NCBI RefSeq assembly: GCF_003431325.1
Contig: NZ_CP010515.1
Span: 496,001 to 560,000 of the forward strand
DNA length: 64,000 bases
Source: Acidilobus sp. 7A
Lineage (GTDB): Archaea > Thermoproteota > Thermoprotei_A > Sulfolobales > Acidilobaceae
Direction of reading: 5' to 3'
How positions within the stretch are numbered: the first letter of the stretch is position 1; each line of letters begins with the position of its first letter. This document shows, piece after piece, positions 1-64,000 of the stretch. The notes beneath the pieces were generated by a model. That model searched no databases. It saw only the letters and a program-made list of their open reading frames with translations, and was not told the origin of the DNA. A program made the translations under genes and the position numbers.

Positions 1-1529
1 TTCTCAACATTGAACGTGAGAGGCTTGCTGGCGCTCATCTGAACCATGAAGAACCTTATGGCGCCGACGCCTATGCCCATAGCGATGGACTCCACCTCGT
101 CCTTTGACATCGAGGAGTTCCTCTCCGCGACCTCCTTCGTGGCCCTGGCAGTTAGGTCTGAGAGAAGCGAGTCAAGGGTGACGTACTCGCCCCTTCTGCC
201 GTGCATGCTTCCAGTAGTTAGCCTCACGATCTCGTAATCATAGTGAATCATGTTAAGCGCCTCCTTCCGGTGGCCCAGGCCTAACAGGGCTACCCTGAGC
301 TGAAGCTGCGGGAGCCTCTGGTCGGCGCCTATCACATTTATCACCCTGTCGGCCTGGGTCTGGGAGAACTTGTAGACGCTGTACGCGAGGTCCCTTGTAG
401 TGTACAAAGTGGTGCCGTCGCTCCTGAGCAGAATTAACGGCGGAAGGGCGAAGCCCTTCGGTAACTCTATTAGCTTTGACGCCTCCTTGTCATGGCTTAA
501 GATCTCTGAGACTATCCTTGGTATGTCAATGGCGTCAGCGTCCTTATGCCTGGTGTAGAACGCGCTGGCCCTTGCCTCATCCAAAATTTTACTCACAAGG
601 CCGTCCCACACCAGGTCGCTCTCCCAGTCCCAGGAGTCAAAGCTGACGCCTAGGAGTGTGAGGCTCTGCTTAAACCCCTCGAGGACAGCGAGGACCATCG
701 ACCTGACTAAGCTCCTCTCTGGCTCAAGCCCCTTCTCATACCTGTTATTTAGTTCCGCCACTTCCTTTTCGGGGTCCTCTAGGGATAGTATGGCATTGAA
801 GAGGGCGTCGAAGAAGTTCCCAGGATCCTGAGACTTAAGTCTCATCAACGTGGCTCCAAGCTTCTCAGCCTCCTCTAAGTTACCGGACTTCTTAGCGCTT
901 AACATATCTATGGTTGTGCTGGTGACAGCGTAGATCCAGCCTACCAGGGCGTCCGGCTTCAATGATAGCCTCCGCGACTCCTCCATGACGTTTATCTTCA
1001 GGAGCTTAACGCCCAGGGCGGCTATTGCAACCTGTCTGCCCATGTCGTCAATGTAGAACCTTGTTATAACCCTGTGCCCTCTCAACCTTAGGAGCCTGGC
1101 CAAGGAGTCACCTATGCAGGCGTTCCTGACATGGCCTATGTGAAGCGGGTGTATGGGATTAGCGCTGGTGTGCTCTACGACGACGGTAAGCGGCTGCGGA
1201 GACCTCGGAACGCTCAGCCTACTGTCTTCCTTTAACCACGACTTTACGGCGGCGGCGAGTTCCTGGCACTTAAAGCTTATGTTAGTGAAGCCGTTGACGT
1301 TGTTTACAGAGACGTAACTTACAGAATAATCAGCTGCAAGTCTCTCAAAGAGGTCCTTAGCGACGCCCTCAGGGTTCTTCGAGTACCTTACAGCGGGGAA
1401 TGAGGCGTCGCCATACTCTTCCTTGATGGGCTCCATGAGTTCCCTGAAGGCCGTCTGCTCGTTCACACTGACTAGCTTCGAAAGTATTTGTGAGGCACCT
1501 ACAATAGCCTGTGTGACTGGGTCCAGCAA
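1..1529 (-). CDS. argS: Arginyl-tRNA synthetase (3' end outside window)
   Basis: Charges tRNA-Arg with arginine in the cytoplasm. The reading frame starts at a TTG (1529), just after an in-frame TGA, and runs off the left edge after about 509 residues. The N-terminal part matches the ArgRS Add1 domain. An exact HIGH motif lies at about residues 130-133 within a segment reading EHTSANPIHPLHIGH, and the KMSK-equivalent loop reads MHGRRGEYVTLD near 180-210 on the DNA. The missing part is the DALR anticodon-binding domain. It lies 34 nt downstream of the VWA gene on the same strand, so it may be the last gene of the run that begins at 8209. The TTG start is the least certain point; a GTG about 20 codons later is the alternative. 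Confidence 0.93.
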   Translation of the reverse strand, partial: MLDPVTQAIVGASQILSKLVSVNEQTAFRELMEPIKEEYGDASFPAVRYSKNPEGVAKDLFERLAADYSVSYVSVNNVNGFTNISFKCQELAAAVKSWLKEDSRLSVPRSPQPLTVVVEHTSANPIHPLHIGHVRNACIGDSLARLLRLRGHRVITRFYIDDMGRQVAIAALGVKLLKINVMEESRRLSLKPDALVGWIYAVTSTTIDMLSAKKSGNLEEAEKLGATLMRLKSQDPGNFFDALFNAILSLEDPEKEVAELNNRYEKGLEPERSLVRSMVLAVLEGFKQSLTLLGVSFDSWDWESDLVWDGLVSKILDEARASAFYTRHKDADAIDIPRIVSEILSHDKEASKLIELPKGFALPPLILLRSDGTTLYTTRDLAYSVYKFSQTQADRVINVIGADQRLPQLQLRVALLGLGHRKEALNMIHYDYEIVRLTTGSMHGRRGEYVTLDSLLSDLTARATKEVAERNSSMSKDEVESIAMGIGVGAIRFFMVQMSASKPLTFNVE

Positions 1530-1563
1530 CCCTCAGCCCAGCGTGAACTAGCTATACAAGGCC

Positions 1564-3126
1564 TTAAGCTTTCCTGATTATTCTTGAGATCTTAGTTGGC
1601 ATGACGCTGTCCTCCTCTATCACGTTAATGCGGGCCCCACAGGCACTGAGATCCGTCAGCTCTGCGACGTTAACTGTTGGCGGTGATATCACCGTCACTC
1701 TTGTGCCGCCCTTTATAAGCCTACAGGCAGTCTCTGAAGGTCTGGGCCCTGCTACCGTCTGCCTTAGGTCAGATACTACAACAACCCTTCTGCTGCCGCG
1801 CGCCTGCAAAAGAGCTCCCGAGAGGTTTGTGAAGCCTTCAAACCTGAGCGATACCAATAGCCTTATTAGCGCGCCCTCACTTAAAGGGCCCTTCAAGGCG
1901 TTTATCCTGTCGTTGAAGAGTATCAGCCTATCAATGGTCCTTGAGGCCATGGCCGCTGAGGCAAGTGCCATGGAGGAGTAGTGCCTCATGGAGCCACTTA
2001 CGTCAACTATGAGCGTCTTTTTCTTCAGTTTTTCATGCACCCTAAATACTAGGAAGTCGTTAGAAAGTCTCACGTACATCATGGTGGACTTACGCACATC
2101 AAGCTTTCCATGAGAGCCCTCAGCGTAGGTAAACCTTCTACCTCTCTGCCCAGGCCCCCTGCTCAGGGACCTTGAAAGCAGCCTCTGCAGCTCTCTTCTC
2201 AGGCGCTTGCTCCTGGAGTTCATATAAAGGTCTTGAACAATAGGTACCAGCGTTTGAAGGGGTAACTTAACTAGGTCTGTAAAGCTCCCCCTGCTAGCGC
2301 TTATTATGGCCTTGGACTCCGCTAGCAGGTCGGCAGCCCTCTTAGCGAGCTCAGGGTCATCCGCTCTGCCCAGCAGCTCCTCAGATCTCTTGGCCTCCTC
2401 CGCAGCCATAATCTCATAGTGGGAGTCGCCGTATTCAAAGTAGAGGGAGGCGTACCGCACCGCGGCTGAGGCCCTTGACAGAGCCTCGAGGGATGACCCC
2501 TTAAAGGCTCCCTTGGCCTCAACCCTCCACAGCAACCTGGGATCAACGCTTTTAGCTATCCTGACGGCGTCCTCGTAGGAGTTGGCCTTTGAAATTATCT
2601 TGCTTATGACCTCGGAGGCCTTGTCAGTCCTCATCAGCGCAGTGGCGCTCAGCCCTTCGCTAGTGCTCAGCTTAAGTGCCAGCGCAGGCCTCCTCTCAAG
2701 CATTCTAGCTGCAAGGCTCGGCTGCAGGGCCCCGCTTCTCCTCATTATACTAAAAATATACCTGAGCCTCTGCGGGCTAGCCCTTGAGATGGCGTCGTAG
2801 GGGAGGGTGCTCTGAGCAAGTGGTTCTGCTTTCAGGCCATTGTATGGAAGTGCCGGTCCACCTTCTAGGCCGCGATCCTTCAACGCGCGCGGCCCCTCGA
2901 TCAGCAGCAGGAGGGCTTTCCTGGTCTCTTCGTTCTTAGCAAGAGTCGACAAGGCTATGAGCTTTAAGTCGTCAGCGCTCAGGCCTCCATTCAGGTTTAA
3001 GTAAGCCTCTGCCAGCGTAGCTGCCGTCAGCTCCTCTGCTAGGCTGACGAACCTTCCAATGGATCTAAGCTCAAGCACCCATTTGTGCAGAGCCTCTAGA
3101 GCCTCTTCAAGCTTCATCTGCTTCAT
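1564..3126 (-). CDS. VWA-domain protein (CoxE-like partner of MoxR ATPase)
   Basis: 520-aa protein with a C-terminal von Willebrand factor A domain. The MIDAS metal site is intact: D-x-S-x-S at residues 375-379 (DVSGS), Thr433 in GFTNLSG and Asp453 in VVVSDLRQ. The first 370 residues are alpha-helical and Ala/Leu/Arg-rich with no family I recognise. No membrane segment or signal peptide is visible, so it is probably cytoplasmic. Its start codon overlaps the end of the MoxR gene by 4 nt (ATGA). Known MoxR-VWA pairs act together as a chaperone-like machine that inserts metals or remodels complexes; the client here is unknown. The fold and pairing are clear, the substrate is not. Confidence 0.85.
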   Translation of the reverse strand: MKQMKLEEALEALHKWVLELRSIGRFVSLAEELTAATLAEAYLNLNGGLSADDLKLIALSTLAKNEETRKALLLLIEGPRALKDRGLEGGPALPYNGLKAEPLAQSTLPYDAISRASPQRLRYIFSIMRRSGALQPSLAARMLERRPALALKLSTSEGLSATALMRTDKASEVISKIISKANSYEDAVRIAKSVDPRLLWRVEAKGAFKGSSLEALSRASAAVRYASLYFEYGDSHYEIMAAEEAKRSEELLGRADDPELAKRAADLLAESKAIISASRGSFTDLVKLPLQTLVPIVQDLYMNSRSKRLRRELQRLLSRSLSRGPGQRGRRFTYAEGSHGKLDVRKSTMMYVRLSNDFLVFRVHEKLKKKTLIVDVSGSMRHYSSMALASAAMASRTIDRLILFNDRINALKGPLSEGALIRLLVSLRFEGFTNLSGALLQARGSRRVVVVSDLRQTVAGPRPSETACRLIKGGTRVTVISPPTVNVAELTDLSACGARINVIEEDSVMPTKISRIIRKA

Positions 3127-4082
3127 CCTTCCCTTAGGCGCTCGTCTACTACCTTTCTTATGGCCTCCTCGTCAGCGGGATCCTTCACTAGGGCCGCCTG
3201 GGCCACTTCAAGTAAATGCCTCTCGGTAACCTGAGGGCTGCCCTCCGTCTTAGCCACTGCCTGGGCCAGGCCAACCCAGGCTATTGAGGCGTCGACACCT
3301 GGCTTGTGAGTTAGGCTACCGAGCCTTCTGAGCTCATTGACTATGTCAACAACCCTTCTTATCAGCGGGCTCTTCACGACAGGCTTATCGCTAAGCTTGA
3401 GTAGTATGATCCTCTGCTCCTCCTCAGGTGAAGGGTACGTGAACTCAACCCTCACGACCCTTCTGAGAAACGCGTCACTCAGCTCGCCCTGAGCCACATC
3501 ATCAGGGTTGCTCGTAAATATAAACTGGAACCCTAGGCCCCTGGCTCTGAACGTCCTCTTGAGCTCTGGAATCACTATCCTCCTCTTATCTATTATGTCT
3601 AGGAGCAGGTTCTGGAAGTTCTCACTGCTCCTCCTGATCTCATCGATGAGGGCTCCGGTGTCAAGTAACATGGCCGCGAGCAGAGGCCTCGGTATGAAGG
3701 AGTCCTCATTAAAGCCGTACTTCATTGCCATGAGGGGGTGAAAGTCGCCGACTACCTTATACTCATCATAGTCGGGAGAGGCCGGAAGCACAAATGGCGC
3801 CCTCCCGGCCCAGAGTCTGAGCAGGGCCTCACCTATCTCGGTCTTGCCGGTTCCCGGAGGTCCCTCAAAGAGGACAGGCCTGCCTATGATAAACGCGGCA
3901 AACGTGACCTTGACTATGCGTGGATCTACAACCAACCTGAACCTCTCCTCAAGGAGCCTGACGGCCTCGGATGGGCTCCTCACAGGTTCTTCTGGCTCTA
4001 ACACCTGTGAGTAGATCTCTCTGGCCTTAGCCTCTATCAAGTCTTCCCTGCTATCGCCCTGCATCTTCGCGCTTCTCTCCAT
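3123..4082 (-). CDS. MoxR-family AAA+ ATPase
   Basis: 319-aa AAA+ ATPase of the MoxR clade. Walker A GPPGTGKT is at residues 74-81, Walker B with ALIDEI at about 144-149, and a sensor-1 strand with FTSNPDD at about 209-215, followed by the arginine-finger segment FLRRVVRVEF. The helical lid is at the C-terminus. It likely hydrolyses ATP to remodel a partner through the adjacent VWA protein, with which it overlaps by 4 nt. The first ATG (4082) follows a 40-nt gap after the Cas4-like gene; Met7 is an alternative start. No accessory domain is fused. Confidence 0.9.
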   Translation of the reverse strand: MERSAKMQGDSREDLIEAKAREIYSQVLEPEEPVRSPSEAVRLLEERFRLVVDPRIVKVTFAAFIIGRPVLFEGPPGTGKTEIGEALLRLWAGRAPFVLPASPDYDEYKVVGDFHPLMAMKYGFNEDSFIPRPLLAAMLLDTGALIDEIRRSSENFQNLLLDIIDKRRIVIPELKRTFRARGLGFQFIFTSNPDDVAQGELSDAFLRRVVRVEFTYPSPEEEQRIILLKLSDKPVVKSPLIRRVVDIVNELRRLGSLTHKPGVDASIAWVGLAQAVAKTEGSPQVTERHLLEVAQAALVKDPADEEAIRKVVDERLREG

Positions 4083-4122
4083 TTATCTCTGACCTTAGCG
4101 CCTAAAGGGTTTGTTGGCCGGC

Positions 4123-4752
4123 CTAGCGTGATTCCCCAGGCTCCGCGAAGTCCAGGCCTATAAGCCACGAACCGGGCTCCTCCAGCTGTACGCCTGGTTC
4201 GTCAAGGGAGAAGCATTGGTCTCTGTAGGGGCAAGTAAGGCACCTCCGGCCCCTCTTAGCAGCAGGGAGTATACCATGCCTTTTAACTAAGATGTAGTCG
4301 TCAATGGCCCTTAAGGCCATCGAGGTTAGTCTGCTGTCCAACTTGAAGATCCTTGACGTCGTAGGGTACCTTATCTCTACGGTAATGTCACTAATGCCAA
4401 GGCTCCTGGCTACGACTATGCCATAGGTGGAGGCCTGTATGACGTCACTCACCCAGGCCCCTCTCCTAGGAGGCCTTGAGCTCTTCCTCTCTATTATGTA
4501 GGCGCTGCTGCCGCTCAGCTTGAGCGCGTCAGCCCTCCCAACGATGGTTACGTTCTCGTTCAGCTTAAGAGTCAAGTTCTTCTCACTTGCGAAGCCTGTC
4601 AGTCTGTCCCTGAGGTGAAATAGAGCATGAAAGAGGCTTCCGAGGGCCAGCCTTAGGGACTCAAGCAGCCCCCTTCTTCTCGGCATATAGAGTTCGAAGA
4701 ACGCAAGCCTTGGGCAGTAGCCAAAGGTATGTAGGTCGCTCGGCCTTATCAC
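4123..4752 (-). CDS. Solo Cas4-like 4Fe-4S exonuclease (PD-(D/E)XK)
   Basis: 209-aa RecB/Cas4-type nuclease. One cysteine lies near the N-terminus (YCPRL) and three near the C-terminus (CLTCPYRDQC), the four-cysteine arrangement that holds the 4Fe-4S cluster in Cas4. The nuclease core is visible in order: a His in SLFHALFH, Asp in GRADALK, the E-x-K pair in IERKSS, and the Q-x(3)-Y helix in IQASTYG. I place the start at GTG 4752, because it overlaps the ileS stop as GTGA and the protein then begins at the conserved IRPSDL segment; an ATG at 4812 would force a 64-nt overlap. No CRISPR array or other cas gene is in the window, so this is a stand-alone Cas4 homologue, more likely in DNA repair or element defence than in spacer acquisition. 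That role is inferred. Confidence 0.85.
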   Translation of the reverse strand: MIRPSDLHTFGYCPRLAFFELYMPRRRGLLESLRLALGSLFHALFHLRDRLTGFASEKNLTLKLNENVTIVGRADALKLSGSSAYIIERKSSRPPRRGAWVSDVIQASTYGIVVARSLGISDITVEIRYPTTSRIFKLDSRLTSMALRAIDDYILVKRHGILPAAKRGRRCLTCPYRDQCFSLDEPGVQLEEPGSWLIGLDFAEPGESR

Positions 4753-7700
4753 TGTTGGCCTGTCTTGACCTCCCTTATTGCTAGGCTCAGGCGTTTCTCG
4801 TCGACCTCCCACTCAGATGCCTTAACGTTATTTGGTGGAGCGTTGTAAAAGACAGCTATGGCCCTCGTCTCAGACTTTATGTAGTTCTCCATAGCCCTAG
4901 CGGCCTCTACGAGCTCCTCGTCGCCACTTATCCAGAGCTCTATATAGGCGTCCACCGACAGATTCGAAAGTTTTCTCATGTACTGTACCCTCCTCACAAT
5001 CTCCCTTGCTATGCCTTCAAGGACCTCCTCTTCGGACACGCGCTTGTCAAGTGCCACGGTGCCATAGGGGGTCTCATCTGCAAGCAGCCAGTCAGGGTAG
5101 CTCGCTATGATTTTCACGTGTCTCCTCTCGATCCTCACGCTCTGCCCATTTACCGTAATATTATAGAAGCCCTTGTTAAGTATCTCTGCGGCGGCGTTCT
5201 TATCATCCTTGAGGGCCTTTATTATCATAGGGGTTAACTTCTTGAACTCAGGCCCCACGACGCTGTACTCTGGCTCCAGCTCGTACACCCTAAGCTCGTT
5301 CATCAGCTCAGGACCAACTACCTTAACCTCCTTAACGTTGATGGCCTGTGATATGAGCCTCTGGAGCTCGCTGATGGCCTTCTTGACGTCCTCTGAAGAG
5401 GGTGACACGTAAAGCGTCCTGAGGGGCCGCCTCAGCTTGACCCCGCCCTTCATCCTTAAGGAGAGCGCGTACTCCGTTATCTCCCTGACGACTTTCATCT
5501 TAGCCTCAAGGCTATCGTCTATAAGCCCGGTGTCGGGCTCTGGCATGGCGTTCATGTGTACGCTCTCGGGGGCCTCGGGCTCCGCGGGCCTCACGAAGTT
5601 CTGGTATAGATACTCGCTTATGAAGGGCATTATAGGGGCCGCCATAAGTATCCATGTCCTGAGGGCCGTGTAGAGGGTGGCATAGGCCGCCCTCTTAGAT
5701 GGCGTATCCTTCTCCTCCCAGACCCTCCTCCTTATCAGCCTCAGGTACCACCTGCTTATGTCCTCAACTATGAAGTCCCTCATTATGCGTGCAGCCTCGT
5801 GAACCTCGAGCTTGTCGAAGTGCTCCCTGTACTCCTTTAGGTAACTGTTGAGGCGGGAGAGCAGCCACTTGTCCTCGACCTCGAGGTAGTCCTTAACAGA
5901 GTCCAGCGCGACCTCCTTTGGATCAAAGCCGTCAAGACTCATGTAGAGCGATGCGAAGGCGTAGACGTTCTTCATTATTGTGAAGTCCCTGGCTGTTAGG
6001 TCAACGTTATGCCAGGAGAACCTTAGATCCTCCCATGTGGTGTTGCGGAGCAAGTAGAGCCTCATTACGTCGCGCGGGTACTTCTTGAGTATGTCCTCGA
6101 CAGCCACATAGTTGCCCAGAGACTTGTGCATCTCCCTGCCGTGCTCGTCGAGTACAAAGCCGTGAACTAGGACCCTCCTATAGGGCACGCTTTCGAATCC
6201 TATGACGCCTGAGCGCAGCAGGCTGAAGAACCACCCCCTGAGCTGATCATGGCCCTCAAGCACAAGGTCAACTGGCATGAGGCGCTCGTAGTCCTCCCTC
6301 CTCCTTGGGTAACCAAGGCTTGCATAGAAGGCTATGCCGCTGTCAAACCAAACGTCAGCCACGTCAGGAACCCTCGTCATGACGCCGCCGCACTTAGGGC
6401 ACCTAAGCGTCACCCTGTCTATCCAGGGCCTGTGCAGGTGCTCGGGCCTCCGCCCGCCCAGCCTCTCAATATCGTCAACGCTGCCTACTACCTCCACATG
6501 GCCGCAGCTATTGCAGGTCCATATTGGTAAAGGTATGCCCCAGTACCTCTGCCTGCTTATGACCCAGTCCTCAATGTTGCTCACGAGCGAGCCTATCCGG
6601 CTCTTAGCCCACGAGGGCACCCACTCTACCCTCTCAAGCTCGCTGGCAAGCTTGTCCCTGAGCTTGCTTACCGCTATGAACCACTGTTCAGTAGTTCTCA
6701 TTACCAGTGGCGTCTTACACCTCCAGCAGACAGGGTACCTGTGAACCACCTTGCCAAGGTAGAATATAGCCCCCCTCTCCTTGAGGTCCTTAAGTATGGC
6801 TTCGTTGGCCTCGGTCCTAAAGTAGAGCCCCCTGTACTTGCCAGCATCCTCCGTTAACCTTCCCTGATTATCAACCACGCTGAGCGGAGGCACGCCAAGG
6901 CGCGACCCAACCTCAAAGTCTACGTCACCATGGCCTGGCGCTGAGTGGACGAGGCCTGTGCCCTCGGTCGCCGTGACGCCCTCAGGCGCCAGCACGACGC
7001 GATGATATGCCTTGAGAACCTGCTGGGCTGGAACAAGGTCCTCAAGCGGGTGGACGTACTCAAGGTCCTTAAGCTCAGAGCCCTTAAAGGTCCTGAGGAT
7101 CTTGTAATCAGTTATACCGGCCTCCTTCATTATAGCGTCAACTCTATCCTTTAGTATTATGTACCTTTCACCTTTGGCATCGACCTCGGCGTACTCCATG
7201 TCCGGGTGTGCCATGACAAACGCGTTGGCTGGGAGAGTCCAGGGGGTGGTGGTCCAGACTAGCAGGTAGAGGTTGTCGAAGCCTTTAACCTTAAACTTAA
7301 CGTAAACGGATGGATCCTCCAGCTCCCTATACTCAGACACCTCATAGTCAGCTAGCGTTGTCTCGCACCTTGGACACCAGTGAAGCACCCTCTTGCTCCT
7401 GTAGAGAAGGCCCTTCTCATAGGCCACCTTGATTAGGTGCCAGCCAGACTCTATGTAGTCATCAGAGTACGTCACGTAGGGGTTCTCCCAGTCCATGAAG
7501 ACCCCAAGTTGCTTGAAGTTTTCTGTCATGCTCTTGATATTTTCCTTTACGAGTTCAAGGCATGAGTTAACGAACCTCTCTATGCCTATGGAGGTCTCTA
7601 TGTCCTTCTTGTTCTTTATGTCAAACTTTCTCTCAACAAGTATCTCTATTGGGAGGCCGTGCGTATCATATCCTGGCTTATCCCACACATCGTAGCCTAG

Positions 7701-7940
7701 CATCCTGTAATATCTCAGCAACGCGTCCTTCAGTATCTTGTTCCACGCAGTGCCCAGGTGTATGCTGGGTGCGCTCGCGTATGGAGGGCCGTCAAGGAAG
7801 TACAGCTTGCCCCTGCTGCCCCTGAGCGATTTAAGCCTCTGGTATATGCCGTTCCTGTCCCAAAAGCTCATCACCCAGTCCTCTATTTCGCGTTGTGACC
7901 TTTCGTCAGAGGCAAGGGCGCCGCTGACCTTCATGTTCAC
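4749..7940 (-). CDS. ileS: Isoleucyl-tRNA synthetase
   Basis: 1063-aa class I synthetase that attaches isoleucine to tRNA-Ile. The HIGH motif appears as HLGT at residues 61-64, and the KMSKS loop as MHKSLGN near residue 605. The CP1 editing domain carries the Thr-rich TTTPWTLP segment, and Cys pairs (CPRC, CNSC, CPKC) are the usual zinc sites. The signature WFDSGIAFYASLGYP precedes the KMSKS region. The C-terminal helical anticodon domain and tail are complete, and the length is normal for archaeal IleRS. It overlaps the upstream 90-aa gene and the downstream Cas4-like gene by 4 nt each, so it is translationally coupled on both sides. Confidence 0.97.
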   Translation of the reverse strand: MNMKVSGALASDERSQREIEDWVMSFWDRNGIYQRLKSLRGSRGKLYFLDGPPYASAPSIHLGTAWNKILKDALLRYYRMLGYDVWDKPGYDTHGLPIEILVERKFDIKNKKDIETSIGIERFVNSCLELVKENIKSMTENFKQLGVFMDWENPYVTYSDDYIESGWHLIKVAYEKGLLYRSKRVLHWCPRCETTLADYEVSEYRELEDPSVYVKFKVKGFDNLYLLVWTTTPWTLPANAFVMAHPDMEYAEVDAKGERYIILKDRVDAIMKEAGITDYKILRTFKGSELKDLEYVHPLEDLVPAQQVLKAYHRVVLAPEGVTATEGTGLVHSAPGHGDVDFEVGSRLGVPPLSVVDNQGRLTEDAGKYRGLYFRTEANEAILKDLKERGAIFYLGKVVHRYPVCWRCKTPLVMRTTEQWFIAVSKLRDKLASELERVEWVPSWAKSRIGSLVSNIEDWVISRQRYWGIPLPIWTCNSCGHVEVVGSVDDIERLGGRRPEHLHRPWIDRVTLRCPKCGGVMTRVPDVADVWFDSGIAFYASLGYPRRREDYERLMPVDLVLEGHDQLRGWFFSLLRSGVIGFESVPYRRVLVHGFVLDEHGREMHKSLGNYVAVEDILKKYPRDVMRLYLLRNTTWEDLRFSWHNVDLTARDFTIMKNVYAFASLYMSLDGFDPKEVALDSVKDYLEVEDKWLLSRLNSYLKEYREHFDKLEVHEAARIMRDFIVEDISRWYLRLIRRRVWEEKDTPSKRAAYATLYTALRTWILMAAPIMPFISEYLYQNFVRPAEPEAPESVHMNAMPEPDTGLIDDSLEAKMKVVREITEYALSLRMKGGVKLRRPLRTLYVSPSSEDVKKAISELQRLISQAINVKEVKVVGPELMNELRVYELEPEYSVVGPEFKKLTPMIIKALKDDKNAAAEILNKGFYNITVNGQSVRIERRHVKIIASYPDWLLADETPYGTVALDKRVSEEEVLEGIAREIVRRVQYMRKLSNLSVDAYIELWISGDEELVEAARAMENYIKSETRAIAVFYNAPPNNVKASEWEVDEKRLSLAIREVKTGQQ

Positions 7941-8209
7941 ACCTCTGTGTTTATCCAGTCAACCTTGACGTACTGGGACTTAACTATGGAGGAGACAAGG
8001 TCTCTTATCTCCTTTTCTAGACCCCCCTTCTCAAGTGGCAACTCAAGGAACCTGAACTCAGGAAGCACCAGGGACTTTATGTCCTTTGGCTCAACGCCAT
8101 ACTTCTCCTTAAGAACTTTCTTCACCTCTTCGTGAGCTTTATCATCATAGGAAGCGTAGTAGATCCTGTAGAGCTTCTTATGAACCGCTAAGGCTTCTTC
8201 GCCGCTCAT
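7937..8209 (-). CDS. Conserved small hypothetical protein upstream of ileS
   Basis: 90-aa acidic/basic mixed protein that I do not recognise. The N-terminal half is predicted helical with many Lys, Glu and Tyr residues (YRIYYASYDDKAHEEV), and the C-terminal half alternates hydrophobic and charged residues. No metal-binding motif, membrane segment or known signature is visible. The ATG at 8209 follows a GGTG-type ribosome binding site, and a clear TATA box lies about 35 nt further upstream, so this is the first gene of the ileS run. The 4-nt overlap with ileS supports it being real. A role linked to translation is only a guess from position. Confidence 0.7.
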   Translation of the reverse strand: MSGEEALAVHKKLYRIYYASYDDKAHEEVKKVLKEKYGVEPKDIKSLVLPEFRFLELPLEKGGLEKEIRDLVSSIVKSQYVKVDWINTEV

Positions 8210-8238
8210 AGTAGCACCTAGCTTTAAACCGCATCAAA

Positions 8239-8252
8239 ATGTTTTTATAGGC
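8239..8252 (-). promoter_or_regulatory. TATA box for the 90-aa/ileS operon
   Basis: On the minus strand the sequence CCTATAAAAACATT lies about 30-43 nt before the ATG at 8209, matching an archaeal TATA box that would place transcription start near 8220. Inferred from sequence only. Confidence 0.5.
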
Positions 8253-8338
8253 TTTACTGTCACAGCGCGTTTCAACGTACCCTAGAGGCCCCCTTTGCGC
8301 TATAGTAAGGCCTTAACGCTTTAGCCGCTCATTAGCTG

Positions 8339-9400
8339 CTAGTCAAACGGCTTAGCTATGTAAATGTTATTGTCATTCTTTATGACCCTCGCCTTGAGCC
8401 TTGCACCTAATGAGACTCTAGCGCCAACTATAGAGAACACCCTGTAGCAGTCAGGGTCCACCCCGAGAACCTCGCCCTTCAACCAACCGTTGGCGACTAC
8501 CAACAGGTTAACAGTCTCACCCACTTTGAATGGCCTCTCAACCCTTGGCCTCCTCGTAAATCCAACTTCCTCCGCAGAGGGCGTCAGCCTGTAGCCAATT
8601 TCCAGCTCAACCTTCTTAAGATAGTTGTAAAACTCGCGCCAGGTCCACGGCCTCACCCGCGGTGGTCTACGGCCATACTTGTGCTCCTCATATTTCTGCG
8701 CGAGGACCCCGGTGGGCCACCCGCTCCTGACCCCCAGGCCGAGCTCTTTAGCAAGCCTTGCTATCTTAGCCAGCTCGCCCTCATTATAGCCAGGCACTAT
8801 AACGGGCGTCAGGATAACGTCAAGATTGGTCTCCTCCATGAGCTCCTTCACAACTTTTATTATCCTATCGACGTCATACCACTGGACGCCTGCCAGCCTC
8901 CTCGCAAGGTTGGAGTCAAGGGCATCTATGCTAAGGTTTATCCTATCCAGGCCCGCCTCGTAGAGCCTCTTGCCGAGCTCCACTGAAAGCGAGCCGCCAT
9001 GCGTCTCAATGGCAACTCTTCGTATGCCCTTCTTGCTCTTAAGCAGCCTGATGAGATCAAGAATCTTTGGATTTGTCAGGGGCTCCCCGACCCCGTCTAT
9101 AAGCGCCTCAACATCGCCGCCTTTGGCCTCCGCCACGCTTCCGGCCCACTCAGCCAGCCACTCAACGTCGCTTACTATGTACTCTGAGGCCCTGCGCCGT
9201 GAGCTGGGCCCAGCGTCAACGCTGCAGAATATGCAGTCGTGAAAGCAGAGCGTTGAAGGCCTTACCTGAATCACGTTAGAGCCTCTCTCTATGACTCCGA
9301 AGGCTATGTGTCCCATCATAGGGAAGCTTTTGAAAATTTTATAAGTGGTTCTCCCATAAACCCTAGGCCCCTCTACTATAGAATCTGCGCACCCAAACAT
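8339..9400 (-). CDS. Radical SAM protein with C-terminal TRAM-like domain
   Basis: 353-aa radical SAM enzyme. The cluster-binding motif is C-x3-C-x2-C at residues 52-59 (CFHDCIFC), followed by a GEPL segment near residue 106 that contacts S-adenosylmethionine, then a TIM-barrel body. The last 70 residues (from about RPRVERPFKVGETV) form a small beta-rich domain resembling the TRAM/OB RNA-binding tail seen on tRNA-modifying radical SAM proteins. Resembles the uncharacterised archaeal COG2100 group; exact substrate unknown. It lies 4 nt downstream of a TtuA-type tRNA thiolase, which points to RNA modification. That link is inference. Confidence 0.83.
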   Translation of the reverse strand: MFGCADSIVEGPRVYGRTTYKIFKSFPMMGHIAFGVIERGSNVIQVRPSTLCFHDCIFCSVDAGPSSRRRASEYIVSDVEWLAEWAGSVAEAKGGDVEALIDGVGEPLTNPKILDLIRLLKSKKGIRRVAIETHGGSLSVELGKRLYEAGLDRINLSIDALDSNLARRLAGVQWYDVDRIIKVVKELMEETNLDVILTPVIVPGYNEGELAKIARLAKELGLGVRSGWPTGVLAQKYEEHKYGRRPPRVRPWTWREFYNYLKKVELEIGYRLTPSAEEVGFTRRPRVERPFKVGETVNLLVVANGWLKGEVLGVDPDCYRVFSIVGARVSLGARLKARVIKNDNNIYIAKPFD

Positions 9401-9404
9401 GGGC

Positions 9405-10397
9405 TCACCTAGCGACCACTTTAAGCTTTCTAACCGCGTAGAGGGGCCTTGTGATGCCTACGCCCTCAAGCAGCTCGCACAGCTTGCAGAGGGCCTTGCC
9501 GTTCGCTGTGGGCTCCCCGCACCTGACGCACCTGCCCAAGCCGCTCTTAGGCGTGACCTTAGACGCCAGGGGCTCAAGCAACCTATCTAGGGACTCCATG
9601 AAGGCCAGCAGCGAGCCGGGGTGCTCACTCTCATACTTGTAGAGCTCTCTTCTCACCTTAGCCCTCAGGGTGGGAAGCTGGTAAATGTAGGGGCACTCGG
9701 TCTCCTGAATGTGGTAACCTTTTAACATGGTGAACGTGGCTGTCTCCCACTCGTATATCTTTCTTAGGGGCTTGATTCTCCTGATGAGCATAGGATCCTT
9801 GACAAGCTCAGCTAGCGGGTGCTGTCTCAGCAGGCTCTGGAGGTCGCCCCTCAATATGTTTATGACCGCGGTCTGGCTCTCGTCGTCAAGGTTATGTGCA
9901 GTGGCAAGCTTATTGACGCCGAGCTCCCTGGCGTAGTAGTTCATTATCCTCCTCCTTGATATGCCGCAGTACGTGCAGGCGCTTATCCTGCTTGAGGCAT
10001 CCCTAGCCTTAGCCATTATCTCGTCAACGCTAAAGCCCACATACTCCTTGATTGAAGTTACTATTACGTCAACTCCAAGCTCCTTGGCAGTCTTAACTAG
10101 GTATCCTGCGTCCTCCTCTTTGTTGTAGCCATGTATGCCTTCAACTATGTTAAGCCCTATAAGCCTGTCAGGCTTGTATATTCTGCTCATGACGTCAAGT
10201 AGCGTGTAGCCGTCCTTGCCGCCGCTCAGGGCGAGCAGCACGACGTCGCCTGGCTCTATCATGCGCCACCTCTCGACCTCGCGCTTAACCCTCGCCGTTA
10301 TATCATCAAAGAAGCACTCTGAGCACAGGGCCTTGCCACTGTGTGGCTGAAACACTGCCGCTGGCCTCATGCCGCACCTGTCGCAGAGCCTCTGCAA
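9405..10397 (-). CDS. ttuA: tRNA 2-thiolation PP-loop ATPase (TtuA/Ncs6 family)
   Basis: 330-aa PP-loop ATPase of the TtuA/CTU1 family, which adenylates and thiolates uridine in tRNA. The N-terminal zinc ribbon has CxxC at residues 5-8 and 25-28. The PP-loop SGGKDG spans 58-63. The ACTYCG segment (about 139-144) and a later Cys in ETECPY are the expected Fe-S ligands, and a C-terminal ribbon has CVRC and CKLC pairs. Start ATG 10397 has a TATA-like CGTATAAGA about 30 nt upstream on the minus strand. Forms a two-gene unit with the radical SAM gene 4 nt away. Whether it modifies U54 (TtuA) or U34 (Ncs6) cannot be told from sequence alone. Confidence 0.88.
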   Translation of the reverse strand: MQRLCDRCGMRPAAVFQPHSGKALCSECFFDDITARVKREVERWRMIEPGDVVLLALSGGKDGYTLLDVMSRIYKPDRLIGLNIVEGIHGYNKEEDAGYLVKTAKELGVDVIVTSIKEYVGFSVDEIMAKARDASSRISACTYCGISRRRIMNYYARELGVNKLATAHNLDDESQTAVINILRGDLQSLLRQHPLAELVKDPMLIRRIKPLRKIYEWETATFTMLKGYHIQETECPYIYQLPTLRAKVRRELYKYESEHPGSLLAFMESLDRLLEPLASKVTPKSGLGRCVRCGEPTANGKALCKLCELLEGVGITRPLYAVRKLKVVAR

Positions 10398-10487
10398 GGG
10401 GCTTCCTTTTCAGACCTAGCTATGAGGTTCTTATACGGCTTTTCATAAAAGGCAATAAAGTTTTGCAGACACAAAGAAGACGAAGCT

Positions 10488-11000
10488 ATGCTAAGTCAAG
10501 AGCCGTCAGCGGCCGTGTTAGTGCTTCTATGGGGCTCGCCGCCCCATGTACTGCTGGAGAGAAAAAGCTGCAGCGTGGCTTCTCGATTTGCCTGCGACGT
10601 CGCGCTTCCAGGGGGCCGTATTAAGAATGGCGAGACGCCTGAGGAGGCGGCCCTCAGGGAGGCCTGGGAGGAGGCCTGGGTTTGTCCATCAATGGTGAGG
10701 GTCCTGGGCAGGCTTGGAGTCTTCAGCACAGTGTCGGAGCCGAAAATATATACCATGGCTATTCTTGCGGAGCCTTGGGGACCTATAGACGTTGCACCAA
10801 GGGATCCTGAGGTTGACGCGGTTTTCTGGGTTAACTTAGAGCACGTAAAGAAGCTCTCAACAGTTCTTCACAGGGGGAGGCAGGTTCAGGGTGTTAAGCT
10901 AGGCAAGGACCTGGTAGTTTGGGGGCTCACGCTTAGGATACTCACGAGTCTCGGCGAGGAGATGGCAACGAGGTCAGTGAAGGACTTTAAGGGTACTTAA
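10488..11000 (+). CDS. Nudix hydrolase (CoA pyrophosphatase-like)
   Basis: 170-aa Nudix hydrolase, which cleaves a nucleoside diphosphate linked to another moiety. The Nudix box fits G-x5-E-x7-REUxEE at residues 43-62 (GRIKNGE ... REAWEE); the usual later Gly is Trp64. The preceding VLLERK and DVALPGGR segments resemble the CoA/acyl-CoA pyrophosphatase subgroup. Diverges from ttuA across a 90-nt AT-rich interval, and its last 14 nt overlap the end of the convergent GH57 gene. The substrate is unproven. Confidence 0.85.
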
Positions 11001-13407
11001 CCTTAAGCGTAGAGGCTATGACCTTATAAATATCATCTAAGTTCTGAGGTAGCTTAAGGGTCCTCAGAGTCCTGTTGCGTAGCCTCACAAACTCGACCTG
11101 CGCTGGGATCAGGTAATCCTCGTCTAGGCGGAGCAGTGAGTAGGATGAGAGGAGGGAGGAGAGCTGACCAACAGCGTCCAAGTTCATTGGGTCAGCCTCT
11201 AGCTCCTTCAGCAAGTCAAGCATCTTGCTTGCGAAGGCCTTAGGTATCTCATGATCAACCTTTAAGCTGCTGCTAGAAACCCACTTGCTAAGCTCATAGA
11301 GTAAGGACGTGTTAAGCGGGCTCTCGGCCAGCAGCTGAAGTATAGACCTCTCAACGAAGTACTCAACCAGGTGCTCAAAGGTCCTCGGGTAGTCCATGCC
11401 TAGCAGCCTGACATACTGCATGAGAGGCATATAGTTATCATAGAGCACGTCAAACTGGTGCGAGAGGTCTACAATGGCGCTCTCCATTACGTGGTTCAGG
11501 ATAACCCTCTGCTCATCCTTCAGCGACCGCTGAGGGTCTATGAAGCCCTCCCCAAACAGGGAGCTTAGCCTGTTGACGAGCTCTGGCATCATGCCCTTTG
11601 AGAACAGCTCATTCATATCCTTCTCAAGGGATTCGTACTCCTGCATCGACGATACAATCTTCGCTCCGCCGAAGACGTCGTACCAGCCGTAATAGGCCGC
11701 TGCAAACATGACGTGGTAATAGGACCACGTGACCTTGGATATAAACGTAGCGACGCCGCTGACAGCCCTGAATCTGCCGAGCCTGAGCGGCGTGAACTTC
11801 TCTATTACGACCCTATAGGAGTAAAAGTCCGTCTCCTGCTTAAGGGGCTCAAAGAGCAATCTCATGGCTAGCATAGCTGCCATCCTCTCGGGTGTAACGG
11901 CCGCGCTCGCAGCGTATCTCAAGTAAATGTCCTTTCCGGAGCCCGCCGAGGGAACGTTAGATTTGGCCTCATCTAGAATCTCGAGCACCTTCGGCTCCAG
12001 GTCGCTGCCTGTGAGCGAGCGGAGCAGCTCGAGGGTCCTCCTCATATGAAGCATGGACTGGATGGGCTCAGGCCTGAGTATGTCCTCAAAGAACCACGCG
12101 TCACTTGACTGCATGAGCAGGGCTTGCCTCATCATCTCAAGAAGCGTTAAGGACTTAATCTTAGGGTCCTCCTCGTGAGTCTTCAGGTGCTTCCTTAGAA
12201 ACTCCGACATGACCTCCTCGGAGGAACCCTCGGAGAGAGCAGAGCCATAGTCAAGGAGGGCCCTCTTCGGGTCCACGAAAAGCTCGCTGCCTGTTTTAAG
12301 GAACGTGTTAAGGGCCTCCAGGGCAACATAGTCAACAGCGTTCCTGAGCGGCGTCCTCCACGCCTGCGTCCAACCAGGCCTTATGTCAGAGCCGCAGCCG
12401 CAGTTGCTTCTCCACCTCTCAACGCCGTGCGGGCAGCTCCATGAGGTGTTCTCAGCCACCTCAACCTCAAGCTCAGGCGGGGATGTCTTTGAGAAGTACT
12501 CGCCGAGGTTAGTTAATGATATGCCGTACCCAGGAGCTAACGAGAACGCTCTGGCGAGTTCGATCTCCCCCCTCTTCTTGTGATGTCCAAAGGTCTCGCC
12601 GTCGACGGCTATGGTTACCAGCTGGGGCCTGTTTGAGTTGCTATCATAAGCCTCAAGGGCCCTCCTTAGCAGTAGCTCGCCGCTCTTCAGCGCGTCGCCA
12701 AAAGCTATGAGCCCTGAGAGCCACTTGTTGTAAAGTATAACGCCTATTTCCTTGCCAGAGGGCAGCACCGCCTTGTACGTGACCCTGGCGTCAACGGTGT
12801 GCTCATCAACGGCCTTTTTACTTCCACCTGGCCCTATGACGTTCTTGACCTGGTTAGGGCCCAGCAGGACAAACTTTATGCCATAGTCGCTGAGCAGCTC
12901 GAGCGTGACATTATCAACAGCCGCCTCTGGCAGCCAGAAGCCCTCGGGCTCGCGCTCAAAGTACTTTTCGAAGTACCTTATTCCCCACGCTATTGCCGTT
13001 TCTCTGTACTCCCTGCTCGACAGAGGCAATATTATGTGGGCGTAGGGCTGGGCTATGGCGTTACCGTGGCCAGACCGAGCTGCAACGCTCTCCTTGTCCG
13101 CCTCAACAATAGCGTTAAGGACGCTGGGGTAGTTCTTGGCAAGGTACTCAAGCAGGAGGGGGCCAAAGCTGAAGGTGAGGTAGAGGTAGTTATTGAAAAA
13201 GTCCTCCACGAGCCCATGATCATCCTCTAGCTTTGCCCTGGAGTTGCTCTCGTAGCACTCCTTGGTTATGCGGTCGTTCCAGTCATGATAAGGCTTAACG
13301 GACGGATCGTAGTCTATCTCCCCCGTCCATGGGTTGAACCTAGGGGGCTGGTAGAAGTGCCCAAAGACCGCTAGGTACTTGTTATCAGGGCTCACACCAT
13401 TGTCCAT
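10987..13407 (-). CDS. GH57-family glycoside hydrolase with DUF3536
   Basis: 806-aa protein of the GH57/DUF3536 architecture. GH57 motif 1 is GHFYQPPR at residues 16-23; the nucleophile motif is WLPEAA near residue 160; and the acid motif is [10 protein letters not shown] near residue 270. The Trp- and Cys-containing segment around residues 340-365 (SCPHGVERW) is typical of this subgroup, and the C-terminal half is the helical DUF3536 domain. No signal peptide, so probably intracellular; a substrate such as glycogen or another alpha-glucan is likely but not shown. Start ATG 13407; its 3' end overlaps the Nudix gene by 14 nt in convergent orientation. Confidence 0.9.
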
Positions 13408-13678
13408 AGGCTTTCATAAGTTATAGCGGGGTCGACGCTTATAAGTGCGTCTAATAATCCACCGCAGGAATTGATGGAGAGTCCTTTTATACAACTAAAG
13501 TTCGTCCGCAACTAGAGACTTAGCTGTTTGCACGTTTCAGCTTCAGGGTAACGAGCCCATCGATGTACAGCGATATTATCAGCGTGTAGCCAAGAGCATG
13601 TGCTAATGAGGTGGGGCTGTTGCATGGTTGGTGTTTAGTGGTTGAGTTTATAAGCCATAGTTTTGTTTTTAATTATTA

Positions 13679-14455
13679 TTGATGCCAGTGCCTTCGGAGA
13701 GGCTACTGAGGTCTAAGGAGGTCAGCGAGTACAGGCCAAGGGGCTACATAACAGTTGACGTTAATGAGAACTCTGAGGCCGTCCTCATTGACGGCGTCGT
13801 CTACCTCCTCGAGACGGACCTGAGCGAGGTGACCCTTGGCTATTATTACAGGAGGAAGAGGGTCCAGGAGAAATATGATGAGGTCTACGACCCATGCAGC
13901 AGGCCCGCTAGGAGGATATTCAAGAGGCTGAGTAACAATGAGAGGGTCCTCAAGAGGGAGATAAGGTGGAAGCTGGCCGCCCTAATTGTCAGGGAGGCAG
14001 CAAAAAGGCAGGCTGTCATAGTTCTTGAGAGGCTGCAGGGAGCCCGTCAACCACATGATTGAACACGTCAAGGACCCCAGCTCGGGCACAGAATTTTCCA
14101 GGCTGCGTTCAAAGGAATGCAGACGACCATTGAGGAGAAGGCAAGGGGGTATGAAGTTCCAGTCATTTACATTGACCCCAGGAACACGTCAAGGGCTTGC
14201 CCTATACACGGTGCCGAGATGATATACGGTAAGGACAGGCGCGGCACCTGCTCTAAGGGAGAGGAGACGTGGCACAGGAATGTAGTCGCCTGCTATAACC
14301 TCCTCCTGAGGGCCCTCGGCGGCGATGGGGGCGCTGCCCCAAGCCGCCTGAGGGCCTTGGCCACCGTAGATAGGGGCCCCGCGCCGCTGGTCTTGACGAC
14401 CGCCCATGAGCCCACGCCGATTGCTTATGAGGCGTGGGTAAGGTGGGGTCCCTAG
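13679..14455 (+). pseudogene. tnpB: Degenerate TnpB (IS200/IS605 OrfB-type) remnant
   Basis: The C-terminal half of a TnpB nuclease broken over three frames. Frame 1 (13679-about 14040) carries RuvC-I (TVDVNENS), the region with YYRRKRVQEKY, and RuvC-II (IVLERL). Frame 2 continues with HMIEHVKDP from about 14040, and frame 3 from about 14085 with GHRIFQAAFKGMQ through VPVIYIDPRNTSRACPIHG. At least two frameshifts are therefore needed. The N-terminal bridge-helix half is missing. The RuvC-III segment reads WHRNVVACYN, with Asn where an Asp is expected, so catalysis would be lost even if the frame were repaired. No TnpA transposase is nearby. A dead, immobile remnant. Confidence 0.85.
14411..14438 (+). 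repeat. Hairpin at right end of the TnpB remnant
   Basis: Perfect 8-nt inverted repeat CCCACGCC / GGCGTGGG separated by 12 nt, lying inside the last codons of the tnpB remnant. This is where IS605-type elements carry the right-end hairpin and the scaffold of the associated guide RNA, so it is probably a relic of the element end. Confidence 0.45.
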
Positions 14456-14552
14456 GTGCATCAAATGATCATAGACAAACAGGAATGAGCATCTAGGGGC
14501 AAACGGTTTAATAAGAGGGACATCATGCCTCAAGAGGTTGTGGAGTGGTAGC

Positions 14553-15167
14553 ATGAAGCCCTCAAGAGACGATTATAAGACAGTTTTCCTGGTCCTTCTT
14601 CCATACCTTCTGTTTTACCTCTCGTTTAGGGTGTTCTCAACATACTTCCTCTACTCTATGGCTATCTCAACCTTCATTATGGCCCTCTCAGCACTTGCCC
14701 TCTTCCCCTCAATAAAGGGGCTTTACACCATTTCTGCGAAGGTTGCTATGGCCATACCGTTTGCAGGGCTTGCCTACCTTCTGTTTTACCTGGGCTGGGT
14801 TGGCACAGTTTATCTAGGTCTATCAAAGGGCGTCTACTTCATCTACGACATAGTCCCGCGCCAGGCCTTCTCGCTGTTAGCGCTTATGATTATAGGGCTC
14901 TCAGAGGAGCCCTACTGGAGGGGCTTTATACAGAAGGTCGTTGTTAAGGACAGGCTGAAGCTGAGTTGGCCCGTGGCGGCGCTCTTCTACGGCATAGTTC
15001 ACATAGTTACGGGCGACCTTGTCCTGCCCCTAGCGGCCTTCGTCTTCGGCCTCGTAATGTCATGGGCTGCCGAGAGGTATGGTCTCCTGACGTCAAGCGT
15101 GGCCCACGTGCTTTGGCTTTACATTATACTTTACCTAGTCCCTGTCGTCAGGTTACCGTTACCTTAG
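14553..15167 (+). CDS. CPBP-family intramembrane metalloprotease
   Basis: 204-aa membrane protein with about six to seven hydrophobic segments. The CPBP (CAAX protease/bacteriocin-processing) motifs are in order: EEPYWRG near residue 120 (motif 1, E-E-x3-R), FYGIVH near 150 (motif 2) and HVLW near 190. It is expected to cleave within the membrane; the substrate is unknown. I prefer ATG 14553, which has GGAGTGG 6 nt upstream, over the in-frame TTG at 14538. The last 9 nt overlap the end of convergent gcvPB. It follows the tnpB remnant by about 100 nt with no other partner. Confidence 0.82.
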   Translation: MKPSRDDYKTVFLVLLPYLLFYLSFRVFSTYFLYSMAISTFIMALSALALFPSIKGLYTISAKVAMAIPFAGLAYLLFYLGWVGTVYLGLSKGVYFIYDIVPRQAFSLLALMIIGLSEEPYWRGFIQKVVVKDRLKLSWPVAALFYGIVHIVTGDLVLPLAAFVFGLVMSWAAERYGLLTSSVAHVLWLYIILYLVPVVRLPLP

Positions 15168-16724
15168 AGCTATGTCCTTACCTGATGCCCTGGCCCTAAG
15201 CACTCTGTACGTCGGGGTTACGCTCCTCGGGTGGTTCGCTTTAACAACGTCAACGCGGGCGGAGCTGGTGTGGCGTGGCGCCGACCTCAGGCTCTCCGGG
15301 TCCTTGCGGGCCAGCTCCTCCGCCTCCTTAAGCCTCTCAACATACCTATCAATGTTCTCCTTGGTCTCAGACTCTGTGAACTCAAACATGAGCGCCTCCT
15401 TAACTATCAACGGGAAGTACATAGTTGGAGCGTATAGGCCTGCGTCAAGAAGGTACTTACTCACGTCCTCAGCCGAGACCCCGGTCTCGTTGAGGAGGGG
15501 CTCGGCACTCAGCACGGCCTCGTGCTTCCTCGGCCTCCCCTTGGCGTAAGGCATTGAGAACAGTTTCGTCTCCCTCAGAACCCTTGATATAAAGTAGTTA
15601 GTGTTAAGGGTCGCCACCTCACCAGCAGTCCTAAGGCCCTGAGGTCCAAGGGAGAGTATGTAGACGTAGGCCCAGACCAGCTGGGGTATGTTGCCAAGGA
15701 AAGGCCTTATGGAGCCAGGGCTCCTAGGGCCCCTCCACATAACTCTGTACACGTTGCTATCCTTGTCATAGTAAACGACAGGGCCCGGCAGCACGTCGCT
15801 CAACTTGACGCCGCTAGTAATCTCGCGGTCCTTTATGCACACGGGGCCTGCCCCTGGCCCTCCGCCTCCATGTGGTGTTGAGAACGTCTTATGCAAGTTG
15901 AGGTGAGCGACGTCAAAGCCCATGTCGCCGGGCCTCGCGCGACCCATTATCCCGTTAAGGTTGGCCCCATCGTAGTACAGGAGCCCGTCGACAGCATGGA
16001 CGTCCCTCGCAACGTCTAGTATCCTCTCCTCAAAGAGCCCCAGGGTCGACGGGTTCGTCAACATGAGGCCGGCCGTCTGCGGCCCAAGGGCTGCCCTGAA
16101 GGCCTCATAGTCCATGTTGCCATCCTCGGCTGTCGGGATCTCGACGACCTTGAAGCCCCCCATGGCAGCGCTGGCTGGGTTGGTGCCGTGGGCGGAGTCA
16201 GGCACTATTATCTCCTTCTTTACGGCGTCCTGTCCCTTGACGACGTGGTATGCCCTTATGATAGCGACGCCCGTGAACTCGCCCTGGGCCCCAGCCGCTG
16301 GCGCCAGGGTGCAGACGTCCATGCCAGTTATAGCTTTAAGCCACTCCTGGAGCTCATAGAGCATCCTAAGCAGACCCTGGATCCTCTCCTCAGGCATCAG
16401 GGGGTGGAGCTGCTCAAGCCTCCAGTCAAAGCCGTACTTAAGGCCTATGCGTGGGTTGTACTTCATTGTGCAGCTGCCCAGCGGCACGGGGCCGCTATCA
16501 ACGCCATATGACATCTCTGAGAGCCTTGTGAAGTGCCTGACGACCTCGACCTCGCTGACCTCTGGCAGCTCAGGCTCCCTGTCCCTTGCAAGCTCCTTTG
16601 GAATTGCAGGGTCGCCGAGCGTTCTCTTAAAGTCATCGCTTAGTCCTGAGAAGACGAGCCCCCTTCTGCCGCGGCTCAGCTCATATATCAGGGGCTCACC
16701 CCACCTTGCCTGCTCAAAGGTCAA
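15159..16724 (-). CDS. gcvPB: Glycine dehydrogenase (decarboxylating) subunit 2
   Basis: 521-aa C-terminal half of the split P-protein. It binds pyridoxal phosphate and, with subunit 1, decarboxylates glycine and passes the aminomethyl group to H-protein lipoate. The PLP lysine is in LHKTFSTPHGGG at about residue 279, followed by the glycine-rich loop GGGGPGAGP. I choose TTG 16724: it overlaps the gcvPA stop as TTGA and has a strong GGAGGTG 8 nt upstream, whereas the longer frame from 16808 would add a low-complexity leader in the gcvPA coding region. No gcvH or gcvT lies in the window. Confidence 0.95.
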   Translation of the reverse strand: MTFEQARWGEPLIYELSRGRRGLVFSGLSDDFKRTLGDPAIPKELARDREPELPEVSEVEVVRHFTRLSEMSYGVDSGPVPLGSCTMKYNPRIGLKYGFDWRLEQLHPLMPEERIQGLLRMLYELQEWLKAITGMDVCTLAPAAGAQGEFTGVAIIRAYHVVKGQDAVKKEIIVPDSAHGTNPASAAMGGFKVVEIPTAEDGNMDYEAFRAALGPQTAGLMLTNPSTLGLFEERILDVARDVHAVDGLLYYDGANLNGIMGRARPGDMGFDVAHLNLHKTFSTPHGGGGPGAGPVCIKDREITSGVKLSDVLPGPVVYYDKDSNVYRVMWRGPRSPGSIRPFLGNIPQLVWAYVYILSLGPQGLRTAGEVATLNTNYFISRVLRETKLFSMPYAKGRPRKHEAVLSAEPLLNETGVSAEDVSKYLLDAGLYAPTMYFPLIVKEALMFEFTESETKENIDRYVERLKEAEELARKDPESLRSAPRHTSSARVDVVKANHPRSVTPTYRVLRARASGKDIALR

Positions 16725-18115
16725 TGTGAGTCCACCTCCATCATGGAGCTCACTAGCTCCTCTATGTTGTTCTTGCTGTGCAGCTCGCTGAAGCTCAGAA
16801 GCCCCCACCTCTCACTGGCCCAGCTCACGTAGCTGGACAGAGGGAGGCCAGCCATGATGCCTTTATCGAACAGTCTAAGCCAGACATCTCTGTAAGGGGC
16901 CCTGGTCTCGACTATGAAGTCCTCAAAGAACTCGCCTGAGAGCGGCAGCTTATACCCAGCCTTTGTGAGGAGCTGCGCCGCGTAGTGAGCTCTGTGCCAT
17001 ATGGCCTCTGCTAACTCTTTAATGCCCTTAGGGCCGAGGAGCGACAGGTAAACGGCAGCAGCTATCGCGTTGAGGGCGGCGTTCGTAGTTATGTTGCTGG
17101 TGGCCTTTGACCTCCTTATGTGCTGTTCCCTTGTCTGGAGTATCATCGTGAACGCGCGGGAGCTGCCGTCCTTAGTAGTCGTGAGCCCTATTATCCTGCC
17201 TGGCATTTGCTTTATCAGCTGGCCGTCCCACTTGACAGCGAATATGCCAAGCGTTGAGCCCCCTGCGTAAACGCCAAGGCCGAGGGGCTGCCCCTCGCCA
17301 ACAGCTATATCAGCGTCGAGCTCCCCAGGCGGCTTATAGAGGCCAGCCGTGATCGGGTCAAGGCCTACTACGAAGAGGGCCCCAGCGTCATGTGAGACCT
17401 CCGCTAAGCCTCTAGCGTTAAGGTCTACTATTCCGGTGAACGTGTAGGGAAGCTCCATGTAAACGGCCGATGCACCGCCGTTGCTGAGCTTCTCCTTGAC
17501 GTCCTCCAGGTTCGCGTACCCAGTGCTTCTGTCGGTGGCGTAGAACTCAATCTCTATGTCCTGCGGCCACGCATAAACCTTGAGAGTCGAGAGGTGGAAG
17601 GGGTTTATTACGTCGGGCACTAGGACGCGCTTGATACCCTTGACTCTAACTGCCATCAGCGCGGCCTCGCCGAGGGCACTTGCCCAGTCATACATGCTTG
17701 AGTTGACGACGTCCATCTCAAGCAGGTCTGCCATGAGGCTCTGATACTCAAACAGGGCCTGCTGGAGCCCCTGGCTGACCTCAGCCTGATAGGGGGTGTA
17801 GGCCGTGAGGAACTCGCCGCGTCTTACGATTTCTGTCACTACGGGAGGCACGTAATGAGGCCTCACGCCTCCCCCAGCAAAAGGCGGAATCCTAAGCTGC
17901 GTGACGTTTCCTAGTCTATCCTCCACTATTGCAGAGACCTCAACCTCGCTGAGGGGTCTGCCAGCGCCTATAGGTAAGGAGTTCCACCTGTGCTCGTCTA
18001 GGAAGAGTTCCCTCGGTATGTCGGAGTAAAGCTCATCTGTGCTCTTCGCGCCAATAATCGTTAACATCTCTTCAACGAAGCTCCTTGAGGAGTTAGGCAT
18101 CCATGGGTAGCTCAA
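16721..18115 (-). CDS. gcvPA: Glycine dehydrogenase (decarboxylating) subunit 1
   Basis: 464-aa N-terminal half of the split glycine decarboxylase P-protein. It has the PLP-fold features without the lysine, and the conserved early segment PPFAGGGVRPHYVPPVV and TPYQAEVSQG near residue 115 are characteristic. Forms a heterotetramer with gcvPB, with which it overlaps by 4 nt (TTGA). Start TTG 18115; a TATA-like CTTAAAAAT sits about 35 nt upstream, suggesting a very short leader. ATG at 18100 is the alternative start. Confidence 0.94.
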   Translation of the reverse strand: MSYPWMPNSSRSFVEEMLTIIGAKSTDELYSDIPRELFLDEHRWNSLPIGAGRPLSEVEVSAIVEDRLGNVTQLRIPPFAGGGVRPHYVPPVVTEIVRRGEFLTAYTPYQAEVSQGLQQALFEYQSLMADLLEMDVVNSSMYDWASALGEAALMAVRVKGIKRVLVPDVINPFHLSTLKVYAWPQDIEIEFYATDRSTGYANLEDVKEKLSNGGASAVYMELPYTFTGIVDLNARGLAEVSHDAGALFVVGLDPITAGLYKPPGELDADIAVGEGQPLGLGVYAGGSTLGIFAVKWDGQLIKQMPGRIIGLTTTKDGSSRAFTMILQTREQHIRRSKATSNITTNAALNAIAAAVYLSLLGPKGIKELAEAIWHRAHYAAQLLTKAGYKLPLSGEFFEDFIVETRAPYRDVWLRLFDKGIMAGLPLSSYVSWASERWGLLSFSELHSKNNIEELVSSMMEVDSH

Positions 18116-18203
18116 AGTTCAGCCCGGGTCGTCTAGGACTTCGTCATTTTTAAGCTTGAGAATGAGGGTCTTAAATGACTGCAAGTGGCGCAGTGCAACA
18201 GCT

Positions 18204-20210
18204 CTAGCTTTCCAAGGACCTTATTCTGCTCGCGGACCTCCTCTGAAGAATATACGCTACTATAACGACAATAGTCAGCAGGGCTGCTGAGACAGCGTAG
18301 TAAAGGCCTCTGCTAAAGCCACTCCTTGGGCTAATGTTGAGCGAGACTAACACGTACATAGCGGAAGACCATGTTAGAGGCGATGTAGTGGGGAGAGGTA
18401 GCCCACTTTTGGGGTCTACGGCCTCAGGAAGGAGGCCATGCTGGGAGTGCGCGTATGCCCAGCTTAAGGCGCTCATTGCGCCGCTGTAGTTGCCGCTCTC
18501 TGAGTAGTAAAGGCCTAGGAACAGCGTAGTTATAACCCAGGGTGGCATTGGGCCGCTGCTGTCAAAGAGGTACTCATTATAGTGATAATTGTCACCATAG
18601 AACCGCGCAAGTCCTCCAACGCTAGGATTCCAGAGGGACTTAAGGACAGACTTAACGTCGCTGCTAACAGCATAGCCTGGCCACGCGCTCAGGTTAAGCG
18701 CGAGGGGAAGAATGGAAGAGGAGCTCAGCAGAGGCGCTTGCGGCGTTAACACTAGCTCTGAGCCGTTTTGGGTGAAGAGAACCTCACTAGTCATATCCGA
18801 GTAAAAGGCGGTGCCGTTCCAGAAGTACTTGATAATGCTTTCCTTAAGCAGCGACGCTGCCTTAATGGCAGGACTTGTATTGTAGCCAAGGTAGGACAGC
18901 AGGTAAGCCGCGTCCACGAGGCCGAGGTAGTTGAAGGCCTGTGTCCAGAAGTGATATCCAAGACGGTCCTCCCAGACGCTGAGGTCCTCTGGCACTAGGT
19001 GAAGCTTAGACCCAAGTATCCAGGAGACCTGGGCGCTGACACTCTTATTGAGCAGGGGCAGGGCCTCCTCAAGGAACGTCACGTTATGGGTCAGCATGAA
19101 GTACTGGTATATGCCGACCTCAACTATGCCGACGCTGTCAAGCTCAGGTATTCCGAACGAGCTGTCGGGCGCCCCGGTGTAGAAGTTGTAACGGGTGTAC
19201 CACACGCCGTTGCCGTACTGCGGCGCCTTAAGGAGCCACAGCCAGTACTTGAGAGCGCTGTCAAGGTGCCCTGACTTCTGTAGCGCCATTGCGGCGAAGG
19301 ACGAGTCCCTGACCCAGCTGTAGAGGTATATAGGGCTTGGAGACGCCGCGAATGTTCCAAGGTAAGGGTTCTGGTCGTCCTTTAAGACAAGCAGGGAGAG
19401 GTAGTACTCGCTCGCCAAGGCCTGGGAACTGAGGCCTAGGGGCCTCCTTGAGCTCATAAGCCATTCGTCTACCCTTACCGCGTTATAATTGATGAGGTCC
19501 CCTACGTTAGGGTTGCACGTTGAGTTAAGCGAGAGCTCAACATAGCTCTGGCCCTTTGGCAGGCTTATACTTATGACGGTGTAGTTAGGCCTGCTAACGT
19601 AAGAGACAGAGCCATTAGTGCACAAGTAAACTCTGAGGTTGTAGGCGCTCATATAGGTCACAACGCCGTTCTGCGCTTGAGTTACGGTGGCGCCAGCCGA
19701 TATGTTGACATATGCATTAAGCTGCTTCTCCGCGGCCACCAAGCTCAAGAGCTTAGTCGTTCCAGGCGGGGCGAGGGTCTGGAGCTCATAGCCACTATCG
19801 CTGTATATAACTACAGTGTTGTTTAGGCCTAGAAAGGCCCGACGGGAGAACCCAGCGTTAAAGGTCAGCTCTATTGGAAGGAGCCCCACAGGGCCTAGGT
19901 AGAAGTTAGTTATCATAGGCTCCGTGTCAACAAGGCCGTCAAGTGACGCGTTCTCTATAGGTATACCTGTCATCACTAGGAAGCTGTCGTTGACCCAGTT
20001 GCTTAGCATCAGAAAGGACGGTGAGAGGTTAGCTTGGGATGGGCCTGACCCCAGCGCAAGCGCATGCTGAGTTAAGAGGGGTCCTGCGGCGCCGATAATC
20101 ATCAGCGTCGCTATAATGGCTGCCACAATGTGACGCGTAAGCGTTGCCGCCCCCTCCTTAGGCGCGGGCCTCTGCAACTTTAACTCTGACGCGCCCTTCA
20201 AGGCCTGCAT
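18204..20210 (-). CDS. Membrane-anchored GH15 glucoamylase-like hydrolase
   Basis: About 668-aa exported glycosidase that should release glucose from starch or maltodextrin outside the cell. An N-terminal hydrophobic segment (HIVAAIIATLMIIGAAG) acts as signal or anchor, and a C-terminal transmembrane helix (ALLTIVVIVAYILQRR) ends in a short basic tail, so the body faces outside. GH15 features: SWVRDSSF near the (alpha/alpha)6 entrance, the general acid in DLSVWEDRLGYHFWT, and the general base in LLPEAVDPKSG followed by PLTWSSA. I start at ATG 20210; the frame is open to 20327 but those 39 residues look non-coding. A winged-helix gene diverges from it. Many N-x-S/T sequons fit archaeal N-glycosylation. 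Confidence 0.87.
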   Translation of the reverse strand: MQALKGASELKLQRPAPKEGAATLTRHIVAAIIATLMIIGAAGPLLTQHALALGSGPSQANLSPSFLMLSNWVNDSFLVMTGIPIENASLDGLVDTEPMITNFYLGPVGLLPIELTFNAGFSRRAFLGLNNTVVIYSDSGYELQTLAPPGTTKLLSLVAAEKQLNAYVNISAGATVTQAQNGVVTYMSAYNLRVYLCTNGSVSYVSRPNYTVISISLPKGQSYVELSLNSTCNPNVGDLINYNAVRVDEWLMSSRRPLGLSSQALASEYYLSLLVLKDDQNPYLGTFAASPSPIYLYSWVRDSSFAAMALQKSGHLDSALKYWLWLLKAPQYGNGVWYTRYNFYTGAPDSSFGIPELDSVGIVEVGIYQYFMLTHNVTFLEEALPLLNKSVSAQVSWILGSKLHLVPEDLSVWEDRLGYHFWTQAFNYLGLVDAAYLLSYLGYNTSPAIKAASLLKESIIKYFWNGTAFYSDMTSEVLFTQNGSELVLTPQAPLLSSSSILPLALNLSAWPGYAVSSDVKSVLKSLWNPSVGGLARFYGDNYHYNEYLFDSSGPMPPWVITTLFLGLYYSESGNYSGAMSALSWAYAHSQHGLLPEAVDPKSGLPLPTTSPLTWSSAMYVLVSLNISPRSGFSRGLYYAVSAALLTIVVIVAYILQRRSASRIRSLES

Positions 20211-20456
20211 ATTATGGTAGGTACCTTGAGTTGTAAAGCTGCTAGCAGCTCGCAGGCCCTTAAAGACACCCCCGCAAAGAGCTCTTATTACTGACAGCCC
20301 TTGGTGGCCTGGCTGCAGGCCCTGCATAATCTCTGCTTCACCCTCGCTTTACACCTTAAGCTATGGGGCCTCTACTACCTGTACGATGCCACCACTTAAC
20401 CTAAAGGGGTAAACCTTGACAGGACCTCATTTAGAGGACCGATGAGGGAACTCTTG

Positions 20457-20471
20457 CCCCTTTTAAGGGGG
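20457..20471 (+). promoter_or_regulatory. Palindromic TATA region upstream of the wHTH gene
   Basis: CCCC-TTTTAA-GGGGG: arms CCCCTT and AAGGGG around a TT centre, placed about 40 nt before the ATG at 20503. It could be both the core promoter and an autoregulatory operator. Inference from sequence. Confidence 0.3.
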
Positions 20472-20502
20472 CTCTAGGCTAGTAGTCGCCAGGAGAGGTG
20501 TC

Positions 20503-20796
20503 ATGAGCGACCAAATTATAGATCTCCTGGGCCTGTTTAAAGAGCACGGCCCTCTCTCAGCAGGGGACGTCTCCCAGAGGCTTAACATTCCTAAGTATAA
20601 GGCTCTTGCCGTCGTGTCGTGCCTGAGCAGCCTCGGCCTCCTGGAGCCGCTTTACGTGAAGGGGAGCTACAAGATCTACAAAATAAGCGCGCTTGGCGAG
20701 CAGTTCCTTGAGAAGGCGCTGAAGGCCGGCAGCGCCAGCGATGCCTTCGGGGGGCTTTTGCTGTCACAACAGGGCAAGCAGGAAGTCACGACATAA
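20503..20796 (+). CDS. Winged-helix transcriptional regulator
   Basis: 97-aa protein built as a single winged helix-turn-helix. The helices are LLGLFKEHG, SAGDVSQRLNIPKYKALAVVSCLSSLG (the recognition pair) and the wing is YVKGSYKIYKIS, followed by a short C-terminal helix. MarR/TrmB/Lrs14-like size, with no ligand-binding domain. ATG 20503 has GGAGAGGTG directly upstream. It diverges from the GH15 glucoamylase gene with 292 nt between starts, so it may control that gene; this is inferred from position. Confidence 0.75.
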   Translation: MSDQIIDLLGLFKEHGPLSAGDVSQRLNIPKYKALAVVSCLSSLGLLEPLYVKGSYKIYKISALGEQFLEKALKAGSASDAFGGLLLSQQGKQEVTT

Positions 20797-20863
20797 AAGC
20801 GCTTAGCGCTAGCAGGCTTAGAGGTCTGTAGCTTCGCGTGGATCCCTTGTTTCGTTGCAACGT

Positions 20864-21190
20864 TTAAGAGGTCTGGATGAAAGACGGCCTTCCCTTAAGG
20901 TTTACTATAGGCATCGCTGCCCAGCCAGGCCTACTCCTGTCGCTTAACTCCACCCTCTCACCAGTTTCGTCAACTTTTAGTAAAACATATTTATATTTTA
21001 GCTCCTCGTCGTTGAACCTTGAGCGGAAGAAGTATATTATGGGTATGCCGTAGAATTTGTAGTAATCCCTATAGGTAGTCTGAATAAAGTAGTACATATA
21101 GCCGTTCTCAACATACCTGTAAATTGGCATTACAATGGAGTATGAGACCATGCTTGACGCAAGCCTGGCTATATCTGGGAGCGAGCTCAC
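20864..21190 (-). CDS. Conserved hypothetical protein
   Basis: 108-aa protein rich in Tyr and aromatic residues (VMPIYRYVENGYMYYFIQTTYRDYYKFYGI), with a beta-rich pattern and no recognised family. The frame remains open 12 codons upstream of GTG 21190 and reads as plausible protein (EEVPKAYVVE), but contains no ATG, GTG or TTG before an in-frame TGA. Either GTG is the true start or the N-terminus uses an unusual codon. A lone gene between the wHTH gene and tRNA-Leu, transcribed the other way. Confidence 0.65.
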   Translation of the reverse strand: MSSLPDIARLASSMVSYSIVMPIYRYVENGYMYYFIQTTYRDYYKFYGIPIIYFFRSRFNDEELKYKYVLLKVDETGERVELSDRSRPGWAAMPIVNLKGRPSFIQTS

Positions 21191-21288
21191 TTCAACAACA
21201 TAGGCCTTGGGTACCTCTTCCAGAGATCATCACCTTAGCGTTCAAAGGAAATAAGCGTTTTAAGCGTTTTAACGTGGTTAAAACATGT

Positions 21289-21373
21289 GCGGGGGTGCCC
21301 GAGCCTGGCCAAAGGGGACGGGCTTAGAACCCGTTGGCGTAGGCCTGCGTGGGTTCGAAGCCCACCCCCCGCA
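21289..21373 (+). tRNA. tRNA-Leu (anticodon TAG)
   Basis: A cloverleaf with acceptor GCGGGGG/CCCCCGC, anticodon stem ACGGG/CCCGT around loop CTTAGAA (anticodon TAG, reads CUA), a long variable arm as expected for Leu, and T-loop GTTCGAA. Discriminator A at 21373; only CC of the CCA end is encoded. No intron. Confidence 0.95.
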
Positions 21374-21507
21374 CCTTCGATTAACTTATTAAATCAGCAT
21401 CTCAAGTGCTTGGCAAGGAATCCTTTCCAGCGCGCTAAGGCGGTGCGCGATACCATGGAGCGACGCGCAAAGGGCTTAGCGGAAAACCCCTGGCGTTTGG
21501 CGAGACT

Positions 21508-21553
21508 CTGACCTCCTCCCCGCCCTAAAGGGCTAGGCTTTCAGTTGTAACGC
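21508..21553 (+). repeat. Dispersed hairpin repeat, copy 1
   Basis: CTGACCTCCTCCCCGCCCT - AAAGGGC - TAGGCTTTC - AGTTGTAACG: a GCCC/GGGC hairpin in a conserved 45-nt frame shared with copies at 30515 and 57139. Such sequences are common at right ends of archaeal TnpB elements, where they belong to the guide-RNA scaffold. Here no tnpB gene is attached. Confidence 0.6.
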
Positions 21554-21607
21554 CTCTATGTAACTACTAGTTATTTTTAATTATCTCTAAATATTGTTTT
21601 GATAAAT

Positions 21608-21618
21608 TATGTTTATAT
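21608..21618 (+). promoter_or_regulatory. Strong TATA box before the candidate structured RNA
   Basis: ATGTTTATATAG lies in a 60-nt AT-rich island between GC-rich segments. A start about 25 nt downstream would fall near 21640, at the beginning of the structured GC-rich block. No open reading frame follows it. Confidence 0.5.
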
Positions 21619-21639
21619 AGCGTTACCGAGGCAGTTTTC

Positions 21640-21910
21640 ATTGGCGACTCCCCACCTGATGACGGGCGCCGCTCAACGAGGGTGGGAGTGATAAAAGGCG
21701 TGGATAAGAGGGTAGCGGCGTCTCCCTCGACTAGCCCCGGCGACTTAAGGGTGCCCGCGTGTGATCCCTTAAGAGGGGTGCCCGCGGCGGAACTAGGTTA
21801 AAAGTTAAGGAAAAGTCACGCCACGGGTAAACACAGCGCGGGTTCTACTACACAAAGATAGGAAGCAGCTTTGTACACGTCCCCCGCAGGAGGTTGAGAG
21901 CCGCTAATTT
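21640..21910 (+). ncRNA. Candidate structured non-coding RNA
   Basis: About 270 nt with no credible ORF, led by a strong TATA box. Visible pairing: ACTCCCCACC (21647-21656) with GGTGGGAGT (21681-21689), one bulge; CTTAAGGG (21744-21751) with CCCTTAAG (21766-21773); ACAAAG (21852-21857) with CTTTGT (21869-21874), enclosed by GCGGG (21838-21842) and CCCGC (21883-21887). GCCGCT near 21668 can also pair with AGCGGC near 21714, crossing the first stem. An 11-nt direct repeat GGGTGCCCGCG occurs at 21749 and 21776. I could not match it to RNase P or SRP RNA by eye. Strand is inferred from the promoter. Confidence 0.45.
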
Positions 21911-21924
21911 CGTGAGCGTAAGGT

Positions 21925-22245
21925 TCACTTGGACTTGGCGGAGCTTAGCGCCTTGATCTTATGGAGCGCAGTTGACCACGCCCTGTCGCTTACCCTGATG
22001 CCGCTCTTCTCGAGCCCCTCCTTAACTCTGTTTAGGAACTCTTCATAGCTTAGCGACTCCCTGGCGGTGCCCAAGTCAACGTTAATGATCTTCCTAGAGG
22101 TGGGCTCTAGGACCCTTATAACGTCGCTCACCTGACCCTTCCTGCTGTACCTGTAAACGTCAAGCTCCCTGAAACCGAGGAGTTCAAGTAACGCCTTATA
22201 GTACGTGAACTGCGACCCCCTGCTCACTTTCGCTTTCCCCTTCAC
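21925..22245 (-). CDS. Small basic hypothetical protein
   Basis: 106-aa protein, basic at both ends (start MKGKAKVSRGSQ, end ALSSAKSK), helical in the centre, with no recognised domain. The composition would suit a nucleic-acid-binding protein but nothing diagnostic is seen. ATG 22245 lies about 20 nt from a TATA box shared with the divergent HTH gene, so the mRNA is probably leaderless. Its 3' end faces the candidate structured RNA. Confidence 0.65.
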   Translation of the reverse strand: MKGKAKVSRGSQFTYYKALLELLGFRELDVYRYSRKGQVSDVIRVLEPTSRKIINVDLGTARESLSYEEFLNRVKEGLEKSGIRVSDRAWSTALHKIKALSSAKSK

Positions 22246-22261
22246 TACCGCGGGACCCCTC

Positions 22262-22274
22262 CCTTATATAAAAG
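22262..22274. promoter_or_regulatory. Shared divergent TATA box
   Basis: CCTTATATAAAAGG reads as a TATA box on both strands and sits about 20 nt from the minus-strand start at 22245 and from the plus-strand start at 22286-22289. One or both genes are probably leaderless. Confidence 0.45.
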
Positions 22275-22285
22275 GCTTCTAGAGG

Positions 22286-22567
22286 TTGGTGAGCGACACG
22301 AAGGTGAGCGTAAGCCTAGAGTTCATGGTGACTGTTATCAGGTCCCTAGGGAAGAACTACGTGACCCCCAGGGACGTAAGTGCAGCCATGGGCGTCTCAA
22401 CGAGGACCGCTGGAAAGATACTGAGGGCGCTGGAGAGCCAGGGCCTCGTAGTTAGGTACTCTAACAGGGCGTACCGCGTGCTCCATGAGTCACTGGGACC
22501 TGAGGGTGAAGACCATGCGCCTCCTCTCATAGTCAGGTACCCTGAGGACCCTCCCATCCCTTACTAG
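22286..22567 (+). CDS. Winged-helix DNA-binding protein
   Basis: 93-aa protein with a helix-turn-helix: VTPRDVSAAMGVSTRTAGKILRALESQG followed by a wing LVVRYSNRAYRVL. The C-terminal 30 residues are acidic and Pro-rich and overlap the end of the convergent 68-aa gene by 78 nt. The start is TTG 22286 or GTG 22289; the second is equally likely. Possibly a local transcription regulator; target unknown. Confidence 0.65.
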   Translation: MVSDTKVSVSLEFMVTVIRSLGKNYVTPRDVSAAMGVSTRTAGKILRALESQGLVVRYSNRAYRVLHESLGPEGEDHAPPLIVRYPEDPPIPY

Positions 22568-22696
22568 CTCCGCCAGGGCCCTCCGCAGCGGCCTTCTATC
22601 ACCAGTCCATGAAAGCTTCAAGGCCAGCTCCTCAAAGGTGAGCCCCCTCGTGTCAAGGGCTGAGAGTACCCTGGCCTTAAGGTCCTCCTCGCTCAA
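22490..22696 (-). CDS. Small winged-helix protein
   Basis: 68-aa protein that is essentially one winged helix: LKARVLSALDTRG, FEELALKLSW, RRPLRRALAELVRDG, then the wing RVLRVPDYERRRMVF. TTG 22696 is about 20 nt from a TATA-like TTTTTAAAC, consistent with a leaderless message. It overlaps the 3' end of the convergent winged-helix gene. Both frames look coding; function unknown. Confidence 0.65.
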   Translation of the reverse strand: MSEEDLKARVLSALDTRGLTFEELALKLSWTGDRRPLRRALAELVRDGRVLRVPDYERRRMVFTLRSQ

Positions 22697-22740
22697 GCCT
22701 TACCCTAACTGATGTTTAAAAAGAGGAGAAGTTAAGAGCT

Positions 22741-24105
22741 TTATGGCCTGAGGTTCCTGTTCTCCTCCCTGAGGACGTCAGCTATTATATCGACGGCCTT
22801 CATCATGAGCTCGTCACTTATCACTAGCGGCGGAGCTATCCTGATTGTGGACATGCCAGAGCCAATGACTACAACGCCGCGCTTGAACGACTTCTCTAGC
22901 ACGTTAGCGAGCTCCTTGGTTGCGGGCTCCTTGGTGCGCCTGTCCCTGACGAGCTCAACCCCTATCATGAGGCCCTTGCCGCGGACGTCACCTATTATCT
23001 CGAGCTCCTCCTTGAGGTCATTGAAGTACTTGAGGACCTCCCCGCCAAGCTTAGTGGCGTGGTCGAGCAGGTTCTCCTCCTTAATGACGTCTATTACGGC
23101 GCTCATGGCGGCCGTCGCTATGGGGTTGCCGCCGAACGTGTTGGCGTGGCTCCCCCTGGTAAGCGCGGAGGCGACGTCGCCGCGGGTCACCACAGCCCCC
23201 AGTGGAAGGCCGCCGCCTACTGCCTTGGCCAAAGCCATTATGTCGGGCTTCACGTTCCAGTGCTCTATGGCGAACCACTTGCCGCTCCTGCCCATCCCGG
23301 CCTGCACCTCATCGTCTATCAGGAGTATCCCGTGCTTGTCGGCGAGCCTCCTCAGGCCCGGCAGGAAGTTGTCAGGCGGAACCACGTAGCCTCCCTCGCC
23401 CTGGATCGGCTCAACAATTATGCCAGCGACCTCGCTCGGGTCCACGAGCTTTGCGAATATCCAGTCCTCAAGGTAACCTAGGACGGCCTCGCCGCACTCC
23501 TTGGGGTCGTCGGTCCTGAACGCGCAGCGGTATGGGTACGGGTATGGCACGTGTACGACTCCAGGCATTAGGGGGCCGAAGCCCTTCCTGTAGTGTGCCT
23601 TGCTGGCAGTGAGCGAGAGGGAGCCCATGGTCCTCCCGTGGAAGGCCCCAAGGAATGCTATGAAGTACTGCCTCGAGCCGCCGTAGAAGTACCTGGCGAA
23701 CTTGAGCGAGCCCTCTATACTCTCGGTGCCGCTGTTGGTGAAGAACACCTTGCCGTTGTCTACAGGTGATATGCCTAGGAGCTTCTCAGCGGCAGTCACA
23801 GCGCTCTCGTAGTAGAAGTCAGTTAGGGAGTAGTGTTGGAGCCTCTCAGCCTGCTCCTTTATAGCCTTAACCACCTTGGGGTGGCTGTGGCCCACGTTCA
23901 TGACTGCTATGCCAGCGTTGAGATCTATGTACTTGTTGCCGTCGACGTCCTCCACTACGGCCCCGTGACCCTCCTTAACCACTAGGGGCACCCACCTCAC
24001 GTAGGACTGCACAAGTACCTTAGAGTCCCTCTCAATGACGCTTCTGGCCACAGGCCCTGGCGGCTCAACCCTTATCAGGGGAGCCTCTGACACCCTTGTC
24101 ACCAA
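22741..24105 (-). CDS. Class III aminotransferase (GABA/ornithine type)
   Basis: 454-aa PLP-dependent class III aminotransferase. Key features: FTNSGTESIEGSLKFAR, the cofactor Asp in LLIDDEVQAGMGRSGK, the PLP lysine in ALAKAVGGGLPLG, and HANTFGGNPIATAA. Closest in form to 4-aminobutyrate/ornithine transaminases and the archaeal broad-specificity racemases of this fold; the true substrate cannot be read from sequence. Monocistronic between a convergent-side HTH gene and a divergent 67-aa gene. Confidence 0.88.
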   Translation of the reverse strand: MVTRVSEAPLIRVEPPGPVARSVIERDSKVLVQSYVRWVPLVVKEGHGAVVEDVDGNKYIDLNAGIAVMNVGHSHPKVVKAIKEQAERLQHYSLTDFYYESAVTAAEKLLGISPVDNGKVFFTNSGTESIEGSLKFARYFYGGSRQYFIAFLGAFHGRTMGSLSLTASKAHYRKGFGPLMPGVVHVPYPYPYRCAFRTDDPKECGEAVLGYLEDWIFAKLVDPSEVAGIIVEPIQGEGGYVVPPDNFLPGLRRLADKHGILLIDDEVQAGMGRSGKWFAIEHWNVKPDIMALAKAVGGGLPLGAVVTRGDVASALTRGSHANTFGGNPIATAAMSAVIDVIKEENLLDHATKLGGEVLKYFNDLKEELEIIGDVRGKGLMIGVELVRDRRTKEPATKELANVLEKSFKRGVVVIGSGMSTIRIAPPLVISDELMMKAVDIIADVLREENRNLRP

Positions 24106-24150
24106 AAAGTTAAGAGCCTCAGAGGTTTTTGTGTCTAAGGCGAGCTAATC

Positions 24151-24354
24151 TTGCCAAAATACGAGTTTGAACTTATAGAGGAGTATTTTTTAGAAGGCGA
24201 ACACAGGTATAGGTTAAAAGTTAAGGGAAGCAACTTAATAATTAACGTTGCAGCTAGCAGTTTAGAGGAGGCGGCATCTAAGGCTGCCGGAATCCTTGAG
24301 CAGACGAACGCCGCAGCGTTTATAAACGCCAACAAGGAGGGGTCCAGGAGTTAG
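24151..24354 (+). CDS. Small conserved hypothetical protein
   Basis: 67-aa protein starting at TTG 24151, 45 nt from the divergent aminotransferase start. Pattern: beta strands (YEFELIEEYFLEGEHRYRLKVKG, NLIINVAA) followed by an Ala/Glu-rich helix (SSLEEAASKAAGILEQ). Coding-like composition and length suggest a small alpha/beta domain; no family recognised. Ends 14 nt before the convergent nucleotidyltransferase. Confidence 0.6.
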   Translation: MPKYEFELIEEYFLEGEHRYRLKVKGSNLIINVAASSLEEAASKAAGILEQTNAAAFINANKEGSRS

Positions 24355-24367
24355 CCTGGGTCATGCG

Positions 24368-25630
24368 TCAGGATGGAGGGCCCTTCCTGTTGTTAATCTC
24401 TGTGTTGCTCTCTATGGACCTGTTGGGCCATATCTGGGAATCCGTTATTACGGCCCCATCGCCAATTACTACGTTGTTGCCTATGAAGCTGTTGACTATC
24501 TTTACGCTGCTGCCTATAGAGACGTGCCTCCCTATAATGCTTGACTCAACCGTGGAGTCAGCGCCAACTACGCTTCTGTCCATTACTATTGAGTTGGTTA
24601 CCTTAGCCCCTGACCTGACAATAACGTAGTTGTCAACTATGGAGTCAACAATGGCTGCCCCATCCTCTATAGAGACGTGCCTCCCTATGAGGACGTGCCC
24701 CCTGAGCTCTATCCTCTTCTGGGCGGACCTCTCAATCAGGTCCACGTGGTCCTTCTTAGACCTTGAGCTGAAGCCCATCATGTATATCGTGTCATGGTAA
24801 ACTGTTGAGACCCCTAACCTCTCTGGCGGCAACGCCTGGAGCAGGTAGAAGGAGGCCTTAATGAAGCTCTCAAGGGTGCCCACGTCGAACCAGTAGCCGT
24901 CAAGCGGGTATCCAACTATCTTGTAGCCCTTAGCTATGAGGTACGGTATTACGTCCCTTCCAAAGTCACCTCTGCCCTGCTTTATGAGGGAGCTGAACTC
25001 GTCGGACCTGAGAAACTTGACCATGTCGTGGGAGAGCACGTAGACGCCCGTGTTAGCCATGTTTGACGGTGCCTTCTCGGGATTCGCGGGCTTCTCCACG
25101 AAGGTCTCAATTGTCCAGTCCTTTCCAAGCTTTGCTAGGCCGAGCTGCCTCAGCGCCTCCCTGTCGTCAACCCTCTTAAGTGCTATGGTCATGAAGGCTT
25201 CATGAGCATCGTGGAGCTTCGACATGCTGCCCAGGTCAAGGCTTACAACGGTGTCGCCCTGAACAACCAGCAGGTCATCATTTATGTCGTAGTAATCCGC
25301 CAGCAGGGCAACGGAGTGGGCGTTGCCTATGCTCACTACGTTTGGCTGGTACCTAAGCTTTAGCACGAGCCTTCTGCCATCAGGGGTCCGCAGGGAGAAT
25401 CTCTCCCCCAGGTGATCATAAAGGTCCTTGTAGTTGTAGTAGCCGCTGACTCCCAGGAAGACCTCGCTTATGCCCTGAAGAGCCAACTCTTCCATAATAA
25501 GGTCTATCAGGAACCTGTTGAGGAACCTGACCATAGGCTTTGAGGTGTCAACCGTAAGCGGGTAAAGCCTAGTGCCGAGGCCGCCGATAGGTATCGCCGT
25601 CTTCTTAATCTCAGCTATCCTGCCCACCAC
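24368..25630 (-). CDS. Sugar-phosphate nucleotidyltransferase with hexapeptide repeats
   Basis: 420-aa enzyme that should couple a sugar 1-phosphate to an NTP. The N-terminal NTP-transferase domain has IPIGGLGTRLYPLTVDTSKPM near residues 13-33, with VVQGDTVVS and FVEKP further on. The C-terminal third is a left-handed beta-helix of hexapeptide repeats (IGRHVSIEDGA, VVGADSTVESSIIGRHVSIG). This is the arrangement of glucose-1-phosphate and mannose-1-phosphate nucleotidyltransferases. Being next to a GH57 amylase and glycogen synthase suggests ADP- or UDP-glucose for glycogen; specificity is inferred. Confidence 0.85.
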   Translation of the reverse strand: MVGRIAEIKKTAIPIGGLGTRLYPLTVDTSKPMVRFLNRFLIDLIMEELALQGISEVFLGVSGYYNYKDLYDHLGERFSLRTPDGRRLVLKLRYQPNVVSIGNAHSVALLADYYDINDDLLVVQGDTVVSLDLGSMSKLHDAHEAFMTIALKRVDDREALRQLGLAKLGKDWTIETFVEKPANPEKAPSNMANTGVYVLSHDMVKFLRSDEFSSLIKQGRGDFGRDVIPYLIAKGYKIVGYPLDGYWFDVGTLESFIKASFYLLQALPPERLGVSTVYHDTIYMMGFSSRSKKDHVDLIERSAQKRIELRGHVLIGRHVSIEDGAAIVDSIVDNYVIVRSGAKVTNSIVMDRSVVGADSTVESSIIGRHVSIGSSVKIVNSFIGNNVVIGDGAVITDSQIWPNRSIESNTEINNRKGPPS

Positions 25631-25701
25631 TTATTTCCTTCGCCATTCAGGACTTATAAAAATACCACTAAAGAGGCTATTCTACTCATTTGTTTATGGA
25701 G

Positions 25702-27129
25702 CTAAGTGCACGCGCTCATGAGGTGCCTAGCTCTCTCAGCGTCCAAGCCGAACAGGTCCTGTAGCCATTTATTGATATAGTAGTTGGTTTCAGCTGCGTT
25801 AACTACTTCCTTCGGCAGGCTCTGTTCAGCCTGCAGGAGCTCCCCTACGCTGCACGCTGTTCCTATAACATTCCCAGCCTTATCCCTGAAGTTAAAGCAG
25901 AGGTCGCCTGGCAGCTTAACTCTAAGCAGCGCGCAGGGGCTTCTTCTGAGCCCCTCCTTTAACTTGAGGCCGAGGAGCTCCAGCGCGTAGCTGTACGTGA
26001 GGAAGGAGTCGTAGGGGTCACCCAGATAGCTGAAGTATGCGTGAACTTCCCCCTCTCCCCCAGGCTTCGTGGCCATGTAGTAGAAGTGGTCGCTTATCGA
26101 CATTATTCTCCAGGCCCTTAAGTAGTCGCCCCCCAGGGCCTTAGCAAAGTAGTAGTATCTCCTGAGTGTGTCAAAGGCCTTTCTCTGCATTCCGTTGCCC
26201 AGCCAGGCGCTCAGGTCCCTCTCGTCGGCCCAGCTTATCGTTGACCACGGGGGTACGTCGAAGTAATCCTTGGCCTCAAGGTTTAGGGCCTCGGAGGCCT
26301 TGAGAAACTTGACCCCTTTCCTGCTCAGCTCTATTGGAAGCCATCTCAGGAACTCATGGATGCCTGACTCAGGCCAGTGATGCTCTCCGAAGGTCTCATA
26401 GTCAAGGGCGACAACTACAAGGTCTCCTGGGCTCGCGGCCACCCAGGAAGCGTACTTGTCTGCCGTCAGAGGGTAGCCCACCCATTGCCTGTTGCTGAAC
26501 CTGAAGCCAATGTCGTCACTGAGCCTGTAGTTCCTCAGTAGAACCTTAACGTCGCAGAGCGGGTTACGGTAGACGTAGTTAGGTGAGCGCCATCCCAAGA
26601 GGCCGTCCACGCCCTCGGTTATGACGCCCTTAAAGCCCATGTTGCACAGGGCACAGCCAATGTCGTTGTTGTATATAAACTCCGTGTTCTCAGCGATGGA
26701 GGGGTTGACTCCAAACGTCTCCTTCACGAGCTCCACCTGGGCCTTGACCTGCTCCATGAACTCGCCCCTGTCAACGAACCATGCCAGGGAGTGGTAGTAG
26801 GTCTGGACTGCCAGCTCCAGGGACCCCCTCTCAACCATCTTTCTCATTAAATCAACTACATCAGGGTGCTCAGCCCTTAACCTCTCCAGCAGGACGCCGC
26901 TGATGCTCATAGTAACCTTAAAGTCGCTTACCTTGTCAAGCGCCTCGTACAGTATCCTCGTGGCGGTCCTGTAGGTCTTGGAGACTACGCGTGAGAGTAT
27001 CTCCGAGTTGCCCTGAGAGTCTAACGCGCTATCAAAGTCCTGTGGTAAGTTAGATGGCGAGTAGTAGGAGAGCCTCTTAAGCCTCAGGGGCTGGTGGAGC
27101 TCAAAGAAGAGAACAACGCTGGACGTCAT
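25702..27129 (-). CDS. GH57 alpha-amylase-type glycoside hydrolase
   Basis: 475-aa GH57 enzyme acting on alpha-glucans. Motif 1 is FELHQPLRLK at residues 9-18; the region around the nucleophile is ENTEFIYNN near residue 145; and the acid Asp is in ALDYETFGEHHWP near residue 240. The length fits the amylase/4-alpha-glucanotransferase-like subgroup that sits beside glycogen synthases in Crenarchaeota. No signal peptide, so intracellular. Its start overlaps the glycogen synthase stop by 4 nt, indicating co-translation and a joint role in glycogen turnover. Confidence 0.9.
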   Translation of the reverse strand: MTSSVVLFFELHQPLRLKRLSYYSPSNLPQDFDSALDSQGNSEILSRVVSKTYRTATRILYEALDKVSDFKVTMSISGVLLERLRAEHPDVVDLMRKMVERGSLELAVQTYYHSLAWFVDRGEFMEQVKAQVELVKETFGVNPSIAENTEFIYNNDIGCALCNMGFKGVITEGVDGLLGWRSPNYVYRNPLCDVKVLLRNYRLSDDIGFRFSNRQWVGYPLTADKYASWVAASPGDLVVVALDYETFGEHHWPESGIHEFLRWLPIELSRKGVKFLKASEALNLEAKDYFDVPPWSTISWADERDLSAWLGNGMQRKAFDTLRRYYYFAKALGGDYLRAWRIMSISDHFYYMATKPGGEGEVHAYFSYLGDPYDSFLTYSYALELLGLKLKEGLRRSPCALLRVKLPGDLCFNFRDKAGNVIGTACSVGELLQAEQSLPKEVVNAAETNYYINKWLQDLFGLDAERARHLMSACT

Positions 27130-28718
27130 GTGGTTATCGCCTTGTAGTAGGCCATCTGCCTGGCCTTGTCATAGCATGAGAGCAGCTGCGCCGCTGCAGA
27201 CTTGGGCCTGAACCTGTTGTTAACATCGTTGATCGCGAACTCCCTGATGTAGGAGTCCAGGGTTGGCTCACTCTGCGCCATTGACCTCAGCCTCTCAATG
27301 GGTATGCGCTCAACGTCGTGGTCCCACATTATGTGGGTCATGGACTCCATTGCTAAGCCAAGCTCGTGGGGGTCCTCGGGCCTAACCAAAAGGCCGTCCC
27401 CTTTCCCTGACCTTACGTCAACAACTATTTCCTTAAGGCCTCCTACGGCTGTCGCTATCACAGGGGTCCCAAGGGAGAGGCTCTCGGCTGCGACAAGCCC
27501 GAATGGCTCCCATCTAGACGGCGCTAGCATTGACGTGGAGAGCCTTACAAGGGCCCTGTAGACCTCGTTGGGTAGCCTGTTAGCGGATATAATCACCCTA
27601 CCCCTCCTCTCCTCTGCAAGCCTTCTGACGTACTGCTCGTACCCATAGTCGCCGACAGGTATGCCGAGCACCACAAGGGACGCCGAGGGCGCATAGTCAA
27701 GGGCCCTTATGGCCAGGTCTATTCCTTTCTGAGACGTCAGCCTGCCTGCGATAAGGAAAGGCGCCAGCCTCTTATCTATGTCATCTGTCCAGGAGCCCGG
27801 CCTTATGTACTTATCTATAATCTCAAAGAGCACCTGATGATCAATAGTGCCATAGCTTGACTTTATCCACCTCTCGACCTCCTCGAGGCTCCAGTCCGTG
27901 GCATTATAGACAACGCAGGACTTGCTGCCTATCCAGTCCCCATACTTCCTCTTCAGCTCCTCATTCAAGTAGGAGTAGCTGACTGTCTGCAGTGTATCAG
28001 CCTCAATGACGCCGAAGGCCTCTACGTTGCCCCCAACCGAGTCCCAGGCATTCCTATTGCTCACAGGCTCGTGCCTGTAAACCTTCCAGACCAGGTGGGG
28101 GCTATCATCAAGGCCTGCCCAGTCCGACGAGGCGTAGTGCCAGGGGAAGCTTGGGGAGCCGCTCAGATGTATCGTGTAAAGGAGGGGAATGGCGTATCCC
28201 CTCTTCTCAAACTCGTCCCTAAGCGCTACGCCAGCCAGCACCGTGTGCCAGTCATTCATGTGAATTATGTCAGGTTGGACCTCTGTCCACGAGAACGCCC
28301 TCACGGCCCTCGCTAGTAAGGCCGCCTTCTCCTCAACATAAGAGTAGGGGCTCCACGAGTCAAAGACCACGCCTGTTGAATAGTCAAGGCCCTTGAAAAG
28401 CACAACCCTGAAGTTATCTATGAAGGCTTCCTCAGCCCCTAGGCAGTAATCGTATTTATTGCCATCGACGCCCCTCCGGCTGCCGCACGCTGCAAAGTCA
28501 AGCGGCTTCAGCCCGTATCTCGCCCTCGTCCCAAGGTCAAGGTGTCTTCCGTGCGATGGCATCAGCACTGTGACCTCTATGCCCTCCTGGCTGAGGGACT
28601 TAGCGTAAAGGTACACCGCCTCACCAAGGCCGCCAAGCTTCACTATAGGGGCTAGTTCAAACGTCAGCATCCAGACCCTCTTTATCGACCTTGGCGCTAT
28701 AAGCCCTCTGTGAGCCAA
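27126..28718 (-). CDS. glgA: Glycogen/starch synthase (GT5 type)
   Basis: 530-aa glycosyltransferase that extends alpha-1,4-glucan using a nucleotide glucose. The N-terminal GT5 signature K-L-G-G-L-G-E (VKLGGLGEAVYLY) is at about residues 27-39; GRLTSQKGIDLAIRAL is the nucleotide-binding loop; and EPFGLVAAESLSLGTP holds the E-x7-E catalytic motif. IHMNDWHTVLAGVAL matches the family. Co-translated with the GH57 gene (4-nt overlap) and upstream of the nucleotidyltransferase. The first 10 residues may be non-native; MLTFELAP near residue 17 is the structural start. Confidence 0.9.
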   Translation of the reverse strand: MAHRGLIAPRSIKRVWMLTFELAPIVKLGGLGEAVYLYAKSLSQEGIEVTVLMPSHGRHLDLGTRARYGLKPLDFAACGSRRGVDGNKYDYCLGAEEAFIDNFRVVLFKGLDYSTGVVFDSWSPYSYVEEKAALLARAVRAFSWTEVQPDIIHMNDWHTVLAGVALRDEFEKRGYAIPLLYTIHLSGSPSFPWHYASSDWAGLDDSPHLVWKVYRHEPVSNRNAWDSVGGNVEAFGVIEADTLQTVSYSYLNEELKRKYGDWIGSKSCVVYNATDWSLEEVERWIKSSYGTIDHQVLFEIIDKYIRPGSWTDDIDKRLAPFLIAGRLTSQKGIDLAIRALDYAPSASLVVLGIPVGDYGYEQYVRRLAEERRGRVIISANRLPNEVYRALVRLSTSMLAPSRWEPFGLVAAESLSLGTPVIATAVGGLKEIVVDVRSGKGDGLLVRPEDPHELGLAMESMTHIMWDHDVERIPIERLRSMAQSEPTLDSYIREFAINDVNNRFRPKSAAAQLLSCYDKARQMAYYKAITT

Positions 28719-28752
28719 GCCCTTCCGCCTTGTATCTAGTACAGGACTCAGG

Positions 28753-29475
28753 TTAAACTCTAATAGGTGACTTAAATGGGTTGGTGACAGAGTCGTTTGG
28801 GCACTGCATTAATGATAGGACGCCATACTTGAGCAGCAGGGAAAGGGGGACGGTGGCGCCTTTCACTATTCTCTCGAACGTTAGTGCCGCGCCCAGCCAT
28901 ATCCTATTCCAGTACCTCCTTCCAGTGTGCTTTAGGCTGCTCTTTACCTTCGGGCACCTAACCCTCACGTAGCCTACTCCATCGACATATGGCGTGTGGC
29001 CATGATACATAAACCTCAGCCTAACCTTCCTCAGGCCGAAGAGCGCGTATTCGCAAAGGTCGTAGTGGACCCTTGCGTAGGCGTAGAGGAGCCTGTACCT
29101 ATCCTCGTCTCTTAGGAACACAAACTCTATGGGCTCATACTCGGCCTTCGCATCGGACCTATATATTGAGAAGGGGAACCAGGCGTAGATGGCCAGGCCT
29201 ACAAGCCTCTGATTAATTTCATCAGGCCACGCAGTCATAGAGAACTCCCTAGCTGGGTCAACGTTCCTGGGCAGCTCCACCTCGGCAGCGTAATCATTAA
29301 TGAGTGACTCTACTAGATCCGAGGCCAGACTGACCATCTCAGGCAGCCTTGACTTAAGGCCTTCGCGGTCGCCTATAGCTAGCCTCAGGGAGCTTGGCAG
29401 GCCGTCGAGGAGCAGGCTCCTGTTCCTGAGCTTTGCGCACTCCCTCTCCAGGCTCTCAACGTCTGGCGGCTCCAT
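28753..29475 (-). CDS. Conserved hypothetical protein downstream of alaX
   Basis: 240-aa protein that I do not recognise. It has an N-terminal helical region (SLERECAKLRNRSLLLDGLP), a central aromatic-rich part (LAIYAWFPFSIYRSDAKAEYE) and a C-terminal basic region with two Cys (VRCPKV, MQCPND). No membrane helix is certain. ATG 29475 overlaps the alaX stop as TGATG, so the two are translated together, suggesting a job in tRNA quality control or a shared regulation. Not assigned. Confidence 0.68.
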   Translation of the reverse strand: MEPPDVESLERECAKLRNRSLLLDGLPSSLRLAIGDREGLKSRLPEMVSLASDLVESLINDYAAEVELPRNVDPAREFSMTAWPDEINQRLVGLAIYAWFPFSIYRSDAKAEYEPIEFVFLRDEDRYRLLYAYARVHYDLCEYALFGLRKVRLRFMYHGHTPYVDGVGYVRVRCPKVKSSLKHTGRRYWNRIWLGAALTFERIVKGATVPLSLLLKYGVLSLMQCPNDSVTNPFKSPIRV

Positions 29476-30212
29476 CAAAAACTTGGCACCTGCTGCGATA
29501 GCCTATAGTACACCCTTTTCCTTGTCCTGCCCCTGTTCTCTATGTTAATGACCTCTATGCTGCCAACCTCACAGGTGTTTTTAACGTGAGGGGCTCCATC
29601 AGCCTGTATGTCAACGCCCGGTATCTCAACTACCCTTAGCCTGTCAACGGCTGGGGGCAGCCTGCTGGCGAGCTTGACTATGCCCGGTATCTGCAGGGCT
29701 TTCTCCCTCTCAAGCCAGTACACCTTAACTTCAACGCACTTCCTCAGGATTTCATTAGCCTCTTTGACGGCGTCAGCTATGGCGCTCCTCCAGTTCTCCA
29801 AGTTAGACAGGTCAAAGTCGTCCTGAGCCATGTCAGGCCTTATGCGACCACCCGTTATTTTGGCGTTGTACTTGTTGTAGAGCACTGCAGCTAGGACGTG
29901 ACTGGCCGTGTGAAGCCTCATCATGGAGTACCTCCTGTCCCAATCTATGATGCCCCTCACGCGGTCGCCCTGCTTAAGCTGGGCGGGCGACTCAAGTACG
30001 TGGGCTACGTCGTCACCGTCCTCAACCACGTCTATAACCTTGACCTGGGCGTCAGCGGGCAACACCAGCACGCCCGTGTCAGCGTCAAGGCCCCCTGAGG
30101 GCCCCGGGTGGAAGGCGGTGGCGTCAAGGTAGACCTTGTTCTGGTCGATTTTAGTCACGCTCGCCTCAAACTCCTTGATATATGAGTCCTCCTGGTATAG
30201 CAACCTAACCAT
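29475..30212 (-). CDS. alaX: Alanyl-tRNA editing protein AlaX
   Basis: 245-aa free-standing editing enzyme that hydrolyses Ser- or Gly-tRNA-Ala. In the longer frame from 30221 the first two metal ligands are His104 and His108 in HTASHVLAA; the second site reads ADGAPHVKNTCEVG, with His212. The position that is Cys in many editing domains is Asp208 here, and the usual GGTH is GAPH. The N-terminal glycine-rich segment FHPGPSGGLDADTG is the AlaX-M type. ATG 30212 has AAGGGTG 6 nt upstream and lies only 17 nt after tRNA-Thr on the same strand. Confidence 0.88.
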   Translation of the reverse strand: MVRLLYQEDSYIKEFEASVTKIDQNKVYLDATAFHPGPSGGLDADTGVLVLPADAQVKVIDVVEDGDDVAHVLESPAQLKQGDRVRGIIDWDRRYSMMRLHTASHVLAAVLYNKYNAKITGGRIRPDMAQDDFDLSNLENWRSAIADAVKEANEILRKCVEVKVYWLEREKALQIPGIVKLASRLPPAVDRLRVVEIPGVDIQADGAPHVKNTCEVGSIEVINIENRGRTRKRVYYRLSQQVPSF

Positions 30213-30228
30213 CTCACGCACCCTTGGC

Positions 30229-30330
30229 TGGAGCCGCCGGCGGGACTTGAACCCGCGACCACCGGCTCTCCCGACCTCGGCGCCCCGAGACCATACGAGG
30301 CCGGCGCTCTACCGGCTGAGCTACGGCGGC
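30229..30330 (-). tRNA. tRNA-Thr (anticodon CGT) with 26-nt intron
   Basis: Minus-strand tRNA: acceptor GCCGCCG/CGGCGGC, anticodon stem CCGGC/GCCGG around C-T-CGT-A-A, T-arm GCGGG-TTCAAGT-CCCGC, CCA encoded. The anticodon is 30297-30295 and the intron 30293-30268 follows position 37, the canonical archaeal 37/38 site, and can form a bulge-helix-bulge. The gene is immediately upstream of alaX. Confidence 0.92.
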
Positions 30331-30353
30331 CCTAAATGCTGTAACACCTGCCA

Positions 30354-30364
30354 TTCGTTTAAAT
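30354..30364 (-). promoter_or_regulatory. TATA box for tRNA-Thr/alaX
   Basis: On the minus strand GCATTTAAACG lies about 25-30 nt before the tRNA-Thr 5' end, matching an archaeal TATA box that would also drive alaX and the gene after it. Confidence 0.5.
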
Positions 30365-30514
30365 GCTTAACCTGGTTTCAGCTAGGTTGGACAGGCGCAG
30401 CTAAGGCCCTCCATGGCTGTGAGGGAGCGCCAACCCTTGCAGTTAGCCCCGAACTGGGATAGAGCCTGCGCCCTAGGGGGTTCTGAAGACCCTCATTGCC
30501 CCAAGGTGATGGGT

Positions 30515-30562
30515 CTGACCCCCTCCCCGCCCTGAAGGGCGAGGCTTTTCAATTGTAACCCC
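30515..30562 (+). repeat. Dispersed hairpin repeat, copy 2
   Basis: CTGACCCCCTCCCCGCCCT - GAAGGGCGAGGC - TTTTCAATTGTAACCCC, the most complete copy of the repeat also seen at 21508 and 57139. The core is GCCCTGAAGGGC. Same orientation as the other two. Confidence 0.6.
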
Positions 30563-30656
30563 GAGCAGATGAGGAACCTGGAGCTGTCCTGAAGGGGGCC
30601 CTCGCTTCTGAGGTCGGCCTAAGTTGGCTTGACGCAGCAAGCTATATGAGTATCCC

Positions 30657-30672
30657 ACTATGTGTACATAGT
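30657..30672. promoter_or_regulatory. Perfect 16-nt palindrome, candidate operator
   Basis: ACTATGT-GT-ACATAGT, two perfect 7-nt arms around GT, 80 nt before the TTG of the aminotransferase and upstream of its TATA-like box. Could bind an Lrp/AsnC-type regulator of amino-acid genes. The following T-rich run allows a terminator reading instead. Confidence 0.35.
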
Positions 30673-30750
30673 AGGTTTTATTTTGTTTCGAACTTAAGAT
30701 ACGTGACGCTTTAAACCTTCTGTAGTCTTCTGACAGGTCGGTAAGGCCCT

Positions 30751-31980
30751 TTGATTGGTATTGAAAGTAAGCTCTCGGATAACGTTAAGCGCATGAGGCC
30801 ATCGGAGATAAGGGAAATCCTAACGCTCACCGAGAACAGAAAGGTGCTTAGCCTGGCAGGGGGTTTGCCAGGACCTGAGGTTTTCCCAAAGGAGGAGCTT
30901 GCGGCTATCGCTTCAAGGGTCATAGAGGAGCTTGGTGACAGCGCGCTTCAGTACTCCCCAACCCTTGGCGTCATGCCGTTCAGGGAGGCAGTAGTAGACT
31001 TTGTTAAGGGGAAGGGCGTTAAGGTCAATGACAACGACAGGGTAGCCGTCACCACTGGCAGCCAGGAGGCAATATACCTGCTTGCCATGACCCTCGTGAA
31101 CCCAGGCGACGGCATTGTTGTCGAGAGCCCGACGTATCTGGCCGCGCTCAACGTCTTCAGGTACCACGGGGCCGAGTTTATACCTGTGCCCATTGACGAG
31201 AACGGCATGAGAACAGACCTCCTGGAGGACAGCATAAAGAAGGCCAAACAGAGGGGCATAAATGTCAAGATGATATACACGGTTGCTACGTGTCACAACC
31301 CGACTGGCGTCATAATGAGTGATGACAGGAGAAAGGAGCTCCTGGAGGTTGCGAGCAAGTACGACCTGCTGGTAATTGAGGACGACCCGTACAGCTTCTT
31401 CGTGTTTGACGACACAAACTTCACCCACCTGAAGACCATGGACAGCGAGGGCAGAGTCATATATCTTGGCACGTTCAGCAAGATACTTGCGCCGGGCCTT
31501 AGGCTGGGCTACATGATAGCTGACAGGCAGCTTACGAGGGCCGTGGAGCTTGCTAAGCAGATGGTGGACCTCCACTCTTCAACCCTCTCCCAGTATATAG
31601 CGCTCTACGCCATCAGGGAGGGCGTAGTTGACAAAACCATAGAGAAGGCCAGGAAGGCCTACAAGGAGAAGAGGGACGTTATGGTTGACGCGCTAGAGGA
31701 GTACATGCCTGAGGGGAGCCACTGGTTTAAGCCGAAGGGAGGTCTCTTCGCCTTCATTTACCTGCCCGAGGGCGTCGACACCGCCGACATGCTGCCAACG
31801 GCTATAGACAGGGGGGTCGCCTATGTGCCAGGGAGGAACTTCTTCTCCGACGGCAGCGGCGCTAATGCAATGAGAATAAACTTCAGCTACCTGTCGCCAG
31901 ACAAGCTGAGGACCGGGATAAAGATAATAGCTGACACCGCAAAGGATTACCTGGCGTCTAAGAGGGCGACCTCGGCCTAG
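30751..31980 (+). CDS. Class I aminotransferase (2-aminoadipate/aromatic type)
   Basis: 409-aa fold-type I PLP enzyme. The PLP lysine is Lys244 in GTFSKILAPGLRLGY, the cofactor-binding Asn/Pro loop is TCHNPTGV, and the Asp is in VIEDDPYSFF. The N-terminal LSLAGGLPGPEVFP segment places it with LysN/2-aminoadipate and aromatic aminotransferases rather than AspB. TTG 30751 has AAGG 6 nt upstream. Not in an operon. Substrate could be 2-aminoadipate, branched-chain or aromatic amino acids; undecided. Confidence 0.88.
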   Translation: MIGIESKLSDNVKRMRPSEIREILTLTENRKVLSLAGGLPGPEVFPKEELAAIASRVIEELGDSALQYSPTLGVMPFREAVVDFVKGKGVKVNDNDRVAVTTGSQEAIYLLAMTLVNPGDGIVVESPTYLAALNVFRYHGAEFIPVPIDENGMRTDLLEDSIKKAKQRGINVKMIYTVATCHNPTGVIMSDDRRKELLEVASKYDLLVIEDDPYSFFVFDDTNFTHLKTMDSEGRVIYLGTFSKILAPGLRLGYMIADRQLTRAVELAKQMVDLHSSTLSQYIALYAIREGVVDKTIEKARKAYKEKRDVMVDALEEYMPEGSHWFKPKGGLFAFIYLPEGVDTADMLPTAIDRGVAYVPGRNFFSDGSGANAMRINFSYLSPDKLRTGIKIIADTAKDYLASKRATSA

Positions 31981-32193
31981 GGCTCTTTGCTCCAGACCCT
32001 CATCACAATTTTCAGAACTAAGTTTCAGTCATCGCCCAGCTAGGGTTAGAGGTCACAGGCAAATAACTTTTCCCATAGTGAGCAGGGGTTAAACGTAGTG
32101 CTAAGATGGGTGGGTGCCTAGGGCTGAAGCTAGTGAAGTACCAAAGGCTAAACATTTACGGCTCGAGGACGCTACGGAAGCGGGCAGACGGTC

Positions 32194-32865
32194 TTGACCT
32201 GGGGCCTCTTCGATAGGCTCGCCAACAGGTATGAGGACTGGTTTACAAGGAACAGGGTCACCGCGAGGAACGAGCTGCTGGCAGTGCTGGAGGCTGACCC
32301 AGGCCAGAGGCCCTGCGTTGACATAGGCTCAGGCACGGGCTTCTTCACGGACAGCCTCGGCTGCCTTGGGGTCGAGCCAAGCATAGGCATGGCCGCGCTG
32401 GGCAGGGTGCTCAGGCGAGTTGACGCTGTGCAGGGCAGGGCAGAGTCAGCGCCCTTAAGGTCTGAGTCAATGTCAGTGGCCTTCATAGTAGTTACGCTGT
32501 GCTTCCTCCCAACGCCCAAGGAGGCGGTGCTGGAGGCCTACAGGGTGCTCAAGCCAGGCGGCTGGGCTGTACCATGCATAGTGCCAAGCGAGAGCAGCTG
32601 GGGCCGCAGGTATGAGGCTGAGGCGAAGGAGGGGCACCCCTTTTACAGCGCGGCCAGGTTCCTGAGCTTCGGTGAGGTCGTCGACATGTTCACCTCAGCA
32701 GGCTTTAGGCTTGACAAGGCCGTCGGCACTCTGGCGTATGGACCGGACGATGAGCCAAGACCTGAGGTTCCAACAGTATATACCGGCAGGGAGGGCTTCG
32801 TCTGCATGAGATTTAAGAAAGTTGGTCGTCAACTGGAGGTGGGTGAAGAGGCTCGAAAGGGCTGA
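32194..32865 (+). CDS. SAM-dependent methyltransferase
   Basis: 223-aa class I methyltransferase of the Methyltransf_11 type. Motif I is VDIGSGTGFFTD near residue 46; motif II/III includes FIVVTLCFLPTPKEAVLEAYRVLKPGGW. The N-terminal segment WGLFDRLANRYEDWF is typical of small-molecule methyltransferases related to UbiE. Substrate unknown. TTG 32194 is the likely start, since a 200-nt leader contains no better in-frame codon. It is followed 76 nt later by the epimerase. Confidence 0.83.
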   Translation: MTWGLFDRLANRYEDWFTRNRVTARNELLAVLEADPGQRPCVDIGSGTGFFTDSLGCLGVEPSIGMAALGRVLRRVDAVQGRAESAPLRSESMSVAFIVVTLCFLPTPKEAVLEAYRVLKPGGWAVPCIVPSESSWGRRYEAEAKEGHPFYSAARFLSFGEVVDMFTSAGFRLDKAVGTLAYGPDDEPRPEVPTVYTGREGFVCMRFKKVGRQLEVGEEARKG

Positions 32866-32941
32866 CCTATGGGATGAGGAGCCCGCGCAGGCCTGACGCG
32901 TTTTATGCGTATTATCGCGCGGAGAGCGCTAGCTCAAGGTG

Positions 32942-33910
32942 ATGTGCTTGAGGTTCCTGGTCACAGGGGGTGCGGGCTTCATCGGGTCCCACTTAGTTGA
33001 GCTTCTCATATCCGAGGGGCATAGTGTCACCGTAGTTGACAACCTCAGCACTGGCAGGGTAGAGTTCCTTAAGGGCGTCATGGGGAACCCGCGTCTCAGG
33101 TTTATAGAGGCTGACCTGCTGAGGCCTGAGGTGGCCAGGGAGGCTGCCAGGGGTGTTGATGCGGTCTTTCACCTGGCGGCCAACCCAGAGGTAAGGATAG
33201 GTCAGCAGAGCCCCGAGTCCATATATAGGCAGAACGTTGAGATGACTTATAACGTCCTTGAAAGCATGAGGGTTGCCGGCGTCAGGGCATTAGCGTTCGC
33301 TTCATCCTCAACTGTATATGGTGACGCCAAGGTTATACCGACGCCTGAGGACTATGGCCCGCTCTACCCCATAAGCGTGTACGGTGGCTCCAAGTTGGCC
33401 TCAGAGGGCCTGATAAGCGGCTACGCCTTCACATTCGACTGGACAGCGGTCTCCTTCAGGCTCGCTAACGTGGTGGGACCCAGGTCCACTCACGGCGTTA
33501 TCTATGACTTTATAAATAAGCTGAGGAGGAACTCCAGCAGTCTCGAGGTCCTCGGGGATGGCACTCAGAGCAAGAGCTACGTTCATGTGCGCGACACTGT
33601 CAAGGCCATGTATCAGCTGCTCATGAAGGCCATAGATAAGGGGGTCAGGTATGAGGCCTTTAACGTGGGAACCCCTGATAGGGTCTCGGTGCTTGAGATA
33701 GCTCACATAGTGGCCGAGGCCATGGGCCTTACCCCTCAGGTTTACACTACAGGAGGCGTCGACGGCGGCAGGGGGTGGAAGGGTGACGTAAAAGTCATGC
33801 AGCTCTCGGTTGATAAGGCCATGAGCTGGGGCTGGGCTCCTGAGGTTAAGAGCAGCAGGGACGTCGTGAGAAGGGCGGTTGCAGAGGCGCTGAGCGAGTT
33901 CAAAGCTTAA
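32942..33910 (+). CDS. galE: NAD-dependent sugar epimerase (UDP-glucose 4-epimerase-like)
   Basis: 322-aa extended short-chain dehydrogenase. Rossmann motif VTGGAGFIGSH near residue 6, then VVDNLSTG, FHLAANPEVR, the Ser/Thr site SSSTVYGD, and the catalytic pair Tyr147/Lys151 (YGGSK). The family interconverts UDP-glucose and UDP-galactose or related sugars. ATG 32942 follows AAGGTG; a GTG just before it and TTG two codons later are also possible. tRNA-Glu follows 28 nt after the stop. Confidence 0.87.
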   Translation: MCLRFLVTGGAGFIGSHLVELLISEGHSVTVVDNLSTGRVEFLKGVMGNPRLRFIEADLLRPEVAREAARGVDAVFHLAANPEVRIGQQSPESIYRQNVEMTYNVLESMRVAGVRALAFASSSTVYGDAKVIPTPEDYGPLYPISVYGGSKLASEGLISGYAFTFDWTAVSFRLANVVGPRSTHGVIYDFINKLRRNSSSLEVLGDGTQSKSYVHVRDTVKAMYQLLMKAIDKGVRYEAFNVGTPDRVSVLEIAHIVAEAMGLTPQVYTTGGVDGGRGWKGDVKVMQLSVDKAMSWGWAPEVKSSRDVVRRAVAEALSEFKA

Positions 33911-33938
33911 TTTTCCCCGCTATAATGGCTAACTGGGT

Positions 33939-34016
33939 GCCGCGGTAGTATAGTCCGGCCCAGTATGCGGGCCTTTCGAGCCCGTGACCCGGGTTCAAAT
34001 CCCGGCCGCGGCACCA
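33939..34016 (+). tRNA. tRNA-Glu (anticodon TTC)
   Basis: Acceptor GCCGCGG/CCGCGGC, anticodon stem CGGGC/GCCCG with loop CTTTCGA (anticodon TTC), T-arm CCGGG-TTCAAAT-CCCGG, discriminator A at 34013 and encoded CCA at 34014-34016. D-arm TAGTATAGTCC is typical of tRNA-Glu. No intron. Confidence 0.95.
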
Positions 34017-34107
34017 GCTGTGTCAGCTCTCAGGGATCGGTATGCTTTTGTTGTTTGCTACGCAAATAAAAATCATAAATTTATTTCTAAATAGGAAAAC
34101 AAAACCC

Positions 34108-34203
34108 TTACTTTACCTTCTCCTTGGTCTTCTTGGCGGCCTCCTTACCTACCTCTTTGGTCTTATCAGTAAGGTCCTTTAGGCCCTTCTTTATGTCTAC
34201 CAT
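34108..34203 (-). CDS. 32-aa (31 residues plus stop) lysine-rich small protein
   Basis: A short gene below common length cut-offs. It encodes 31 residues beginning MVDIKKGLKDLTDKTK and ending KKTKEKVK, with a heptad-like alternation of Lys/Glu and Ala/Leu that would form an amphipathic helix. The pattern recalls LEA- or CsbD-like stress peptides and other small basic proteins, but no family is certain. ATG 34203 is preceded by a strong TATA box about 30 nt upstream in an AT-rich island, and the stop is followed by a T-rich stretch on the minus strand, so a highly expressed short transcript is likely. Inference, but codon pattern and promoter support it. Confidence 0.6.
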   Translation of the reverse strand: MVDIKKGLKDLTDKTKEVGKEAAKKTKEKVK

Positions 34204-34225
34204 ACCAATTGACCCTTTTAATTTG

Positions 34226-34236
34226 AATTATTTATA
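34226..34236 (-). promoter_or_regulatory. TATA box of the lysine-rich small protein
   Basis: AATTTATAAAT on the minus strand, 23-33 nt before ATG 34203, inside an AT-rich island. Fits an archaeal core promoter with a very short leader. Confidence 0.5.
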
Positions 34237-34499
34237 AATTAAAAACTTTTCTATTGAAGGTTGGCTAAGCCGACGCGCCTGAAGGCGTAGGCCCCTCTGC
34301 TCAGGCCATCTAGTAATGTCTACAAGCTCTGCAGCGCTGTTAGTGGAGCTATGTCGTGCGAGAGCGCAGAGCGATGAGAAGGAAGCGCAGCGCATAACCT
34401 TGCCTTAAGTTAGTTTGCAGAGACTTTTATCACAGCTTACTAAAAGGCGGTTAAAGTAGCCAGCTCGCTTTCTTTTAAGGTTTTTATGAAGACCTTCTT

Positions 34500-35225
34500 A
34501 TGGAACCCCTTTTAGGCAGGGCTGACGAGCCCTTCATGATGGGAGGCTTGACAAGGTTTAATGCGGTGGGGGACTCGATACAGAGGCTTGACATAGAGCT
34601 AGGCCCTAAGGAGAAGGTCTACGCTGAGGGGGGTCACTTAATCTATAAGTCGCAGAGCGTCAGGCTCACAGCGTCTGCAAAGGGAGGCCTTCTGTCAGGG
34701 CTTAAGAGAGCCCTCACAGGCGCCACGTTCTTCGTCCTCGAACTTGAGGGGCCCGGCAGCGCCTCGTTGGCCGGCTTTGCGCCAGGTAAGATAGTTGAGA
34801 TAGAGCTGTCGCAGAACGATGAGGTCCTGGCTGAGCACAGGAGCTTCCTGGCAGCTGAGGAGTCAGTCAGCTACGACGCCTCCCTGACAGGGCTCGGCTT
34901 TGGCTGGCTCGGGGGCGAGGGGCTATTAATGGCCAAGTTCAGGGGGCCAGGCAGGCTGTTCCTGCACACCAGTGGCGACGCTGTTATGTTAAGCCTCGGG
35001 CCTGGGGAGTCCGTGGACGCCGAGGCCGGTCACGTCCTGGCCTTTGATTCCTCGGTAAAGGTCTCCGTCGGCAGAGTGAGCGGCTTTAAGACCATGCTTT
35101 TTGGTGAGGAGGGCCTATGGTTTGCCAGGGCCACAGGCCCAGGCAGGATCTGGCTCAGGACCCTCAGCAGGCAGCAGATAATAATGGGCCTGATGCCGGA
35201 CATCGCCAAGGTGGTAAGAGCTTGA
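34500..35225 (+). CDS. AIM24/TIGR00266-family protein
   Basis: 241-aa beta-rich protein of the AIM24 (DUF124) fold, built from two repeated beta halves. Signs are RLDIELGPKEKVYAEGGHLI, the central GGLLSGLKRALTG, LAEHRSFLA and the repeat GESVDAEAGHVLAF near residue 170, with FARATGPGRIWLRT at the end. Proteins of this family have no settled enzymatic role; mitochondrial AIM24 is tied to membrane organisation. ATG 34500 overlaps the downstream B3/4 gene by 4 nt at the stop (TTGA). Confidence 0.85.
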   Translation: MEPLLGRADEPFMMGGLTRFNAVGDSIQRLDIELGPKEKVYAEGGHLIYKSQSVRLTASAKGGLLSGLKRALTGATFFVLELEGPGSASLAGFAPGKIVEIELSQNDEVLAEHRSFLAAEESVSYDASLTGLGFGWLGGEGLLMAKFRGPGRLFLHTSGDAVMLSLGPGESVDAEAGHVLAFDSSVKVSVGRVSGFKTMLFGEEGLWFARATGPGRIWLRTLSRQQIIMGLMPDIAKVVRA

Positions 35226-35899
35226 GCTACAGCTGCAACTCTGTAGCTATCTCAGAGGAGGCCAGGGCTAGGGGGATATTCGTCAGTTTCACCTTCGTGG
35301 AGCTAGCAGGTCCAGCTGTTGAGAGCGGGCTACGGGACGCTATTAGCAGGGTCACAAACGCCACGAAGGCTTTAGCGTCACTGGAGGACCTCAAGGATAA
35401 CCAAGTGGTAAGAGCATACAGGAACTTCTACTGGAGGCTCGGCATAGACCCAACCAAGATGCGACCCAGCTCTGAGGCCCTCGCCAGGAGGGCCCTCAGG
35501 GGGGACTTCCCGAGCGTGAGCCCCCTGGTAGACGCCTGCAACGCCGCGTCGCTGGAGACGCTGGTGCCCATAGGCCTCTATGACCTGGACCTGGCAAAGC
35601 TGCCGCTCCTCGTGAAGCTGAGCGAGGGCGGGGAAAGGTTCTTTCCGATAGGTGGGAGGGAGCAGGTTCTTCCAAGGGGTTATCCAATCATGATCGACTC
35701 AGCCGGCGTCGTGGTTCATATATACGCTCACAGGGACTCAGCGCTGACTTCCATCAGGCAGACGACGCGCAGGGCTCTCGTGGTAGGCACCGGCGTCCCT
35801 GGGGTTCCCTCTGATCTTGTGGACAGGGCAGTCTTGCGTACAGTAGAGCTGGCCAGGCTCATTGGTTGGGGTCAAAAGGGGCCCCTCTGCAGGGCGTGA
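35222..35899 (+). CDS. B3/4 (tRNA-binding-like) domain protein
   Basis: 225-aa stand-alone B3/4 domain, the editing-site domain of phenylalanyl-tRNA synthetase beta subunits (COG3382). Typical segments are YRNFYWRLGIDPTKMRPSSEAL, NAASLETLVPIGLYDLD and HRDSALTSIRQTTRRALVVG. Such proteins are thought to act on mis-charged tRNA or related adducts, but this is unproven. Start TTG 35222 overlaps the AIM24 stop (TTGA) and has AAGGTGGT 9 nt upstream, so the frame beginning at 35117 is too long. Confidence 0.83.
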   Translation: MSYSCNSVAISEEARARGIFVSFTFVELAGPAVESGLRDAISRVTNATKALASLEDLKDNQVVRAYRNFYWRLGIDPTKMRPSSEALARRALRGDFPSVSPLVDACNAASLETLVPIGLYDLDLAKLPLLVKLSEGGERFFPIGGREQVLPRGYPIMIDSAGVVVHIYAHRDSALTSIRQTTRRALVVGTGVPGVPSDLVDRAVLRTVELARLIGWGQKGPLCRA

Positions 35900-36008
35900 C
35901 CTAGAAGGCGCTATAGGCGTCAACGAGGATAATTGAGTTCAATGAATCTGTACTTCGTGTGCTCAGGTACAAAAGCACTTAACCCACGAGGTCCTATAGC
36001 GCTGTGGA

Positions 36009-36101
36009 GCCGGGGTGGCCGAGCGGTCCAAGGCGGCGGGCTGCAGTGGACAGCCGCGGAGACCCGTTATATCCCGGGTTCGAATCCCGGCCCCGGCTCC
36101 A
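36009..36101 (+). tRNA. tRNA-Cys (anticodon GCA) with 15-nt intron
   Basis: Acceptor GCCGGGG/CCCCGGC, anticodon GCA at 36043-36045 in a C-T-GCA-G-A loop, intron 36047-36061 after position 37, T-arm CCGGG-TTCGAAT-CCCGG, CCA encoded. The CTGCAG pattern is diagnostic of tRNA-Cys. Confidence 0.93.
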
Positions 36102-36103
36102 CG

Positions 36104-37111
36104 CTATTCAACAGGAACCACGCTGTTATTCTTAATGCACACGTCAACATAGCTGGAGCTCACCTGGCCCGCGAGGAGGCCGACTAACCTCACGCCGTTA
36201 ACGTTGATGAGTGCCCTCACGCTATTATTTATATCAACGTAGACCAGCTCCAGCCTACCGGACAGCCTTATGCCGTCGCACCTGTCGGCGCCCACTATGA
36301 TGGATGTGTATCTGGCCGCCACGTGGCTGGACCCGTTGCAGAGCTCTGGGGCAAGCTTTTCACATGGCACTACGTTGTCGTAACCCAGGTACCTGGCCGC
36401 CTGGGCCTTGAGGGGCCTTGAGAGGGCCCTCTCAGCGGGGCCTAGGTCGTAGAGCCTGCCGCTCTCCATGTAGACAAGCCGTGTCGACGCCCTCAGGAGC
36501 ATTGTGATGTACTGGCTCACTATGACTGTAGCGACGCCGAGCTCCCTGCTGACGTAGTTCACCAGGTCCACAAGGTCCTCAACGGAGTTTGGGTCGAGGT
36601 TTGACGCTGGCTCATCCATGAGAAGAAGCTTCGGCCTCGCCACCACGGCCCTGGCTATGGCTACCCTCTGCATCTGACCGCCTGAGAGCTCCGTGACCCT
36701 CCTCTCAAGTAATTCGCTTAAGCCAAGCCTTCCAGCGATCTCATTAACGGCGGTCTCCCTCTCGGCCCTTGGAACACCCCTAGCCCTGAGCGGGAACTCT
36801 ATGTTGCCCCTTACAGTCATGTTGTCGAAGAGGCCCAGGCCTTGAGGCACGTAGCCTATGCCCCTCTTATTTATAGGCATGCCTGTAACATCAACGCCAT
36901 CTATTAGCACCCTGCCTCTCAAGGGCCTGTAGGCCCCAAGTATTGTCTTGAGGAGGGTGCTCTTCCCTGCCCCATTGGGGCCGAACAGCAGCACTGCCTC
37001 GCCCCTGCTTACTTCAAGGTCCACGGGCCCCAGTGTGAAGCTTCCAAGCCTCGTCACGACCCCTTCAAGCCTCAGCAGCGCCGGCAGTCCTGGGTCCCCT
37101 CCTAGCCTCAA
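36104..37111 (-). CDS. wtpC: ABC transporter ATPase (tungstate/molybdate type)
   Basis: About 335-aa ATPase of an oxyanion importer. Walker A GPNGAGKST, Q-loop YVPQGLG, signature LSGGQMQRVAIARA and Walker B LLLMDEPASNLD are intact. The C-terminal 110 residues form the regulatory beta domain seen in ModC/WtpC-type ATPases. The gene overlaps the permease; the frame allows starts from 37150, but TTG 37111 gives a protein beginning just before the first beta strand (LLRLEGVV). A GTG further in would cut that strand, so the exact start is uncertain. The stop is 3 nt beyond tRNA-Cys, on the opposite strand. Confidence 0.85.
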   Translation of the reverse strand: MRLGGDPGLPALLRLEGVVTRLGSFTLGPVDLEVSRGEAVLLFGPNGAGKSTLLKTILGAYRPLRGRVLIDGVDVTGMPINKRGIGYVPQGLGLFDNMTVRGNIEFPLRARGVPRAERETAVNEIAGRLGLSELLERRVTELSGGQMQRVAIARAVVARPKLLLMDEPASNLDPNSVEDLVDLVNYVSRELGVATVIVSQYITMLLRASTRLVYMESGRLYDLGPAERALSRPLKAQAARYLGYDNVVPCEKLAPELCNGSSHVAARYTSIIVGADRCDGIRLSGRLELVYVDINNSVRALINVNGVRLVGLLAGQVSSSYVDVCIKNNSVVPVE

Positions 37112-37886
37112 GGAGCAGCCTGGCCAGGACAAAAATACCAAGAACCACAACTAGCATCGCAGCTGAGAACTTGGCCGCCTCAATTATGCCGAGGCCCACG
37201 TAGGCCTCATATATGGCCACAGGGGCTGGGTAGACCAGGCTCCTCCCGAAGTAGACATCATACGCCACTATGAAGAGCGCGCCCGCCTCTGAGGCCGCCC
37301 TGGCCCACGAGGTGAGGGCTCCGCCGGCCACGGACCTCCAGATCCTCGGCAGGACCACGCTTGTGAAGGCCCTGGCCCTTGAGGCCCCAAGGCTCATCGC
37401 AGTCAGCTCAAGATCAGGGCTAATCGCGTTGAGGGCGGACTCGACGACCCTGACGGTGTAGGTTGCCGAAACGTATGTAACTGCCATGGCGGCCCCAAGT
37501 ATTGTGTCCACAACGTTTATGCCAAGCCTGTGAAGGATCGGGCCCAGGCCGACGTACCAGGAGAAGGCAAGGACTATCATGACGCCAACGATTATGTGCG
37601 GTATCGCTATCGGCAGGTCCACGAGCGCCTCTATGACCCCCTTACCCCTGAAGCTCTGCCTGCTTAGCACGTAGGCAAGCGGCACCCCAAAGATAACGGA
37701 GGCCGCGGCGGCTATAGTCGAAGTAATTATAGTCACTAGGAGCGCCAGCTCAAAGCCTCTGACCCTCAGGGCTTCAGCCAGTCCACTTCCGCCAACGAGT
37801 ATGAGCACAGCTATAGGGTATGAGAAGAAAAGCAGTAAAAGGCCTCCAGCTATAGCCAACAGCAGTAGAAAAGGGCTTGGCCTCAA
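37065..37886 (-). CDS. wtpB: ABC transporter permease (tungstate/molybdate type)
   Basis: 273-aa integral membrane permease with about six hydrophobic segments. The cytoplasmic EAA loop that docks on the ATPase is ELTAMSLGASRARAFTSVVLPRIW near residue 180. TTG 37886 with GTGAGGGTC upstream follows the binding-protein stop by 9 nt. The family (WtpB/ModB) moves tungstate or molybdate inward. The assignment rests on the gene order binding protein-permease-ATPase. Confidence 0.87.
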   Translation of the reverse strand: MRPSPFLLLLAIAGGLLLLFFSYPIAVLILVGGSGLAEALRVRGFELALLVTIITSTIAAAASVIFGVPLAYVLSRQSFRGKGVIEALVDLPIAIPHIIVGVMIVLAFSWYVGLGPILHRLGINVVDTILGAAMAVTYVSATYTVRVVESALNAISPDLELTAMSLGASRARAFTSVVLPRIWRSVAGGALTSWARAASEAGALFIVAYDVYFGRSLVYPAPVAIYEAYVGLGIIEAAKFSAAMLVVVLGIFVLARLLLEARRGPRTAGAAEA

Positions 37887-37895
37887 GGCTGACCC

Positions 37896-39071
37896 TCACG
37901 GGAATATGCTGCTAAGGTACGATTCATTCGCTAAGGGCACCGTGAAGGGCTTCAAGGGGGCCGGCACAGCCGAGTAGTTGCCGTAGACGACGGCGGGCAC
38001 TATTGGGTTTATTCCGTAGCTCTCAAGCACCCTCTGGCCAGCTGGGCTGAAGAGCAGCAGCAGGAAGCCTATGGCGGCCTGCTGGTTCGGCGCAGAGAAC
38101 GGTATCGTGGTCGTGTAGACCACAGGGTTACAGGCGAAGGTCTTCGTCTGGCCCAGCTCGGTCCAGGTAACGTTGACCTGGTGATAGAAGTTCACGTAGC
38201 TCATGTTGCCGAGGTTTATGAACGGCGGGAGCGTTATGTATGTCATGTTGAAGCCCTTGGCCTGGTAGGCCTCCGTCTGAGGCATGGCGTTTGACATGTA
38301 GGCCGAGAGAATGAACTGAACGGAGCTGTTGGCGTACATAAGCGTCAGCAGGTCTATCTCCGTGTTCCTCATCTGGTACTTGTTCACGTTGTTATAGACC
38401 GCGTCCCAGTAGTAGGAGGCGTTGTGCATAAACGCAAGGCCGGCCAGCCTGAGGACGCACTGGGCCTGGTAGCCGCTCGGGTCGGTGAACGGGTTTGAGA
38501 CGCCCACGACAGTGCTTGAGTTGAGGGCTATTATGTCAAATATCCTCTCCCAGGTCTGGTTCCACTCCGCGCTCATGGGCGTCTCCTGCTGAGCCTGCCT
38601 CCACAGGCTGTAGACCTCCCTGCCGGCCGGGGTCTCAAGGTCAACTATTACTACCATCTGAGTCACGCCGAAGGCTATCTCATAGCTTGCGTACTTGGGG
38701 AAGAGCACGGAGGGTATGGTAGTGGTGTCGGCGCTGGCGACCAGGCTGAATACCTGAGTTGTGGCCTCCTTCTGCGCCACCTCGCCGCTCCCAGCGAAGA
38801 GAGGCTGGCCCTCAACTATAGAGGGGTTGTAGGCCTTATACATTGAGAGCAGCTGGCTGAAGCTGAACTTGAGTGTGCCAGCCGCTCCAATGGTAAAAGG
38901 CGCGCTTGAAGCTGTTGAAGTCATTGTAGTGGTAGTTGCAGAGACTTTAGTGGCCGTGATAGCAGCAGTCTTACGAGGGACTGCAACATAGCCGACCCCG
39001 GCGCCTATAGCAAGGCCTATGATGAGGCCCACTGCAAGATAAAGCCACATGGAGCCCCTCGTCTGGCTCAC
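37896..39071 (-). CDS. wtpA: ABC transporter substrate-binding protein (tungstate/molybdate type)
   Basis: 391-aa exported binding protein. A signal/anchor helix (LYLAVGLIIGLAIGAGVGYV) is followed by a Thr/Ser-rich linker (TATKVSATTTTMTSTASS) that tethers the periplasmic-type domain to the membrane, as is common in Crenarchaeota. The lobe segments LKFSFSQLLSMYKAYNP, LFAGSGEVAQKE and GVSNPFTDPSGYQAQ resemble WtpA/ModA-type oxyanion sites. Many N-x-S/T sequons. Tungsten is more likely than molybdenum in a thermophile of this type, but the ligand is not provable here. Confidence 0.85.
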   Translation of the reverse strand: MSQTRGSMWLYLAVGLIIGLAIGAGVGYVAVPRKTAAITATKVSATTTTMTSTASSAPFTIGAAGTLKFSFSQLLSMYKAYNPSIVEGQPLFAGSGEVAQKEATTQVFSLVASADTTTIPSVLFPKYASYEIAFGVTQMVVIVDLETPAGREVYSLWRQAQQETPMSAEWNQTWERIFDIIALNSSTVVGVSNPFTDPSGYQAQCVLRLAGLAFMHNASYYWDAVYNNVNKYQMRNTEIDLLTLMYANSSVQFILSAYMSNAMPQTEAYQAKGFNMTYITLPPFINLGNMSYVNFYHQVNVTWTELGQTKTFACNPVVYTTTIPFSAPNQQAAIGFLLLLFSPAGQRVLESYGINPIVPAVVYGNYSAVPAPLKPFTVPLANESYLSSIFP

Positions 39072-39105
39072 GAAGCTTACCCTTGTAACGCACGGAGCTG
39101 AGTAA

Positions 39106-39117
39106 TATAAAAACGTT
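39106..39117 (-). promoter_or_regulatory. TATA box for wtpABC
   Basis: TTTTTATATTAC on the minus strand, about 35-46 nt before the wtpA start. An 8-nt palindrome TATTAATA at 39134-39141 lies just upstream and could hold the nearby ribbon-helix-helix regulator. Inference. Confidence 0.5.
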
Positions 39118-39148
39118 ATTTACAAGAGTTCTGTATTAATATTCAGAC

Positions 39149-39307
39149 TCACCTGTCAGCCCTCACAATCCTTAGGTAAGACTCTATGGCCTCCCTTATT
39201 ACTTCGCTCCTGTACTTCTTTTCACTCACTGCGAGCTTGTCAAGCTCCATAAGGGTGTCGACGTCAAGTTTGAATGAGATTATTCTGAGGGATCTTTCAA
39301 CCTGCAT
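39149..39307 (-). CDS. Ribbon-helix-helix regulator (CopG/Arc type)
   Basis: 52-aa protein too short for usual cut-offs. It reads RIISFKLDVDTLMELDKLA (the beta strand that enters the DNA groove plus helix 1), then KKYRSEVIREAIESYLRIV (helix 2), a clear MetJ/Arc/CopG ribbon-helix-helix. ATG 39307 is preceded by an in-frame TAA, so the start is firm. It lies 78 nt upstream of wtpA in the same direction, but with a separate TATA box between. A regulator of the tungstate/molybdate transporter is a reasonable guess; a CopG-type antitoxin without a nearby toxin is the alternative. Confidence 0.8.
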   Translation of the reverse strand: MQVERSLRIISFKLDVDTLMELDKLAVSEKKYRSEVIREAIESYLRIVRADR

Positions 39308-39462
39308 CTGTTAGCCCTGCACTCCATGACTTAGGATTAGAGTAAAAGGGCTCTTCAAGAACCCGCTTACTCAAACCCCTCGGCGGAGGCCTAGCTTCGT
39401 TCCCGAAACTGTGAGCCCTGGAGGCAACACTTAAAAGAGTGTCCGCAAGGTCTACAGACGGT

Positions 39463-39570
39463 GCCGCCGTAGCTCAGCAGGTAAGAGCGCCGGACTCATA
39501 CGGCCTTGAAGCCGAGGTCGGGGCTGGGGAAATCCGGAGGTCCCGGGTTCAAACCCCGGCGGCGGCACCA
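39463..39570 (+). tRNA. tRNA-Met (anticodon CAT) with 31-nt intron
   Basis: Acceptor GCCGCCG/CGGCGGC, anticodon CAT at 39497-39499 in a C-T-CAT-A-A loop, intron 39501-39531 after position 37, T-arm CCGGG-TTCAAAC-CCCGG, CCA encoded. Features fit elongator Met; a CAU-derived tRNA-Ile2 cannot be excluded without the modifying enzyme evidence. Confidence 0.9.
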
Positions 39571-39701
39571 CGTCACCTACTCTTAGCTATCATTTATTGC
39601 ACATTTATTGTACTATGTCTTATCGGACACTGGCTGACAGGAGCGTGATTAAAGTTAACGCTCAATAAAAGAGCCTTAAACAAAAAGTGGCGCTGGGCGC
39701 G

Positions 39702-41150
39702 TCACAGGTAAATTGATACTATGGAGCCCAGGAGAAGCGGAGCGACGATGCCCAGCACTAGCAGCAGCAGGGCGCCAATTGTTAAGGCGGTGGAGTACCT
39801 GACCCTAGGCCTTGGAGTTCCCTCATAGTCCTTGCGGAGCAGCTCCCTCGACGCTGTTATGTAGTAGACTGAGCTGATGCCGCTGTTTATTAGTGCTGCC
39901 AGAACCAACCAGATTCCATAGCCCGCTATTCCTGCGGCGGAGAAGAACATGTACAGCTTGCCCCAGAAGCCCAGGAGTGGTGGCACGCCGAGCAGGCTGT
40001 AGAGCAGAACTGAGGCAGTAACGGCGCTCAGCGGACTTGACCTCATGAGGCCCTTCAGCGAGTCGAGGCCCCTGCCGACCTCGCCCACGAACGCGAACAG
40101 TGGGGCCTTCGCCATGGCATAAGCTATTGACTGGAGGGCAACTGCGAACAGGGCCAGCTTAAGCATGTACTCGTTGCCAACCCCAGCGAAGTAAGAGGCG
40201 GCGGCCATGGCAGCAAAGATATAGCCTACCTGGGCCATGGAGCTGTAGGCAAGTATTACCTGGAGATCCCTCGTGGTGAAGGCGGCCACGTTGCCGTATG
40301 TCATGGTGGCCACTGCCAGCACTGCCAGCGTCAGGGCAACTTCCTTGTAGAGGCCGCCGCCAGAGGCTATTATTATGAAAGTCCTTGTGAGCACCGCGAG
40401 GAAGGCCAGCTTCGCGACTGCGGCCACGAACGACACGGTCCTGCCGTCACCCCTGCCGTAGACGCTTGGGAGCCACCAGTGGAACGGGAAGATGCCTACC
40501 TTGAATCCAAGGGCTGCAAGGAGGAAGAGCACTGCGAGGGCCATAAGTCCCCTAGCTGCTGAGTTGACGTCAGCTAGAGGCGCTATCGAGAACGAGTACG
40601 TGCTTGAGGCCAGCGCCAGGAATGTGAGGGAGCTGACAAGCATCAGCGTGGCCACCATGCCAACGTATATGTACCTTATGCCTGCTGCCTTGGCTTCCCT
40701 GGCGTCGGGCGATGCAATTATTATATAGCTTATGACCGACACCAGCAGCCATGATGCAAGTATAACTAAGGCGTTGGTGGCGCCAGCGAGGAAGAACGCG
40801 CCGAACAGTGCCATTGGGACGAGGCTGTAGAGGGCTGGGCTGCTAGTCCACTGAAGACCATCGGTTCCCACCGCCAGCAGGAAGAGGACTGAGGCTACCG
40901 CCGCTCCTAGAAGCATCAGTGACGTGAAGGAATCCTGGACCACTAGGCCGTTGTAAAAGCTGAGCGGTGAGCCTAGTGAGGAGGCATAGAGTGAGAGCCC
41001 GGCTGCAACTGCAAAGGAACCGACCCCAATGCCAGCCATCACTAGCGGAGCCATGTTGTCCCTCTTGCCAGACGGCGACGTCAGCGGCGCTATGAGCGAG
41101 GCCGCCAGCGTCACGTAGAGGAAGAACTCAACGGTTCCAATCTCCCACAC
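39702..41150 (-). CDS. nuoN: Complex I subunit N (proton antiporter-like)
   Basis: 482-aa membrane subunit with about 14 helices, homologous to NuoN/FpoN. It carries the antiporter-type helices with buried Lys in LLAALGFKVGIFPFHWWLPSVYG and ILAYSSMAQVGYI. One of three antiporter-like subunits that pump protons. GTG 41150 follows GGAGGTGAT and begins 7 nt after nuoL, making it the last gene of the operon. Confidence 0.93.
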   Translation of the reverse strand: MWEIGTVEFFLYVTLAASLIAPLTSPSGKRDNMAPLVMAGIGVGSFAVAAGLSLYASSLGSPLSFYNGLVVQDSFTSLMLLGAAVASVLFLLAVGTDGLQWTSSPALYSLVPMALFGAFFLAGATNALVILASWLLVSVISYIIIASPDAREAKAAGIRYIYVGMVATLMLVSSLTFLALASSTYSFSIAPLADVNSAARGLMALAVLFLLAALGFKVGIFPFHWWLPSVYGRGDGRTVSFVAAVAKLAFLAVLTRTFIIIASGGGLYKEVALTLAVLAVATMTYGNVAAFTTRDLQVILAYSSMAQVGYIFAAMAAASYFAGVGNEYMLKLALFAVALQSIAYAMAKAPLFAFVGEVGRGLDSLKGLMRSSPLSAVTASVLLYSLLGVPPLLGFWGKLYMFFSAAGIAGYGIWLVLAALINSGISSVYYITASRELLRKDYEGTPRPRVRYSTALTIGALLLLVLGIVAPLLLGSIVSIYL

Positions 41151-41156
41151 TTCTCA

Positions 41157-43220
41157 TCACCTCCACGCCATGAATATCATTATGCCAACAACGACAAGCA
41201 TGAAGAGGTAAAGCGTTAGTATGTAGTCAGTGCGGCCCCTGAAGAGCGCTCTGAGCCCCCTTGATGTCAGCTCGCCAGCCTTGGGAAGGACGTAGTGATA
41301 GAAGAGGTCTATGGCCCTGTTGATAACGTTGAGGAGCCACGAGAGGCCAGCGAAGGAGTCCAGGAACAGGTAGTAGATGGCAGAGTTAACGTACCACCTG
41401 TTGAAGAGGAAGGAGTGTATGGCCCTCAGCGCGCTGCTTCTCTCAAGGAGGTAGACTAGGCTGTGGCGTCTCAGGTAGAGGAGCGCCACCCCTATGATAT
41501 CTACGAGCACCACGGCCGTTATAACTATCGTGGTTAGATCTATCGGAGGCATGTAGGGAGGAGTGACCTTTATGCTGAGGGTCTCCCCTACGCCGGCAGC
41601 AACCCAGTACCCCACATAGAGCCAGGCCAGGCCCAGCGCTATTGATGCTAGGCCAAGGATTGCGTAAGGTATTAACATGAGCAGGGGCGCCTCATGGTAA
41701 TGCCTCTCCTCAGACTCCTTGTTGAGCGGCGGCAGGTGGAACACCCTGACCAGAAGCCTTGTTATGTAGGCTGCAGTAAAGACCACAGCAACCACGGCCA
41801 GGGCGTACAGGGAGTAGACCTCGGCCCTCTCAACGGTGCTCAGCACGAGCTCCTTGCCGAAGAAGCCCATGAACGGGGGCACCGCCGCGAGGCTCAGGCC
41901 CGCGAGCCACGCTGATACGCCGGTCCCCTTCATGTACTTCCAGAAATTGCCCATGTCATCAATGAACCTGCTCTCTGAAGCATGGAGGGCGTAGCCCGCT
42001 ACCAGGAAGAGCGCTGCCTTAAACACGGCGTGGGCTATCAGCATGGTGAGGCCAGCCATCTCAGCATAAGCCATGGCGGAGTAGTTGGCCGTAACCACCG
42101 CCAGTCCGCCAGCGGCGACTGCAAGTATCATGTAGCCTAAGTATTCGGCTGTTGAGAACGCTAGGATCAGCTTGAACTCGTGGTTTACGATTGCCATAGT
42201 CGCCATCATGAACAGCGTCACTGCGGCCAGCGAAGCTACTATGAAGAAGTATTCATGCACCTGGGCGACCGCAGCTGTCGCTCCAAGAGATGAAGCTACC
42301 AGCGCTCCGACGAAGAATATAGGGGCAAACCTCAGCATGTAATAGACGCCAACCTTAACCATAGTGGCGGCGTGTATTAGCGCCGAGACTGGCGTGGGGC
42401 CCGTCATAGCAGTGACAAGCCACTCTGTGAATGGGAACTGCGCGCTCTTGGCGAGGGCGCCAAGTGTGAATATGAACAGGAACGCCGTCAGGAGCCCCCT
42501 AGTGGCAAGGAACGACATCCAGGACCCAGCGGAGCTCGCAATGGTTGGTATGCTCATGCTGCCTACTAGCGCGAAGACGCCAGTCATGCCTACTAGGAAT
42601 CCTACGTCGCCAACTCTGGTGAAGAGCATGGCTCTGATGCCGCTCGTGCTAGGCTCGAAGTACATAGGCTTGCCCAGCGCCGTGCTTCCCGGCACGCCGA
42701 CCCAATATTCCTTCTCATCCGTGTACCAGTGCCCTATGAGCGCGTAGCTCGCCAGTCCGGTGCCCTCCCAGCCTACGAACATGAGGATCAGGTTGCTGGC
42801 CGTCACGACTAGCATCATGCTGCCCACGAAGAATGATATGAAGAAGAAGTAGCGCTGGACTCCCCAGTCTCCCTTCATATAATCTATGCTATAAAGGTCT
42901 ATGAGGAAGCTGAGCCAGGAGACCACGGTGGCCATTATGGCGCTCAGGCCGTCCAGGTAGGTACCGACGTGGACCTTAAGCACCTGGTCCCAGTACCAGC
43001 TGCTCGTGGCATATATGACCTCATGGTCGGCGAGCACGTAATAGAGGGCAGCGCTTGAGACCAAGGCGCTAGCCAGCACGCTGAGAACGCTAATTATTCC
43101 ATAGGCCTTCTCATTCCTAATCCCAGCGAGCCACATGAGGGCTAGGAGGCCTGCCCCTAGGTATGGGGCAAGCCAAGTCCAGGACCATGTGAGCCAGTAA
43201 GCGTGAACTATGGTGGCCAT
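41157..43220 (-). CDS. nuoL: Complex I subunit L (proton antiporter-like)
   Basis: 687-aa subunit with about 15-16 membrane helices and the C-terminal lateral helix. Family signs are FVGWEGTGLASYALIGHWY, AKSAQFPFTEWLVTAMTGPTPVSALIHAATMV and KLILAFSTAEYLGYM. It forms the distal antiporter module of the membrane arm. ATG 43220 directly follows the nuoM stop with AGGAGGTGGT upstream, so the two are coupled. Confidence 0.95.
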   Translation of the reverse strand: MATIVHAYWLTWSWTWLAPYLGAGLLALMWLAGIRNEKAYGIISVLSVLASALVSSAALYYVLADHEVIYATSSWYWDQVLKVHVGTYLDGLSAIMATVVSWLSFLIDLYSIDYMKGDWGVQRYFFFISFFVGSMMLVVTASNLILMFVGWEGTGLASYALIGHWYTDEKEYWVGVPGSTALGKPMYFEPSTSGIRAMLFTRVGDVGFLVGMTGVFALVGSMSIPTIASSAGSWMSFLATRGLLTAFLFIFTLGALAKSAQFPFTEWLVTAMTGPTPVSALIHAATMVKVGVYYMLRFAPIFFVGALVASSLGATAAVAQVHEYFFIVASLAAVTLFMMATMAIVNHEFKLILAFSTAEYLGYMILAVAAGGLAVVTANYSAMAYAEMAGLTMLIAHAVFKAALFLVAGYALHASESRFIDDMGNFWKYMKGTGVSAWLAGLSLAAVPPFMGFFGKELVLSTVERAEVYSLYALAVVAVVFTAAYITRLLVRVFHLPPLNKESEERHYHEAPLLMLIPYAILGLASIALGLAWLYVGYWVAAGVGETLSIKVTPPYMPPIDLTTIVITAVVLVDIIGVALLYLRRHSLVYLLERSSALRAIHSFLFNRWYVNSAIYYLFLDSFAGLSWLLNVINRAIDLFYHYVLPKAGELTSRGLRALFRGRTDYILTLYLFMLVVVGIMIFMAWR

Positions 43221-44792
43221 TCATGCACCACCTCCTAAGCCTGAGAGGAGGACAACGTGCGTCACGGCCGCGCTGAGGCCGGCCGTGATCGGGTTTATAG
43301 CAAGGAAGAAAATTACGCTGAAGATTGCTATGGCCAGCATTGAGAGCTTAAAGCTGTCAACCTTTTCGGCGGCCTCTATCTTTGACCTAGGCTGGCCATA
43401 GAAGACCCTCCTCATAGTTATGAATGAGTATGACGCCGTCACTGTAAGGGCCACTATTAGGAGCAGGCTTATGCCTACAATTGTGGCCATGTTTATGAAG
43501 AGCAGGGACTTAACTACCCCCAGAACTATATATATCTCACTCCACATGCCTATGCTCGGCGGAAGGCCAGTCAAGTTCATGAATCCGAAGAGGGCCAACG
43601 CGGCGACCAGCGGGTACCTTCTGGCTAGGCCACCCATCTTGCCTATGTCCCTGAGGCCGTGCGCCTCGGTTATGAAGACCCCAGCTGTCGTGAAGAGCAG
43701 GGCCTTGCCTATGGCGTGTGATAGGTATATCAGCATGGCGCCACTGATGCCGTAGGCGTTAAGCGTGGCAAGGCCAAGGAGCATGTAGCCCATCTGGCTT
43801 ATGCTTGAGTACGCTAAGAACCTCTTGAAGTCAGTCTGCCTGAGCGAGACCAGGCCCGCATATATGATAGTAGTGAACGCCAACCCCAGGAGGAAGTCGC
43901 GCCAGTCCACCATCTGGGTTGGGAACAGCGGTATGACAAACCTAGCTATTGCATAGCCCGCGAGCCCTATGAGGTTTGGCGATAGTAGCGCTGAGATGGG
44001 GGTTGGAGCCTCAGCGTGCGCGTAGGGCAGCCACATGTGGACCCCAAAGACAGCCATCTTGACGAAGAGCCCGAAGAGTAGCAGGGCCGCTATTATCGTT
44101 GCTGCTGAGGGGCCTATGTACTCAACCGAGCCGACCGAGACTAGCTGACCATTGACGACGCTTAGGTAGTTGAACGAGTGGACGAGGAACCCAAGGTAGA
44201 GGGCGCCTGTGAGGAACACGACGGCCCCGATGTGAGTCCAAACGAAGTAAAGCAGCGATATCCTCCTCCTGTCGCCGTAGCCGTAGAATGCTATGAGGAG
44301 GAAAGAGGATATGAGGCTGCCCTCCAGGAACACGTAGAACTCCACGAGGTTCGTCGAGTAGGCTAGGCCAAGCATAGTGGCCGCGAAGATGTCATAGAGC
44401 AGAATGTAAGTCCCAAATGAGGGTGGGCTCTCTCCTGCCTCCTTCATCTCGGCTATCCTGGTCTCCATGTACTTTATACTATAAACTGCCACAAAAGCTG
44501 TGACTATCGAAAGTCCTATTATGACAGGCGCAGATAGCCCGTCTATACCAAGGGCTATAGTTCCTATTGAGTACCTTGTTAAGTTGAAGTAGAGGGGGTC
44601 TACGAGGCTGCCTGCCTCCAGCACCCCCGCGGCATACATGGCTACAACTATGAGGAGGGGCGCCAGGAGGGAGGCGGCCGAGAGGTAAGTTAGCGCGTGT
44701 AGCCCGCTCCTGCTCTTAAGCGGCCAGGCAACTACGCCCAGGGCTATTGGAAGCATTACTGTAACCCAAAGCAGCGGGTACTGAAGCATCAT
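43221..44792 (-). CDS. nuoM: Complex I subunit M (proton antiporter-like)
   Basis: 523-aa membrane subunit with about 14 helices. Family segments: FYVFLEGSLISSFLLIAFYGYG, FVKMAVFGVHMWLPYAHAEAPTPISALLSP and FKRFLAYSSISQMGYMLLGLA, each with the buried Glu or Lys used in proton transfer. Middle antiporter of the membrane arm. Followed without gap by nuoL. Confidence 0.95.
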   Translation of the reverse strand: MMLQYPLLWVTVMLPIALGVVAWPLKSRSGLHALTYLSAASLLAPLLIVVAMYAAGVLEAGSLVDPLYFNLTRYSIGTIALGIDGLSAPVIIGLSIVTAFVAVYSIKYMETRIAEMKEAGESPPSFGTYILLYDIFAATMLGLAYSTNLVEFYVFLEGSLISSFLLIAFYGYGDRRRISLLYFVWTHIGAVVFLTGALYLGFLVHSFNYLSVVNGQLVSVGSVEYIGPSAATIIAALLLFGLFVKMAVFGVHMWLPYAHAEAPTPISALLSPNLIGLAGYAIARFVIPLFPTQMVDWRDFLLGLAFTTIIYAGLVSLRQTDFKRFLAYSSISQMGYMLLGLATLNAYGISGAMLIYLSHAIGKALLFTTAGVFITEAHGLRDIGKMGGLARRYPLVAALALFGFMNLTGLPPSIGMWSEIYIVLGVVKSLLFINMATIVGISLLLIVALTVTASYSFITMRRVFYGQPRSKIEAAEKVDSFKLSMLAIAIFSVIFFLAINPITAGLSAAVTHVVLLSGLGGGA

Positions 44793-44797
44793 ACCTC

Positions 44798-45112
44798 TTA
44801 CACCTCCGACTCCTCCAGGTCACTCGATGAAAGGCTCCTGTACTGTCTTAGAAAAGCTATGAGTATTGAGACCACTACTATCACCTCAACAGAGACCACA
44901 GAAATCGCTATAATGCCAAAGTACGTGGCAAGGTAGGAGGAGCCAGCCAATATAGGTATGACTAGTAGCAGTAGCCCGTTGAACATCACCTCAACTGAAA
45001 GGAGCTGCCTTAACAGGTTGCTTGATGCCGTGAGGCCATAGGCGCCTATGCCTATTATTATAGCTGAGGTCACTAACAGTATGCCGCCAACAAACGAGTC
45101 TAGGATAATCAC
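44798..45112 (-). CDS. nuoK: Complex I subunit K
   Basis: 104-aa protein with three membrane helices. The conserved buried Glu is in LLSVEVMFNGLLLLV, and VEVIVVVSILIAF carries the second. GTG 45112 overlaps the nuoJ stop (GTGA). Corresponds to NuoK/Nad4L. Confidence 0.93.
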   Translation of the reverse strand: MIILDSFVGGILLVTSAIIIGIGAYGLTASSNLLRQLLSVEVMFNGLLLLVIPILAGSSYLATYFGIIAISVVSVEVIVVVSILIAFLRQYRSLSSSDLEESEV

Positions 45113-45606
45113 TTCCTCTCACCTCTCTTCGCTATAGCTATAGCCTCCACCACTGTCGCGGCCTGGCCAACGAATATGAGGGCCAGGACTGGCAGGTATT
45201 CATGAAGGGCCCCGGCGGCCGCCTGCGAGGCCTGAATTGGGGCGGGTACAATGAAGAGCCTGTAAAGGCTCAAGGCGAACACCACTACAAGGATTAGCGT
45301 GGTCACGGCGGCTGCGGCCACAAGCCCCTTGAAGGGCTCGCGGGTCTCTTCCCTCTGGGGGCCTATCATGCTTACCGAAATTATTATGAACATTACAGCG
45401 GCGCCGACATATACTAACACCAGGTAAGCGCCAATTATTCCAAAGCCAACTACGGCGAGGAGCGCGGCCGTTAACGAGCCCAGTACGGCTAGCGTCACGC
45501 TGGCGTACACTAGGTCCTTGATCCTTATAACCATGTACGCGGCGACTATTGCCATAACTGAGAGCACGGCTGCGAAGAGCGGTAGGTCAACTGAGACGCC
45601 GCTCAC
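45109..45606 (-). CDS. nuoJ: Complex I subunit J
   Basis: 165-aa, five-helix membrane subunit. The pi-bulge helix segment AYLVLVYVGAAVMFIIISVSM is characteristic of NuoJ. GTG 45606 overlaps the nuoI stop by 4 nt, and its own stop overlaps nuoK; the three are translated together. Confidence 0.92.
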   Translation of the reverse strand: MSGVSVDLPLFAAVLSVMAIVAAYMVIRIKDLVYASVTLAVLGSLTAALLAVVGFGIIGAYLVLVYVGAAVMFIIISVSMIGPQREETREPFKGLVAAAAVTTLILVVVFALSLYRLFIVPAPIQASQAAAGALHEYLPVLALIFVGQAATVVEAIAIAKRGERK

Positions 45607-46193
45607 TTGTTCTCACCCCCACTTGCCTGGCCAATCTGCCCCTCCTGCTTAACGCTCTCATCGGCCCTCACCTTGACGAGGCCCCTCTTCTCATCAAAAA
45701 CGTACGTAACAGGCACGCCCTCCTTGCTAGTTACGAACTCCGGCTGCTCCTGGAACTGCTCTAAGTTGAGTATCATGTCATTCATGTTTAGGTACACCAG
45801 GTCGTGGTACGGCACATGATAGAGGGCTTCGGTTGGACAGACGTCGACGCAGAGGCCGCAGAATATGCAGCGGTTGTAGTTTATGACCGGGTACTTCTTC
45901 TTCATCACTTTGTTAAGCTTCTTATCCTTGACGTTAACAGAGACCATCTTCATGGCCCTTGCTGGGCATATCCTGGCGCAGGACGCACAGCTTATACACT
46001 TGTCAAATATCAGCACAATGTAACCTCTGTAGCCCTGCTTTAACTTGATGTACTCGTGGGGGTATAGCAGGGTTATCCTGTTGGGGTCAAAGAAGTACTT
46101 AACTCCAAGCGTCAGAGCTCCAATGTTGCCCGCAATGGCCCTCCCAAGGAAAGTTGCCCTCGGGACCTTCTTAATCTCAGGCTTCGCCGGCAT
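45603..46193 (-). CDS. nuoI: Complex I 8Fe ferredoxin subunit I
   Basis: 196-aa subunit with two 4Fe-4S sites: CISCASCARICP and CIFCGLCVDVCP, spaced as in NuoI. They hold clusters N6a and N6b, passing electrons toward NuoB. The N- and C-terminal tails are polar; the C-terminal one is Gln/Glu-rich. Lies between nuoH and nuoJ. Confidence 0.95.
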   Translation of the reverse strand: MPAKPEIKKVPRATFLGRAIAGNIGALTLGVKYFFDPNRITLLYPHEYIKLKQGYRGYIVLIFDKCISCASCARICPARAMKMVSVNVKDKKLNKVMKKKYPVINYNRCIFCGLCVDVCPTEALYHVPYHDLVYLNMNDMILNLEQFQEQPEFVTSKEGVPVTYVFDEKRGLVKVRADESVKQEGQIGQASGGENK

Positions 46194-46204
46194 CGCACAT
46201 CACC

Positions 46205-47272
46205 TCACGGGTGCACCCCGAAAAACGCCTCGGCCACGCTTATGCCGAAGGCAGCAAATGCAAGGGGTATGAGCACCTCCCAGGCCAGGCTAAGTGCCTG
46301 GTCGAGCCTGTACCTGCCGTAGACGGCGCGCAGGAAGCTCATAATTGCCATGACTATAGTTGCCTTCACCACAACTATGAGGCTGGGTACGAAGTACCCC
46401 AGCAGTATGCCGGGCCCAGGCCTGTAGGGCGCCCAGCCCCCGAGGAAGACCAGGGTCATGAGGACTGAGAAGGCCCACCTCCTTATGTACCCTCCTCCCA
46501 TGTTGATGCCGTAGATGAGGCCGCTGTACTCGGTGAAGGGCCCTGCGACGAGCTCGGTCTCGGAGTCCGGTATCTCGAACGGGAACCCGCTGGTAGACAT
46601 GAGGATTGCGATGAAGAGGTCGAGCAGGGCTATGGGGTTAAGGAGGCCAAGCCAGATGCCGGTCATCTGGTAGTTAACTATGTCGACGAGGTTAAAGGTA
46701 TGGAGCAGTGGCACCACAGACAGCAGAGATATGACAGCTATGAGCTCATATGCAACTATTATGAATGACTCCCTAACGCCGCCCAGCACTGAGAACTTGT
46801 TGTTGCTGGCCCAAGCCATTACTACCGTGAATATAGGTGCCAGGGTTGAGAGGGCCACAGCTATGAGCAGGCTGTAGCCCATCGGGATTGGCCAGTACTC
46901 GCTTATTGACGTCATTGGGACAGCTACCATAGGCAACAGCGATAGTATTAACATGGCGTTCGGGGCGACTATGAACGCGAAGAAGTCAGCAGCGCTGGGT
47001 ATTATGAGCTCCTGGACGGTGTACCTGATAAGGTCAGCTATGAGCTGGGGCGCCCCGCCGGTCCTTGGGCTTATCTCAAGCGGGCCGTACCTCATCTGTA
47101 CCCTCGCTGCCGCCTTACGCTCAAACCATATCATGAATACGACTATTACAAGCGCGGCCACTAGGCCAGGTATTATGATGAACTGGTAGACCGGGGGGTA
47201 AAATATTATGTAATGGAAGAGCCCCCAGCCGATGTCGCTAAATACCTTCGCTGCCGTCACCATATCCATCAC
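46205..47272 (-). CDS. nuoH: Complex I subunit H (quinone-site membrane subunit)
   Basis: 355-aa membrane subunit with about eight helices. It has WFERKAAARVQMRYGP and the quinone-loop segment PFEIPDSETELVAGPFTEYSG, both diagnostic of NuoH/Nad1. Its start overlaps the nuoD stop as GTGATG. It connects the peripheral and membrane arms. Confidence 0.95.
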   Translation of the reverse strand: MMDMVTAAKVFSDIGWGLFHYIIFYPPVYQFIIIPGLVAALVIVVFMIWFERKAAARVQMRYGPLEISPRTGGAPQLIADLIRYTVQELIIPSAADFFAFIVAPNAMLILSLLPMVAVPMTSISEYWPIPMGYSLLIAVALSTLAPIFTVVMAWASNNKFSVLGGVRESFIIVAYELIAVISLLSVVPLLHTFNLVDIVNYQMTGIWLGLLNPIALLDLFIAILMSTSGFPFEIPDSETELVAGPFTEYSGLIYGINMGGGYIRRWAFSVLMTLVFLGGWAPYRPGPGILLGYFVPSLIVVVKATIVMAIMSFLRAVYGRYRLDQALSLAWEVLIPLAFAAFGISVAEAFFGVHP

Positions 47273-48516
47273 CTATCCCACTCTGGCGGGAAATAATCAA
47301 AACTCCCATAAATGGCAGGTAAGTCCATGAGTCTGTGGCCAGGCATCACATACTTGAAGGCTATGACGTTTCTGAACGAGGGCGTGACCACTCTAACTCT
47401 GTATGGCACATCCTTGCCGTCACTTTCAACATAATAGAAAATCTCGCCCCTGCCTGCCTCAACCCTAGCGGCGGCCTTTCCAGGGGGCACCTTGAGGGTC
47501 GCAAAGAGAGGCATTAGCTTAACCCTGTACTTACCCGCATACGGTATGTTGCCCTCATAGACGTCCTTGTAAAGCTTTGGAGCAGTCTTCCAGAACTTGT
47601 CATGCATGAAGCCCTCCCTCGGGTGCTTCTCAAGCCAGTCCACGGCCTGCTCAATTATGTTAAGGCTCTGCTTTATCTCCTCAACCCTCTGCCATGCCCT
47701 CGCCAGTGAGTCGCCCTCCTCAAAGACTGGTATCTCGAAGTCAAGCTCTGGGTACGCCTCATAGGGCTCAACGAGCCTGACGTCATACTTAATCCCGCTG
47801 GCCCTGGCATTAGGTCCGACTATGCCCAGCTCCGCGGCCTTAGTCTTAGAGATTACGCCCACGCCCTCAAGCCTCTTCCTTATGTTAGGGTTGTTCAGGT
47901 ATATCTTGGCGTACTCATCAAGCCTGTACCTCATGTATCTCACGGCCTTCCTGGCGTTCTGGGGGAAGTCGTCAGGGATGTCCCTCCTGACCCCGCCGAA
48001 CACGGGGTAGGAGTGGGTTAACCTTGCCCCCGTCAGGTCCTCGGCCAGCTGCACGAAGACCTCCCTGTCGCCGAAGGCCCACATGTAGATCGTCGAGTGG
48101 CCCAGGAACACTGCAAATATGCCTATGCCGTAGAGGTGGCTCGCTATCCTGTTTATCTCGCAGAGGAGCGTCCTGAGATACTTAGCCCTCTCCGGCGGCT
48201 CTATGCCAAGTAGCTTCTCGACGGCCTCAACGTAGGGGAGCGTTATGTTGCAGGCGTCCAGTATAGCCATCCTCTCGAACAACGGTATGTTCTTTATCCA
48301 GTCCCTGCCCTCGGCCAGCTTCTCCATGGTCCTGTGGACGAAGCCTATGTCGGGGTCAACTCTGACCATGACGTCACCGTCGAGCTCAACTATTATCCTC
48401 ATGTGCCCTGAGCCTGGGTGCGAGGGGCCTATCTGGACCTCGTAGACGTTCCTCTCGACGGGCCTCACTTCCATGCCAGGCAGGTGAGGCACGCCGCTGG
48501 CAGATCCCTCGGACAT
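47269..48516 (-). CDS. nuoD: Complex I subunit D (49 kDa homologue)
   Basis: 415-aa hydrophilic subunit that forms the quinone-reducing cavity with NuoB. Diagnostic segments are VQIGPSHPGSGHMRI, FVHRTMEKLAEGR and RMAILDACNITLPYVEAVE, and FGGVRRDIPDDFP. The DPDIGFVHR region carries the conserved acidic residues. Complete and of normal length. ATG 48516 lies 4 nt after nuoC. Confidence 0.95.
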   Translation of the reverse strand: MSEGSASGVPHLPGMEVRPVERNVYEVQIGPSHPGSGHMRIIVELDGDVMVRVDPDIGFVHRTMEKLAEGRDWIKNIPLFERMAILDACNITLPYVEAVEKLLGIEPPERAKYLRTLLCEINRIASHLYGIGIFAVFLGHSTIYMWAFGDREVFVQLAEDLTGARLTHSYPVFGGVRRDIPDDFPQNARKAVRYMRYRLDEYAKIYLNNPNIRKRLEGVGVISKTKAAELGIVGPNARASGIKYDVRLVEPYEAYPELDFEIPVFEEGDSLARAWQRVEEIKQSLNIIEQAVDWLEKHPREGFMHDKFWKTAPKLYKDVYEGNIPYAGKYRVKLMPLFATLKVPPGKAAARVEAGRGEIFYYVESDGKDVPYRVRVVTPSFRNVIAFKYVMPGHRLMDLPAIYGSFDYFPPEWDR

Positions 48517-48519
48517 AGC

Positions 48520-49059
48520 TCACCACCACTTTGAAGACTCAAACGCCTCATAGTCAGTTTCGATGTCGTCGCTCTCCTCCTTGACAACAAAGTCCTTGCG
48601 CAGGGGCTTGAGGGCTGCCACAACTGGGGTTAGCAGCAGGAGCCTCAGGTCTGGGTGGCCGTCAAACGTTATCCCGAACATCTCATAGGTCTCCCTCTCC
48701 TGGAGCTCAGCGCTCAGCCACACGCGGGTGAGGCTTGGACAGTGCGGGTTGTCCCTAGATATATAAGTTGATAACGATACCATAAACTTTGAGAGGTCCT
48801 CGTTTAAGTAGCTTGTCACGTGGTACATGACCTTAAACTGCTTCTTAGCTATGTAGTCGACGGCGCCAACCGAGATAACATGGTCAAAACCTAGCTCCTT
48901 CAACTTGACCGCAGCCTCTACCAGGTGCTCGACTGGCACAACAATGTCTATGTAGCCCTTGACGGGCTCCACCTGCGGCTTATAGTCCTTAAGGGCCTCA
49001 AGCAGGCTCTTCTGAAGCTCCTCAGCTGTAGCTGGCACCTCCCTCACCCCTCCACCCAC
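48520..49059 (-). CDS. nuoC: Complex I subunit C (30 kDa homologue)
   Basis: 179-aa hydrophilic subunit. The diagnostic C-terminal motif is RETYEMFGITFDGHPDLRLLLL (E-R-E-x-Y-D-(L/M)-F-G-I-x-F-x-G-H-P type). It contacts NuoD. The frame overlaps the end of nuoB by 38 nt; GTG 49047 or 49038 are equally possible starts, because several GGAGGG-like sites precede each. Confidence 0.92.
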   Translation of the reverse strand: MGGGVREVPATAEELQKSLLEALKDYKPQVEPVKGYIDIVVPVEHLVEAAVKLKELGFDHVISVGAVDYIAKKQFKVMYHVTSYLNEDLSKFMVSLSTYISRDNPHCPSLTRVWLSAELQERETYEMFGITFDGHPDLRLLLLTPVVAALKPLRKDFVVKEESDDIETDYEAFESSKWW

Positions 49060-49639
49060 ATAGGTCCTCCTTAGGAAGCACGTACTTCAGGTCCTTCCTG
49101 ACGCCCTCTATGAGCCACTTGGAGGCCACACCACGATTTCTAATTATCTTCTGCAGCTCGACTATAGATCTTGCCACGGCCTCAGGCCTTGGAGGGCAGC
49201 CAGGTATGTAGATGTCAACTGGCACCACCTGCCAGGGCCTAACTATGTTATAGCTGTTGTAGAATATGCCCCCGTCAAGTGCACATGCCCCCATTGCTAT
49301 GACAAACTTTGGGAAAGGCATCTGCTCCCATGTTATCCTGACAGTGCACGCCATCTTCTTAGTTACTGTACCCTCTATGATAATTAGATTAGTCTGCCTA
49401 GGCCCAACCCATGGCAGGGAGCCGTATCTCTCGTTGTCAAACCTAGGCCCCCAGGCCGCCCCTATTTCGCAGCCGCAGCAGCTGGTCATCAAGTGAACAG
49501 GCCACAGGCTGAAGGCCGTGGCCCAGTCGACAGCCTTAGCTATGGTGCCCTTTATCAGGCTCTCCTTAGCTAGCTGGGCTGCGACCTCAAGGTTACCTAT
49601 GTATGCCTTCCCCTCCTGCTCCTGCTTGGCCTGTGCCAT
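49022..49639 (-). CDS. nuoB: Complex I subunit B (PSST homologue, N2 cluster)
   Basis: 205-aa subunit that carries the N2 4Fe-4S cluster. The four Cys ligands are the adjacent pair in TSCCGCE, Cys in MGACALDGG and Cys in PGCPPRP. It hands electrons to quinone. I take ATG 49639, five codons inside the longer frame, because GGAGGG precedes it and it does not overlap nuoA. Confidence 0.95.
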   Translation of the reverse strand: MAQAKQEQEGKAYIGNLEVAAQLAKESLIKGTIAKAVDWATAFSLWPVHLMTSCCGCEIGAAWGPRFDNERYGSLPWVGPRQTNLIIIEGTVTKKMACTVRITWEQMPFPKFVIAMGACALDGGIFYNSYNIVRPWQVVPVDIYIPGCPPRPEAVARSIVELQKIIRNRGVASKWLIEGVRKDLKYVLPKEDLCGWRGEGGASYS

Positions 49640-49641
49640 GC

Positions 49642-50043
49642 CTAATCCCTCCACTCATTAATACTCTTCGATACCCGCGCGCCGTATGCCAACAGGGGGG
49701 CAAATACTGCTATCATAACTAAGTATAGTATTAGGAGGTAGTGGTTGTAGCTGGAGGGCGCCGACGATAGGAAAGTTAACAGCACCACGGCTGGCTCCAC
49801 AGCAAGGAACATTATCAGGTAGCCGAAGTATTGGAACGAGAGCCTTGATTTTCCAACGCCCCTGGGCGGGTTTGATGACTCGAACAGCTTGTACTTGTAA
49901 GGCTCCTTGGACTCCACGTGCCTGCTACTCCTTATTACAATGCGAAGTAAGAGTATCGTGCCGACTAGGAGTGCCAGTATTGCGGCGGGCACTATTATAA
50001 GCGAGTTGGCTGCAAGCACAAGGGGGCTATACGCGATGGACAA
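49642..50043 (-). CDS. nuoA: Complex I subunit A
   Basis: 133-aa subunit with three membrane helices. The loop YKLFESSNPPRGVGKSRLSFQYFGYLIMFLAVEPAVVLL is the NuoA/Nad3 signature, here shown in parts. TTG 50043 has GGTGAG 8 nt upstream and a TATA box about 40 nt further, so it opens the operon. Confidence 0.9.
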   Translation of the reverse strand: MSIAYSPLVLAANSLIIVPAAILALLVGTILLLRIVIRSSRHVESKEPYKYKLFESSNPPRGVGKSRLSFQYFGYLIMFLAVEPAVVLLTFLSSAPSSYNHYLLILYLVMIAVFAPLLAYGARVSKSINEWRD

Positions 50044-50358
50044 TTCTCTGGCTCACCGAACGGATTAACTAATGACCAAATATAAATCTCTTGCTCACTT
50101 TCCAATTTTAATCTATGAATAACAACAGGGCGGGTCCCAGCCGCCAAAGGCTGATGTTAATAAGAAGAGGCGCGTTAGTGCTAGCGCTCTTTCATTTTAC
50201 GTGCAGAGACCTAGATTATGTAAGGTCTTTGGTAGGACTAGGCTGAGGCATATCTTGCGAAGAGGACCAGCATCTAAAGGCGAGAGTTCAAGGGAAGGAC
50301 GGCCCTAGATTGGCGGTAGAAGAGCATAATAACCTTAAGCGGCTAGGCTGCACCATAG
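50044..50358. other. Gene-free interval between nuoA and prefoldin beta
   Basis: 315 nt with divergent genes on each side. The left end holds the nuo promoter, and an AT-rich GCATAATAACC near 50324 may be the promoter of the prefoldin gene. I see no ORF, RNA fold or repeat that I can support in the middle. Confidence 0.6.
50078..50087 (-). promoter_or_regulatory. TATA box of the nuo operon
   Basis: On the minus strand TTTATATTT lies about 36-45 nt upstream of nuoA, with an AT-rich flank. Probable promoter for all 11 genes. Confidence 0.55.
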
Positions 50359-50748
50359 GTGTGCGAAGTGGCAGAGAGGGTGCCGCCTGAGGCGGAGGTC
50401 AAGTATAACAAGTACCTGCAGCTGAGGGACACCTACAACGCTATTGTGCAGCAGAGGCTGGCGGCGGAGTCCTCCCTTGGAGAGATAGAGAAGGTCATAG
50501 AGGTCCTTAACGGTCTCTCTGACGGGGCTGAGGTATACAAGATGGCGGGCTTCGTGCTTGTGAAGTCAACAAAGGGTGACCTGCTAAAGGAGCTCCAGGA
50601 CCGCAAGGAGAGCCTTGAGCTGAAGATAAAGGCCCTGAAGAACCAGGAGAACCTTGTCAAGGAGGAGCTAGACAAGGTTGCAAGTGACCTTCAGAGGATG
50701 CTTCAGGGCACGTCGTTAGGAAAGACAGCAGGACAGGCAGGGTCCTGA
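50359..50748 (+). CDS. pfdB: Prefoldin beta subunit
   Basis: 129-aa coiled-coil chaperone subunit that forms the hexameric prefoldin with alpha subunits and hands unfolded proteins to the thermosome. Two long helices with heptad pattern (residues about 15-55 and 80-118) flank the beta hairpin AEVYKMAGFVLVKSTKGDLL. GTG 50359 is the likely start, with a TATA-like box 30 nt before it. Followed by the DHH gene 12 nt later. Confidence 0.93.
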   Translation: MCEVAERVPPEAEVKYNKYLQLRDTYNAIVQQRLAAESSLGEIEKVIEVLNGLSDGAEVYKMAGFVLVKSTKGDLLKELQDRKESLELKIKALKNQENLVKEELDKVASDLQRMLQGTSLGKTAGQAGS

Positions 50749-50760
50749 GGGCTGGGCCTT

Positions 50761-51735
50761 TTGTACGCTAGCCCCAGGGACGTCCTCGCGCTAGTAGAAG
50801 GGGCTAATGCTGAGGTCCTAGTTCATGGCAACGCTGACCTGGATGCCGTGGCCTCAGCGCTGTTGGCATGCAGGTTAATCGCAAGGTCAGCAAGGAGCTG
50901 CTGCGTCTACGCGAAGGAGGGCCTCAGCAGGCGCGCCAGGGATCTTCTCAGCGCTCTCGTTATTGAACTGCCGCTCTGCGACAGTCTCGATAACAAGGAC
51001 GTGCTGATAGCGGTTGACGCGAGCAACGTCTCTCAGCTCGGCCTGAGCGAGGAGGAGCTCAAGGGGCATAAGACAATTGTAATAGATCATCATGAGCCTG
51101 GGAGTCTTCATAGGCTGGCGAGCGCGCTGGTGGCAGATAAGGAGTCACCCTCGTGCGTGGAGCTGCTAGTCCCGCTGCTCTCTAAGGGCTCCATAAGCCC
51201 ATCTGAGGCCACCTTTGCGCTCGCGGCGCTGCTAGAGGAGACCTCTTTCCTTGAGAGGGCCAGGCTGAGCACCTTTAAGTCAATAGTGACCCTAATCGAG
51301 ATGGGCGGTGACTATGGCCTGGCTGTGAAGCTGATTAGAGGGAATGGTGCTGAGGAGCCCATCGACAGAAGGGTCGCCAAGCTCAAAGGGCTCTCGAGGT
51401 CCCAGGTCAGTATTACGTGCAATGGTAAGCTGGTTGTCGCGGTTAGCAGCGTTGGGTCGTTTGAGGCTGACGTGGCCAGGACGCTGGTCTCAGTGGGCGC
51501 CGATGTTGCGTTAGTGGTAAACGAAAGCAGGGCCTCAATAAGGCTCTCTAGACGCTCCCTTGAGGCGGGGCTCAGCGCTTCAGGCCTGGCGTCATACATT
51601 GCTGAAAGACTTGGCGGCGAGGGTGGGGGTCATGAAGGGGCGGCCGTTGCGAGGCTTAGTAGCCCTGCGCAGCCGGAGAAGCTGCTTGGGCTTGCGCTTA
51701 ACTATGTCAGCGGCGTGTGCGGTGGTCATCAATGA
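50761..51735 (+). CDS. DHH-family phosphoesterase
   Basis: 324-aa phosphoesterase of the DHH superfamily. The motifs are VHGNADLDA (motif I), VDASN (II) and IDHHEPG (III, the name-giving DHH), then a DHHA1-type C-terminal domain ending GGEGGGHEGAAVARLS. It could hydrolyse small nucleotides (NrnA-like) or act in DNA repair (RecJ-like). TTG 50761. The stop overlaps the XPF start as ATGA, so they are co-translated. Confidence 0.87.
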   Translation: MYASPRDVLALVEGANAEVLVHGNADLDAVASALLACRLIARSARSCCVYAKEGLSRRARDLLSALVIELPLCDSLDNKDVLIAVDASNVSQLGLSEEELKGHKTIVIDHHEPGSLHRLASALVADKESPSCVELLVPLLSKGSISPSEATFALAALLEETSFLERARLSTFKSIVTLIEMGGDYGLAVKLIRGNGAEEPIDRRVAKLKGLSRSQVSITCNGKLVVAVSSVGSFEADVARTLVSVGADVALVVNESRASIRLSRRSLEAGLSASGLASYIAERLGGEGGGHEGAAVARLSSPAQPEKLLGLALNYVSGVCGGHQ

Positions 51736-52472
51736 GCAGCCCTGGGCAGAGGAGGCCTAGAATATACGCCGACACGAGGGAGGAGGCCTCAGGTATACCA
51801 AAGCTACTTGAGTCTATGAACGTCATCGTGATCAGGAAGCAGCTGCCAGAGGGGGACTACCTAGTGCCACCTGACGTTGCTTTTGAGAGGAAGAGCGCGG
51901 CTGACTTCATCTCCTCGCTGTTCGACGGGAGGCTCTTTGACCAGGCCTCTCGCATCAGGGGCACTTACAGCGAGGTGCTCTACATAATAGAGGGCGACTT
52001 CTTCAGGGAGCTCAGGTTCTGGAGCGATAAGGAGAGGCAGCTAATAGGGGCCTTGGCTTCACTTGTCACAAGATATGATGCGAAAATACTCTGGAGCGAG
52101 GGGCCAAGGCAGACGGCTGAGTACCTGGCATCTATAGCCTCCAAATATGGTAATAGGGGGGCGTCAGGGCCTGTAGTCATAAATAAGAAGCCGTCGATGC
52201 AGTCGCTCAGGGAGTGGCAGCTCTACGTTGTTGAGTCGTTCCCAGGCATTGGTGCTAAGACTGCAGAGAGGATACTTGAGAAGTTCGGCTCGCTTGAGGC
52301 ATTCTTCAACGCGAGCTTAGCAGAGTTGGCCGCCGTTGAGGGCGTCGGGGAAGCTAAGGCTACGAGGATAAAGGAGCTTCTGAAAGCCCCGTTTAAGTCA
52401 GGCGTCAAGAGGACTACATTGGACGAGTTCTACGACAGGCCTGCTGGTAGACCTAAGGACGAGGAGAGGTGA
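51732..52472 (+). CDS. xpf: XPF/ERCC4-type structure-specific endonuclease
   Basis: 246-aa nuclease that cuts branched DNA in repair. The ERCC4 nuclease motif is DTREEA ... FERKSAADF (GDY-x-ERKxxxD type); a double helix-hairpin-helix at the C-terminus reads FPGIGAKTAERILEKFG and VEGVGEAKATRIKELL. It lacks the helicase domain, as is usual in Crenarchaeota, and should dimerise and bind PCNA. ATG 51732 overlaps the DHH stop; the frame from GTG 51717 is five codons longer than needed. Confidence 0.92.
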   Translation: MSSPGQRRPRIYADTREEASGIPKLLESMNVIVIRKQLPEGDYLVPPDVAFERKSAADFISSLFDGRLFDQASRIRGTYSEVLYIIEGDFFRELRFWSDKERQLIGALASLVTRYDAKILWSEGPRQTAEYLASIASKYGNRGASGPVVINKKPSMQSLREWQLYVVESFPGIGAKTAERILEKFGSLEAFFNASLAELAAVEGVGEAKATRIKELLKAPFKSGVKRTTLDEFYDRPAGRPKDEER

Positions 52473-52492
52473 AGCTAAGGGTTCACTAAGCC

Positions 52493-53431
52493 TCACGCTT
52501 TCAGGTTGACAGCTCCTTCATCGAAGGAAAGGCCTGCGGACTCTAACATCTTGGATATTATGAAGGTCGGTATAACAGCTATCATCTTGCTGGCTTGGCT
52601 TGGAGGAAGGAAACCTAAGACCTTGGTAGATTTCTCAACCAGGTCGTGTAGGTACCTGATGCCCTGCCAAACAATTTCGGTGTCGTCGCGAGCGTTAAGC
52701 TCGCTCCTGGCCCACTCAACGAAGAGCTTCTCGCTGGGGTCAAGCTTCTGCTTTGCCCCCCTGAGGTAGTTAGCGAAGTCAGTTATATCATCAGCCACCT
52801 GGTAAGCCGTCCCAACACTGTTGCCATAGTTCCACGCGCCCTCGGCCAGGTCCTCGTGCCCGCCAGCTATGACGCCCAGGGCTGCGGCCAGCGAGAAGAG
52901 GCTGCCAGTCTTAAGGGAAGCTAGCGTCAGGTACTCAGCAGGCTTAATGCTTAAGGCTGAGTAGGCATCCATTATCTCGCCCCTCACTATTGACTCCCAC
53001 GCTGAGATGCTGTAGCTGAGGGCTAGAGGACCATAACGCTCAACTAGCTTGAGGGCAGTGGGCACGAGCAGCAGGGATACCATGGCGCTCTTGCCAATGC
53101 CATAAAGGATCCAGGCTGACGGTCCTCCCCTCCTCTGAGCGTCCTTGTCTACTATATCGTCAAGTGCCAGGCTGGCCCCCTGCACCAGCTCTATGGCTAT
53201 GGCAGCGTCCTCGGCCTTCTTGGGATCTCCTCCCACGGCCTCAGCGAAGAGCACGGTCATGAAGCCTCTGAACATCTTGCCGCCCTTAACTATGTATGAT
53301 GCTAGTCCCTCAACCCCTGCCATCTCGAGCTTGGATACTATCGCATCCAGCCTTGGCTCTATCTCTGACCTCACCCTGCTCCACTTGTCCAGTATGGCCC
53401 TGCTCTCTTCAGCAGAAGGCTGCTGGCTCAC
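52493..53431 (-). CDS. Polyprenyl synthase (geranylgeranyl diphosphate synthase type)
   Basis: 312-aa isoprenyl diphosphate synthase that builds the C20 or longer chain for archaeal lipids. The first Asp-rich motif is LDDIVDKDAQR and the second ADDITDF, both binding Mg-diphosphate. GTG 53431 has GGTGGAGG 7 nt upstream, so the longer frame (53464) includes a non-coding leader. It shares a 61-nt interval with the divergent JAMM gene. Confidence 0.92.
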   Translation of the reverse strand: MSQQPSAEESRAILDKWSRVRSEIEPRLDAIVSKLEMAGVEGLASYIVKGGKMFRGFMTVLFAEAVGGDPKKAEDAAIAIELVQGASLALDDIVDKDAQRRGGPSAWILYGIGKSAMVSLLLVPTALKLVERYGPLALSYSISAWESIVRGEIMDAYSALSIKPAEYLTLASLKTGSLFSLAAALGVIAGGHEDLAEGAWNYGNSVGTAYQVADDITDFANYLRGAKQKLDPSEKLFVEWARSELNARDDTEIVWQGIRYLHDLVEKSTKVLGFLPPSQASKMIAVIPTFIISKMLESAGLSFDEGAVNLKA

Positions 53432-53463
53432 TGCGACGCCTCCACCTTGTTTGGGGGCGCGCA

Positions 53464-53474
53464 ACTTTATAAAT
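53464..53474. promoter_or_regulatory. Divergent core promoter (prenyl synthase / JAMM protein)
   Basis: CTTTATAAATAAAG is AT-rich on both strands. On the plus strand it is 20-30 nt before ATG 53493, which suits a leaderless mRNA; on the minus strand it is about 35-40 nt before GTG 53431. Confidence 0.5.
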
Positions 53475-53492
53475 AAAGCCTCTTAAAAATCA

Positions 53493-54194
53493 ATGGCAGC
53501 GCGAATGAAAGAACAATGGCTGACAACAACGGATGGATCCCTGCTGTTGGGCCTGGCCTCTCTAATTATAGATGTTGTCGAGAGCAACTGCGAGGATCCA
53601 TTAACAGCGATGGTAACCTCTGAGGTGCTTGATGAGAACCACCTGAAGGAGGGCATGAAAAGGGGGCTCCTAGAGGTCCACCTAAAGCTAGCGCGTGTAG
53701 AACCAAAGGAATTAGTGTACAGGGGAGTCAAAGTGTTCTTCACAGAGGGCAGGGAAGGCTTAATAGCAATCAGGGAGCTCTATGAAAGGCTCCCCATTAA
53801 GGTGCTCAGCCTTGATTACTTCAGCCTCTATAGCAGACTTGCAAAGAGGACTGCCGAGAGCGGCGTTGAGTACATGATAGTTTACACGGAAGACGGAGAA
53901 GCCCTTGTATTTGAAGGCGAGAAATTTAGGGCGTCGTTGCCAGGGGTAAGGTCGGTGCCAGCCTTAGTCCACACGCACCCAGCGGGCCACTGCGGCCTCT
54001 CAAGGAAGGACGTAGAGAGCGGCCTTGAACTAATGATGGACAGGGGGCTTATGGTGGCAGCGGTTACTGAGGATGCGTGCGCAGCTATAATGTATAGGGT
54101 TGGGTTACTTGATGAGGAGGACCTGCTAAAAGCGAAAGAGGGGACCCTGGGGGGTCTTAACAGCGTCAAGTTCGTCAGAGTCAACTTAGTCTAA
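53493..54194 (+). CDS. JAMM/MPN-domain metalloprotease-like protein
   Basis: 233-aa protein with a perfect JAMM zinc motif: His160 and His162 (HTHP), Ser170 and Asp173 in the spacing H-x-H-x7-S-x2-D. Candidate catalytic Glu lies among E124-E142. The first 100 residues form an unassigned N-terminal domain. JAMM proteins in archaea remove ubiquitin-like SAMP tags (desampylases) or process related peptides; this one is longer than the minimal JAMM1 type. It is monocistronic and leaderless. Desampylase activity is inferred. Confidence 0.78.
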   Translation: MAARMKEQWLTTTDGSLLLGLASLIIDVVESNCEDPLTAMVTSEVLDENHLKEGMKRGLLEVHLKLARVEPKELVYRGVKVFFTEGREGLIAIRELYERLPIKVLSLDYFSLYSRLAKRTAESGVEYMIVYTEDGEALVFEGEKFRASLPGVRSVPALVHTHPAGHCGLSRKDVESGLELMMDRGLMVAAVTEDACAAIMYRVGLLDEEDLLKAKEGTLGGLNSVKFVRVNLV

Positions 54195-54364
54195 GGACTG
54201 TACGCATGGGACTTTAGGCTTCGATAGGCTATGCCCTGATAGGTGGGTCGCTCCTGGCCTTCGGCAGTTAATGCGCGTAACGTAGCCAAGAACTAATAAG
54301 AGGGGCTTCTAAGGGGGGGGTGCACTGGGCCTTAAAGGCACGAAAGACGCCCAGGCCCATAGGC

Positions 54365-56578
54365 TTAAGGTCCTAACAGGTCTGATAGGCTCGGCGGCTT
54401 GGGTGGCAGGCCCTTCCTCTCCCTTATCTTCTTTATGAGGTCGTCGAGCATAGAGTCAGGCACTGGAGCCCACCTACTGAACTCGGTGCCCCAGAGGGCC
54501 TTGCCGGCTGTGGAGCCCCTTAGCTCTGCTGCCAGGTCGAAGCTCTCAGCGACAGGTATCTCAGCCAGGACCCTAGTTCCCATAGGTGTGTTCTCAACGT
54601 CAATTATTCTTCCGCGCTTCTTCACTATGACTGTGGATACAACGCTGAGGTAATCCATGGGTATCCTTATGTCAAGCTTCTGTATAGGCTCAAGCAGGGT
54701 GGGGCGCGACGTGAGTATGCCAGCCCATATGGCGTTCCTCACGGCCGGATATATCTGTCCTGGACCCCTGTGGACAGGATCCTCGTGCACCTCGGCGTCG
54801 TGAAGAACTACCTTAACTCCCCTGACGGGCTCAGCGGCTAAGGGACCCTCCTTGGTGGCTATCCTGAAGCCTCCAAGTATGGTGTCCTTGACGTCCTTGA
54901 GGTACTGGACTCCAGTAGTCATGTCTACAAAGACATTTATGTTCTCATCTATGGCCCAGATCCTCCTGGCCTCGTCGTAGTCCCAGCTGGCCTGGTCCCT
55001 CAGTATCTTGGCCCTATCCCTGGCGTCCTGGTCCTCTCTCACAACGCCCCTGTGTATGAGATCTATGGTCTCCTCGTTGAGCGGCTCAACGCTTATGTAG
55101 AACCTGTTGTGCTTGTTGGGGCTCTTGCCCTCAAACACCTGGCTCTTCTCCCTTACGGACTCCCTGTAGACTATAATGGGCTGGCTCGCCTTAACCTCAA
55201 GGCCGTAGAGCTCCTTCAACATCCAGAGCGCTATCTCAAGGTGGAGCTGACCCATGCCAGAGAGCAGGTACTCACCAGTCTCCTCGTTTATCTTTGCTAC
55301 GAGGTTCGGGTCCTCTATGGTTAGCTTCCTCAGTGAGTCGACAAGCTTCGGCAGGTCCTGGACCTTGGCCGGCTCTATGGCTATAGTAACGACGGGCTCA
55401 GCTATGTAGTGCAGCTGCTCAAACGGGGCCGCCTGCGACTTGTACTGGCTCTCGACCAGGGTCTCGCCGGCCCTCAGGTTCTCTATCCCCATCATGGCTG
55501 CTATGTTGCCTGCCGTCACCCTCTGTGTGAGCTCCCTGAAGGGACCCATGTAGAGGCTTACCTGGAGCACCTTACCTGACGTGTCCTGGGACACCACGTA
55601 GAGCTCCCTGCCGGGCTCGAGGGTGCCTGAAAACACCCTCCCGGTTGCCACCAGGCCGGCCTTCTCAACATGTATGGCATTCACATAGAATACTGTAGGC
55701 CCGTTGGGGTCTGCCTCAAGCATGGCTTTGCCAATGTCGCTGTTGATGTCGCCCTTCCATATCTTGGGTATCCTGTACCTCTGGGCCTCCTTCGGGTTTG
55801 GTACAAACTTAACCGCCATGTCCAGCAGGGCCTCGTGAAGCGGCGCCTTCTTAACCAGGGCCGCTACCTTGTCCTTGTCATCGCTGGAGTAGGCGTCTAT
55901 TATCTGCTGGAAGTTTATGCCTTTCTTAGAGGCTATGGGGACAGTTATGCCCCACTGGTCCTTAGCGCTTCCGAAGGCCACGTTACCAGTCGCGGGATTG
56001 AGCTTCCACTTGTCCTTGAACTCCGGCTCAGCGTACATGTCAATGATGTTGTTGACGTCCTTTATTATCTCAACAAGCCTATCCTGGAGCTGCGAGGGCG
56101 TCAACCTGAGCTCCTTTATAAGTCTGTCTATCTTATTTATGAAGAGAACAGGCCTGACCCTCTCCTCAAGCGCCTGCCTCAGCACGGTCTCCGTCTGGGT
56201 CATGACGCCCTCAGCGGCGTCGACTACGACAATAGCCCCGTCAAGCACCCTCAGGCTTCTGGTTACCATGCCAGTGAAGTCTATGTGCCCAGGGGTGTCT
56301 ATCAGGTTTATGACGTAACCCTTACCGTTGTACTCGTGGTACAGGCTCGCATTAGCAGCCTTGACGGTCATCTGCCTCTCCTTCTCGACCTTCAGGTAGT
56401 CTAGGGCTAGCGCCTCGCCAGCAACCCTTTCTGATATTATTCCAGCCCCGGCGAGCAGGGCGTCGCTGGTCGTGGTCTTGCCGTGGTCGACGTGCGCTAT
56501 GACGCCTATGTTCCTCACTTGCTCTATATTGTTCATTATCTTCTCTATCTCTGATACCATCTTTACTCGTGCGCCCAT
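54365..56578 (-). CDS. fusA: Elongation factor 2
   Basis: 737-aa GTPase that drives translocation. G1 [16 protein letters not shown]3 DTPGHIDF, G4 [10 protein letters not shown]; domain IV has the diphthamide loop [13 protein letters not shown], whose His is modified in archaea and eukaryotes. Complete at the C-terminus. ATG 56578 follows GGTGA at 8 nt and fits the family length; the frame from 56590 adds four residues. Alone on its transcript, with the promoter region in a short AT-rich interval upstream. Confidence 0.97.
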
Positions 56579-56658
56579 AGCTAAGTTCACCAGTTACTTC
56601 GCAGGTAAGGTGCGCAATTGAGGGTTAAAAACAGTTCTTAAAGTAAGCAGGATCTTCT

Positions 56659-57120
56659 TTAAATAATGTTGGTAACGTGCTGCGCGACCTTAAGGTATGT
56701 CATAAAGACGTGTAGTTGCTCCCCCTTGGCAAGCCTTGACACCAGCTCGCGATTAAGGTCGGCAGCAGCCTTGCTGCTCCGTATCATTATTGTTGAGCTC
56801 TCAACGTAGTCACTCCTCCTGACTATCATCTTGACGTCGTTGTCAGCGGTTATTCGGGGGTCACCCCGTCCAAGCACGGAGTCGCACAGGCCCCCAGCGC
56901 AGAGCAACAAAACTATTACACTGTTACTGTCCCTCAACCCCTCCTTCAGCCACTCGGGCAGGCTTGAGGCGCTGGCCTCTGAGGACACGCCTATTATGCA
57001 GTCCCCTCTTGGCGTCAGATGGCTTTCGGTAGTTATCTCTATCGTAGTCCTATGCCTAGCTGTCACGTTTACATGGCCATGAGCTGTGAAGTGGAACCAG
57101 CGACCCTGAAGCTCCTCCAC
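56659..57120 (-). CDS. DUF371 family protein
   Basis: 153-aa archaeal protein of unknown function. The family signature is FTAHGHVNVTARHRTTIEIT followed by TPRGDCIIGVSSEAS, matching DUF371. It is beta-rich and probably cytoplasmic. The upstream end is flanked directly by dispersed repeat copy 3, whose hairpin begins 19 nt before the start. Confidence 0.87.
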   Translation of the reverse strand: MEELQGRWFHFTAHGHVNVTARHRTTIEITTESHLTPRGDCIIGVSSEASASSLPEWLKEGLRDSNSVIVLLLCAGGLCDSVLGRGDPRITADNDVKMIVRRSDYVESSTIMIRSSKAAADLNRELVSRLAKGEQLHVFMTYLKVAQHVTNII

Positions 57121-57138
57121 GCGGGCCCCAGAGCTTTA

Positions 57139-57180
57139 CTGACATCCTCCCGCCCTAAAGGGCGAGGCCTGCCGTTCTCT
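57139..57180 (+). repeat. Dispersed hairpin repeat, copy 3
   Basis: CTGACATCCTCCCGCCCT - AAAGGGCGAGGC - CTGCCGTTCTC, the same hairpin as at 21508 and 30515 with a shorter conserved 3' part. It sits between DUF371 and PCMT, in the promoter region of both. Confidence 0.55.
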
Positions 57181-57244
57181 AGCCAAGTAAAGGGTAATTA
57201 GGCTGCAGGAGGCTATTTAATGGCGAGGGCCGGTGCCTTCCTCA

Positions 57245-57910
57245 TTGCAAGCCTCTTATGAGGAGGCCAGGAGGAGGCTGGTAAGTGAGCTGAAGGCCAG
57301 AGGATACATCAGGAGCCAGATGGTAGAGATGGCTATGTTGACGGTGCCGAGGGAGCTCTTCGTTCCTGAGGACCTTAGAGGGAAGGCATATGAGGACAGG
57401 CCGCTGCCTATAGGGCACGGCCAAACCATAAGCGCCCCTAGTATAGCGGCTTACATGACTGAGCTCTTGGAGCTCTCAGAGGGCATGAGAGTCCTTGAGG
57501 TTGGCACCGGTTCGGGCTACAGCGCCGCTGTGCTGGCTACAATAGCAGGCGAGAGGGGGCACGTGTGGACCATAGAGAGGGTACCGGAGCTGGCAGCCAG
57601 AGCTGAGGCTATCCTGAAACAGCTTGGATATGGCGACAGGGTGACAGTCATAGTTGGCGATGGCAGCCTCGGCTACAGGCAGGCAGCGCCCTACGACAGG
57701 ATACTCGTCACAGCGGCCTCCCCCAGGGTGCCTAGGCCCCTCGTTGAACAGCTGGCCGAAAATGGCGTGATGGTGATACCGGTCGGCGGCAAGGAGGGCC
57801 AGGTGCTCACAGTAATTAAGAAGGAGGGCGGGCAGGTCTACGAGAAGGCCGACCTGGAGGTAATTTTCGTCCCTCTAGTAGGCGCGGAGGGCTGGCAGGA
57901 CCAAGGTTAG
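57245..57910 (+). CDS. pcm: Protein-L-isoaspartate O-methyltransferase
   Basis: 221-aa enzyme that repairs damaged aspartyl residues by methylating L-isoaspartate. Motif I is RVLEVGTGSGYSAAVLA; the N-terminal VPRELFVPEDLRGKAYEDRPLPIGHGQTISAPS is the family-specific substrate segment, shown in parts. I favour TTG 57245 over GTG 57233, because a TATA-like GCTATTTAATGG lies about 30 nt upstream and a leaderless mRNA would start here. Common in hyperthermophiles. Confidence 0.93.
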   Translation: MQASYEEARRRLVSELKARGYIRSQMVEMAMLTVPRELFVPEDLRGKAYEDRPLPIGHGQTISAPSIAAYMTELLELSEGMRVLEVGTGSGYSAAVLATIAGERGHVWTIERVPELAARAEAILKQLGYGDRVTVIVGDGSLGYRQAAPYDRILVTAASPRVPRPLVEQLAENGVMVIPVGGKEGQVLTVIKKEGGQVYEKADLEVIFVPLVGAEGWQDQG

Positions 57911-58026
57911 TTATTAGGCCGCTTAAGGCATGTAAACTATGCTGTGATGCAGTGTGGTGGACGCCGAGCCCCTCCGGGGCCATGAGGACAAGGAGCCCGC
58001 TGAGCCTCTCGCTCAACGTTAGGCTT

Positions 58027-59484
58027 CTAGTACTGGCGCGAGTACCTCATGTATGTCACTGCTGGCCTACCGCACACAGGGCAGACGCCCTCAGCCCTCT
58101 CAGGAGGCCACGGGGTTCCGAGGGTCTTGACGTTAAGTTCCTGCATGACCTTGTTGGCGCACTCCTCACTGCCGCACCATGGCAACTCGACGATGCCCTT
58201 CCTCTCCTCTATGGCCTTACGGGCCTCCTCGATGCTTGAGGCGCGAGTTATGTGGCTGCTCATAAATTTCCTGGCCCTCTCAGCCAAGTTGGAGTCTATC
58301 TCGCTGAGGAGCTTCTTGACGGCTTCGGCTGCCTCCCTGAGGTGAACGCTTGTCCTTCTAAGGGTGTCCCTCCTCACAAGCGTCAGGGTCTCACTGGCGG
58401 CCTCCCTGGGCCCTACCTCGACCCTCACAGGGACGCCCTTAGCGTCCCAGTAGTAATACTTGTCACCAGGCGTTGTATCACTGCGATCATCAAGCTTAGC
58501 TCTTATGCCAGCCTCGAGTAACGCTGAGAGGGCGCGGCGGGAGTACTCAAGGACCTTCCTCATCTCGTCTTCAGATTGAGACGGTATGGGTATTATTATT
58601 GCCTGCGTCGGGGCTATGTTGGAGGGCAGGACAAGCCCCATGTCATCCCCATGAACAGCTATTAGCGTGGCCACGACCCTGTCGCTCACGCCATAGCTCG
58701 TCTGCCACGGGTAGTCATACTTCTCGTCCCTGGTGTGTATCCTGAATGAGAAGGCCTTGGTGAAGTTCTGCCCAAGATTGTGCACCGTGCCTATCTGAAG
58801 GGTTCTGCCGTCAGGCAGCACAGTGTCGAAGGCTATTGTGTAGAGGGCACCAGCAAACTTATCCCAGTCAGGCCTCCTTGATATTACGTACGATATCCCT
58901 AGGCTGTCGAAGAATTTCTTGTAGACATCTATGGCCTCCATAACCTGTCTCTCAGCGTCCTCGAAGCTCTCGTGCACCGTGTGGGCCTCCTTGAACATGC
59001 TTATCTCCCTGACCCTGATGAGCGGGCGCGTCGCTTTAGTCTCATACCTGAAGACGCTGACTACCTGGTAGAACTTCCTGGGCAGCTGCTTGTAGCTCTG
59101 TATCCAGAGCGACTCATAGTATGTTATAGGCGTCTCGCTGGTCGGCCTCAGCGCTAGCTTCTGGTCAAGCTCCTCAAGGCCGCCGCGGGTGACCCAGTAG
59201 ACCTCGTCCTCAAAGCCCTTGATGTGCTCCCCCTCCTTGGCAAGCAGGAAGTCAGGTATGAGCAGGGGGAAGAGGACCTCATCATGGCCTGTTTCGTCGA
59301 GTAGCCTCCTCAACAGCTCTAGAACGTTCCTCCTGATGCTGAAGCCGTAGGGCATCCAGACGCCCATGCCCTTCACGGGGTACCTGCCGTAGTCGTAGAC
59401 CTCAGCCCTCTCGAGGACCCAGTCAAACCACTCTGAAAACCTCTCCTGCCATCTCCTCCGCTGGGGCTCCGGCAAGCCTTTCAC
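58027..59484 (-). CDS. proS: Prolyl-tRNA synthetase
   Basis: 485-aa class II synthetase. Motif 2 [25 protein letters not shown] and motif 3 near [35 protein letters not shown], shown in parts; the C-terminal zinc domain has [10 protein letters not shown] and CPVCGRPAV. This is the archaeal/eukaryotic type without the editing insert. Ends in a Tyr residue (RYSRQY), typical of the family. Complete. Confidence 0.96.
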
Positions 59485-59549
59485 CTTGGCTGCGTCAGAG
59501 AGAAAAAGAGAGGGAAGGTTTTAAAGTAGAGCGCCCTTTAAGCTGCTGT

Positions 59550-59960
59550 TTAGGTCGGCAGGACGAAGGCCACTATTATTGCCATCAGCAGGCCGTAGAT
59601 GGCTATTCCCTCGCCGAGGACCACGAAGAGGAAGGCCGTTCCAAAGACCTCCCTCTTCTCAGCTACGGCGCTGACGGCTGCGGCCCCTGCTACGCCAACT
59701 GCATAGCCACCTCCTATGCCTGCCAGCCCCACCGCAAGGCCTGCACCTATCGCTTTTCCAAGTACTGCAAATGCGTAGGGCGTTTGGTCGCTCGTGACAG
59801 AGGAGCTGCTCGCAGCGTGGGCTAGCGCGGCCCCGGAGGCTATGGCAGCGAGAACAGCAAGAGCGGCTACTGCGACCATGATGGCCCGGTACTTAGGTCT
59901 CCTCCAGGCCTCCCTCAGGACGAAGTCTAGGCCCTCAAACAGCTTTGACCTATCAGCCAT
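59550..59960 (-). CDS. atpK: ATP synthase proteolipid subunit K (c ring)
   Basis: 136-aa membrane subunit of the archaeal A-type ATP synthase rotor. Two hairpin helices: LGKAIGAGLAVGLAGIGGGYAVGVAG and VVLGEGIAIYGLLMAIIVAFVLP, shown in parts, with the ion-binding Glu117. Residues 1-25 form a basic leader and 27-49 a hydrophobic segment ending AHAA, a likely signal peptide that may be removed. The rest of the ATP synthase genes are not nearby. Confidence 0.9.
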   Translation of the reverse strand: MADRSKLFEGLDFVLREAWRRPKYRAIMVAVAALAVLAAIASGAALAHAASSSSVTSDQTPYAFAVLGKAIGAGLAVGLAGIGGGYAVGVAGAAAVSAVAEKREVFGTAFLFVVLGEGIAIYGLLMAIIVAFVLPT

Positions 59961-60064
59961 ATGCGTTACCCAGGTAGCTTGATAGAAACTAGTGAGTATA
60001 TTAAACGAACGCTCAAAGAAAGCGGGCGAACTTCCTTTATTACTACTATGAGTAGTAATAAAGT

Positions 60065-60598
60065 TCAGTAAGTGAAGAACTGCGGCAGCCTGACCCCCCT
60101 CTGTCCCTTGTACTTGCCGCTGTAGGGCTTGCTTGAGGGCGTCTCCATCTTAACGAGCACGAGGTGGAGGAACCTGTCTCCGACGTAGAGCTTCACGGGG
60201 AACTCGCTGCCTATGACCTCAATTGTGAGCTGCCCCTCGAAGCCAGCGTCAACGACCGTGCTGGGTATGTAGATGCCTGTCCTGGCCCACGTGCTCCTCA
60301 GGTTCACGAGGCCAGCCACGTAGGGCGGGAGCCTTATGTACTCGAGCGTGTGGAGGAGGTAGTGCTTGTGTGGTTCCACTATGAAAAAGCTATCGCCCGC
60401 CTCCCTGCAGTCGTAGAAGTCAGAGGGGTTGCCTGGGGACCTGGGGTCAAGGACCTTGTCAGTGTGGACGAAGGCGCAGTAGGCTCCCCCCAGCCTGAGG
60501 TCGAGGCCGTTCTCCCTTATTATGTCAGCCTCAAGGGGCTCTACCCAGAGCTCCCCTGCCTTTATGAGGATCTCAATGTCCCTGTCGCTGAGTATCAA
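60065..60598 (-). CDS. dcd: dCTP deaminase
   Basis: 177-aa enzyme that deaminates dCTP to dUTP for dTMP synthesis. Segments ILSDRDIEILIKAG, the substrate loop NLRSTWARTGIYIPS and VVDAGFEGQLTIEV are characteristic; the catalytic Glu is in FEGQLTIEV. TTG 60598 gives the usual length and the family start ILSDRDI; the longer frame to 60715 contributes 39 residues that do not fit. Confidence 0.92.
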   Translation of the reverse strand: MILSDRDIEILIKAGELWVEPLEADIIRENGLDLRLGGAYCAFVHTDKVLDPRSPGNPSDFYDCREAGDSFFIVEPHKHYLLHTLEYIRLPPYVAGLVNLRSTWARTGIYIPSTVVDAGFEGQLTIEVIGSEFPVKLYVGDRFLHLVLVKMETPSSKPYSGKYKGQRGVRLPQFFTY

Positions 60599-60834
60599 GG
60601 TTTGCCCAGCCTCCTCTTTGTCAGAACTGGCTACTAACACTCTTAACTCGGTATTACTTTGAATGCAGCAGATAAGCAAACGCGTCGTAATGATGCTTTG
60701 ATGGAGGGCTCGCATTTAGGTTCAGGGTGAGAAAGGATAGACCTTCGCCCATAAGTTAAGCTTGATGCCGTGCCCCTCGGCGCTCCAGGCCGCCTCAGCC
60801 CCCTTTATGCTGTCAACGTAAGTTAAGCCTGAAG

Positions 60835-61422
60835 GTGGCCCCCACGCCTGGCAGCGAGGCCTGCGTTAGGCGCGGCTGGGGCTCGTGTGTAGAGTACAGA
60901 AGGGCCTACGCTGAGATACTCGCCCACCTCTACAAGACAGGCAGCCCCTGGGACGTAGTCCTCTTGGTTCAGCTGCGTAACGGCAGCCGCATAGGCGAAG
61001 CCATCGAGGTCGTCAAGGAGTTCTGTAACGCCAAGGGCAGGGCTGACAGCGTGAGGGTGCGCGTAGAGAAGCACGCCAAGGGCGACACGCGCCTCATGGT
61101 GCTGTCCGAGGAGCTTAGGGGCGCGCAGGGCAGGGACTACCTTAGGCAGGCCTGCCTGAGGCTCTCGAGGGTCAAGGCGCCTAGGGTCGATATCGCGGAC
61201 TACTGCCGCAGGGCCTACGGCTTTAACACTCACGCCCTGAGGTACGCCTTCATTACGTACATGCTGAAGAGGGGCGTGTCGCCCTCAATAGTCGCCAAGA
61301 TAACTGGCCACAGGTCCCTCAACCACATCCTTCACTACACTGAGGTGAGGCTCGCTGAGGAGGTCCTGGCTGGCCTCAGGGGCTGGGGCGCCTTGCCAGT
61401 TGAAGGCCAGGGCGCGCCTTGA
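60835..61422 (+). CDS. Tyrosine recombinase, catalytic domain only
   Basis: 195-aa protein consisting of the C-terminal domain of a tyrosine recombinase. The catalytic set is Arg52 (NGSRIGEA), Lys near 79-82, His133-x-x-Arg136 (HALRYAF), His159 in TGHRS and the nucleophile Tyr168 (HYTE). The N-terminal core-binding domain is absent: an in-frame stop lies about 75 nt upstream and no start codon precedes GTG 60835. It may be a truncated integrase, or a chromosomal XerA-like shortened form. Function untested. Confidence 0.82.
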   Translation: MAPTPGSEACVRRGWGSCVEYRRAYAEILAHLYKTGSPWDVVLLVQLRNGSRIGEAIEVVKEFCNAKGRADSVRVRVEKHAKGDTRLMVLSEELRGAQGRDYLRQACLRLSRVKAPRVDIADYCRRAYGFNTHALRYAFITYMLKRGVSPSIVAKITGHRSLNHILHYTEVRLAEEVLAGLRGWGALPVEGQGAP

Positions 61423-61485
61423 CTTAGAGGGCCGCAAAACTATATTAACCTTTTCGCGCAGAAACTAGCTCAAGGTGCGGCATTC

Positions 61486-63213
61486 TTGAGGACCAAGAGG
61501 GCCCTGGCCCTCATCCTCATCATCGTTGTCTCAGCCTCGCTGCTCGCCGGGCTGTCCTACCTGGTGCCTAGCCTGTTCCACAGGGGGAGAATCATAATAA
61601 GGGCATACGCTATAGGGGGCGACGGAGACTCAACCCAGCTCACCAACGCCTCCTTCTCAGTCTGGGCCTGGGCCCCGACCCCCAACGGGACAGAGTTCAT
61701 TCCCGTCTTCAACGGCACTGGGCCGCAGGCCGTGATAAACCTGAGCAGGTTAGTCAGCTGGGCCGAGGACTGGATACATGCTTATGGCATGGCGGCCATA
61801 TTCTCCTTTAAGCCCTCAATAACAATTTGGGTCTCTTACCCCATAGCCCTGCCCAACGGAAGCGTTGAGCTTTTGACCCAGCCCTCCTTCCAGCCCCTTA
61901 ACCTCAGCCTGCCGATCAGCGGCAGCGGGGCCGTGATAAACGTTATGGTGGGCCACCCCTTCAGGACGCTGCTGAACGGAACCCCCCTGAAGGCCAATGG
62001 CGAGGAAGCTGGGGCAGCCGCGAGGGGCCTCGCTGAGGCGTCGCCAGGGCAGACCACAACGACGACGGTCAGCACCACGCCAACTACGAGTATAGAGCAT
62101 TTCATATGTTGGTCGCGCACTGGCATACCATGCTACGTTTGGTACCTGGCACCTCACGTCATTGGTTGGTACCCCAACAACGAGAGCATGGCCCCCATAA
62201 GCCTCGCCATTGCCTTAGCGCAGCCCAGTGATGTTAGTGGCAATGCATATACGACCATAAGTATAACGGTGGCCTCTTGGTATGTCAATCAGTTCAGTAT
62301 AAACGGCCTCACGATAGCTGGCAGCGCGTTCGAGGCAGCTATGAAGGACGCTGAGGTGGGGGACCTGTTCCAGGCTATCAGCCAGCTTTCCCCAGCGCTG
62401 GGGACCACGTTCACGTTCACGACTGAAGGAGAGGTCATAGAAAGTAACGGCACAGGGGTCGAAACCCTACCGAGTACAATCATACCGAGTACTCATGACA
62501 TAGCCCAGCTCTACATGGTTGGCCAGGTCGCGCTGGTCAACTGGACGGAGTATTTCACCGTCTGGCCGTACGGTCCCAGCAGGCCGACGGGGAACTGGTA
62601 CCTCGGCCTCCAGCTGACGGAGTTTAAGGCAGTGAAGAACAGCAGCGCAGTGGCCCCCGTGATCTATTATTGGCGGGCCTACGACCCGTGCGTTAACCTG
62701 AGCGAGTGGGCCAGCGAGCAGCAGGTCCTCATGCAGGACCCAGGCGACTTCTTTGGGCTTGGCATGAACTCCACGTGCCCTCTCCCCAACACGCCAGCGC
62801 CCGTCATATGGGAGGACTACGCCACTAACCTGACGCATTACGCTAATGTGAGCCCTGGCAACTCAATCTCTATATCCTACGTGAAACTCTCCGTTAACGG
62901 GGGCGAGTCGCCCCTGGGCATAGGCCTTGACCTGGGCTCTGCCATAGCGTGGGCTATAGGTACGGGTCTTATGGTGGTGCCAGGGGGACAGGCGGCAGGC
63001 GCTGTTTTAGAGGTGATAGGGGATCTCCTCGGCGCCTTCCAGTACACGACAACCTCAGTGGCAGCGAGCGTAAACACTATTACAATAGCCAGCGACTTCT
63101 CGCCCCCGTATTCCGTTAACGTATACTACAGTAACCTGACCCCCGTGTATACCGTCAGCGGCCAGCGCTTCACCCTGCCCAAGGAGCTGATACTTATAAA
63201 CGTGAGCTCATAG
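61486..63213 (+). CDS. Large exported protein of unknown function
   Basis: 575-aa secreted or membrane-tethered protein. A signal/anchor helix (LALILIIVVSASLLAGLSYLV) begins at residue 7; a Thr/Ser-rich linker (TTTTTVSTTPTTS) divides two beta-rich halves near residue 190; about 20 N-x-S/T sequons suggest heavy glycosylation; four Cys (CWSRTGIPC, DPC, STC) could form disulphides. A hydrophobic C-terminal segment (about 490-525) precedes a beta-rich end. No domain recognised; a surface or appendage protein is possible. It follows the tyrosine recombinase by 64 nt. Confidence 0.75.
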   Translation: MRTKRALALILIIVVSASLLAGLSYLVPSLFHRGRIIIRAYAIGGDGDSTQLTNASFSVWAWAPTPNGTEFIPVFNGTGPQAVINLSRLVSWAEDWIHAYGMAAIFSFKPSITIWVSYPIALPNGSVELLTQPSFQPLNLSLPISGSGAVINVMVGHPFRTLLNGTPLKANGEEAGAAARGLAEASPGQTTTTTVSTTPTTSIEHFICWSRTGIPCYVWYLAPHVIGWYPNNESMAPISLAIALAQPSDVSGNAYTTISITVASWYVNQFSINGLTIAGSAFEAAMKDAEVGDLFQAISQLSPALGTTFTFTTEGEVIESNGTGVETLPSTIIPSTHDIAQLYMVGQVALVNWTEYFTVWPYGPSRPTGNWYLGLQLTEFKAVKNSSAVAPVIYYWRAYDPCVNLSEWASEQQVLMQDPGDFFGLGMNSTCPLPNTPAPVIWEDYATNLTHYANVSPGNSISISYVKLSVNGGESPLGIGLDLGSAIAWAIGTGLMVVPGGQAAGAVLEVIGDLLGAFQYTTTSVAASVNTITIASDFSPPYSVNVYYSNLTPVYTVSGQRFTLPKELILINVSS

Positions 63214-63500
63214 CCTGAAGGCTAAAGGGGCGCCTAAACGCCCTAGTAAAATCTTTTTCTTCGCTTTCCCTTTTTGGCATGAGCTTCTAAACCTCGGCCT
63301 CAGCCAGCAGAGACAGAAGTGCCAGGAATCTTACGCGTGGGGAGCGCCGTAAATGGGGCCCTGCGGGCGAGGCGGAGGTCCCTGGGCGCAACTAGTGATC
63401 GTAAGCTGACGAGAATGAGCGCCCAGGGACAGACGGCTGGGCGACCCCTCGAGGCGCCTATTGAGCTTAACGTCCAAATTTGTGCGTACGGCGTAAGGTT

Positions 63501-64000
63501 CTAGGCGCCTAGCGAGCCGTCCTGGGCCCTCCTGAACTCCCCCTTCACCGTCTCCTGGGCCCTCTTGACCTCCCTATCTATGTCCTCAGGCGTCAGCTGG
63601 GCCTGCGTGGTTATTTGGGGCGCCTCGAGGGGCTGGGGCCTTGGCGACCGTCTCGTTAGGGGCAGCCAGGGCGGCAGCCCCTGAGGCGTACTCGCTCAGC
63701 TCCCTAGCGAGCTCCCTGAGCTCCTCGCTGAAGCGGGAGAGCACGGTAGCGAGCTCCCTGGCCTCCCCTGCCGTCAGCCTGCCGCCCCTAATCCTGTCCC
63801 TCACGGACCTCGCGAGCGCCTCCATGTAGTCCCTCTCCCTCCCTTCCTCCATGAGCCCCTTCAGGGTCAGCCCAAGGTCGGCGTGTAGCTTGCTGACCTC
63901 GATGTAGGCGTTGGGGCCAAGGTAGCACCTCCTGACCTTCTTGTGAACCCTTCCGTCAGGGGTCCTCTCGTAGCCCTCATAGTGGACCGCGTAGTAGTAG
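63501..64000 (-). pseudogene. Partial gene with probable one-base frameshift (start outside window)
   Basis: The frame enters from the right edge as YYYAVHYEGYERTPDGRVHKK and RRCYLGPNAYIEVSKLHADL, continues as helical, charged protein (RDYMEALARSVRDRIRGGRLT), then an Ala/Pro linker, and stops at 63586. A different frame takes over at the C-run near 63629-63638 and encodes a well-formed charged C-terminus (TPEDIDREVKRAQETVKGEF) that stops at 63501. One extra C in the linker explains both. The YLGP segment resembles small proteins carried by archaeal plasmids and integrated elements. Sequencing error or real decay cannot be told apart. Confidence 0.6.

Follow-up and report, generated by a model that had tools for sequence, protein, structure and literature searches.

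A putative protein-less IS607-type element with a promoter and a TnpB guide RNA in Acidilobus sp. 7A

The window analyzed is a 64,000-nucleotide stretch of the chromosome of Acidilobus sp. 7A, and it contains a block for which a promoter-led structured RNA had been predicted. Our analysis indicates that this block is probably an IS607 element that lacks protein genes and amounts to a mobile gene encoding the guide RNA (reRNA, or omegaRNA) of TnpB. Comparison of its copies and relatives gives good support to its assignment as a non-autonomous IS607-type element without protein genes that keeps a promoter and a TnpB guide RNA, and we favor the inference that this RNA is made and used by TnpB in trans. 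Crenarchaeal repeats that have long been filed as passive miniature elements (MITEs) thus become candidate guide-RNA genes.

Extent, copies and insertion of the element

In a whole-genome search, the block proved to be repeated at dispersed sites, which the original prediction, made from the sequence alone, could not reveal. Five further full copies, with 84 to 92% identity, are present on the same chromosome, the sister species (G001) harbors two full copies, with partial copies elsewhere, and at least 40 copies were found in Metallosphaera yellowstonensis MK1. Alignment of the copies and their flanks gave sharp ends, TGTAACG...GGGTAAACAC, which define an element of 289 nt at positions 21546 to 21834 of the forward strand, as opposed to the extent of 21600 to 21912 proposed initially. 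The features of this element, hereafter referred to as the solo element, are listed in Table 1. As stated at the outset, the block contains no credible open reading frame (ORF), and the TATA box, located within an AT-rich stretch, was confirmed, as was the presence of good stems. Considering the usual spacing between archaeal TATA boxes and start sites, transcription is expected to start near 21640, just before hairpin H1. None of the parent elements examined was found to contain the promoter segment of the solo elements. The loop GGAAGCAGC, which had been likened to SRP RNA, lies in the flank, outside the element. The 11-nt direct repeat noted earlier is present (21749 to 21759 and 21776 to 21786) but is due to chance, since it is absent from other copies (GGGTGACCGCG versus GGGTGCCCGCG). 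The element has no inverted repeat linking its left and right ends and is thus not a MITE in the strict sense, defined by terminal inverted repeats. Copies were detected neither in viral contigs, searched with an exact core pattern, nor in phage and plasmid records, searched with blastn.

Table 1. Features of the solo element and its predicted guide (window coordinates)
Feature	Position	Strand	Basis
Whole solo element	21546..21834	+	Sharply bounded repeat in several copies; exact empty site of a sister copy
Left end with near-terminal palindrome TAACTACTAGTTA (21561-21573)	21546..21590	+	Common to the parent TnpA-TnpB element
TATA box TTTATATA	21612..21619	+	Conserved in Acidilobus and Metallosphaera solo elements
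Hairpin H1 (CUGAUGA..CGAGG, kink-turn-like)	21651..21686	+	Kept in all solo lineages seen
reRNA core, H2-H3-H4	21703..21834	+	Homologous to tnpB 3' end; R1 match
Hairpin H2 (loop 21718-21722, pseudoknot 5' strand)	21708..21728	+	Covariation; arms invariant among solo elements
Hairpin H3, kink-turn-like junction (CCCC-NNN-GA / GA-GGGG)	21734..21779	+	Both helices covary
Terminal hairpin H4	21781..21827	+	11 of 12 pairs change on both sides (54 rows)
AAACAC, pseudoknot 3' strand and right end of element	21829..21834	+	Two-sided changes in the family
Predicted guide (host flank) AGCGCGGGTTCTACTACACA	21835..21854	+	Analogy with TnpB reRNA; flank varies between copies

Members of the family insert precisely behind RGAC and do not duplicate the target, as is characteristic of IS607 elements; this is illustrated by an empty site and by restored ORFs. 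The motif RGAC was found at the left flank of all 27 distinct full-length copies analyzed in M. yellowstonensis (one of them tabulated one base out of register), and GAC at that of the other seven full copies in Acidilobus, the window's own genus; the window copy has CAGT and abuts another right-end relic. For the copy at C2:142,169 of the sister species, joining the flanks gives a sequence that aligns to an unoccupied locus of the window's chromosome over 300 of 300 nt without gaps (98% identity), and the insertion point follows AGAC, with no duplication. Joining the flanks restored an ORF at three insertions, namely, this copy, a further copy (c263), and the parent element, which interrupts a gene. 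No empty site was found for the window copy or for c263, the flanks of which are too diverged or lacking. The right flank, which corresponds to the guide position, differs from copy to copy, as is typical of reRNAs. Some M. yellowstonensis pairs (L113/L120, L107/L120, L135/L138, and L110/L144) have the right flank in common and different left flanks, a pattern suggestive of recombination among copies or of assembly effects.

The intact parent element is located on the same chromosome (G000:C1, about 188,060), where the genomic match to the solo element sits inside a gene. This gene is an intact ORF of about 440 amino acids that is recognized by TnpB models (TIGR01766, 2.7e-16; the NF040570 match was under its cut-off). 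Directly upstream of this tnpB, and overlapping it, is a gene for a 204-residue serine recombinase, TnpA (Resolvase, 1.7e-22), identified as an IS607 transposase by NF033518 with 203 bits compared to a cut-off of 110. The combination of a serine-recombinase TnpA with TnpB that characterizes IS607 is therefore found in the parent only; both are absent from the window element, which is consequently non-autonomous. The parent pair is bounded by ends of the same kind (GAGAC at the flank, then TATAACG...GGGTAAACAC), and the 3' two-thirds of the solo element share homology with the 3' end of the parent tnpB. From these shared ends and this homology, the solo element is read as a left end and a promoter segment followed by the terminal portion of tnpB, from which about 100 nt were deleted, and a right end. 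Compared with tnpB, solo elements are interrupted by frameshifts and stop codons.

RNA fold, covariation and constraint

The tnpB 3' ends of distant genera carry three hairpins, H2 to H4. In eight such ends, 18 of the 32 pairs change on both sides, and the covariation score was 0.529, compared to at most 0.185 when the partners were slid. A covariance model, R1, was built from these eight sequences only, leaving out the window copies. R1 matched the window block at 21703 to 21834 with 44.6 bits (E value of 3.6e-11) and also found the other solo elements. An alignment of 54 rows showed two-sided changes at 30 of 37 pairs and a score of 0.624, against at most 0.130 after sliding; the score is favored by the fitting of this alignment to the model, and four of its rows are spurious, being antisense matches confined to H4. 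H1 is also supported, since one of its pairs differs, as C-G versus A-U, between the two lineages of solo elements, Acidilobus and Metallosphaera, which is a compensatory change. Its counterpart in other genera reads GAUGAUCCGC..GCGGUGA. As to the kink-turn-like junction of H3, L7Ae may be its partner, although this is a guess. The natural deletions of tnpB in solo elements show which part of its 3' end is needed by the scaffold, namely, H1 plus H2 to H4. The folding energy of the block alone was unremarkable (z = -0.57 on the forward strand), folding z-scores were uninformative, and so was RNAalifold on eight near-identical copies.

The original prediction contained a possible pseudoknot between GCCGCT and AGCGGC. 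This pairing lacks conservation, with ATTGAAG in its place in many M. yellowstonensis copies, but a different one is supported. Its five pairs join the H2 loop to the bases that directly precede the guide on the 5' side, and it is Cas12-like (TnpB nucleases are relatives of CRISPR-Cas12). Its two-sided changes include GUGUU/AACAC, GCGUU/AACGC, and CCGUU/AACGG, and the five pairs covary although they are absent from the model. The pseudoknot of the ISDra2 omegaRNA has the same topology (PMC10097598). The window copy keeps three of the five pairs and may, considering also its left flank of CAGT instead of RGAC, be an ageing copy; the pseudoknot is weakened in many M. yellowstonensis solo elements as well.

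We considered whether the solo elements could be passive MITEs, of which TnpA moves only the DNA ends. The RNA-like part would then be leftover tnpB, kept because it is recent or recognized by TnpA, and there would be no guide RNA. The copies are indeed mobile and fairly similar, and part of the solo elements have the weakened pseudoknot that this explanation allows. However, solo elements of several genera have all retained the hairpins H1 to H4, directly preceded by a promoter-like sequence, and the compensatory change in H1 arose among solo elements. Furthermore, the arms are far less variable than the loops even though no protein is encoded: of 52 positions in the H2 to H4 arms, 3 vary in Acidilobus and 6 in Metallosphaera, as compared to 21 of 48 and 15 of 50 loop positions, respectively. 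Judging from these substitution patterns, the solo RNA is under constraint, and we consider the passive explanation unlikely, although it is the most serious of the alternatives.

The parent nuclease and a proposed mechanism

In the mechanism proposed for a solo element that acts as a guide-RNA gene, RNA polymerase would start near 21640 and synthesize the scaffold plus about 16 to 20 nt of host flank as a guide. TnpB made by the parent would bind this RNA in trans, and the complex would cut the matching, RGAC-flanked empty site. The break would then be repaired from the occupied copy, restoring the element, according to the peel-and-paste/homing model of TnpB, and the element itself would be moved in trans by TnpA. 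If TnpB does act in trans on non-autonomous elements, this would explain how protein-less IS607 copies can outnumber their parents.

The nuclease activity of the parent TnpB is plausible but unproven. It is not assured, since the canonical RuvC-II glutamate (VVG versus VLE) and the Zn-finger cysteines have been lost. Comparison of the parent clade showed that the DPG motif and the Zn finger are absent (DVNEN; no CxxC). The clade has an alternative glutamate, located six residues ahead of the site formerly occupied by a Zn-finger cysteine, VSExYTSSx(D/N)PF. In the position of this RuvC-II glutamate, though not in the DPG motif and the Zn finger, the parent TnpB thereby conforms to the "Ealt" type known from Fanzors and from their relatives among the IS607 TnpBs (PMC10711439). 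AlphaFold, run without a deep alignment, gave no usable model of this protein (pLDDT of 34).

The loss of the canonical glutamate throughout the parent clade would also suit a domesticated regulator, with the solo RNA directing a TnpB of impaired nuclease function to host loci so as to repress them. Such RNAs are used by TldR repressors, which derive from TnpB, according to the accessible part of PMC13418256. Against this stand the Fanzor-type position of the alternative glutamate, the mobility of the copies, their dispersed and non-conserved insertion sites, and, in keeping with a transposon, guides that change from one copy to the next and are identical to the flank of the insertion. In addition, the first 18 nt of the window guide have no second perfect match in their own genome, and a wider search of that genome for targets returned nothing above the noise at 3 mismatches. 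A regulatory role is thus a distant second among the alternatives and very improbable. An independent crenarchaeal noncoding RNA gene, resembling RNase P, SRP, or H/ACA RNA, would account for the TATA box, the stems, the kink-turn-like motifs, and the lack of an Rfam match at gathering score, but we practically dismiss it in view of the homology to tnpB 3' ends, the mobility, the variable flanks, and a permissive cmscan that returned HgcC alone, on the opposite strand.

The claim of a promoter-led structured RNA thus stands at the sequence level, the promoter position and the stems being conserved across copies. The claim that it is a new crenarchaeal noncoding RNA does not stand as worded: no Rfam 15 family matched the block at gathering score (only tRNAs were found elsewhere in the window), so that the family lacks a name, but the kind of RNA is known, namely, the TnpB reRNA. 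The Rfam scans, at gathering and permissive thresholds, excluded archaeal RNase P and SRP RNA, neither of which had been recognized by eye.

Related elements and distribution

R1 matches were obtained in 112 of the 197 genomes of the order, and an RNA family that has no Rfam entry is thereby supplied. Several of the best R1 loci have no tnpB, as 6 of the top 20 match only the last 40 or so tnpB codons. This is illustrated by a 1.6-Mb genome of the order (G053), in which 9 of the 10 loci examined are solo elements. Most other solo lineages have an A+T-rich TATA-like motif 5' of an H1-like hairpin, and solo elements of several genera share the plan of a left end, a promoter-like sequence, a guide-RNA scaffold, and a flank in the position of the guide. 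It is conceivable, though we rate it at somewhat below even, that crenarchaeal genomes harbor mobile guide-RNA genes by the dozen, which drive their own transcription and together program one or a few TnpBs in trans. In that case, many archaeal "MITEs" would be such genes, and they would spread through the homing of an RNA-guided nuclease the active site of which has been rearranged.

HEARO and solo IscB omegaRNA elements are mobile guide RNAs without a nuclease gene; they are bacterial and associated with IscB, not TnpB. The reRNAs of ISDra2 and of IS607 (RAGATH-18) resemble the window RNA in corresponding to the 3' end of a tnpB element, in a multi-stem scaffold with the flank as guide, and, at the level of the family, in a pseudoknot beside the guide; an AG-rich left-end motif has also been reported for IS607. 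The window RNA differs in being encoded without tnpB, in its own promoter and fold, including the kink-turn-like H3, and in being matched by no Rfam model at gathering score. In Staphylothermus marinus, the accessible part of PMC2678158 describes 14 MITEs of about 260 nt together with four similar IS607 elements. These MITEs resemble the window element in size and IS607 relationship, and G053 has the same plan; its 18 R1 matches fit the sum of 14 MITEs and four tnpB elements, in numbers only. That part of the article describes them as MITEs and does not mention guide-RNA content. The Sulfolobus mobile non-inverted-repeat elements SMN1 and SMN2 are likewise non-autonomous, active, about 320 bp long, and devoid of inverted repeats; SMN1 has been attributed to ISC1733 and is set beside the window element by its description alone (PMC3718332, PMC3839810). 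The PATEs of Haloquadratum are protein-less IS605-type elements with near-terminal palindromes and no target duplication; they differ in that the accessible part of PMC3119063 describes them as fused ends only and proposes no promoter or guide-RNA role. IS605/IS607 MITEs, PATEs, and RAGATH-18 reRNAs are therefore near kinds that were already known, and what is new here is a promoter-bearing solo TnpB guide-RNA element. We found no earlier description of reRNA-only archaeal elements in the open-access literature, to which the search was confined, so that one may have been missed.

Several other sequences of this type were observed. The permissive scan of 21400 to 22100 gave an HgcC match (27.6 bits) on the opposite strand, which corresponds to an unrelated TnpB-like right-end relic (21507 to 21535). 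Dispersed hairpin ends of 36 to 40 nt, GCCTCGCCCTTTAGGGCGGGGAGGAGGTCAG, followed by variable sequence, occur in the window at 21507 to 21550 (minus strand), 30514 to 30562, and 57139 to 57176, and at more than 20 places in the sister species; those tested scored 24 to 30 bits against Rfam HgcC (cut-off of 50), and these similarities suggest that HgcC itself may be a TnpB right end or reRNA end. A broken canonical-type tnpB lies at 13673 to 14506 of the forward strand, in two frames (13673 to 14059 and 14063 to 14452), with its reRNA 3' end at 14369 to 14506 (55 bits to R1). A weak reRNA-like R1 match at 63316 to 63436 of the forward strand (21.3 bits, E value of 5e-4), ending in ..CAGGGACAGACGG, is perhaps a decayed solo copy. 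A second repeat family (L028:2618-2651, L029, and L033 to L036) has a 45-nt left end, GTCTGTAAC..TAACTACTCGTTATTTTTAAT, in common with the solo element and a different body, GGAGGGCGCC...GGCGCCC.
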